Source: Acidobacteriaceae bacterium
Lineage (GTDB): Bacteria; Acidobacteriota; Terriglobia; Terriglobales; Acidobacteriaceae
Length of the DNA: 34,819 nucleotides
Assembly: GCA_030041435.1 (NCBI GenBank)
Contig: JASHNW010000003.1
Location: 1-34,819, forward strand
Direction: 5' to 3'
The position numbers and the translations under genes were made by a program. The notes beneath the pieces were generated by a model. That model did not search any database. It worked only from the letters and a program-made list of their open reading frames with translations, and had not been told where the DNA came from. Shown piece after piece: positions 1 through 34,819 of this stretch. Position 1 is the stretch's first letter, and each line of letters begins with the position of its first letter.

Positions 1-299
1 ATCGTGTAGAAGTCGCACGGCGCCAGAAACCGATCCACCGTGGTCAGGTTGATGTGGTCTGCGTCGCAGTAGTACGGCTTCTTCCACCCCAGCGCCCGCA
101 CTGCCGCATGGGCCGCCGCCCGCGTGCTCGAAGGCTCCGACCCAATGATGTTGTGTTCGCGGTTCGACTTGTTCCACACCGGAATCACATCTACGCCCGC
201 CTCTGCCGCCTGCACGCACGCCTGCAGCTGCGCCCTGGCCTGGTGAGCAAAGCGGTCACCCACCCCAATCGAGAACTTGCCAAGTTCCAGTCCGCTCAT
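1..299 (-). CDS. uxaE: Tagaturonate epimerase family protein, N-terminal part
   Basis: Only the first 99 residues are in the window; the gene runs off the left edge. Family knowledge: UxaE interconverts D-tagaturonate and D-fructuronate, joining the galacturonate and glucuronate branches of hexuronate breakdown in the cytoplasm. The visible part holds the family-like stretches GVGDRFAHQ (residues 13-21), PVWNKSNREH (about 40-49) and YCDADHINL (about 77-85). Start ATG at 297-299 is preceded by GAGGAG and GAGG stretches. It is the third gene of an operon, 13 bases after the LarA-like gene and downstream of a hexuronate-type transporter, which supports the call. The substrate and full length cannot be judged from the fragment. 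Confidence 0.75.
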   Translation of the reverse strand, partial: MSGLELGKFSIGVGDRFAHQARAQLQACVQAAEAGVDVIPVWNKSNREHNIIGSEPSSTRAAAHAAVRALGWKKPYYCDADHINLTTVDRFLAPCDFYT

Positions 300-312
300 T
301 TTCCTCATCTCC

Positions 313-1587
313 TCAGTGCACAAACCGATCGCGATACGCCCAGAGCCCCAGCCCCGGATTTGCGACAAAGAAAATCTCTTCCCCGTCCATGCGATTGAAC
401 CCGTGCGTCAGCTTCGCCGGATCGTAGCGGCGCAGCATCTCGCCCAAATCGCCATAGGCGAACCCCACGCCCTCCACTTCTTCCCGCGTCAGGTGCCCAG
501 GGCACCACGTGATGGTGAAGCGCCCCTCCGACGATCCATGAATCAGGTGCGCCGCCGCGCTCAAATCCGCCGCCAGATCGGCATTCCTCGCCACAGCCTC
601 CAGTGTCGCCGGCGTGCCGCGATACCCGTATTTCCGGATCAGCGCATCGATCCCCCGATCCTCGCCGAACTCCTTCACTGCCGGCGCCAGCACGATTAGT
701 TCCGCTCCATCCGCCAGCGCCATGCGCGTGCGATACACCGCCTTGTTCCCCAGCCACGTGCTGTGAAACTCCTGCGGATCGAGATACACCACCGCCTTGC
801 GTAGCGGCTTGTCCATCATTTCGAAATTCACCTTAAGGCTCAGCGCCGCCGCGCGCTCGAAGCACTCCGCATCGTCTCCGATAAACACGCCGCGCAGCGC
901 CAGCCCGCCGTCCCGCGCGCGCCCCACCACCGTCTGCACGTAAACAATCGGCAGCTGCCGCAAGTACCGGTCCGACGCATAATTCAGCACCCGCCGCACC
1001 GGCGTATCGGCGCGCCCCATGATGCGCTCCATGCCGTACACCGCGCCCAGGTAATGGCTGCGGTTGATCCCCTCGCGTCCCCCGGTTCCGATCAGAATGT
1101 TCTTGTTGTAGTTCGCCATCCCGATCACTTCGTGCGGCACCACCTGCCCCACCGACAGGATCAGATCGAAATCGCCCCTCAGCAGCAGGCGGTTCACCTG
1201 CGCCGGCCACGAATAATCCAGCTTCCCTTCCGACTGCTCCCGAATAAACTCCGCCGGAACCTCGCCAAGCGTCTCAATATCCGTCCGCCAGTTGTGAATC
1301 TGTACCAGCGACTGTGGCAAATCCCCAAACATCCGCGTCAGCTGCTCCGCCGACATGGGCGCATGCGTCCCCAGCGCCGGCAGCACCGCCCGCAGCCGCT
1401 CCCCGTAGTATTCCCACGCATAACGCGTCAACTCGCCGGCCTTCGAATGCAGCCGCGTGATGTCCGGAGGCACCACCAGCACCCGCCGCCGCTCGCCCAG
1501 CTTCCCCAGCGCCTCAAACAGCAGCGATCGCAGCTCGGCCGGAGAAATCTCCAACTCGCACCCGCCGCGCTCCACAAACAGGCTCAT
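313..1587 (-). CDS. LarA-family nickel-dependent racemase/epimerase (DUF2088)
   Basis: 424 residues, the normal size for LarA. LarA enzymes racemise or epimerise 2-hydroxy acids with the nickel-pincer cofactor (NPN). The whole cofactor pocket is visible: PPDITR (D42, R45), GTHAPM (H75), PHE (H152), YNK (K162, the expected covalent attachment site) and RSH (H178). The H152-K162-H178 spacing of 10 and 16 is the same as H174-K184-H200 in lactate racemase. The start codon overlaps the transporter stop as ATGA (1584-1587), and uxaE follows 13 bases later. The context suggests a sugar-acid substrate (uronate or aldonate) rather than lactate; this is inference. NPN synthesis genes larB/C/E are not in the window. 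Confidence 0.85.
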   Translation of the reverse strand: MSLFVERGGCELEISPAELRSLLFEALGKLGERRRVLVVPPDITRLHSKAGELTRYAWEYYGERLRAVLPALGTHAPMSAEQLTRMFGDLPQSLVQIHNWRTDIETLGEVPAEFIREQSEGKLDYSWPAQVNRLLLRGDFDLILSVGQVVPHEVIGMANYNKNILIGTGGREGINRSHYLGAVYGMERIMGRADTPVRRVLNYASDRYLRQLPIVYVQTVVGRARDGGLALRGVFIGDDAECFERAAALSLKVNFEMMDKPLRKAVVYLDPQEFHSTWLGNKAVYRTRMALADGAELIVLAPAVKEFGEDRGIDALIRKYGYRGTPATLEAVARNADLAADLSAAAHLIHGSSEGRFTITWCPGHLTREEVEGVGFAYGDLGEMLRRYDPAKLTHGFNRMDGEEIFFVANPGLGLWAYRDRFVH

Positions 1588-2891
1588 GCCGCGAACTCAG
1601 CCTTTCTCAGCCCCGGCGCCAGCGCCAGAATGATCAGCAGTGCCAGCAGATACACGCTCGACGCCAGGATGAACAAGCTCACGTAGCTGTGCGTAATTTG
1701 CAGAATCCACCCCGCGCTCGCTGCCAGCAGCATCCCGCCCACCGAGCCGCCGCTCGTGCCAATGCCTACCACGGAACCAACCGCGCTCTTCGGAAACATG
1801 TCCGACGCCGTGGTGAACAGATTCGCCGACCAACCCTGGTGCGCCGCGGTCGCCAAACTCAGCAGCCCAATCGCCACCCATTCCGAGTGCAGCCGACCCG
1901 CGGTAAAGATCGGCACAACAGCGCACGCGCACAGAAACATCGCCGCCAGCCGCGCCCGCACCGGCGACAGTCCCAACTTCCGAAATGGCATCGGCAGCCA
2001 GCCTCCGCCAATGCTGCCCACCGACGACATCGTGTAGATGATGATGAGCGGCAGCCCCAGATGAGCCAGGTTTAGATGGAACCGGCTGCTGAAATACGAC
2101 GGCAGCCAGAACAGAAAAAACCACCAAATCGGATCGGTCAGAAATTTCCCGATCGCAAACGCCCACGTCTGTCGATACCCCAGCAGCCGCACCCACGGCA
2201 CCTTCGGCCCCATCTGCGCGGCAGCCTCTTCATAGATATGCCGCAGCTCCGCCCCGGTCAGCGTCGGATGATCCGCCGGCTTCCGGTAATTTCTGTACCA
2301 CCAGAAAATCCAGCACATGCTGAAGAATCCGGTCACCAGAAACGCCGCGCGCCAGCTGTAGTGCAGCGCCACCCACGGCACAATCAGCGGAGCCAGCACC
2401 GCGCCCACGTTCGCCCCGGAATTGAAGATCCCCGTCGCCAGCGATCGCTCCCTTTGCGGAAACCACTCCGCCACCGTCTTGATCGCCGCCGGGAAATTCC
2501 CCGACTCGCCCAGCCCCAGGCAGAACCGCGCAATCCCAAATTCAAACGCGCTGTTGGCCAGCGCATGCCCCATCGCGGAAAGGCTCCAGATGCCCATAAA
2601 CAGGCAATAGCCAATCCGCGTACCCAGCTTGTCGATCAGCCATCCCGCCGCCAGCACCCCCACCGCATACGCCAGCTGGAACGCGAACACCACATACCCG
2701 TAATGCACCTCGGTCAATCCGATCGTGTGCTGCAGCGTCGGCTTCAGGATCGCGATCACCTGGCGGTCCATGTAGTTGATCGAGGTCGCTGCAAACAGCA
2801 TCGCGCAGATGGTCCAGCGCACGCGCCCCAGCCGAAACGTGCCCGTCTCCTCCGGCCCGCTCATCACACCCGCATTGCCAGCGTCTCTCAT
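1584..2891 (-). CDS. exuT: MFS transporter, hexuronate (ExuT)-like, ACS family
   Basis: 435 residues with about 12 hydrophobic segments. The N-terminal half has the anion:cation symporter (ACS) family features: INYMDRQ after TM1, LIDKLGTRIG in the loop between TM2 and TM3, and GLGESGNFPAAIK in TM4, a block typical of ExuT/GudP-type sugar-acid symporters. Likely role: proton-coupled import of glucuronate or galacturonate through the inner membrane. First gene of the operon with the LarA-like gene and uxaE, and preceded by a GntR-type operator. Start ATG at 2891 has GAGAGGA about 14 bases upstream; an alternative ATG at 2864 has no clear ribosome binding site. The exact substrate is inferred from the neighbours. 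Confidence 0.85.
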   Translation of the reverse strand: MRDAGNAGVMSGPEETGTFRLGRVRWTICAMLFAATSINYMDRQVIAILKPTLQHTIGLTEVHYGYVVFAFQLAYAVGVLAAGWLIDKLGTRIGYCLFMGIWSLSAMGHALANSAFEFGIARFCLGLGESGNFPAAIKTVAEWFPQRERSLATGIFNSGANVGAVLAPLIVPWVALHYSWRAAFLVTGFFSMCWIFWWYRNYRKPADHPTLTGAELRHIYEEAAAQMGPKVPWVRLLGYRQTWAFAIGKFLTDPIWWFFLFWLPSYFSSRFHLNLAHLGLPLIIIYTMSSVGSIGGGWLPMPFRKLGLSPVRARLAAMFLCACAVVPIFTAGRLHSEWVAIGLLSLATAAHQGWSANLFTTASDMFPKSAVGSVVGIGTSGGSVGGMLLAASAGWILQITHSYVSLFILASSVYLLALLIILALAPGLRKAEFAA

Positions 2892-3012
2892 GCCGGGAAT
2901 TGCATTCCTCTCAAGCCGATCAGCCCTGCGCGACCATGGTAATCTGCGCCGCAGCAGCGGTCTTCGGCCTCATCGTAGTCTCAAAGCAGACGCGCCAGGC
3001 GGACGCTCCCCA

Positions 3013-3027
3013 AGTGGTCCGACCACT
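3013..3027. promoter_or_regulatory. GntR (FadR-type) operator
   Basis: AGTGGTC-C-GACCACT is a perfect 7-1-7 inverted repeat. Its core TGGTCCGACCA fits the FadR-subfamily GntR consensus TNGTNNNACNA. FadR-type regulators (UxuR, ExuR, LldR and similar) commonly control sugar-acid operons. The site is centred near the predicted transcription start of the exuT-like operon, where binding would block initiation. The regulator gene itself is not in the window. Confidence 0.75.
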
Positions 3028-3055
3028 AGAATACACGCCCCACCCAGGGCCAAAG
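3028..3055 (-). promoter_or_regulatory. Predicted promoter of the uronate operon
   Basis: On the minus strand a -10 box TATTCT (3028-3033) follows a weak -35 CTTTGG (3050-3055) at 16 bases. The -10 directly abuts the GntR-type operator, which gives the assignment more weight than the box scores alone would. Confidence 0.4.
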
Positions 3056-3266
3056 GATGCCGCAAAGAGTACACCAAAAAGACCGTGCGACCATGAGATG
3101 AGCGCCCACCAGTCAGATCGCCGGATCGCAGTCCTTCACACCAGGTGGTTGATCGCTGCTCCAGGTTCTCGTCCGGCATTGCGAGCATCGCTGACAGTGG
3201 TCACCGTCCTGGGCACGCAAATCCGCCCAAGCCTTCGAGCCAGTCTGTAGGGTGTGTCCCGGGCTG

Positions 3267-3659
3267 CTACGAGCCCGTCCGCGCCGCTCGGTTCAACTCC
3301 CGCGCCGAGCGCACCGGCTTCTTCTGCGAGCGCACCAGCTTGGGCTCCGGAGCCTCTTCCAGGCCTGACCGCCGGTCCATCCACTCGTCCAGCCGCGACT
3401 TGCGGAACCGCCACCGGTTCCCCAGCCGAAATGCCGGGATAAATCCTGTGGCTGCATAGCGATACAGACTGTCCGCGCTGATGCCCAGATAGTGGGCCGC
3501 CTGGCGGATGTCCATCACTTCCCGTACTTCCGACTGCGCAAGCGCGGCTTTCACGGCTCCTCCGATCAACTGGGGCATCGCCATGTATACCACGGCGCCC
3601 CGGCCGAAAGAAACAGCCATTTCCCAGGGAAACCCGAAAGCAAACCCCACCCTGCCCAT
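3267..3659 (-). CDS. Excisionase-family (HTH_17) DNA-binding protein
   Basis: Up to 130 residues. The core, residues about 49-98, is a MerR/excisionase-like winged helix-turn-helix: MDIRQAAHYLGISADSLYRY for the helix-turn-helix and IPAFRLGNRWRFRKSRLDEW for the wing and last helix. It is followed by a basic tail. The first 25-47 residues look non-conserved; ATGs at 3584 and 3578, or at the core methionine, could be the true start and none has a good ribosome binding site. It lies 33 bases downstream of the phosphofructokinase gene on the same strand, so it may be co-transcribed. No integrase or other mobile gene is nearby, so it is more likely a small regulator than a phage excisionase. Confidence 0.7.
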   Translation of the reverse strand: MGRVGFAFGFPWEMAVSFGRGAVVYMAMPQLIGGAVKAALAQSEVREVMDIRQAAHYLGISADSLYRYAATGFIPAFRLGNRWRFRKSRLDEWMDRRSGLEEAPEPKLVRSQKKPVRSARELNRAARTGS

Positions 3660-3692
3660 CCGGGCGGACAGGCAGAGCGGGGTCCGATTTGC

Positions 3693-4730
3693 CTACAGCT
3701 TCGGCTCCAGCCCGCTGATGATTTCGAGGAAGCTGTCGTCCACCGTGCGGTTCTTCGCGATCGCTTCGGCCAGCGGAATGTCCTCGATCTTCGTCCCGCG
3801 CAGCACCACCAGCCGCCCGAACTTGCCTTGGTGCACCAAGTCGATAGCTGCCAGGCCGTAGCGTGTCGCCAGCATCCGGTCGTACGCCGTCGGCGTTCCG
3901 CCGCGCTGCGTATGCCCCAGGTTCACCGAGCGCGTCTCGTAGCCGGTCTTCTTCTCGATCTCCTCCGCCAGGTGCTCGCCAATCCCGCTCAGTTGCGCGT
4001 GCCCGAATGAGTCCACCTTGTTCCCCTTCGTTGCCTGCGCGCCCGAGTCCGGCAGCTTCGCACCCTCCGCCACCACCACAATGCCGTACTTCTTCCCGTG
4101 ATCGTAGTTATGCTTCAGGATCGCACACACATGTTCCAGATCGATCGGCTTTTCCGGCACCAGCACCACGTGCGCCCCTCCGGCTACGCCCGCCGTCAGC
4201 GCAATCCACCCCGCGTCGCGGCCCATCACTTCGCACACGATCACGCGCTCGTGCGACTCCGCTGTCGTATGCAGCCGATCCACCGCCTCGGTCGCAATCA
4301 TCACCGCCGTGTCGAAGCCGAAGCACACATCCGTCCCGTTCAAATCGTTGTCGATCGTCTTCGGCACGCCCACCCCCGGCACACCTGCCTGAATCAGCGC
4401 ATTCGTCACCGACTGCGTGTCGTCGCCCCCGATCGCGATCAGCGCGTCCAGCTTGTTCGCCCTCAGCACCTGCACGCACTTCTCGATGCCGCCCTCGATC
4501 TTCCGAACGTTCGTGCGCGACGTCCGCAGGATCGTACCGCCCTTTTCCAGAATTCCGTCCACCTTCTCGAGCGTCAGCGGAACCGTCTTGTTCTCCAGAA
4601 CCCCGCGCCAGCCCTCCAGAAACCCGACGAACTGATCGCCATAATGAATGATGCCTTTTTTCACAGCCGCATGAATCACGGCATTCAGACCCGGGCAGTC
4701 TCCGCCGCCCGTCAACACACCGATTCGCAT
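3693..4730 (-). CDS. pfp: 6-phosphofructokinase, predicted PPi-dependent (group III type)
   Basis: 345 residues. Phosphorylates fructose 6-phosphate to fructose 1,6-bisphosphate in glycolysis; PPi-dependent forms are reversible. Visible motifs: GVLTGGGDCPGLN (4-16), AIGGDDT (99-105), GVPKTIDNDL (121-130, catalytic D127) and VMGRDAGW (168-175). Residues 104 and 124 decide the phosphoryl donor in this family: ATP enzymes have Gly104, whereas PPi enzymes have Asp104 with Lys124. Here they are Asp104 and Lys124, pointing to PPi. The start at 4730 has GGAGAAAG just upstream; the reading frame stays open to 5012, but that extension has no family similarity and crosses the predicted promoter. An ATP- or mixed-donor enzyme cannot be excluded without assay. 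Confidence 0.9.
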   Translation of the reverse strand: MRIGVLTGGGDCPGLNAVIHAAVKKGIIHYGDQFVGFLEGWRGVLENKTVPLTLEKVDGILEKGGTILRTSRTNVRKIEGGIEKCVQVLRANKLDALIAIGGDDTQSVTNALIQAGVPGVGVPKTIDNDLNGTDVCFGFDTAVMIATEAVDRLHTTAESHERVIVCEVMGRDAGWIALTAGVAGGAHVVLVPEKPIDLEHVCAILKHNYDHGKKYGIVVVAEGAKLPDSGAQATKGNKVDSFGHAQLSGIGEHLAEEIEKKTGYETRSVNLGHTQRGGTPTAYDRMLATRYGLAAIDLVHQGKFGRLVVLRGTKIEDIPLAEAIAKNRTVDDSFLEIISGLEPKL

Positions 4731-4847
4731 CGCTTTCTCCCTGTTTTTGGAATTTCCCTGAGACCGCCGGAACCCTGCGCGCAGAGTCCGCGAGCCGCCC
4801 CGCTCGTTGGCGCGGCAGCTCCGCTCAAACGTGTGACCTTTACCTCG

Positions 4848-4877
4848 ATGATACGGTCCGCACGTCGGCTGGTTCAA
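4848..4877 (-). promoter_or_regulatory. Predicted sigma-70 promoter of the phosphofructokinase gene
   Basis: On the minus strand -35 TTGAAC (4872-4877) and -10 TATCAT (4848-4853) are 18 bases apart, four and five matches to consensus. This would give a leader of about 110 bases before the start at 4730, and shows that the longer reading frame would need translation of the promoter itself. Confidence 0.45.
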
Positions 4878-4931
4878 ATGACGAAAATACCTTCCCCTGC
4901 GCGCCATGTGGACGGATAATGGGGCACTATC

Positions 4932-7900
4932 ATGCCACGGCTCCGGTTTTGTTGTTCTTTTTCGCTCCTGCCTCTTCTCTGCCTGCTCGCCTCCGTATCT
5001 CTGGCCCAGCAAAAAACATCAGAGGAGCCCAAAATCGTTACCACTGTCGAGGTGCAGCCGGAGAAACCCGACTACTCCAAAGAGGGCGCCATCTTCGAGA
5101 AAGTCGCCACCAGCTTCGACTTCAACGCCGACGGCACCGGCACAAAAACCATCGAAGTCGCAGCGCGCGTCCAGTCTGCAGCCGCGGTGCAACAGTTTGG
5201 CGTCATCACTTTCCCCTACGCCTCCGGCAACGAGCGCATCGCCGTGGACTACCTGCGCGTGTGCAAGCCCGACGGCTCCGTCGTCGAGACGCCCGCCTCC
5301 GATGCCCAGGACATGCCCACCGACGTCACCCGCGCAGCCCCCTTTTACAGCGACCTCAAAGAGCTGCAGATTCCCGTCAAGTCCCTCAGCCCCGGCGACG
5401 AAATCCAGTACCGCATTCATTTCGACATCTTCAAACCCGAGGCGGAAGGACAGTTCTGGGGCTCCAACAGCTGGATTACCACCAACGTCGTTCTCGACCA
5501 GACGATACAGCTCTCGTTCCCGAGCAACAAATACGTCCTCGTGCTCAGCCCCTCCCAAACGCCACAAATCTCCGAGCAGAGCGGCCGCAAAACCTATGTT
5601 TGGAAATCTTCGCAGTTGAAGGCGACCGGCGGCGACGACAAGGGCACGCCCGATCCGGACGCCATGCCCTCAGTCGCCTGGACCACATTCCATAGCTGGC
5701 AGGAAGTCGGCGACTGGTGGGCATCGCTGGCCAAAGATCGTGCCGCCGTCACGCCGGAGATTCAATCGAAAGTCCAGGAGCTGCTGCAGGGCAAGACCAC
5801 CGACGAAGAAAAGATGCAGGCCATTTACAACTTTGTCTCGCTCCAGGTGCGCTACATCGGAGTCGCCTTCGGCGTCGGCCGCTATCAGCCCCACAGCGCC
5901 GAGGAAGTGCTCGAAAACCAGTACGGCGACTGCAAAGACAAGGACACGCTCCTCCAGGCCATGCTGAAAGCCGCTGGCTTCGATGCGTGGCCCGCCCTCA
6001 TCGGGAGCGCGCACAAGCTGCATCCGGAGCTGCCCTCGCCGGAGCAGTTCGACCACGTCATCACCGTCGTTCCGCGCGGTAACTCCGTCATCTGGCTCGA
6101 CAGCACCCCCGAAATCACTCCCTGGGAGATGCTGATCGCTCCCCTGCGCGACAAGCAGGCCCTCGTCATGCCCACCACAGGCGAGCCAAAGCTGATGCGC
6201 ACCCCCGCCGACAGTCCGTTCCCGTTCCTCACCACCTACACCGCGATCGCCAAGCTCGACAGCGACGGAACCCTCTCCGGCCACATCTCCCTCACCATGC
6301 GCGGCGACTCGGAAATCGTCTTCCGCGAGCTCTACCGCGCCACGCCTCGCGCGCAGTGGCAGCAGCTTGCGCAAAACATCTCCCAGAACCTGGGCTACGC
6401 CGGCACCGTGAGCAACCTCGACGTCAGCCGCCCCGACCGGACCGACCAGCCCTTCCAGACTTCCTGGGACTACGACCGCAAAGAATATGCCGACTGGGCC
6501 AACCACCGCATCCTGCCCCTCATGACGGTCGTCGATCTGCCTGCCGCCGGTGATTCCGGCAAGCCTGTCGACCTGCCCTCCAAAGAAACCGAAACCTTTC
6601 ACTCGGAAATCACCCTCCCAGCGCAGTACACGGCTGTTCTGCCGCAATCTGTGAAGTACGCCTCGCCCTGGGCCACCTACGAGACCACCTACAAACTCGA
6701 CGGCAACAAATTCATCACCGATCGCAAAGTCCAGATCCTCGACTCCAAAGTTCCCGCAGATCAGGCGCAGAAATACAAAGACTTCATGGACAAAGTCTCC
6801 ACGGACGCAGGCCAGTACGTGCAGCTCGTGGCTGCCGGCGGCCCCAAACCCGACACCACCCCCAGCAACCCTGACGCTGTGGGCCTCATCCAGGCGGCGT
6901 GGGCGGAGCTGAACAATCACAACCCGTCCGCCGCACGCACCGATCTCCAGAACGCCGAACAGCTCAATCCCCGCGAGCGCGGCCTCTGGGCCGAGTACGG
7001 CGCCCTCGACATGATGGAGAACCGCCTCGACGACGCCCAGGCCGACCTGCACAAAGAAATCCAGTACCATCCGGACAACGCGCAGGTTTACAACATGCTC
7101 GCGGCCCTCGAGGTGCGCATGAAGAACACCGACGCCGCCATCGCCACGCTCCAGGATCTCCTTAAAGTATTTCCCGATGACGTCTCGGGCGAGATTAGCC
7201 TGGGCTCTCTGCTCGTGCTCGAAAAGAAATACAACGATGCCGCGACCCTGCTCGAGGGTGCGGCGAAAAAATCCCCGGCCAACAAAATCCTCGACATCCA
7301 AGCCGGCCACGCGGACATCCTCGCCGGCAAGCGCGATGCCGGTGCCGCCCTGCTGCACAGCGCCCTCGACGGCAGCGACTCTCCCGAGATCCTCAACGAC
7401 GCCTCCTACGAGATGGCCGACGGCAACCTCGATCTGCCCGCGGCGGAAGCTGGCTGCAAAAAGGCCCTCGACATCCTCGACAAGCAGACCTCCGCCATCA
7501 CCCTCGCCGGCCTCACCCGAGATGACATCCAGCACGTACAGCTGCTCACCGCCACCTGGGACACGATGGGCTGGATTTATTTCCGCGAAGGCAAAACGGA
7601 TTTGGCGGAGAGCTACGTTCGCGCCGCGTGGTTCACCTCTCAGCCCAGCGAAGTCGGCGATCACCTCGGCCAGATCTACGAAAAAGAGGGCCGTCTGCAG
7701 GATGCGGCCAACACCTACGCTCTCGCTGACGCAGCCGGCACGTTGAGCCCGTCGCCGCAAGGCAAAGAAGACGTGGCCAACCGCGAAAAAGCCCTCGCCG
7801 CCAGGGGATTTCATGCAAAGTTCCGCGATGCCGGCGAAGAGCTGGGCAAGCAGCGCTCGGTCTACCTCCCGCGTATCACCAAAGATTTCTCCTCCGCCGA

Positions 7901-8126
7901 CTTCTTCGTGCTTCTCTCCCCCGGCAAGGTCGAGGACGTCAGCTTCATCAAGGGCGACGAACGCCTGAAGAGCGCCGCCGATCTCCTGCGCAAAGCCGAT
8001 TTCGGCGCGCAATTCCCCCAGGGCTCCGACGCTCGCCTCGCCCGCCGCGGCATCCTCGCCTGTTCCGGCGTAACGGATCAGTGCCAGTTCACTCTGCTCC
8101 TGCCCCAGTCGGTATCGATCAACTGA
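4932..8126 (+). CDS. Secreted DUF3857 / transglutaminase-like / TPR protein
   Basis: 1064 residues. A signal peptide (hydrophobic stretch 8-23, cleavage near SLA/QQ) sends it across the inner membrane. Residues about 60-240 fit DUF3857. Residues about 285-395 are a transglutaminase-like core with an intact Cys-His-Asp triad: C334 in YGDCKDKD, H375 in FDHVI and D390 in WLDSTPE. From about 650 to 890 there are tetratricopeptide-like helical repeats, suited to protein binding. The combination is common in Acidobacteriota and Bacteroidetes, but the substrate is unknown; a periplasmic peptidase or crosslinking role is possible. No strong ribosome binding site precedes the ATG, and a GATAAT box at 4915-4920 would give an almost leaderless transcript. 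Confidence 0.85.
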   Translation: MPRLRFCCSFSLLPLLCLLASVSLAQQKTSEEPKIVTTVEVQPEKPDYSKEGAIFEKVATSFDFNADGTGTKTIEVAARVQSAAAVQQFGVITFPYASGNERIAVDYLRVCKPDGSVVETPASDAQDMPTDVTRAAPFYSDLKELQIPVKSLSPGDEIQYRIHFDIFKPEAEGQFWGSNSWITTNVVLDQTIQLSFPSNKYVLVLSPSQTPQISEQSGRKTYVWKSSQLKATGGDDKGTPDPDAMPSVAWTTFHSWQEVGDWWASLAKDRAAVTPEIQSKVQELLQGKTTDEEKMQAIYNFVSLQVRYIGVAFGVGRYQPHSAEEVLENQYGDCKDKDTLLQAMLKAAGFDAWPALIGSAHKLHPELPSPEQFDHVITVVPRGNSVIWLDSTPEITPWEMLIAPLRDKQALVMPTTGEPKLMRTPADSPFPFLTTYTAIAKLDSDGTLSGHISLTMRGDSEIVFRELYRATPRAQWQQLAQNISQNLGYAGTVSNLDVSRPDRTDQPFQTSWDYDRKEYADWANHRILPLMTVVDLPAAGDSGKPVDLPSKETETFHSEITLPAQYTAVLPQSVKYASPWATYETTYKLDGNKFITDRKVQILDSKVPADQAQKYKDFMDKVSTDAGQYVQLVAAGGPKPDTTPSNPDAVGLIQAAWAELNNHNPSAARTDLQNAEQLNPRERGLWAEYGALDMMENRLDDAQADLHKEIQYHPDNAQVYNMLAALEVRMKNTDAAIATLQDLLKVFPDDVSGEISLGSLLVLEKKYNDAATLLEGAAKKSPANKILDIQAGHADILAGKRDAGAALLHSALDGSDSPEILNDASYEMADGNLDLPAAEAGCKKALDILDKQTSAITLAGLTRDDIQHVQLLTATWDTMGWIYFREGKTDLAESYVRAAWFTSQPSEVGDHLGQIYEKEGRLQDAANTYALADAAGTLSPSPQGKEDVANREKALAARGFHAKFRDAGEELGKQRSVYLPRITKDFSSADFFVLLSPGKVEDVSFIKGDERLKSAADLLRKADFGAQFPQGSDARLARRGILACSGVTDQCQFTLLLPQSVSIN

Positions 8127-8204
8127 GGACTCATCCCCGGATTCGTCCGCTGCGATTCACAACATGTGCATCGATTCCCGAAACACACCCGGTAGAATCT
8201 CCCC

Positions 8205-9056
8205 ATGTCCCTCCTGCAGGTGATCCTCCTGGCCGTCATCCAGGGCCTCGCTGAACTTCTCCCTGTTTCCAGTTCTGCCCACGTTGTGGTCGCCGAAAAG
8301 CTGATGGGCCTCGACCCCTCCTCGCCCGCCATGACCCTGCTCCTGGTCATGCTGCACACCGGCACCATGTTCGCCGTCATCGTTTATTTCTGGAAGCAGT
8401 GGCGCGCCACCTTCTTCTCCAGCGCCCAGGAGTTCAAACGCTTCGCCTGGCTGGCCATCATCGCGACGGTGCTCACCGGCATCGTCGGCGAAATCATCAT
8501 AAAGATCATCGAAAAGACCATCTTCAAAGGCGTCCCCCACGCGCAAATCGAAGACCTTTTCAGCCATCTCGGCATCGTCGCTCCCGCCCTGCTCGCCGCC
8601 GGCATTCTCATCCTCATTGCCGGCCTGCTGGAAGGCCGGCAGCCGGATTCGTCCGAGTCGAATGAAATCACGACGTCGCAGGCCTCCGTCATCGGCGCCG
8701 TCCAGGGCCTTTGCCTGCCCTTCCGCGGATTCTCCCGCTCCGGCGCCACCATCTCCGTCGGCATCCTCCAGGGCATTAAGAAGGCGCGCGTCGAAGCCTT
8801 CAGCTTTGCCCTTGCCGTCATCCTCACCCCGCCGGTCGTCGCCCGCGAAGCGCTCCGGCTCCATCACGCCGACCACAGCGGATTCGCCGCAGCCGCCTTC
8901 CCCAGCCTGCTCGGCGCAGTCTTTGCATTCTTCGCCGGGCTGCTCGCGCTCCAGTGGCTCAGCTCCTGGCTGGAGCGCGGCCGCTGGTACTACTTCGGCA
9001 TCTACTGCATCCTCGCCTCCATCGCTGTCTTCTTCCTCCACCACCACGGCTATTGA
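8205..9056 (+). CDS. uppP: Undecaprenyl-diphosphatase UppP/BacA
   Basis: 283 residues, about eight membrane segments, close to the usual 265-280. Dephosphorylates undecaprenyl diphosphate to recycle the lipid carrier of peptidoglycan synthesis; also linked to bacitracin resistance. The (E/Q)xxxE motif is Q13-E17 followed by LPVSSSAH (19-26). The second motif reads RGFSRSGAT, where most members have PGxSRSxxT, so the leading Pro is replaced by Arg while the Ser-Arg-Ser core is kept. It lies 78 bases after the DUF3857 gene and may be transcribed with it. The family call is firm. Confidence 0.95.
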   Translation: MSLLQVILLAVIQGLAELLPVSSSAHVVVAEKLMGLDPSSPAMTLLLVMLHTGTMFAVIVYFWKQWRATFFSSAQEFKRFAWLAIIATVLTGIVGEIIIKIIEKTIFKGVPHAQIEDLFSHLGIVAPALLAAGILILIAGLLEGRQPDSSESNEITTSQASVIGAVQGLCLPFRGFSRSGATISVGILQGIKKARVEAFSFALAVILTPPVVAREALRLHHADHSGFAAAAFPSLLGAVFAFFAGLLALQWLSSWLERGRWYYFGIYCILASIAVFFLHHHGY

Positions 9057-9084
9057 GGATGCGCGCAGCGCGCTACCAGCTAAG

Positions 9085-9133
9085 CTCTGAGCCCTGAGCC
9101 CTGTACCCTATACCCTGCACCCTATACCCTGTC
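9085..9133 (+). repeat. Seven-copy 7-base tandem repeat
   Basis: Seven consecutive imperfect heptamers fill the gap after uppP: CTCTGAG, CCCTGAG, CCCTGTA, CCCTATA, CCCTGCA, CCCTATA, CCCTGTC. The consensus is CCCTRNA/G. The array ends four bases before the GTG start of the next ORF. Copies vary mainly in the last three bases. Function unknown. Confidence 0.9.
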
Positions 9134-9136
9134 TTT

Positions 9137-9403
9137 GTGTTCCTCCGCCGCCTGCGCATCGACCGCATCACCACCCAAGGCGATCCCATCCCGTGCCCCA
9201 TCGCCTGGATCGACAACTTCGCGATGCGCAACTTCACCAACGACGCCATCTTCGACGATACCCTCCCCGTCGCCGACGGCCTGCTCGAAGCCGGCTTCCG
9301 TGTCCCCCTCGATCGCCTCACGCCCGCCATGGAAGACTGGTTTCGCCGCAAGGGCTATCTCGCCCCCGCCGAAACCCTCCGCATCGAAGAACTCCCGCGC
9401 TGA
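9137..9403 (+). CDS. Small hypothetical protein
   Basis: 88 residues from a GTG start, right after the heptamer array. Not recognised. It has no signal peptide or membrane segment; it is mixed charged/hydrophobic with an Arg-rich start (FLRRLRIDRIT) and a C-terminal region PAMEDWFRRKGYLAPAETLR that looks like a short helical motif. No ribosome binding site is evident because the repeat array occupies that position, so translation may begin elsewhere or be inefficient. Codon usage resembles the neighbours, which favours a real gene. Confidence 0.5.
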   Translation: MFLRRLRIDRITTQGDPIPCPIAWIDNFAMRNFTNDAIFDDTLPVADGLLEAGFRVPLDRLTPAMEDWFRRKGYLAPAETLRIEELPR

Positions 9404-9448
9404 CCTGCACCGCGCTGATCGCGCCGCCCGCCCCGTCAAAGCACCCCG

Positions 9449-10171
9449 GTGACGACAGTCACCGACAACTCCTCCCTGCCGCACTACACTGCGCGCAGCA
9501 TGGCGATCCATTCCCTTTCGGCTTTCGCCGGGGAGGCGCTTGCGCTCGGACTCGCCACTGGTCCAGTGTGCCTGGCATCGTGCGGCCCAGTCGTCCTGCC
9601 ATGGATGCTCGTCCAGCCGCGTGGCCTGCGCACCCACAGTACTCAGCTCTCGCTCTTCCTCGCCGCCCGCCTCGCGGGATACCTCCTCTTCGCCGCGGCT
9701 GTGTGGACCGCCGGATCCGCCATCCCTCACGCCTGGGTCGGCCGCTCCTGGCTTCTCGGAGGCACCCAGCTCCTGTTGGCCGGCGCTCTGTTCGTCTATG
9801 CAGCCGGATTTCCGCATCCCCGCTGCGCGCGTTCCGCATCCGCCGCGCCCCTCGTCCACATCGGTGACTCGCCCCATCCCCGCCGCTCTGGAGCCGCCAC
9901 CCTTGGCTTTCTCACCGGCATCAATCTCTGTCCGCCCTTCCTCGTCGCCGGCGTCCGCGCCGCCCTGCTTGCCACACTGCCCTCCGCGCTCATCTATTTC
10001 GCGTTCTTTTTCATCGGGACGTCGGTGTGGTTTGCGCCCTTCCTCTCGCTGAGCGTCGTGCGCCGCACACCCTCCCTCGTCACCGTAGCCCGCATGGTCG
10101 CGGTCCTGCTTGCCTGCTGGTACGGCGTTTCGGGAGCTCTCATCCTCATGGAGAAGGTGGTCTATGGCTAG
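9449..10171 (+). CDS. UreH_2/TauE-like (DsbD/CcdA-like) six-helix membrane protein
   Basis: Up to 240 residues from GTG at 9449; an ATG at 9500 would give 223 residues and is equally likely, as neither has a clear ribosome binding site. It is almost entirely hydrophobic, about six membrane segments arranged as two similar halves, each opening with a Cys/Pro motif: VCLASCGPVVLPW in the first and NLCPPFLVAG in the second. This is the layout of the UreH_2/sulfite-exporter-like families related to CcdA/DsbD, whose members move reducing power or metals across the inner membrane. Its last codons overlap the polyferredoxin start by 8 bases, implying a joint function. Substrate not known. Confidence 0.7.
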   Translation: MTTVTDNSSLPHYTARSMAIHSLSAFAGEALALGLATGPVCLASCGPVVLPWMLVQPRGLRTHSTQLSLFLAARLAGYLLFAAAVWTAGSAIPHAWVGRSWLLGGTQLLLAGALFVYAAGFPHPRCARSASAAPLVHIGDSPHPRRSGAATLGFLTGINLCPPFLVAGVRAALLATLPSALIYFAFFFIGTSVWFAPFLSLSVVRRTPSLVTVARMVAVLLACWYGVSGALILMEKVVYG

Positions 10172-11366
10172 CCGATCCTCTGCCGTCCTGCACCCACGCG
10201 TTTTTCGCAGCGTTGGCCGCTCGCTGCTGCTCACGCTGCCCATGGCCCTGTGGTCGCTGCTGATGTTCACCCCTTCGCTCCGCCAGTCGCGTCGTGACGT
10301 CACCATCGGCTCGGCGATTGTCATCGCTTTTATGACCACGCTTTTCTACCTCATGGTCCGCACCGGCAACACCTATCGCTGGCGCCGCTGCTTCTTCGTT
10401 GCCCTCGGTTTCCTTTTCCCCATCGGCTTCATTTCTGCGCTGATCGCGGTGCGCGGCACCATGAGCATCCCCATCGAGCGCATGGTCTCCGGCGATACGC
10501 CCTTCTGTTTTATGGTCACGCCCATGCTGGTCATCCCGGCGGCTTTCACCCGGACCATCATCTTCCCCGGTTCGATCCTGCCCACCTCCAGCAACCCACA
10601 TTCCATCGCCGTGATGATCGGTCTCTGGCTCGCCATGACACTGGTGCTCGGCAAGGCCTGGTGCAGCTACGGCTGCTTCTTCGGCGGCATAGAAGAAGGT
10701 TTCGCCGCTGTCCGCAAACGCGCAAAAATCCGCCGCACGGTCGACAAATTCGCCCCGCGCCTCCGCCTCATCCCCTGGGCGCTGCTCATTGTTGTGGTGG
10801 CCCTCTCCGCCGCGCTCATGGAACCGATCTATTGCATGTGGCTCTGCCCTTTCAAAACGGTTACCGAATATCCCGCCGTCCATTCGGTCGAAACCGCCAT
10901 CCAGATGGGTATCTTTATCGTCCTCTTCGCCGGCCTGGTAGTCGTCCTGCCATACCTCACGAAAAAGCGCACCCAGTGCGCCTTCTTCTGCCCCTTCGGC
11001 GCATTCCAGTCGATCTTCAACAAAATCAATCCGTTCGAAATCCGCATCGATCGTGAAAAATGCGTCGACTGCACGCTCTGTCAAACCACCTGTCCCACCA
11101 TGGCTCTTTCCAAAGAATCAATTCGCGAGGGCAAGACCCTCATGAACTGCATGAAGTGTGGCGCCTGCGTCGACAGCTGCAACAAGGACGCCGCCGTCTG
11201 GCATCTGAAGGGCACCAGAGTCGGCCTCCACCCCGAGCGCGCCCGCCTACTGTTCCTCTATGGAGCATGGGCCATGGCCACCATGTTCGGCGGCAGCATC
11301 CTGGCCAACTCGCTTGCCACCATGATCCGTTTCCTGCCAAAGATCCACTCCATGCTCCTGAAGTGA
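10164..11366 (+). CDS. Membrane polyferredoxin, NapH/NosR/CcoG-like
   Basis: 400 residues. About six membrane segments in the first 260, then two 4Fe-4S ferredoxin motifs: C300-C303-C306-C310 (CVDCTLCQTTCP) and C329-C332-C335-C339 (CMKCGACVDSCN). Membrane-border cysteine motifs CSYGC, CMWLCPF and CAFFCPFGAFQ are typical of the NapH/NosR/RdxA group, which pass electrons between quinol and periplasmic partners or act in metalloenzyme maturation. Start ATG at 10164 has GGAGAAGG upstream and overlaps the end of the membrane gene before it. No nitrous oxide reductase, nitrate reductase or cbb3 oxidase gene is adjacent, so the partner is unknown. Confidence 0.85.
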   Translation: MASRSSAVLHPRVFRSVGRSLLLTLPMALWSLLMFTPSLRQSRRDVTIGSAIVIAFMTTLFYLMVRTGNTYRWRRCFFVALGFLFPIGFISALIAVRGTMSIPIERMVSGDTPFCFMVTPMLVIPAAFTRTIIFPGSILPTSSNPHSIAVMIGLWLAMTLVLGKAWCSYGCFFGGIEEGFAAVRKRAKIRRTVDKFAPRLRLIPWALLIVVVALSAALMEPIYCMWLCPFKTVTEYPAVHSVETAIQMGIFIVLFAGLVVVLPYLTKKRTQCAFFCPFGAFQSIFNKINPFEIRIDREKCVDCTLCQTTCPTMALSKESIREGKTLMNCMKCGACVDSCNKDAAVWHLKGTRVGLHPERARLLFLYGAWAMATMFGGSILANSLATMIRFLPKIHSMLLK

Positions 11367-11377
11367 AAGGACTCGTC

Positions 11378-11878
11378 ATGCGTGCCAGCATCCTTGCCAT
11401 CCTCGCTTACACAGCCGCGGGGCTCACTCTGGCCGCCGCCGCGCTGACTCCCTTTCTCCTCATCGGCGCCTTCAGCGCCGGCGTTGCCCACGCAGGTTTA
11501 CATATCGACCCCGCCTACAGCGGCGGAACGGTAGCCCGCATCCTCGCCCGACCAGGTTACAACATCACCGTCTATCAGCCCGTGCGGCCGCATCTGCTGC
11601 AGCGCGTCGATCCCTTTGTTCAGGTCGCCTTTTCCCCCACCGGCTCCCTGCCTGCCCGCGTTTCCGACGAAGTCGATCTCGATGGCGACGGCCAGCCCGA
11701 CGTGCGCATCAGCTTCAGGGTTCCCGGCGATCCGCACGCGCGCCCCCAAGGCGAAGTAGTCGCGCTGAACGACAGATACCGCTCCTTCTCCATGCCTGGC
11801 CGCTATTCCTTTTCGCAGCTCCTCGTCCGCTCCGGCGACGCGATCGTCGTCCGCGTACCCCTGAATAAAGCCAGATGA
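11378..11878 (+). CDS. Small secreted hypothetical protein of the redox cluster
   Basis: 166 residues; AAAGGA lies 7 bases before the ATG, 11 bases after the polyferredoxin stop. An N-terminal hydrophobic stretch (about 4-38) acts as signal peptide or single anchor, with a possible cleavage after AHA. The rest is a soluble, probably beta-rich domain. It contains DLDGDGQPDVRISF (about 103-116), which looks like a calcium-binding DxDxDG loop. No heme or iron-sulfur cysteines. Gene position resembles that of FixH-like accessory proteins next to polyferredoxins, but I do not see FixH similarity. Family not recognised. Confidence 0.7.
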   Translation: MRASILAILAYTAAGLTLAAAALTPFLLIGAFSAGVAHAGLHIDPAYSGGTVARILARPGYNITVYQPVRPHLLQRVDPFVQVAFSPTGSLPARVSDEVDLDGDGQPDVRISFRVPGDPHARPQGEVVALNDRYRSFSMPGRYSFSQLLVRSGDAIVVRVPLNKAR

Positions 11879-12016
11879 CTCGGGATACCTCGCGTCAGGC
11901 GCCGGGCATCCCACCATCAGAACGTCCGATTCATGCAGCGAAACGAGCCGTCCGTGCGCGCCACGGGCCGGCCCCGCTATTCCACTGCAACCAATCCAAC
12001 ACAATGGAGAATCACC

Positions 12017-12508
12017 ATGAAGGTTGAGAACCTGAGAGAGCTGCTGGTCGGCGAACTCCGCGACCTCTATTCCGCCGAAACTCAGCTCACCAAAGCTCTG
12101 CCCAAGGTTGCGAAACACGCGTCCGAGTCTGGGCTGAAGCAGGCCATCGAACACCATCTGAAAGAAACTGAGAACCACGTCAAACGGCTGGACCAGGTCT
12201 TCGAGCGCCTCCACCAGATTCCGAAGGGCAAGACCTGCGAAGGCATGAAAGGCCTGATCGCCGAAGCGGACGAGCGCCTGAAAGATGGCGGCGACCATGC
12301 CACGCTCGACGCCGGCATCATCGCCGACGCCCAAAGAGTCGAACACTATGAAATCTCCGCCTATGGGTCGGCGCGCACCTTCGCGAACCTCCTGGGCGAG
12401 CACGATGCGGTCCGCCTGCTCGAGGAAACGCTCAAAGAAGAGAAGGCGGCCGACATGAAATTGAACCAGCTCGCGGAAAACATCAACATAGCAGCTAAAG
12501 CAGCCTGA
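12017..12508 (+). CDS. DUF892 (YciE/YciF-like) ferritin-fold protein
   Basis: 163 residues, a four-helix ferritin-like bundle of the DUF892 family, linked in several bacteria to stress response. Family hallmarks: LRELLVGELRDLYSAETQL at the start, then helices carrying regular Glu/His residues (EHHLKETENHVKRL, ADAQRVEHYEISAYG, LEETLKEEKAADMKL) placed as possible di-iron ligands. ATG at 12017 follows GGAGA at 7 bases; an upstream extension to 11933 has no similarity. It is monocistronic, with unrelated neighbours. Iron binding is inferred from the fold. Confidence 0.9.
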   Translation: MKVENLRELLVGELRDLYSAETQLTKALPKVAKHASESGLKQAIEHHLKETENHVKRLDQVFERLHQIPKGKTCEGMKGLIAEADERLKDGGDHATLDAGIIADAQRVEHYEISAYGSARTFANLLGEHDAVRLLEETLKEEKAADMKLNQLAENINIAAKAA

Positions 12509-12520
12509 AAATAAGCCACT

Positions 12521-12596
12521 TACGCGACGGACCCAACCTTGAATCGAAGACGAAAGTCCAGCAAGTTTCCACAGGCTCGACAGGGGCCGTCGCGTA
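12521..12596. repeat. Long-range perfect inverted repeat
   Basis: TACGCGACGG (12521-12530) and its exact complement CCGTCGCGTA (12587-12596) are 56 bases apart, and the flanks continue to match with small gaps (CAC outside, CC inside). A transcript would form a 10-13 bp stem closing a 56-base internal region. It sits just after the DUF892 gene. It lacks a T-run, so it is not a classical terminator; it could be a structured RNA end or a relic of a small mobile element. Confidence 0.6.
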
Positions 12597-12634
12597 GTGT
12601 TCCCGTTCCTTCCCCAAGCCCTATTCAGGAGTGA

Positions 12635-12859
12635 ATGCCGAGCCGCACGGAGCCACAAAACCTCCTATTGGGAGCCCTTGACAAGTATCCTGTTTCCAGC
12701 ATCTGGCACTCGGAATCTGCACGTAAATCTTTCATATACCTGAGAGGCGAATACCTCAAGCAAAGGGTGGGGGAATTTCGTTCTCCGATCAGGCAGGCGA
12801 TCATCGAATCGTTTGAAAGAATTTCAAGAAGCGCTTTGTTTTCAAGTACGATTGCGTGA
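12635..12859 (+). CDS. Possible small protein, unrecognised
   Basis: 74 residues. Supported only by an AGGAG placed 3-4 bases before the ATG and a plausible mix of residues (YLRGEYLKQRVGEFRSPIRQ, about 30-49). The base composition is lower in GC than the neighbours and codon third positions are not GC-biased, so it may be chance, a decayed gene or recently acquired DNA. No signal peptide or known motif. Confidence 0.3.
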   Translation: MPSRTEPQNLLLGALDKYPVSSIWHSESARKSFIYLRGEYLKQRVGEFRSPIRQAIIESFERISRSALFSSTIA

Positions 12860-12914
12860 AAACCTCATCCGACGCCGACGATCTCAGGCTAGCAGGCTCA
12901 TAAAGAACAACTTC

Positions 12915-13421
12915 TCAGAAAGCCTCCGCCCCGTTGCCTGAATCCGGCAGCAACAGCAGCACGAACACGATCCCAACCACGGTGAACATGCGAAACGCGG
13001 CCGACTGTCCATTCCAGGTGGTCGACTGCCACATCAGGAACCACTCGCCGCCCACGCTCAGGAACGCCACCAGCCACATCAGCAGGCTCAGGGTCAGTCC
13101 GGCTACGGCTAGGCTCTTCGCCTGCCGGAACTCAGCCGCGGGTTTCCCGATCGCCCGCATCAGCCGCCACGCTCCTGCCCAGCAAACGGCCATGGTCACG
13201 ATTTCCCAGGCGACGATCGAAGCGTAGAACAGGGCCTGAATCCATACCGGGCGGAGCGCTCGCCACATGCCGTGGTTCCCTGGGAACGTCGTGTCCATGG
13301 CGAGGACGTGATGGACGAACAGGTAGTTCGATCCGTAGTCCGTCAGATTATTGAAAACCAACAAGGTGTAGAAGAAGGCGACCGCCGCCACCAGCAGCGT
13401 CTTCGACCACCGGACGATCAC
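12915..13421 (-). CDS. DUF2165 integral membrane protein
   Basis: 168 residues with four membrane segments (about 8-25, 62-82, 100-125 and 140-160), matching DUF2165, a family of small membrane proteins without known function. Recognisable stretches include NLTDYGSNYLFVHHVLAMDT after TM1 and VGGEWFLMWQSTTWNGQ before the last segment. The GTG start overlaps the stop of the cytochrome gene (13418-13421), so the two are translationally coupled and the protein may anchor or assist that secreted cytochrome. Confidence 0.85.
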   Translation of the reverse strand: MIVRWSKTLLVAAVAFFYTLLVFNNLTDYGSNYLFVHHVLAMDTTFPGNHGMWRALRPVWIQALFYASIVAWEIVTMAVCWAGAWRLMRAIGKPAAEFRQAKSLAVAGLTLSLLMWLVAFLSVGGEWFLMWQSTTWNGQSAAFRMFTVVGIVFVLLLLPDSGNGAEAF

Positions 13422-14287
13422 GGCTTGCCCCCGGCGCTCTGGAAGTACGCCGTCAAAGCCGCGACCGTTGCGGCATCGTACTTCGGGTTCGCCGGCATGG
13501 TTGCTTCAGGATTAACTCTATTCGGTTGAATAATATAATTGCCAAAGGCTGAAGCATTGCCTTGGGCAATCAGCGCCAACTGTGGCCAGCCAAACGGAGA
13601 TTTCGTCCCGCCGATATCTGCAGCCCGATGGCACCGGAGGCAGTTCTGGAAAGCAATCCGGTCGCCCTGCATCGTGGCGGCAGGAGCATTCGCCGGCGGC
13701 TTCAGCTCGGCAAGCTCCGCGTCCTGGGCGTAGAAGCGAAGCTGGACGATTCCAAGGGGTAGCTGAGCCTCATCGGCATGCGCGAGTATGCTAAAGCTGG
13801 GCTTGAAGAATGGGTGGGAAATGAAATATGGAGCATAGGGTTCCTGATCTGGACTTCTTCCCCACTGGCCCGGCTGCTTACCATTGAGTTTGAGCACCAG
13901 AAATGGATGGTGCACAGCCCGGTATTCCGCCGTGAAGTGACCCTCATACCCGTCCGTGCAGATCGCCGCAATCAGCTGCTTCCCGCCCGTAAACCCAAGC
14001 TCCTGAACCAGTTCCGTCAGCGGCACGCCGCTAAGCTGAACCGGACCGTCGAAGTTCGTGTCGTCCTTCACGGTGTAGGCCACCTGGGCCAACCCGGCTA
14101 GGTCGCCGTACCGCACAAACCGGCTCTGCCCCGCCGGAATGCCCGGCACGTCGCCTGTGATTTCAAGATCCTGTGCCGAAGTCCGCTGCGTCTGCAGCAC
14201 GATCCGCTTTGGCCCAGCCGCCTGCAGCGAGGCCACCGCAACAACACCCAACAGCGCCAAACCAGCCACCACCAAGCCCAATCGCAT
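13418..14287 (-). CDS. Secreted c-type cytochrome with molybdopterin-oxidoreductase-like N-domain
   Basis: 289 residues. Signal peptide 1-24 (LVVAGLALLGVVAVASLQAA). Residues about 30-190 resemble the sulfite-oxidase/molybdopterin-binding fold without its cofactor site: GVPLTELVQELG, then AAICTDGYEGHF and FLVLKLNGKQP. The C-terminal part is a class I cytochrome c: heme motif CLRCH (216-220) and probable distal ligand M264 in TMPANP. ATG at 14287 has AGGATAGG upstream; the longer frame to 14440 adds no signal-like sequence. Periplasmic electron transfer is likely; the donor and acceptor are unknown. Coupled to the DUF2165 gene. Nature of the N-domain is the least certain part. Confidence 0.75.
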   Translation of the reverse strand: MRLGLVVAGLALLGVVAVASLQAAGPKRIVLQTQRTSAQDLEITGDVPGIPAGQSRFVRYGDLAGLAQVAYTVKDDTNFDGPVQLSGVPLTELVQELGFTGGKQLIAAICTDGYEGHFTAEYRAVHHPFLVLKLNGKQPGQWGRSPDQEPYAPYFISHPFFKPSFSILAHADEAQLPLGIVQLRFYAQDAELAELKPPANAPAATMQGDRIAFQNCLRCHRAADIGGTKSPFGWPQLALIAQGNASAFGNYIIQPNRVNPEATMPANPKYDAATVAALTAYFQSAGGKP

Positions 14288-14647
14288 GCCGCCTATCCTA
14301 ACCCGGCCGGGCACGCGCCTCCAAAAAATCCGCCCCAGGTGCGAAGCACATCCCGCCGAAAAAACCACTCTTGTGCTGCTAATGAACGAGCCGGCACGGG
14401 CCCGGAGTGCCGCATAAGTGGAATCTATTTCCGGCATCACGATTTCCTTTTTTCCTCATATTTTTTCCTTTGGGAGCAACGTCCGCGCGGACTATGCTCT
14501 GCTGAAGTCCCCGTCGACAAGGCTCATCAGGTTCGCAGCCGCTCATGCTTCACAACCCAATGAAGGACTGCACAACGCAGCTGGCGCATTTCTCTGCCCC
14601 GGAGGCGCGGCCTAACGCATTTCTTTCTGGTGAGGAGGCAGTCACGA
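14288..14647. other. Divergent intergenic region, cytochrome gene and TonB receptor gene
   Basis: 360 bases. Holds a T-rich tract (about 14449-14471), the predicted receptor promoter with a palindrome in its spacer (listed separately), and then a leader of about 145 bases. The leader contains an imperfect direct repeat GCGCATTTCTCTG (14585-14597) and ACGCATTTCTTTCTG (14615-14629) shortly before the ribosome binding site. No ORF or known riboswitch recognised. Confidence 0.5.
14470..14498 (+). promoter_or_regulatory. Predicted promoter with spacer palindrome for the TonB receptor
   Basis: -35 TTGGGA (14470-14475) and -10 TATGCT (14493-14498) are 17 bases apart, four matches each. An upstream T-rich tract could act as an UP element. 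The spacer contains the perfect 12-base palindrome GTCCGCGCGGAC (14481-14492), placed where a repressor would block RNA polymerase. Confidence 0.45.
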
Positions 14648-17600
14648 ATGTTCAGGCGCTCGGCGTTCAGGTATTGTCTGTTCCTTGTTTGCTGCGTTGC
14701 TCTTCCTCGTGCATTATCGGCCCAGCAGACTCTCGGCGGTATCACAGGCGAGGTCACCGACTCCTCCGGCGCAGCGGTTTCAGGCGCAACGGTAACCGCC
14801 GTTGGGGATCAGACCGCGCTCACCCGTTCCACCACGACCAACGGAGAAGGTGGCTACACGCTGGTCAACCTGCCTATCGGCCCCTATACCATCAGCATCG
14901 TGAATCAGGGGTACGACACGCAGAGGTTCCCGGGCATCCTGGTTCAGGCTGATCGCACCGCGACTGTCAATGCCGTGCTCAAAATTGGCCAGGTTAGCCA
15001 GTCGGTCACCGTAGAAGCTTCGCCTCTGCTCAACACCACCGACACGACCAACGGGTACGTCCTCGATAAAGCAGAGATCGATTCCGTACCGCTCCCCACC
15101 GGCAGCTTCACCGGCCTGGCCATCCTGTCGCCTGGCGTGAACGCCGAACTGTCCGGCGGCACGGGCAGCAACAGCGGCCTTGGCAATGCGCCGATCTGGG
15201 CGAACGGGCAACGCGACACCTCGAATGCGTTCCTGCTGAACGGCGTCGACGCCAGCAACCTGTTCAACGGAAAGAGCACCAGCCAGGTAGAATCCGCCCG
15301 CGTGGTGAACAACACCGGCGGCAGCGCCAGCAGCGGCACCACCAGCGCCGGCGTCGAATCAAGCGCTTCCTCGGTTTATCTGTCCATCGGAAACTCCCTC
15401 CCGACGCCCGCGCCTGAGATGCTGCAGGAGGTTCGTGTCAACGCGTCCATGTACGACGCCCAACAGGGTTCGGCCAGCGGCGCACACATCGACATGAGCA
15501 CCGGTTCCGGCACCAATGCCATGCACGGGACGCTGTACGGTCATCGGGGTACGAACTGGCTGAACGCCGCGCCTTTCTTCTTCAAGAACAACTCCGGGAT
15601 CCCGGCAGCCGACCGGAATCCCGAACTGCATCGTTACATTGCCGGCGGCACATTCGCCGGTCCCATTATCAAGGACAAACTTTTCTATTTCGCCGGCTAC
15701 CAGCATCTGCATATTTCCGACCAGGAAACCGGCGATACGCTGATCGACGTTCCGCCCGGACTCAGCGATACCAACCGAACCGCCTCGGGCCTTGCCACCA
15801 TTGTCGACTGCAACTGGGGACCAGGCACAACCGCCGCGGCCTCCGACTGCGCCCACAACTATAACGATCCCAACGGCTACAGCAACAACGGTTTTACCGT
15901 CGCACCCTCCGACTGGGCTGCCAACCCCGTCGGGCTGGCACTGATGCAGGCCAAGCTTCCCAACGGAACATGGCTTATCCCGAACGACAACGGCCACATT
16001 CCCGATGCTCTCTCGCCTTCCAACGCTTTTGAAACGGGAACCTCCTACTTCACCGCGGATCAGGCGGTCGGCGACCTCGACTGGAATACATCGCCGAGGG
16101 ATCTGGTGAGCCTGAAGTACTACTATCAGCACGATCCCAACACTTCACCGTACGGAACTTCGAGCGTCCCCGGATTTACCGAGCACATGGATGCCGGATC
16201 GCAGGTCGCGACCATTACCAATATCCAGACCCTGCGGCCGGCACTCAGCCTGACGGAATCGCTCGGCATCGTGAGGGAGAAGGCGTACAGCACGAACGAT
16301 CAGCTCTTTACTCCGGAGCAGGTCGGGATGAGCTCCGCCTTCGGCAACTACTTCCCGGGCATCTCCATTATCGACGTTCTTGGAGCCTACGGGTCCAGCC
16401 TGGGCCTTCCGCAGCAGCCCCTCTACATTGGGCCCAGCGCCGCCAACCAGGGAGCCTTTACTGGCGTCTTCCAGAATCGGATTGAGCCATCGGCCAACGC
16501 TATCTGGACCAAAGGCGCGCACTCCATTACCTTTGGTGGTAACTGGTGGTTTACGCAACTCAACGTGCGCGACCTGCGCACAGGCAAGGGTGCTGTTTCG
16601 ACCCCCGATTTCTCCACGTTTGCCATGAACTGGGTATCTCCCTACACCACGGACGGATTCGTGGCGACCGACTTCCTTCAGGGAGACGCCAACCGGTACT
16701 ATCGCGCCAATCAGGTCGGCATGTATCTTGCCGATAAGTGGCAGATGCGTCCCAACCTGAGCATCACGGCAGGAGTTCGCTACGACTGGAATGGCGGGCT
16801 GACCGAAAAATACGGGCGCATCTATAACTTCGACCCCGCCGCCTATTCATATGATACGGGCCTCGACAAGATTACCGGCTCCGGAATCATCGTCGCCGGC
16901 AATAACGCAGCGAGCAAAGCTGTCAATGGATCCGAGAACGTCAGTAATACGACGCTCACCGGACGCCAGTGGGGGATTGCTCCACGCCTCGGCCTTGCAT
17001 GGCAGCCGTCTGCACTGCGTGACAAGCTGGTTGTACGTGCGGGAAGCGGATTCTACTATGATCGCGGTGAGCTCTACACTTACTTCTCCCCGGGCTATGC
17101 GGCGGGTGAGATCGCGGGCGGCCCTTTCGGCGTGAGCCAAACCGCTCCCTTTGTCACTTCGCAGAGCTGCCCCTACAGCGCATCGCCCTATGGCAATACC
17201 AGCTTCCTCTACAACTACTACATCCCCATTTGCGGCCTTAGTCCCTTCTCGCCGGAGGACGGCAGCATGCTGTCCTATAATCTCGCTGATCCGTGGGGTC
17301 CCATGCGCAACTCTCCGCCCAGCAATCCCAGCGCCGCATCTCTGACCAACTATCTTCCCGATGCGGCGGGCATCACGGCCGGCGCGCAGCCTTTCACGCT
17401 GGGCCTCTACAATCGCAAAAACAAACTGCCGTACTCCATTAACTACACGCTGGATCTGGAGTGGCAGCCGAATAACACCATGATGATCGAGCTTGGCTAT
17501 GTCGGCAATGTCGGCCGACATCAGGTTATTCCGCTGCCGTTCAACCAGGCCCAGATTGCCACTCCGTCCCGGCCAACCCACTCAGGCGGCACCGCACAGC

Positions 17601-18691
17601 AGAACTACACTTACGGCTATACAGTCTACGATCCCACCACTTTTGCCCCGATCTGCGTCAACCAGGACCCCAACTGCGCCTACGGTCCCATGCAGCAAAA
17701 CTATGAAGGTGGCAACGTCGACCTGCGCGTTCCTTACCTGGGCTTTTCATCCGAGTCGGAATCCTACACGGCAGCCGGCATTTCTTCCTACAACGCGCTG
17801 CAGGCTCACCTGGAAAAGCGCCTCAATCACGGCTTCCAGACCGGGGTGTCATACACCTACTCGCACGCTACCGACGAGCAGAGCGCCCTCGGCCTCTTCT
17901 ACAACGGAAGCAACCCTCTGGATTTGCGCAGCGGCTACGGTTCAGCCGACTTCGACCGCACCCACGTGCTTAACTTCACTTACAGCTTTGTTCTCCCCAA
18001 GCTCTATGGCGAGAGTTCATTTGCCGGGAAAGTGATCGACGACTGGTCGCTCACCGGCATCGGCATCATCCAGAGCGGTCAGCCATACAGCATTATCGAT
18101 TTCTCCGGCGCGGTCGGCAGCCTGTACTACAGCACCTTTGACGGGATTACCAACCCGATCGTCCCCCTGGCGCCCGGCTGCACCGCCAAAAGCGCTCTGA
18201 CCGGCCACTCCGGCGCTTTCTATAACAATGCAACGGGAGGCGGCGCAGCTCTCAAGGCGTCGTGCTTCACTTTGCCTCTTGTGTCCCCGGGGACGAACGG
18301 CGTCCCCAATGGAGATAACTTCGAGACTACTTTTACGTCCGGCCAGCGTAACATCTTCCGGCAAGCCTTTCAGAAGCGAGCCGACATATCCCTGGTGAAG
18401 ACTCTGCAGTTCGGCGACAGGTATGGTATTCGTTATACCTTCGATATCTATAACGTGACTAATACGACCAGCTTCGATGTTCCGACGGACGAAGTGACTC
18501 AAAACGCCGGATACAACAACGCGCCCTACCTGGCCACCGCTTATAGCCAGGTAGCACCAACCCCGCAGCAATGCCAGTCCAACAGCGCGCCTGCCGGCAC
18601 TTTCTACAGCTGCCCGACGGGGCTGGGGGTTGTGAAGCACACCATCGGAACTCCGCGCCAGATTCAAATGTCGCTGCACTTCAGCTTTTAA
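14648..18691 (+). CDS. Oar-like TonB-dependent outer membrane receptor
   Basis: 1347 residues. Signal peptide 1-25 (cleavage near LSA/QQ). Residues about 28-115 are a carboxypeptidase-regulatory-like beta domain (GEVTDSSGAAVSGATVTA, DGxY-like GGYTLVNLPIGPYT). A plug follows from about 120 (VLDKAEIDSVPLPTGSFTG), then a long beta barrel ending in the aromatic-terminated strand IQMSLHFSF, the outer membrane insertion signal. This architecture is abundant in Acidobacteriota, where many copies exist and substrates are mostly unknown, usually oligosaccharides or other large nutrients. ATG 14648 with GAGGAGG upstream is preferred to GTG 14630. The adjacent amidase and the facing purine operon hint at nitrogen-rich substrates, but only by position. 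Confidence 0.9.
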   Translation: MFRRSAFRYCLFLVCCVALPRALSAQQTLGGITGEVTDSSGAAVSGATVTAVGDQTALTRSTTTNGEGGYTLVNLPIGPYTISIVNQGYDTQRFPGILVQADRTATVNAVLKIGQVSQSVTVEASPLLNTTDTTNGYVLDKAEIDSVPLPTGSFTGLAILSPGVNAELSGGTGSNSGLGNAPIWANGQRDTSNAFLLNGVDASNLFNGKSTSQVESARVVNNTGGSASSGTTSAGVESSASSVYLSIGNSLPTPAPEMLQEVRVNASMYDAQQGSASGAHIDMSTGSGTNAMHGTLYGHRGTNWLNAAPFFFKNNSGIPAADRNPELHRYIAGGTFAGPIIKDKLFYFAGYQHLHISDQETGDTLIDVPPGLSDTNRTASGLATIVDCNWGPGTTAAASDCAHNYNDPNGYSNNGFTVAPSDWAANPVGLALMQAKLPNGTWLIPNDNGHIPDALSPSNAFETGTSYFTADQAVGDLDWNTSPRDLVSLKYYYQHDPNTSPYGTSSVPGFTEHMDAGSQVATITNIQTLRPALSLTESLGIVREKAYSTNDQLFTPEQVGMSSAFGNYFPGISIIDVLGAYGSSLGLPQQPLYIGPSAANQGAFTGVFQNRIEPSANAIWTKGAHSITFGGNWWFTQLNVRDLRTGKGAVSTPDFSTFAMNWVSPYTTDGFVATDFLQGDANRYYRANQVGMYLADKWQMRPNLSITAGVRYDWNGGLTEKYGRIYNFDPAAYSYDTGLDKITGSGIIVAGNNAASKAVNGSENVSNTTLTGRQWGIAPRLGLAWQPSALRDKLVVRAGSGFYYDRGELYTYFSPGYAAGEIAGGPFGVSQTAPFVTSQSCPYSASPYGNTSFLYNYYIPICGLSPFSPEDGSMLSYNLADPWGPMRNSPPSNPSAASLTNYLPDAAGITAGAQPFTLGLYNRKNKLPYSINYTLDLEWQPNNTMMIELGYVGNVGRHQVIPLPFNQAQIATPSRPTHSGGTAQQNYTYGYTVYDPTTFAPICVNQDPNCAYGPMQQNYEGGNVDLRVPYLGFSSESESYTAAGISSYNALQAHLEKRLNHGFQTGVSYTYSHATDEQSALGLFYNGSNPLDLRSGYGSADFDRTHVLNFTYSFVLPKLYGESSFAGKVIDDWSLTGIGIIQSGQPYSIIDFSGAVGSLYYSTFDGITNPIVPLAPGCTAKSALTGHSGAFYNNATGGGAALKASCFTLPLVSPGTNGVPNGDNFETTFTSGQRNIFRQAFQKRADISLVKTLQFGDRYGIRYTFDIYNVTNTTSFDVPTDEVTQNAGYNNAPYLATAYSQVAPTPQQCQSNSAPAGTFYSCPTGLGVVKHTIGTPRQIQMSLHFSF

Positions 18692-18795
18692 CCGCGACGC
18701 AGCAGGGAAAGGGGGCCTGCGGACCGCTTCTGGCTTTGTGAGGAAGGTATCGCAGCCGCAACGAGGGAGCGGGCGCCCCTCTACAATGGGCCTTG

Positions 18796-20109
18796 ATGAC
18801 GACCGACCCTTCGCCGATTGCCGCACTGCTCGCGGCTTACCAGGCCGGCCTCGCCAACCCTGAGGCTATTTGCCGTGCTGCGCTGGATCGTGCCAATGGC
18901 AACACCAGCCGGAATACTTACATCTGCCGGAACCCCGCATGGACGATAGCCGAAGCCCGCCGCCAGGTGCAACGCTTCAACTCCGGAGAGCGCTCGCTGC
19001 CCCTCTTCGGCATTCCTGTGTCTTTGAAAGATTGTTTCGATCTTGCGGGATTCCCGACGAGCAGCGGCTCAAAATTTTACGCCGCACGTCAACAGAACGG
19101 ATCGCCTGACGCGCGAGCCGATTCCTGGGTTGCGATGCGGCTGCGCCAAAGCGGCGCAGTCATCACCGGCAAAACGCACCTGCACCAGCTTGCCTACGGC
19201 ATTACGGGCGAGAATCCCGAGTACGGCGACTGTCTCCAGCCAGCCGACGCTTCGGTGCTCACCGGTGGGTCTTCCAGCGGCGCTGCCGCCTCGATTCAGG
19301 AGGGCTCCGCGCTGGCCGCAATCGGCACGGACACGGGCGGCTCGGTGCGTGCGCCGGCCGCGCTCTGCGGTCTGGCTGGCTACCGCGCCTCGCTCGGCGT
19401 AGGCAACTGGAGGGGTGGATACCATCTCGCGCCCTCGTTCGACACCATTGGCTGGTTGTTTCGCGATCTGCGCGACGCACCACTGCCTGCCGCAGCGCTC
19501 TTCGACCTTCCGCCGGAACAGCCTGCGTCGCCCGAGGTCCGCGTCGGTGTCCTCACGGGTCCGATGGTCGAGGAATGCGATGGCGCCATAGTCGACGCCA
19601 TGCAATCGTGGCAAGATCGGCTCCTGCGCGCAGGAGGGACCCTGCTTCCCGTGAACCCGGTGTTCTGGCCGGAGGCGTGGGATATCTACGCACCCATCCA
19701 AGGGCACGAGGCAGCACAACTGCACGCCGGGTACTTCGACAAGTTCGATCCACCTATCGCCGCGCGACTCGCGTGGGGCGCGTCGCTCAGCGCAGACACT
19801 GTGCGACAGCAGCGCCAACGCCACGCTGCTTTTAACGCACAGGTCAGGCAGCTTTTCGAGCCATTCGACTTCCTGCTCGCGCCGGTAACGCCTGTCAGTC
19901 GCCTGGTAGCTGGTGCGGACAACAGCGAATCGCGAGCGCGCATTCTGCGCCACACCACGCCAGCCAGTCTCGCTGGACTGCCCACCGTGGTCCTTCCCTC
20001 GTCCCCATGCGGCGTGCAACTCATGGCCGCACATAACGACGACCGTCGATTGCTGCGCTTCGCCGCCTTACTCGGAGAACGCCTCGCCGCCGAATCGCAC
20101 CCAGCATGA
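18796..20109 (+). CDS. Amidase-signature family hydrolase
   Basis: 437 residues. Amidase-signature enzymes hydrolyse C-N bonds of amides with a Ser-cisSer-Lys triad. All three are visible: K78 in PVSLKDCFD, the GGSSSG loop with cis-Ser about S159, and nucleophile S183 in GTDTGGSVRAPA. The K78-S159 and S159-S183 distances (81 and 24) suit the family. The subfamily cannot be told; GatA-like, AtzE-like and allophanate-hydrolase-like enzymes share these motifs. No signal peptide. The gene follows the TonB receptor by 104 bases and converges on the ureide operon, with 79 bases between the two stops. A role in ureide or amide nitrogen use is plausible but unproven. An adjoining TTG at 18793 is the only alternative start close by. 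Confidence 0.85.
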   Translation: MTTDPSPIAALLAAYQAGLANPEAICRAALDRANGNTSRNTYICRNPAWTIAEARRQVQRFNSGERSLPLFGIPVSLKDCFDLAGFPTSSGSKFYAARQQNGSPDARADSWVAMRLRQSGAVITGKTHLHQLAYGITGENPEYGDCLQPADASVLTGGSSSGAAASIQEGSALAAIGTDTGGSVRAPAALCGLAGYRASLGVGNWRGGYHLAPSFDTIGWLFRDLRDAPLPAAALFDLPPEQPASPEVRVGVLTGPMVEECDGAIVDAMQSWQDRLLRAGGTLLPVNPVFWPEAWDIYAPIQGHEAAQLHAGYFDKFDPPIAARLAWGASLSADTVRQQRQRHAAFNAQVRQLFEPFDFLLAPVTPVSRLVAGADNSESRARILRHTTPASLAGLPTVVLPSSPCGVQLMAAHNDDRRLLRFAALLGERLAAESHPA

Positions 20110-20188
20110 TGCAAGCTCCGGCTGGCGCGCCTGCCCGCCGTACCCTCGAACATGCGCCGACGAGAATGAATGCCAGATGCTGCAATGC

Positions 20189-21433
20189 TCAGTGAGCGCG
20201 CGACAAATCTGCCAGGGTGTGTGCCAGCACTCTCACGCCGGCGACGATGTCCTCCGGCGCAGCGTATTCATCGGGTCGATGGCTCACGCCGCCGCGGCAG
20301 GGAATGAAGATCATGGCCATCGGCGCAATCTGCGCCATGAAGGAGGAGTCGTGATACGCGCGAGCGACTATTCTGCGCGATTTGAGACTCTCCTGCTCGC
20401 ACGCCCGCTCGATGATGGCGACTATCTCGGGCGCAGAGATCGCCGGTTCATCTGCGTTCAACATCCGGGTTTCGATTTGTAACTTCCGCATTTGCGCAAT
20501 CTCCCTGACAGCCGCCATCGTGCCGCGCAGCACCTCATCCCTGCGCTCGCCGTCTGTATCGCGTAAGTCAACCCCGAGTCTGACGCGGCTGGGAATACTG
20601 TTGATCGCCCCAGGATGCACTTCGCAGATGCCCACGGTGGCAACTGTGTCAGTCGATCCCGTATTCTTCGCCAGCGATTCGATCCGCGTAATCAGCTCCG
20701 CCGCCGCGCACAGAGCATCGTGCCGGTCCGGCATCAGAACGCCGCCTGCGTGACCGCCCTGCCCTTCGAAGATTACAAACAAGCTCGCCGGCGCGGCAAT
20801 ATTTGTGACAATGCCAATCGGAATTCCTTCGCGCTCCAGAATCGGCCCCTGCTCGATGTGCAGTTCAACAAACGCTGCGTAATGGCTTCTGCTCAGCCGC
20901 ACCGATGCGAGCCCACCCGAAAATCCAGCCCTTGTCCGCACGGTCCGCAGCGTCTCGCCATCGTCGCCGCTCAACTTCTCATCCGCCTCCGGTCCCAAAA
21001 CTCCGCAAAGCAACCGGCTACCGATACAGCCTACCCCGAAGCGGGTCGGCTCCTCCGCTGTGAACTGAATCAGTTCGATGGAGCGTTCCGGCCGGAAGTC
21101 GCTCTGCTGCAGGGCGCGGATCGCCTCCAGTCCGCCGAGCACGCCCACCACGCCGTCAAACTTACCCGCGTGCGGAATCGCATCGATGTGCGAACCGGTG
21201 GCCACCGCAGGCAAGTCTGGTTGCAATCCCTTCCAGCGAACGAATGTATTGCCGACGGCATCTTCGCGGATCGTTAAACCCGCCTGCGCGCACCGCGCTT
21301 TCAGCCATGCCCGCGCGCGCAGGTCCTGGTCGCTGAAGACGACGCGCGTAACCGCGGGCGGTTCGGCGTCCGAAAACGCTGCAAGTTCTTCGATCTCCAG
21401 CGCCAGCCGTTCCGCATCCACTGCAATGGTCAT
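20189..21433 (-). CDS. Ureidoglycolate amidohydrolase (UAH), M20 family
   Basis: 414 residues. Hydrolyses (S)-ureidoglycolate to glyoxylate, ammonia and CO2, the last step of ureide breakdown. M20 metal-site residues: H82 in GSHIDAIPHAGKFDG, D93, E127/E128 in FTAEEPTRFG, H192 in LHIEQGP and H385 in GVSHRPDEY. The stretches GSHIDAIP and TAEEPTRFG match plant UAH rather than allantoate amidohydrolase, which has the GSHLDTV and DEEGTRFG forms seen two genes upstream. ATG at 21433 overlaps the stop of the ureidoglycine aminohydrolase gene as ATGA. It is the last gene of the purine operon. Substrate assignment rests on these motifs and the pathway context. Confidence 0.85.
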   Translation of the reverse strand: MTIAVDAERLALEIEELAAFSDAEPPAVTRVVFSDQDLRARAWLKARCAQAGLTIREDAVGNTFVRWKGLQPDLPAVATGSHIDAIPHAGKFDGVVGVLGGLEAIRALQQSDFRPERSIELIQFTAEEPTRFGVGCIGSRLLCGVLGPEADEKLSGDDGETLRTVRTRAGFSGGLASVRLSRSHYAAFVELHIEQGPILEREGIPIGIVTNIAAPASLFVIFEGQGGHAGGVLMPDRHDALCAAAELITRIESLAKNTGSTDTVATVGICEVHPGAINSIPSRVRLGVDLRDTDGERRDEVLRGTMAAVREIAQMRKLQIETRMLNADEPAISAPEIVAIIERACEQESLKSRRIVARAYHDSSFMAQIAPMAMIFIPCRGGVSHRPDEYAAPEDIVAGVRVLAHTLADLSRAH

Positions 21434-22182
21434 CGCGCCCTCAGCGGATGCCGGTTCCAGTCCTTGTAGATCAGATACTTCGCCGGCGTTTTGCCCAACG
21501 CTCCAAACCACTGCGGGCAATATGGGGCCATCCAGATAAAATCGCCGGCGGTCACCGGATGCCAGTCGTCGTCGAGCCGATAAATCCCGCCGCCTTCCAT
21601 CATCAGCAGGCCATGCTCCATCTCGTGAATTTCCACCATGCTCAGCGCCGCCCCCGGCTGATACGTCATCGTGTTGATGGCAAAATCGAACGCCATCGTA
21701 TCCGGCAGCAGATTCCGCACCTGCAAAGCCCCATCGCCCATCAGCGGCTGCGCAGCGATCTCCGGCTCGCGGCCAACGAGCACCTCCGGCGCAGCGACGC
21801 CGGCCACCGCGCGGTACGTTTGCTCGATTACCGCAACCCGCGCCGCCTCCAACGCAACCACGCGATGATCCATCCCCTGCGGGATGTAGGCATAGCCATC
21901 CTTTGCCAGCGTGTACGTACGCGGCCCCGCTCCCAGCGTGATCGTTCCTTCCAGCACGTACACGAATCGTTGCCCGGCGGCATGGCCGAGCACGCCGCCC
22001 GCTTCAAACTCCGCCGAATACTGCGTGAAGCCGGCACCCACCGCCGGAGATACGTGCACGATGACGCATGCCTTGCTGCCCCCCGGAATTTGCGTGCGAA
22101 TCAATGTGTCGGGGGATTGCAGCAGGTAGGTCGAACGCCGCACGCTGCGCGTGTGCCCCAGATTGTGAAGTCCGCTATGCAT
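21430..22182 (-). CDS. allE: (S)-ureidoglycine aminohydrolase, bicupin
   Basis: 250 residues, two cupin domains (about 45-110 and 165-235). Converts (S)-ureidoglycine to (S)-ureidoglycolate and ammonia, keeping stereochemistry. The manganese site in the second cupin is complete: E184, H186, H190 and Q224 have the same spacing (2, 4, 34) as E235, H237, H241 and Q275 of the Arabidopsis enzyme, and K240 matches its K291. Surrounding residues HGLLMMEGGGIYRLDDDW and FIWMAPYCPQWFGALG are also near plant forms. Start at 22182 overlaps the upstream stop by 8 bases; the frame continues to 22245 without similarity. ATGA overlap with the next gene. Confidence 0.95.
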   Translation of the reverse strand: MHSGLHNLGHTRSVRRSTYLLQSPDTLIRTQIPGGSKACVIVHVSPAVGAGFTQYSAEFEAGGVLGHAAGQRFVYVLEGTITLGAGPRTYTLAKDGYAYIPQGMDHRVVALEAARVAVIEQTYRAVAGVAAPEVLVGREPEIAAQPLMGDGALQVRNLLPDTMAFDFAINTMTYQPGAALSMVEIHEMEHGLLMMEGGGIYRLDDDWHPVTAGDFIWMAPYCPQWFGALGKTPAKYLIYKDWNRHPLRAR

Positions 22183-23485
22183 GCTGCCCGCCCTCTTTCT
22201 TTCCGATCCACGCTGCATACTCATCCAGGAAGCACAAGCCTGCATGCAGGCCCGCCGCCATATCCTGCTCCGCGACGCTCTCGTCAGGGTGATGGCTGAT
22301 GCCTCCCGGATTGCGAAGGAAGATCATCGCCGAAGGCAGATGCGGGGCCATCACCATCGCATCGTGGCCAGCCCCGCTCGTCATGCGAATCGTCGCATAG
22401 CCGGCGCGTTTCGCCGCACGCTCTGCCATTGCGACAATCTCCGCAGCCAGGCGGACCGCGGGGTGCTCGTGATACTGCTCTGCTTCCACCGTTATGCCGC
22501 GCCGCCTGCCCACGACATGCGCTTCATCGAAGATTGCGCGCACCGCCGCGTCGCGCGCGGAATCCTCCGGGTGCCGGACATCCAGGCTGCAGCGCACGAA
22601 GCCCGGAATCACATTGACTGCGCCCGGTTCGGCCTCAATCTCTCCTACGGTCGCGACCGCATTTTCAAACCGCGACGCAATCGCCTCAACGCGCGTCATC
22701 CATTCCGCGGCTGCGGCCAGCGCATCGCTCCGCAACCTCATAGGCGTCGTACCGGCATGACTGGCTCGCCCGCGGAATACCACATTGCCGCGGCTCTGCC
22801 CCGCCAGGCCCTCCACGATGCCAAGAGCGAGGTTCCTGCTCTCCAGCACCGGCCCCTGCTCGATATGAAACTCGAGATACGCCCCGCTCCCCGGCGCCAG
22901 CGAGGCGTCCACGGCGTCCGTATGGGCAGCACCAAATTCCCGCAATGCCTCACCCACCGTCGCGCCCGCATGGTCGATGCGCTGCAGCAACGCGCCCTGG
23001 AGTTCGCCCACCACCGCCCGGCTGCCCAGAAACGGCGCTCCGAAGCGTGTCCCTTCTTCATCGCTGAAGCCAATCACTTCAATCGCAAAACCAGGCGTGC
23101 GGCCCGCCAGCGACTCCACGAGAGCAAGCCCCATCAGCACGCCCAGTACGCCGTCGTAGGCGCCGGCGTTCGGCACCGTATCCAGATGCGACCCGATAAG
23201 AAGCCGCGGCATGTCTGCATCGGCATCCGCCGGATACACTCCGCGCAGATTCCCCGCCCGATCCATGCCAACGGCCATGCCCGCGGCCTCCATCCATGGC
23301 CGCATCGTCCGATGCACTTCGTTCATGGCCGGCGAAACGAACGTCCGCAGAATTTGGCCGGGCTTGTCGGTGATCTTCGCCAGAGTCGCGCAGCGAAGCA
23401 TCACCCTGGCCGCACCCTCGCCGGCCGCTGCCGCGTACGAGGCCTCGCGGATCGCCAGCGTGCTCAATTCGCTCGCCTCACGCAT
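22175..23485 (-). CDS. allC: Allantoate amidohydrolase, M20 family
   Basis: 436 residues. Releases ammonia and CO2 from allantoate, giving (S)-ureidoglycine, in the cytoplasm. Binuclear metal-site residues: H100 in GSHLDTVPNAGAYDG, D111, E143/E144 in SDEEGTRFG, H207 in FHIEQGP and H398 in GISHHPDES. It contains the dimerisation-lid region RASHAGTTPM (240-249) of AllC/hydantoinase-type M20 enzymes. The carbamoylase branch of the family is similar, so the substrate is set by context: it lies between uricase and ureidoglycine aminohydrolase. The start overlaps the uricase stop by 22 bases. Its product is unstable, and the next gene encodes the enzyme that uses it. Confidence 0.85.
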   Translation of the reverse strand: MREASELSTLAIREASYAAAAGEGAARVMLRCATLAKITDKPGQILRTFVSPAMNEVHRTMRPWMEAAGMAVGMDRAGNLRGVYPADADADMPRLLIGSHLDTVPNAGAYDGVLGVLMGLALVESLAGRTPGFAIEVIGFSDEEGTRFGAPFLGSRAVVGELQGALLQRIDHAGATVGEALREFGAAHTDAVDASLAPGSGAYLEFHIEQGPVLESRNLALGIVEGLAGQSRGNVVFRGRASHAGTTPMRLRSDALAAAAEWMTRVEAIASRFENAVATVGEIEAEPGAVNVIPGFVRCSLDVRHPEDSARDAAVRAIFDEAHVVGRRRGITVEAEQYHEHPAVRLAAEIVAMAERAAKRAGYATIRMTSGAGHDAMVMAPHLPSAMIFLRNPGGISHHPDESVAEQDMAAGLHAGLCFLDEYAAWIGKKEGGQHA

Positions 23486-24312
23486 GCCTCAATCGAGCCA
23501 TGCGGTTCATCGGTGGGCACAAAGATGCGGTTCGGGTTATCGAGCCCAAACGGCGACAGATCCACCAGGTTGCAATGCTTATTGGGCATCGATAAATGAA
23601 TCTCCGCAATCCCCGTTTCCGCCTCCAGCGCAGCCTTGCCCATGGCATACAACGTCTGTTGCACCGATTGACTCTGGTGGGTTGCAAAAGTACTTAGCAG
23701 CGAATCCATGATGCGGTGGCGCGCAGCCTTATAGTCGACTCCCTCCAGCGAATATTTCCACTCGCCTGCCGCCACCGTGCCGAGCAGCCGGTCGTGCGTC
23801 TCTTGCAGCGTGGTCAGCTTGTCTTTGATGAATCCAGCAAATGCCGAGTTCGCAGTTTTCAGGATTGCCAGATCCCGAAATCCTCCGCACACGCTCGCCG
23901 CTTCGCCTCTGCGCCGGGTTACGGTCGCGGTGTCGGGTGCATTTCTGGCCTGAATAAATGCAGATCCATGCATCTGCCTGCCGTCCGACAGCGGCCCCCA
24001 CTGAGTGGCGGCGATGCTGGCTCCCGCTTCTTCCACCTGTAGATTGTTTTCGAGCAAATACGTAACCAACTCCGTTGCAAATCCCTCGATGTGCTCCGCC
24101 TTCGACAGCCTGGCCAGGTAATACACCGTGTTCTTCATCGTATCTGTGGGCAGAATGCGGCTGTTATCGCCGTCTTCAAAACAGCTCCGGAAGTCTCCCC
24201 TGAGCCACACTTCCACGTTCCACTCCTGCACGCTGTGCGGTTCGCTCTCTCGCTCCACTCGCATCACGCGCACACACGATTTGCCGTATCGGTTTTCTCC
24301 CAGTTCGATCAT
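23464..24312 (-). CDS. Uricase (urate oxidase)
   Basis: 282 residues, normal for the cofactor-free tunnelling-fold uricase. Oxidises urate with O2 to 5-hydroxyisourate and H2O2. Visible: catalytic Lys K11 in RYGKSCVRV, catalytic Thr region LPTDTMKNTVYYLAR (54-68), urate-stacking Phe region in LKTANSAFAGF, the binding Arg in ETHDRLLGT, the binding Gln in SVQQTLYAMG, and the His loop MPNKHCNLVDLSPFG. ATG at 24312 follows GAGAAG and lies 6 bases after the HIU hydrolase stop. The hydrogen peroxide formed implies a catalase elsewhere; none is in the window. The C-terminus overlaps the allantoate amidohydrolase start. Confidence 0.97.
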   Translation of the reverse strand: MIELGENRYGKSCVRVMRVERESEPHSVQEWNVEVWLRGDFRSCFEDGDNSRILPTDTMKNTVYYLARLSKAEHIEGFATELVTYLLENNLQVEEAGASIAATQWGPLSDGRQMHGSAFIQARNAPDTATVTRRRGEAASVCGGFRDLAILKTANSAFAGFIKDKLTTLQETHDRLLGTVAAGEWKYSLEGVDYKAARHRIMDSLLSTFATHQSQSVQQTLYAMGKAALEAETGIAEIHLSMPNKHCNLVDLSPFGLDNPNRIFVPTDEPHGSIEACVRRAN

Positions 24313-24318
24313 CGCTTC

Positions 24319-24660
24319 TCAGCTTCCTCGATAGGTGGAATAACTGTACGGCGTAATCAGCAGCGGCACATGGTAGTTCTGGCACTCAGCCATCACTTCA
24401 AACACAATCTCAATATAAGGATGGAAGCATTTGCTCCCCTGTGCCCGAAAATAGGCTCCCGTTTCAAAGGCGAGGCGATAGCGCCCTTTGTGCGGCGGCG
24501 TCGCCGGCGGCAAGATGCTCCGAATCCGGCCGTCGGCATCGGTGGTGCATCGCGCAAGCTCCTGCCAGGTGCCGTCCTGCTCGCGTTCCAGCCGCACAGC
24601 AACCCCAGCGGCAGGCCGGCCGAGGGCCAAATCCAAAACGTGCGTCGAAATGCCTCTCAT
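24319..24660 (-). CDS. uraH: 5-hydroxyisourate hydrolase (transthyretin-like)
   Basis: 113 residues, the usual size. Opens 5-hydroxyisourate to OHCU, the second step after xanthine dehydrogenase and uricase. All signature residues are present: H7 in STHVLD, R45 in DADGRIRS, H97 in NYHVPLL and the C-terminal tetrapeptide YRGS (110-113) that separates HIU hydrolases from transthyretin. The start chosen (24660) forms an ATGA overlap with the upstream fusion gene and matches the usual MRGISTHVLD beginning; an ATG at 24672 would add four residues. Confidence 0.96.
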   Translation of the reverse strand: MRGISTHVLDLALGRPAAGVAVRLEREQDGTWQELARCTTDADGRIRSILPPATPPHKGRYRLAFETGAYFRAQGSKCFHPYIEIVFEVMAECQNYHVPLLITPYSYSTYRGS

Positions 24661-26042
24661 AGTTTCAGCCATTTCCGCAGCCGCAGCTGCGTGATCTGCC
24701 GCTGTTGTTCGGCCGTTTCGCGCAGTTCCGTCGCCTCATCGTTGCCGAGCCGCGTGCGCAGGATTGCCAGCACCTCCGCTGCCGATTTTCCCGTCGCGCA
24801 CACCAGAAACACGCGCCCAAATCGCACCTCATACTCCGCGTTGCCGCGTGCCAACTCTGCCAGCGTCTCTGCATCGCGCGCGTCCACGCCGCTCTGCTCC
24901 TCGCTCGACCACAATGCGGATTGCAGTGTCGCCCCTACAGCCGCCCTGCGTTCGCCGATCCGCGGATGGCTCTGGAATGCCTCGTCCCAGTCCTCCCCGG
25001 TCAGCTCCCACCACACCCGGTCCGACACCGCAGACAACTCCGCCGTCGAAGCCAGCGGCCGCCGAGCCGCCATCTCCCGCGCCCAACGCGTCGATCCGCA
25101 GCAAGGCAGGATCTCCTCGGCAGCCTCCATCGCCGGCAGCGCGTTCCAGCGGGCCAGCACGGGATTCATTTGCTCGCCCGATTCTGCAAGAGACCGCAGA
25201 AGCTCCTCAATCAAATTCCCCGCTACCCATCGCCGGTATTCGGCGATAGAACGAATATCGTCAATCGGCGCAATCTCCGCATCGAGCGCCCGGCGCGCTT
25301 CCGCAACGACCGCATCGTCGATGCGACGACCCTCGACAGCCGCTTCGACGCCCCTCAGCCGTAGCGGAGTGGGCGCCACCGCACCCATGCCAATGCGCAC
25401 ATCGGCTGCGCGGCCGCCATGCAGCCGCCCTACGCCCGCAACACACACCTTGGAAATCGCCTGCGCATTGCGCGCGCCGGCTTTGCGCCCATAGGAAAAG
25501 TAACCGTCGTAGTGCTTTTTCAGGATCACCGACAGGATCAGCTCGCCCGGTCCCAGCGCCGTTTTCTTGTATCCGAGATGAAAATCCCGGTACGCGATGC
25601 GCCGCCTGCCGCGAGCCGAAACCAGCTCCAATTCCGCATCATAGGCCAGCAGCGCCGGAGGCGAATCGGCTGCCGGGGAAGCATTCGCGAGATTCCCCGC
25701 GATCGTCGCCCGATTCTGATTCGCGATACTGCCGGTCCACGACGCTGCCTGCGCCAGCAGCGGAAAGTGCACCTGCACTTCGTCCCAATGGCGAATCTGG
25801 CTGAACGTACAGCCCCCGCCCAACGTGAGCGTGTGGGCGTCTACACGGATGGTTCGCAGCTCCGGCAGATTGCCCACATTGACGAACCGCCGCGCATCCA
25901 GCTTCCCTGCGCCGAACATCACCATAATCTCGGTCGCGCCGGCCAGGGGCATCCACTGACCCGGCTCGTTGTCCAGCAGGCGCAACACCCCCTGCAGTGT
26001 GCCCGGCGACACAAGGTCGTAGTCCGCAGGGTGCGCCCTCAT
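24657..26042 (-). CDS. xdhB-uraD: Xanthine dehydrogenase FAD subunit fused to OHCU decarboxylase
   Basis: 461 residues in one uninterrupted frame. Residues 1-285 are a xanthine-dehydrogenase-type FAD subunit: FAD-binding PLAGATEIMV (32-41), IANQNRATIAGNLANASPAA (106-125), then the C-terminal domain (about 180-285). Residues about 295-461 are a full OHCU decarboxylase: NALPAMEAAEEILPCCGS, catalytic H359 in FQSHPRIGE, LARGNAEYEVRFGRVFLVCA (397-416) and LRLRKWL near the end. The fusion joins electron transfer in xanthine oxidation with the reaction giving (S)-allantoin two steps after urate. About 10 residues link the domains. Names follow E. coli (XdhB is the FAD subunit). ATGA overlaps at both ends. 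Confidence 0.93.
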   Translation of the reverse strand: MRAHPADYDLVSPGTLQGVLRLLDNEPGQWMPLAGATEIMVMFGAGKLDARRFVNVGNLPELRTIRVDAHTLTLGGGCTFSQIRHWDEVQVHFPLLAQAASWTGSIANQNRATIAGNLANASPAADSPPALLAYDAELELVSARGRRRIAYRDFHLGYKKTALGPGELILSVILKKHYDGYFSYGRKAGARNAQAISKVCVAGVGRLHGGRAADVRIGMGAVAPTPLRLRGVEAAVEGRRIDDAVVAEARRALDAEIAPIDDIRSIAEYRRWVAGNLIEELLRSLAESGEQMNPVLARWNALPAMEAAEEILPCCGSTRWAREMAARRPLASTAELSAVSDRVWWELTGEDWDEAFQSHPRIGERRAAVGATLQSALWSSEEQSGVDARDAETLAELARGNAEYEVRFGRVFLVCATGKSAAEVLAILRTRLGNDEATELRETAEQQRQITQLRLRKWLKL

Positions 26043-26521
26043 GAACGCTCCTCGCCCGCGATGGTCACTGCCCGCTCGACGGCCTCAAGAATCCGCATAT
26101 ATCCCGTGCAGCGGCACAGATTCCCGTTCAATCCTTCGCGAATTGCCTCGAGATCCGGCCGGGGATTCTTCCTCAGCAAATGAGCGGAAGCCACCAGCAT
26201 TCCCGGTGTGCACATGCCGCACTGCCCGCCGCCGCAGGAAAGAAACGCGCGCTGAATTGCATGGAGACGGTCGTCGCATCCCAGGCCTTCTACCGTCTCG
26301 ATCTCCGCGCCGTCCGCCTGCGCCACGGGAATCAGACAGCTGTTCACCAGGTCGCCATTCAGCAGCACACTGCACGCCCCGCACTCGCCCTCACCGCATC
26401 CTTCTTTTGTACCCGTCAGCTGCAGATCGCGTCGCAGTACGTCCAGCAGCCGCGCCATCGCATGCGACTCCACGGTCCGCGACTCACCGTTCACGCGGAG
26501 CGAGAATCTCTGCAGGGTCAC
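26039..26521 (-). CDS. xdhC: Xanthine dehydrogenase 2Fe-2S subunit
   Basis: 160 residues from a GTG that overlaps the Mo-subunit stop (GTGA, 26518-26521). Carries both iron-sulfur clusters of molybdenum hydroxylases: plant-ferredoxin type C42, C47, C50 and C62 (GCGEGECGAC and following) and the helical type C101, C104, C136 and C138 (CGMCTPGM and LCRCTGY). It relays electrons from the Mo site to FAD. The frame is open to 26827, but that part overlaps the Mo subunit and has no similarity. Name follows E. coli XdhC. Confidence 0.95.
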   Translation of the reverse strand: MTLQRFSLRVNGESRTVESHAMARLLDVLRRDLQLTGTKEGCGEGECGACSVLLNGDLVNSCLIPVAQADGAEIETVEGLGCDDRLHAIQRAFLSCGGGQCGMCTPGMLVASAHLLRKNPRPDLEAIREGLNGNLCRCTGYMRILEAVERAVTIAGEERS

Positions 26522-28791
26522 AGCGCCACCACCGCCGGCTCGGGCTGGCGCACAGCCATGCGGAGGAACATATCCTCCGGCAGCAGCGGGACAGCGTCGA
26601 ACTGCTTCCCGGTCGCGTGCGACACCGCGTTCAGAATTGCCGGCGCCGGCCCATCCATCGGCAACTCGCCGATTCCCTTCGCGCCATAGGCTCCATGTCC
26701 GAACGGCAATTCCGCGAAGAAGACGCGAATCGGCGGAATATCCTGCGTGGTCGGAATAATGTAGTTGGTCATCTGGTTGTTCGCCATCCGGCCGCGATTC
26801 CACACCACCTTCTCGTAAAGCGCCCAACCGATCCCCTGCGCCACGCCGCCCTCGATCTGGCCCGTCGCCAGCACCGGATTCAGTACCCGCCCCGCTTCCT
26901 GCATAGCGACAAAATCATCGATCGTCACTCCGCATGTTGTGAGATCGACCGTCACCTCAGCCACGTACACAGCCCAAGCATAGGCCGCGTACGCCTCTCC
27001 GCGATAGGTACGGTCGTCCCAGTGAACGCCCGGCGGGGCCTGATAGCGACTCTCCGCGCGCAGGCTGCCATGCTGCGCCACATATGTGCGCGCAGCGGCT
27101 ACAAATTCCGCCGATGTGTATCCCTCGGCCAGCAGTCCACTCGCCAGCAGCGTCTGCTTCAGTCCGTGCGCTGCCGACTGCACCAGCTTACCCACCACCA
27201 TCGACGTGCGCGACGCCACGGTCGGTCCGGAGTTGGGCACCACGCTTGTATCCGGAGGGCCCATTTCGACCAGGTCGTAATCGACACCCAGCGACTCGGC
27301 CGCGATCTGGCAAAGAATGGTATTCGTTCCCTGCCCGAACTCCGTGCTCGATACCAGCACGCGCGCCCTGCCTTCTGCGGTCAGATCCACCGCCACCAGC
27401 GAATTCAGATAGCGCTCGCCCGAACCCGTGAATCCCGAACCGTGCAGGAACGTCGCCAGCCCGATGCCCTTCTTCTTCGTCCCGGCGCCCGCGTTGACCC
27501 GGTCGAAACGCTTCCGCTTTGCGTAGTAATCCGACTCCGCCAGCGCGCGCTCCATCAGTTTCTCGAGATCCAGCGCCTCGCGAATTTCCTGGCCCGTGGC
27601 TGTCGTCAACCCCGGCTTCAGAAAATTCCTGCGCCGCACTTCTTCAGGAGGAAGGCCGAGCGCTTCCGCGATGTGATCCATGTGCCGCTCGACCGCAAAC
27701 AGGCTCTGCGGCGCTCCAAATCCGCGAAACGCGCCGTGCGGCGGGCAATTCGTCGCCAATGCCTTCGACTTCACGCGAATATTCGGCCAGAAATACGGGC
27801 CGCCGGCATGAATCGTGGACCGCGACAGCACCGTCGGCGACAGCGTCGAATAAGCGCCCCCGTCCAGAGCGATTTCAATTTCCGCCGCCTGCAGCCTGCC
27901 GTCGCGCGTCACCGCCGTCCTGTGCCGAATGCGCGACGGATGCCGTTTCGTTGTCGCCGCCATATCTTCGGCGCGGTCGTAGACGATCTTCACCGGACGT
28001 CCCGACTTCATGGCCAGAAGCGCCGCGTGCGCACCGATCATCGACGGATAATCTTCCTTGCCGCCAAACGCGCCGCCCGTCTCCACCTGCACAATGCGAA
28101 CCTTCTCTTCCGACAGCCCGGTCAATTTCACCAGCGACTTGTGCACGTAGAACGGGCATTGCAGCGAGCCCCACACCGTCAGCTGGCCTTCCCGCGAATA
28201 CGCCGCGATCGCCCCGTTGTTTTCGATGTAGAGGTGCTCCTGTGCGCCGGTCGTGTACTCGCCCTCGACGATCACGTCCGCCGTGGCCCACGCTGCATCC
28301 ACATCGTCCTTCTCCAGCAAAAACGACTTGAAGACGTTGTCGGTGCCCCACACAATCGTCTCCCCGCGCTCGCTCTCTTCGATCGTGAATATCGCGGGCA
28401 TTTCCTCGTACTGCACGCGCACCGCCGCCACGGCCTTCGGCAGCAGGTGCCGGTCGGCATGCGCCAGCAGCAGAATCGGTTCCTCGGGATGATTGACGAA
28501 TTCCCGGGCGAGGCACGGCCAGTCGTGGTTGATCAGCGCTATCTCGTTTTCGCCCGGGATATCGGTCGCCGTGACGATGACAAATTCGTTCCAGGGAATG
28601 CCAGGGCCGAACTCGATTCCCAGAATCCGCCCACGCGCAATGCTGCTGCGCACGGTGGCCCCGTGGAGCATTTCGGGGAGACTTATGTCGTCGATATACT
28701 GCGCGCGGCCGCACACCTTTCCCAGCCCCTCCTTGCGAACCGCCGCTTTGCCGACAATCTTCTCCTGCAAATCCGCTCCGCATCTGGCCAC
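26518..28791 (-). CDS. xdhA: Xanthine dehydrogenase molybdenum-binding subunit
   Basis: 757 residues. Hydroxylates hypoxanthine/xanthine to urate. Residues that set purine specificity are kept: E246 in GGAFGGKED (bovine Glu802 position), R356 in AFRGFGAPQ (Arg880 position) and the catalytic base E709 in GAKGIGELP. CO dehydrogenases and aldehyde oxidases of this superfamily usually differ at the first two. First gene of the operon. The start is uncertain: GTG 28791 gives a weak ribosome binding site, whereas TTG 28770 has GGAG 5 bases upstream. No XdhC-type sulfuration chaperone is in the window. Confidence 0.94.
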   Translation of the reverse strand: MARCGADLQEKIVGKAAVRKEGLGKVCGRAQYIDDISLPEMLHGATVRSSIARGRILGIEFGPGIPWNEFVIVTATDIPGENEIALINHDWPCLAREFVNHPEEPILLLAHADRHLLPKAVAAVRVQYEEMPAIFTIEESERGETIVWGTDNVFKSFLLEKDDVDAAWATADVIVEGEYTTGAQEHLYIENNGAIAAYSREGQLTVWGSLQCPFYVHKSLVKLTGLSEEKVRIVQVETGGAFGGKEDYPSMIGAHAALLAMKSGRPVKIVYDRAEDMAATTKRHPSRIRHRTAVTRDGRLQAAEIEIALDGGAYSTLSPTVLSRSTIHAGGPYFWPNIRVKSKALATNCPPHGAFRGFGAPQSLFAVERHMDHIAEALGLPPEEVRRRNFLKPGLTTATGQEIREALDLEKLMERALAESDYYAKRKRFDRVNAGAGTKKKGIGLATFLHGSGFTGSGERYLNSLVAVDLTAEGRARVLVSSTEFGQGTNTILCQIAAESLGVDYDLVEMGPPDTSVVPNSGPTVASRTSMVVGKLVQSAAHGLKQTLLASGLLAEGYTSAEFVAAARTYVAQHGSLRAESRYQAPPGVHWDDRTYRGEAYAAYAWAVYVAEVTVDLTTCGVTIDDFVAMQEAGRVLNPVLATGQIEGGVAQGIGWALYEKVVWNRGRMANNQMTNYIIPTTQDIPPIRVFFAELPFGHGAYGAKGIGELPMDGPAPAILNAVSHATGKQFDAVPLLPEDMFLRMAVRQPEPAVVAL

Positions 28792-28816
28792 ATCCGCGGG
28801 CCGGGAAAATTTCCTT

Positions 28817-28846
28817 ATGTTACTACGGACGCCTGCTCGCCCCCAA
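28817..28846 (-). promoter_or_regulatory. Possible promoter of the purine operon
   Basis: -35 TTGGGG (28841-28846) and -10 TAACAT (28817-28822) with an 18-base spacer, about four matches or fewer each. Position fits: about 25 bases before the first possible start codon. A 5-base inverted repeat CTGAG/CTCAG lies further upstream (28854-28873). Weak evidence. Confidence 0.3.
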
Positions 28847-28931
28847 CGGGTAACTGAGCTGCTGGTGTCTCAGGGTTTACAATTGCGCTTCCGTCTGCGA
28901 GTCTGGTCAGCGCCGGTTATGGAGCGAAAAC

Positions 28932-31469
28932 ATGCGTAATCAAACGATTCACATTGCCGTATCCCTTCTTTGCTGTGCAGCCTGTGTGCTGCCCGCCGCC
29001 GCCCAGGCGCCCGTTCCTGACAGTCCCGCCATTGAGCAGCGCGTCGATGCCATGCTCGCGAAGCTGACTCTGCAGCAGAAACTCGAGCTCATCGGCGGTG
29101 AGGACAATATGTTCATCCGCGCCGAGCCGTCCGCCGGTTTCCCACGCCTCAAAATGAGCGACGGTCCCGAAGGGGTGCGCACTTGGGGCCCGGATACCGC
29201 CTATGCCGGCGGCATCGCACTGGCCGCTGCCTGGGATCCCGACCTGGCCGACAAAATGGGCGAGTCCATTGGCAAAGATGCGCGCGCCCGCGGCGTCAAC
29301 TTCCTGCTCGGCCCCGGCGTCAATATCTATCGCGCGCCCATGAACGGCCGCAACTTCGAATACTTCGGCGAAGACCCATTTCTTTCCGGCCAAACCGCGG
29401 CTGCCTACATTCGCGGCGTGCAGGACGAAGGCGTCATCGCCACGGTCAAACATTTCGCCGCCAACAACGAGGAGTACGACCGCCACAACGTCAGTTCCGA
29501 CATGGACGAGCGTACGCTGCGCGAAATCTATCTTCCCGCATTTGAAGCCGCCGTCAAAGAAGGGCACGTCGGCGCCGTGATGAATTCGTACAACCTCCTC
29601 AACGGCGTCCATGCTACCCAAAACAAGCACCTCAACCTCGACATCCTTAAGGGCGACTGGAAATTCAACGGGATTCTGATGTCCGACTGGATGGCTACCT
29701 ACTCTGCGGTCGGCGCTGCGAACGGCGGTCTCGACCTCGAGATGCCCTTCGCCGAATTCATGAATCCCAAAAACCTGCTGCCCGCGGTGCAAAGCGGCCA
29801 GGTCTCCGAAGCCACCATCGACGATAAGGTCCGCCGCATTTTCCGCACCGCCATCCGCTTCGGCTTCCTCGATCGCGATCAACTCGACATCAGCGATCCG
29901 CAATACAGTCAGGAAGGCCGCGACGTTGCCCTGCAGGAAGCTTTGGAGAGCATCACGCTGCTGAAGAATGACGGCAATCTGCTCCCGCTCGACCCAAATC
30001 AGGTACACACCATCGCCGTTGTCGGGCCCGACGCATGGCCCGCCGTTCCCGGCGGCGGAGGCAGTTCGCATGTCGACGCCTTCGCGCCCGTCAGCATCAT
30101 GACCGGCATCTCCAATGCCCTTGCGGGCAAAGCGAAGGTTCTCTATGTGCCTGGGCTTCCCACTGCCGACGATCTCTTCCAGCAAACCGAGTTCTACGAC
30201 GCTTCCGGCAAACCCTCGGCAAACCCCTGGGTGGGTTCGCAGGTGAAGATTGAAAGCTTCGACAATCCGAACTTCAGTGGCTCTCCGACGGTCTCCTCGG
30301 CACGCCATATCGCCACGTTTCGCTCTGAAGAATGGACGCCGTCCTCGGCAACGCGCCGCAGCATTCGCTTCACCGCGCAATACATGCCGGAGAAAACGGA
30401 GGACTATCTCTTCCTGGCCGGCGCCGGCGGCTCCGACGCCTACAAGCTGATCGTCGACGGCAAGACCGTGATCGATCAGCCCTCACGCGAGGGACAGGCG
30501 CCCCGCTACGTCGAGTTGCCCCTGACTGCGGGCACGCCAGCGTCCATAGAGCTCGACTACTGGCCCGACGCAGGGTACCCCCGCATCGGATTGGGCATTC
30601 GAGGAGTAGACGAACTCGTCGCGCCTGAAGCGAAGAAGATCGCCGCGGCTGCCGATGCGGCCGTCGTCGCGGTCGGCTTCAATCCTTCTGAGGAAAGCGA
30701 AGGGTTCGACCGCACTTTCGAGCTTCCTTTTGGCCAGGACCAGCTCATTCAGGCTGTTGCCCAGGCCAACCCGCATACCATTGTCACCATCACCGCCGGC
30801 GGTGACGTCGATATGCATCGCTGGATCGACGACGTCCCTGCGCTGCTGCAGAACTGGTATCCCGGCCAGGAGGGCGGTAGCGCCCTGGCCCAGATTCTGC
30901 TCGGCCAGCACGATCCGGAAGGCCATCTGCCGGTCAGCTTCGAGCGCTCGTGGAGCGACAATCCCGTGCACGACAACTACTATGCCGCTCCGGTTGCGAA
31001 AGGCCGGACTCCGCACGTCGAATATAAGGAAGGCGTCTTCCTCGGCTATCGCTACTACACCACGTACGATAAAAAGCCGCTCTTTCCCTTCGGATTCGGC
31101 CTTTCGTATACCACTTTCTCGTTCTCGAACCTGAGCGTTTCGCCGCAGCAGGCCACGCCGGACGCTGCGATCACCGTCTCCTTCGACGTCACCAACACCG
31201 GCCAGAAGGAAGGCGCCACCGTCGCTCAGGTCTACGTCGGCGATCCATCCGCCAGGGTAAAGCGCCCCGTGAAGGAGCTGAAAGGCTTCGAGAAGGTGCG
31301 GCTCGCTCCAGGCGAAACGAAGCACGTTACGGTGTCTCTCGATCGCCGCTCGCTGGCGTACTGGAGCGATAAGAAGAACGACTGGCAGGTCGATCCCGGC
31401 CGCTTTGTTGTCTCCGCAGGAGACTCGTCGGAACATACTCCGCTCACGCAGGACTTCGAGGTCCAGTAA
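28932..31469 (+). CDS. Secreted glycoside hydrolase family 3 with PA14 insert
   Basis: 845 residues. Signal peptide 1-25 (cleavage near AAAQA). GH3 barrel about 30-330 with nucleophile D252 in GILMSDW. A second GH3 domain, interrupted by a PA14-like domain (about 410-555; RFTAQYMPEKTEDYLFLAGA), carries the acid/base E590 in ESEGFDR. A fibronectin-III-like domain ends the protein (about 740-840; TGQKEGATVAQVYV). Such enzymes are usually beta-glucosidases that remove terminal sugars from plant oligosaccharides or glycosides; the PA14 insert shapes the binding site. ATG 28932 has GGAG 8 bases upstream. It is transcribed away from the purine operon. Confidence 0.93.
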   Translation: MRNQTIHIAVSLLCCAACVLPAAAQAPVPDSPAIEQRVDAMLAKLTLQQKLELIGGEDNMFIRAEPSAGFPRLKMSDGPEGVRTWGPDTAYAGGIALAAAWDPDLADKMGESIGKDARARGVNFLLGPGVNIYRAPMNGRNFEYFGEDPFLSGQTAAAYIRGVQDEGVIATVKHFAANNEEYDRHNVSSDMDERTLREIYLPAFEAAVKEGHVGAVMNSYNLLNGVHATQNKHLNLDILKGDWKFNGILMSDWMATYSAVGAANGGLDLEMPFAEFMNPKNLLPAVQSGQVSEATIDDKVRRIFRTAIRFGFLDRDQLDISDPQYSQEGRDVALQEALESITLLKNDGNLLPLDPNQVHTIAVVGPDAWPAVPGGGGSSHVDAFAPVSIMTGISNALAGKAKVLYVPGLPTADDLFQQTEFYDASGKPSANPWVGSQVKIESFDNPNFSGSPTVSSARHIATFRSEEWTPSSATRRSIRFTAQYMPEKTEDYLFLAGAGGSDAYKLIVDGKTVIDQPSREGQAPRYVELPLTAGTPASIELDYWPDAGYPRIGLGIRGVDELVAPEAKKIAAAADAAVVAVGFNPSEESEGFDRTFELPFGQDQLIQAVAQANPHTIVTITAGGDVDMHRWIDDVPALLQNWYPGQEGGSALAQILLGQHDPEGHLPVSFERSWSDNPVHDNYYAAPVAKGRTPHVEYKEGVFLGYRYYTTYDKKPLFPFGFGLSYTTFSFSNLSVSPQQATPDAAITVSFDVTNTGQKEGATVAQVYVGDPSARVKRPVKELKGFEKVRLAPGETKHVTVSLDRRSLAYWSDKKNDWQVDPGRFVVSAGDSSEHTPLTQDFEVQ

Positions 31470-31474
31470 AGGCA

Positions 31475-31510
31475 GGGGCGGCCGCGCATTGGTTTTGCGC
31501 CCGCCGCCCC
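31475..31510. terminator. Convergent GC-rich hairpin, probable terminator
   Basis: GGGGCGGCCGCGCA and TGCGCCCGCCGCCCC pair with one bulge or mismatch around a short loop (TTGGTTT), six bases after the GH3 stop and between convergent genes. No strong T-run follows on the plus strand, so efficiency is uncertain. Confidence 0.6.
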
Positions 31511-31577
31511 ATGCTGTGCAACGTACCCGGCCGGACCATCCGTTCCGGAAGCCAGAGTCGATTCACTGAGCCCAACG

Positions 31578-32474
31578 TCAGAGGTCGTTAAACAAACTCT
31601 GCTTGCCCAGTGTGGCAATCACCTGGCTGAGCGCCGCCTGCTGCGTCTCCGCGGTGCTGAGCTGGGTCGCAACCTGTCCCACGTCTGCCTGCAATAACGT
31701 AGTTTGCGCCGATTCGAGCTGCGTTCCCTCGCTCTGCGAGTAATTCTCGGCCGCCGTCAGCCGCGAAATCGAGTTATCAAGCAGCACCCGCTGCTGCGAA
31801 ACATAGCCCACCGCCGTTCCCAGGGCCTCCGTATCGGCAACCGCCGTCGCTGAGGGTGTCCCTGTCGCGAAATCGGCTACCAGCTGATTGAGCGTTCCCA
31901 GCACATCGCTCCCGGGCGCGGAGAATATCTGGCTGCCTGGCACATTCAGCTGGATCTTCTGCCCGTTCGGAGTTTGCAGATACTCCACATCGCCGTCGCC
32001 CTCGTACGTCGCCACCGCCGGGGACACAGTGGTGTCGAGCGCATATGGCGCTGTGCTTCCCAAGCTTCCGGAAAAGACATACTTTCCCAGGTAATTGGTA
32101 TTCGCCATCGAGACTACTTCGTCGCGTATGCCGGCCAGTTGATTGGAGATCGACTGCACATCGCCGGCGTTCAGCGTGCCGTTATTCGCCTCTGTGGCCA
32201 GCGAAATGGCCGACGTCAGCTGGCTCACCACGGTGCTCAGCGCCGAATCGGTCACCTGCAGCATGCTCTGCGTTGTCGAGGCCGTCTGCGAGAAGGAATC
32301 GTCACTCGCGATCTGCGCGCTCAGCAGCACATTCTCTCCGGCCGCTACAGGGTCGTCGCTCAGAGAACTCACGCGCGAACCGCTGGCCAGTTCCTGCGTC
32401 ATCTGCGCTTCCGCCGCCGACGACGCGTCCAGCGAGTTCACCAGGCCCGTCATGTATTGCGGATTGACCCGCAT
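31578..32474 (-). CDS. flgL: Flagellar hook-filament junction protein FlgL
   Basis: 298 residues. FlgL joins hook to filament and is exported by the flagellar type III system. The N-terminal flagellin-like helix region (MRVNPQYMTGLVNSLDASS, LASGSRVSSLSDDPVAAGEN) and C-terminal helix (LTAAENYSQSEGTQLESAQT through QQAALSQVIATLGKQSLFNDL) are typical, with NYLGKYVFSGS between them. FlgL proteins usually end in this leucine-rich pattern. It lies 56 bases after flgK and is last in the operon, next to the convergent hairpin. Confidence 0.92.
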   Translation of the reverse strand: MRVNPQYMTGLVNSLDASSAAEAQMTQELASGSRVSSLSDDPVAAGENVLLSAQIASDDSFSQTASTTQSMLQVTDSALSTVVSQLTSAISLATEANNGTLNAGDVQSISNQLAGIRDEVVSMANTNYLGKYVFSGSLGSTAPYALDTTVSPAVATYEGDGDVEYLQTPNGQKIQLNVPGSQIFSAPGSDVLGTLNQLVADFATGTPSATAVADTEALGTAVGYVSQQRVLLDNSISRLTAAENYSQSEGTQLESAQTTLLQADVGQVATQLSTAETQQAALSQVIATLGKQSLFNDL

Positions 32475-32530
32475 TCCTGTTCCTCCGCGGCTTCTGTCGC
32501 TGTTCCGCCTGCTACCCGCCTGCCAGCCCC

Positions 32531-33961
32531 TTAGGTATAGGTTGTCTCCACGCCCAGATTCAGCGCCGATGTCATCACCTCATCGAGCGAGGTGAACAGT
32601 TTCGACGCCGCCTCATACGACTGCTCCAGCGTCTCCAGCGACGCGGCTTCGTCGTTCAGGCTGACGCCCGACAACGATCCCACCTGATTCTGCAGTTGCG
32701 TCAGCGCCGACTGCTGGGCGGTGTTCTCGGTGGACACCTCACTGACGAGACTCCCCAGCGTCGTCACGAAATCCGAAAAGTCCTGCGCCGGTGTGGTGCC
32801 GTTGACAATTGCCTCATCGGCGATATCAGCCATCGCAATCGCATTCGTGCTGTCCGACGATCCGGCGCCGGTCGCGGCCGCTGCAATCTGCGATGGATCC
32901 GTCATCACTACCGAGAGTCCCGCGGCCGTCCCGGTCGGATCTGCGGCAGACGCACCCGCCGGTAAGCCGAAGATCGCGGCTCCCGGATTGCCGTTCAGAT
33001 CGGATCCTGCCGCATTCTGGGTGTTCATCTGCGAGGCGACCGCATAGGCGAGCTGATCCAGAGAGTTCTCCACCTGCGGAATATCCTGGTCGCGCGCCGT
33101 CAGAATTCCCCCCAGTTCGCCGCCCCCGGCGGTCAGGTCCGCGGTCACGTCGTTTCCCTGCGAGTCGAAATAATGGGTCACGCCGCCGCTCTCACCGCTC
33201 GTCAGCTGAAAGACCTGGCCCTGCGACACCAGCAGAGTGCCGCCGGTTGTCGTCACCGTCAGCCCGTTGTTTTCCGTGGTTACGGTGCGGATGCCCATCA
33301 GCTGCGAAAGGCTGGTGAGGTCCTGCTGCCGCTGATCCTCGAGCGTTCCCGCGTCCGCATTGGGACTGGTGGTTTCGATCTGCAGATTGAGCTGCGCCAC
33401 ATCCTGGAGCAGCGAGTTCGCCTGCTCGACCACGCTCGCTCCCTGCTGATCGAGCGATGTTCCTTGCGCCTGGAGCTGCGCAGCTGTCCCGTTAAAGTCG
33501 GATGCCAGCGTGTTTGCCGCGCTCAGGACCTGCTGCCGCAGCGAATCGTCCGCCGGACTGCTCTCCAGCGACGACAGGGAATCGAACAGATTCGACAGGT
33601 CGCTGCCGATGCCGCTGGTTGCACTCGAATCCGTATCCGCGCCCGTAGCTCCGCTGAACAATGCCTGAATCTGATTGAGCGCCGTCAGCCGCGCGCTCGA
33701 CGCGCTCTCCGTCTGCGTTTGCTGCTGCACCGCCTGATCCAGCACCAGACTGCGCTGCGACTCGGCGCCGCTCATGGTTGCACCCATGCCGAAATCCACG
33801 CCGCCCAGGGAAACCGAATCGTTCTGTTCCCAGGTCGGCATCTCCAGCGTGTACCCGGGAGTGTTCACGTTGGCGGTGTTATTCGCAACAACGTCCAGCG
33901 CGGCCTGATCCGCATCGAGCGCGCCCGTCGCAATGTTGAACGCTGTGCTGATCGTTGCCAT
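32531..33961 (-). CDS. flgK: Flagellar hook-associated protein FlgK
   Basis: 476 residues. First hook-filament junction protein, exported through the flagellum. The N-terminal rod/hook motif IATGALDADQAALDVVANNTANVNTPGYT (residues about 10-38) reads in FlgK style, and a helical C-terminus (LNDEAASLETLEQSYEAASK, then LFTSLDEVM) completes the coiled-coil core. It is a little shorter than the enterobacterial protein (about 550), mainly in the central variable domain. Upstream is a short gene in the usual flgN position. Confidence 0.93.
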   Translation of the reverse strand: MATISTAFNIATGALDADQAALDVVANNTANVNTPGYTLEMPTWEQNDSVSLGGVDFGMGATMSGAESQRSLVLDQAVQQQTQTESASSARLTALNQIQALFSGATGADTDSSATSGIGSDLSNLFDSLSSLESSPADDSLRQQVLSAANTLASDFNGTAAQLQAQGTSLDQQGASVVEQANSLLQDVAQLNLQIETTSPNADAGTLEDQRQQDLTSLSQLMGIRTVTTENNGLTVTTTGGTLLVSQGQVFQLTSGESGGVTHYFDSQGNDVTADLTAGGGELGGILTARDQDIPQVENSLDQLAYAVASQMNTQNAAGSDLNGNPGAAIFGLPAGASAADPTGTAAGLSVVMTDPSQIAAAATGAGSSDSTNAIAMADIADEAIVNGTTPAQDFSDFVTTLGSLVSEVSTENTAQQSALTQLQNQVGSLSGVSLNDEAASLETLEQSYEAASKLFTSLDEVMTSALNLGVETTYT

Positions 33962-33974
33962 CGCCGTTCCGCCT

Positions 33975-34223
33975 TCAGTGCCGCGCTGCGCCGTAGCCGC
34001 CAGGATCCCGGCCCGAACCTCGCAGCAGCCGCAGGTTGCGCCTCGTCAGCGCCAGCAACCGGGCAAGCGTCTTCTGCCGCTCCACAACGAATCGCAGTTC
34101 GGGCTCGGCGCGTGGAATCTCAGCCTGCTGCGCCTCTTCGGCGAGCCTCCTGAGCCGCGCCGCATCCGCGCGGGTAAGCGCCTCGATCGCTTCGCCGATT
34201 AGTTCCAGCGCCGAAACAGCCAC
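33975..34223 (-). CDS. Small helical protein in flgN position (putative FlgN-like chaperone)
   Basis: 82 residues from a GTG one base after the flgM stop; its own stop is 13 bases before flgK. Highly helical and charged (ALELIGEAIEALTRADAARL, then RRLAEEAQQAE and VVERQKTLARLLALTRRNL), as expected for a type III export chaperone. FlgN, which guards FlgK and FlgL before export, is normally about 140 residues and lies exactly between flgM and flgK. The size is only about 60% of that and I see no decisive FlgN motif, so the assignment is by position and helical nature. Confidence 0.55.
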   Translation of the reverse strand: MAVSALELIGEAIEALTRADAARLRRLAEEAQQAEIPRAEPELRFVVERQKTLARLLALTRRNLRLLRGSGRDPGGYGAARH

Positions 34224-34224
34224 C

Positions 34225-34512
34225 TCAGTGCCCCAGCATCCGGTCGATCATTTTGCCCGCCACTTCGCCCGACGAGACGTTGTAAGTGCCGGAGGCCAGC
34301 GCCTGCTGCACCTCGGCTACCTTGTCCATCCTTACATCCGAATCCGATGCCGCCTGCGACGCCAGGCTCGCTGCGTGGCTGAGCGTCGCTTCATCTGCCC
34401 CCGCAGCTGCCGCGGAGCCTGCCGCGTTCTGCGTTTTGGCGCCTTCCGCCCTGATCACCTGCTGGCTCGAAAACAGCTGCTGAACACCCTGGAGGTCGTT
34501 GTTTACATTCAT
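34225..34512 (-). CDS. flgM: Anti-sigma-28 factor FlgM
   Basis: 95 residues. FlgM holds sigma-28 (FliA) inactive until the hook is finished, then is exported. The conserved C-terminal sigma-binding segment is clear: VRMDKVAEVQQALASGTYNV followed by SSGEVAGKMIDRML; the N-terminal part is low-complexity Ala/Gln-rich, as expected for the disordered export region. ATG at 34512 has GAGGAG 8 bases upstream. Behind a near-consensus sigma-28 promoter, giving feedback on its own synthesis. Confidence 0.92.
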   Translation of the reverse strand: MNVNNDLQGVQQLFSSQQVIRAEGAKTQNAAGSAAAAGADEATLSHAASLASQAASDSDVRMDKVAEVQQALASGTYNVSSGEVAGKMIDRMLGH

Positions 34513-34533
34513 GCCTGTGCTCCTCAACTTCAG

Positions 34534-34560
34534 TCATCGGCGGCTTCATCCAACACTTTA
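34534..34560 (-). promoter_or_regulatory. Sigma-28 (FliA) promoter of flgM operon
   Basis: On the minus strand TAAAGTGT (34553-34560), an 11-base spacer and GCCGATGA (34534-34541). The sigma-28 consensus is TAAAGTTT-N11-GCCGATAA, so 14 of 16 positions match with exact spacing. The predicted start is about 15 bases before flgM. Confidence 0.85.
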
Positions 34561-34591
34561 GTCACGTTTTCCGGCCCATTCTAAGAATGCG

Positions 34592-34819
34592 CTAAGTTTC
34601 CGGCTTTCCCGCCGAGTTTCCCCTGTTGCCCCCCGCAAAGTGGCCGATAATCTTTTCTGCAATTCCAAATCCGCCTCGCTCAGAGATGGCCTTCGCCAGC
34701 GCCTGTGATCCAAAGCTCATCAGCGCGCTGCTGCTGTTCTCGCTCTCGCCGCCATCGCCGTCTTCGCCGTCTCCGAACAGCGCGTCGTGCTGCAACGGCT
34801 CCAGAAACTCCTTCATCAG
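34592..34819 (-). CDS. flgJ: FlgJ-like rod-binding protein, C-terminal part
   Basis: 75 residues at the right edge; the start lies outside the window. FLEPLQHDALFGDGEDGDGG (5-24, counting the first visible codon as residue 1) and the following LMSFGSQALAKAISERGGFGIAEKII resemble the rod-binding domain of FlgJ, where a linker is followed by a helix pair and GGxGIA. FlgJ caps the growing rod in the periplasm. The protein ends soon after this domain, so it is the short FlgJ type without a C-terminal muramidase. It is followed, after the FliA promoter, by flgM. Confidence 0.75.
   Translation of the reverse strand: MMKEFLEPLQHDALFGDGEDGDGGESENSSSALMSFGSQALAKAISERGGFGIAEKIIGHFAGGNRGNSAGKPET

Follow-up and report, generated by a model that had tools for sequence, protein, structure and literature searches.

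An OHCU decarboxylase fused to a xanthine dehydrogenase-type FAD subunit in some soil Acidobacteriota

What does a cell gain, if anything, when two enzymes that act at non-adjacent steps of a pathway are encoded by a single gene? This question is raised by a window of 34,819 nucleotides (contig JASHNW010000003.1 of assembly GCA_030041435.1, from an Acidobacteriaceae bacterium; 'the window' denotes this whole stretch of DNA), in which a preliminary description had noted a fusion between the FAD subunit of xanthine dehydrogenase (XDH) and OHCU decarboxylase (UraD). It had also noted that the partners are separated in the pathway, with which we agree, as UraD acts three steps after XDH.

The fusion gene and its cluster

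The gene is the single uninterrupted frame that had been described, with 461 codons at exactly 24657-26042 of the minus strand, and its parts are as follows.

24657..26042 (-) XdhB-UraD fusion gene; 461 aa, single ATG-to-TGA open frame
25179..26042 (-) FAD-subunit part; residues 1-288, with PF00941 at 8-174 and PF03450 at 187-283
25158..25178 (-) short joint; residues 289-295, with a predicted loop at 289-293
25166..25169 (-) ATGA, putative overlap relic; its ATG (M292) is in the UraD frame, its TGA is not in the XdhB frame
24660..25157 (-) OHCU decarboxylase part; residues 296-461, with H359, E382, Q383 and R454

Both domains are complete, as had been claimed. In Pfam searches, the N-terminal part matches FAD_binding_5 (PF00941; residues 8-174, 139.7 bits) and CO_deh_flav_C (PF03450; residues 187-283, 78.9 bits), both far above cut-off, and the C-terminal part matches OHCU_decarbox (PF09349; residues 300-456, 147.8 versus 24 bits) from end to end, covering positions 1-155 of a model of 155. 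A chance open frame is rejected, since both domains are full-length. The UraD half also passes the NCBIfam model TIGR03180 (174.3 bits, cut-off 139.4); the FAD half scores 170.3 bits against the NCBIfam XdhB equivalog and does not reach its cut-off of 310, so the N-terminal half is best named an XDH-type FAD subunit, for which 'XdhB' is used here as shorthand.

The residue that had been proposed as catalytic, H359, is the histidine of an HPRIGE motif, and the three alignments shown place it on the HP of OHCU decarboxylases with solved structures. Along with E382, Q383 and R454 it is identical in 40 of the 40 covering rows of alignment A2, and P360 is present in 39 of these 40; we take the His-Pro, Glu-Gln and Arg residues of UraD to have catalytic roles. 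An AlphaFold2 model of the fusion (A2, 62 rows; mean pLDDT 88.1) contains two folded domains, with a loop between a helix at 267-288, which ends the FAD-subunit part, and a helix at 294-301; the relative orientation of the domains is uncertain (pTM 0.67). Among the 50 listed of 207 Foldseek matches to this model, all are FAD-subunit or XDH/aldehyde-oxidase chains, with CODH medium chains at the top, and the UraD half is not represented; its identity as UraD therefore rests on sequence. A search of the source genome found no second UraD, making 24657-26042 the sole copy detected.

The fusion gene is part of a minus-strand purine cluster, in whose order it stands between the second and third of these genes.

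26518..28791 (-) XDH-type molybdopterin (Mo) subunit; 757 aa
26039..26521 (-) XDH-type iron-sulfur (FeS) subunit; 160 aa, with a GTG start that we chose
24319..24672 (-) HIU hydrolase (HIUase); TIGR02962 above cut-off
23464..24312 (-) uricase; TIGR03383 above cut-off
22175..23485 (-) allantoate amidohydrolase; NF006775 above cut-off
21430..22245 (-) (S)-ureidoglycine aminohydrolase; TIGR03214 above cut-off
20189..21520 (-) second M20-family amidohydrolase; allantoate/hydantoinase-carbamoylase type, a putative substrate class

Overlaps of 4 bases on both sides of the FeS gene link the Mo subunit, the FeS subunit and the fusion, and the gene order and overlaps suggest that the cluster is transcribed as one unit. 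The Mo subunit falls below the cut-off of the NCBIfam XDH equivalog (458.6 versus 783.65 bits); its best solved match is bovine xanthine oxidase, with which its GGKE, AFRGFG and GE motifs, presumably of functional importance, align. Xanthine is thought to be the substrate, on the strength of the gene cluster and of this top match. An allantoinase scores above cut-off elsewhere in the source genome (contig C90). Divergent from the purine genes and beside them, an amidase (PF01425; 18793-20109, plus strand) for which AtzE/indoleacetamide-type models score below cut-off has a possible part in ureide breakdown, and a large protein adjoining these genes (14630-18691, plus strand), which from its sequence resembles a TonB-dependent receptor, is a possible route of purine or ureide uptake.

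Distribution and history of the joint

The XdhB-UraD join is real in some soil Acidobacteriota. Among 155 distinct UraD loci, XdhB and UraD are fused at 21 and adjacent but separate at 35, allantoicase and UraD are fused at 15, and 84 have other arrangements; homologues are thus not always two genes, whereas the preliminary description had named their always being two as an outcome that would speak against it. A sequencing or assembly error that joined two frames is conceivable in that the two genes of neighboring lineages lie in different frames and that the majority of relatives are metagenome-assembled, but 20 distinct fused loci in addition to that of the window, which bring the number to 21 across many assemblies with seven in the window's own clade, rule out such an error in practice, and we give it next to no credence.

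The 155 loci were derived from 192 by merging those with identical last 120 UraD residues, after L020, L028, L029, L034 and L167 (without a UraD tblastn match) and L084 (100-base filler) were dropped; loci L193-L205 lie outside this set. Because the 155 loci were gathered by convenience, a better guide to prevalence is given by samples of genomes, which overlap one another: the fusion was found in 3 of 17 UraD-bearing genomes in the family sample (100 searched), 9 of 74 in the class sample (299 searched) and 3 of 53 in the phylum sample (396 searched). In the class and phylum samples, all matches with an open frame of at least 430 aa were read individually, those below 430 aa were scored on the length of the frame or on a fetched locus, and some short partial matches were left unscored (class: G142, G323 and G150; phylum: G540, G594, G694 and G699). 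Phyla other than Acidobacteriota were sampled unevenly.

Among the 80 best of 570 confirmed sites, the named relatives that were fetched are mostly Acidobacteriota, and the six nearest, all metagenome-assembled, are five Acidobacterium sp. and one member of the Acidobacteriaceae; six relatives with UraD 70-73% identical to that of the window have XdhB and UraD fused. Of 461 plasmid records that match the fusion protein, one reaches 80% coverage, and its genes are not fused. Two candidates were rejected: a Nonomuraea match covers 95% of the query in two pieces, with UraD, HIUase, uricase and XdhB in succession and stops between them, and the long frame of L137 contains UraD alone. The fused locus L094 (CAJCHZ010000019.1) is titled Betaproteobacteria and bears the acidobacterial cluster; its UraD also occurs in L043, whose genome is placed in the class of the window, and the title is therefore probably mistaken. 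Among the 56 loci at which XdhB and UraD are neighboring or joined, the XdhB match is short at three: at L089 and L107 the contig or the match is cut (at L089, which is fused, the contig start truncates the FAD part), and at L131 the frame breaks. Also among the 56, the UraD match of L154 contains one stop. The uricase match of L017 is in two frames, and that of L004 is in two pieces whose query parts overlap; these, like the stop in L154, are either broken genes or assembly errors.

Comparison of fused and separate loci suggests how the join may have come about. A 4-base NTGA overlap joins XdhB and UraD in 32 of the 35 separate loci, and NTGA occurs in the UraD frame near the joint position in 34 of the 35. 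In fused genes it is kept at the start site of the separate genes in 8 of 21 (offsets 9 and 12; L129, at offset 18 and farther upstream, is excluded from this count). The ATGA of the window, whose TGA is no longer in the XdhB frame and whose ATG still codes for M292, is read as a relic of an ancestral overlap between the XdhB stop and the UraD start; at the same position L092, a locus with separate genes and the sister of the window's clade, has GTGAATCC. XdhB and UraD genes with such a 4-base overlap probably merged by a frame change just 5' of the ancestral stop codon, and mergers of this sort probably took place several times within the class. A free UraD might start at M292 in the window, a codon that is CTG in five and TTG in one of the six nearest relatives. 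An in-frame ATG, GTG or TTG is found near the joint in 18 of the 21 fused genes, so that a second, internal UraD start is conceivable, and this counts against an obligate fusion.

Trees built on XdhB plus UraD, with the joint excluded, place the fused state among close relatives in a scattered manner. At least 8 changes between the fused and separate states are needed on a tree of 55 rows, from which L026 was omitted for its very long branch, and 5 of these are forced by supported branches; an earlier tree of 56 rows also gives 8 changes, 4 of them forced. A history with a single change is permitted by 0 of 200 bootstrap trees of the 55-row set, and a single fusion without later change is rejected. 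All seven members of the window's clade are fused. It appears from these trees that the join arose repeatedly, and fission may account for part of the changes; the presence of NTGA in 34 of the 35 separate loci favors repeated gains over losses.

Bias of the UraD joint and its possible benefit

The remaining joints of the 56 clusters serve as controls. XdhB and UraD are fused at 21 of the 56 loci, whereas FeS-FAD and UraD-HIUase are each fused at 0 of 55, Mo-FeS at 0 of 49, HIUase-uricase at 0 of 34, allantoate amidohydrolase-(S)-ureidoglycine aminohydrolase at 0 of 32, and (S)-ureidoglycine aminohydrolase-second amidohydrolase at 0 of 31. The uricase-allantoate amidohydrolase joint is fused at 1 of 22, a case (L131) that is distrusted because two frames are needed to read the Mo and FAD genes of that contig and the uricase match stops at residue 253 of 282. 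Fisher values for this comparison of joints take no account of relatedness. The 4-base overlap is found at 45 of 49 Mo-FeS, 41 of 55 FeS-FAD and 53 of 55 UraD-HIUase joints. These clusters therefore amount to a natural, replicated gene-fusion experiment, in which several joints share the same 4-base overlap and almost only the joint 5' of UraD fuses, in several lineages.

This bias bears on whether the fusion is neutral, that is, whether a merger of overlapping genes was tolerated for the reason that the UraD N-terminus and the XdhB C-terminus are free, with no functional gain. Such a history accords with the scatter of the fused state, with the 35 of 56 loci at which the genes remain separate, and with a joint that differs among loci in both sequence and length. 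However, the FeS-FAD and UraD-HIUase joints of these clusters, most of which share this overlap, stay unfused, although fusion of FeS to FAD is feasible in principle (TIGR02963 spans both of these subunits of the window), and the fused state is retained throughout the window's clade. We regard neutrality as a serious contender that falls a little short of persuading us; it shares the bifunctional protein with the reading that we prefer and denies only the benefit, so that the weights given to the two overlap.

The preferred reading, which we consider probable, is that the gene arose from merged overlapping genes and encodes a bifunctional FAD subunit with a C-terminal OHCU decarboxylase, and that the benefit, if any, is one of dosage or co-location. 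The FAD subunit of an assembled three-subunit XDH-type enzyme would carry the decarboxylase on its C-terminus, where it would form (S)-allantoin from OHCU while the XDH-type enzyme remained active, and one decarboxylase domain per FAD subunit would fix both the ratio and the location of the two. Intermediates would still pass through a separate urate oxidase and a separate HIU hydrolase, so that any benefit would lie in dosage and co-location and not in direct handing-over.

The preliminary description had proposed instead that the fusion channels labile intermediates toward (S)-allantoin, a rationale that the evidence does not support. What xanthine dehydrogenase produces is not the substrate of UraD, and as UraD acts three steps later the product of one domain cannot pass to the other. 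In addition, UraD is fused to other enzymes in the same phylum. Allantoicase and UraD are fused in 15 of 44 neighboring pairs among the 155 loci, a rate similar to that of XdhB and UraD, and allantoicase repeats are also fused to UraD at L202, outside the 155. An amidohydrolase domain, read from its context as allantoinase-like, precedes UraD at L042 (1483-3444, minus strand; the frame runs past the end of the locus) and L201 (1095-3248). These partners indicate that fusion can join enzymes of non-consecutive steps, and that in this phylum it takes place at the N-terminal end of UraD, where upstream enzymes of at least three kinds are attached.

The urate oxidase also varies. By tblastn, the enzyme is a soluble uricase at 17 of the fused loci and of the membrane PuuD type at 4; the separate loci have a soluble uricase at 18 and the PuuD type at 15, with 2 cut by a contig end, giving 19 PuuD-type enzymes in the 56 loci. 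Fusion and type of urate oxidase show no clear link (Fisher p 0.079, with relatedness ignored). Urate_ox_N was confirmed by Pfam on two example loci. PuuD-type urate oxidase is unrelated to soluble uricase, so its presence in 4 of 21 fused loci shows that the fusion is not bound to one particular uricase; this variety speaks against one conserved channeling complex, and not against a looser co-location. In the sister clusters of L096 (5839-6708) and L113 (5847-6707), the uricase slot holds a Urate_ox_N protein of less than 290 aa in which no further Pfam domain was found; PuuD is described as a cytochrome c fusion in a passage of PMC4562309.

A metabolon, in which XDH, uricase and HIU hydrolase gather around the tethered UraD and pass on HIU and OHCU without escape, would fit the clustering of the genes for all four steps, the recurrence of the fusion at an identical place, and the metastability of HIU and OHCU, for which a passage of PMC4562309 gives half-lives in minutes. 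We nevertheless find it improbable, given the fusion of UraD to allantoicase (15 of the 155 distinct loci, plus L202) and to allantoinase-like amidohydrolases, the membrane urate oxidase in some fused loci, and the absence of fusion between UraD and HIUase, a pair of adjacent steps, in all 137 neighboring pairs of the 155 loci. A broader conjecture, which we offer as doubtful speculation, is that selection repeatedly attaches UraD, as a mobile C-terminal rider, to large enzymes of purine catabolism (XDH, allantoicase, allantoinase), which thereby become scaffolds that keep the labile OHCU step local, with XDH as the hub of a purine-to-allantoin assembly in these Acidobacteriota. The joining of UraD to pathway-distant enzymes is a warning against taking fusion as proof of channeling, and sister lineages with fused and split genes offer a possible test of whether tethering an enzyme of a labile intermediate matters.

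Relation to known fusions and folds

The XdhB-UraD fusion was not found described in the literature searched, which was mostly outside subscription journals. A close counterpart among domain models is the allantoicase-UraD fusion (NF010371/PRK13797), whose C-terminal positions 348-518 of 521 are matched by the UraD of the window; the partner is allantoicase in that architecture and an XDH-type subunit here, and no allantoicase match was found by Pfam in the fusion protein of the window. In NF010373/PRK13799, a UraD-like domain is joined to an M20-type hydrolase (N-carbamoyl-L-amino acid hydrolase), with the UraD-like part N-terminal and a partner unlike that of the window. Bacillus PucL is a UraD-uricase fusion, which also differs from the window protein in partner and order. 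The FAD-subunit fold is common to the CODH medium chain and R. capsulatus XDH chain A (TMt up to 0.91, 1n61_C), which, unlike the window protein, are without a decarboxylase domain. Plant TTL joins UraD to HIU hydrolase, and a passage of PMC2834698 attributes both activities to the full-length protein; its partners catalyze consecutive steps and UraD is N-terminal, in contrast to the arrangement in the window. Fusion of UraD to other purine enzymes is therefore already known, and the XDH subunit as its partner is a new variation on this theme.
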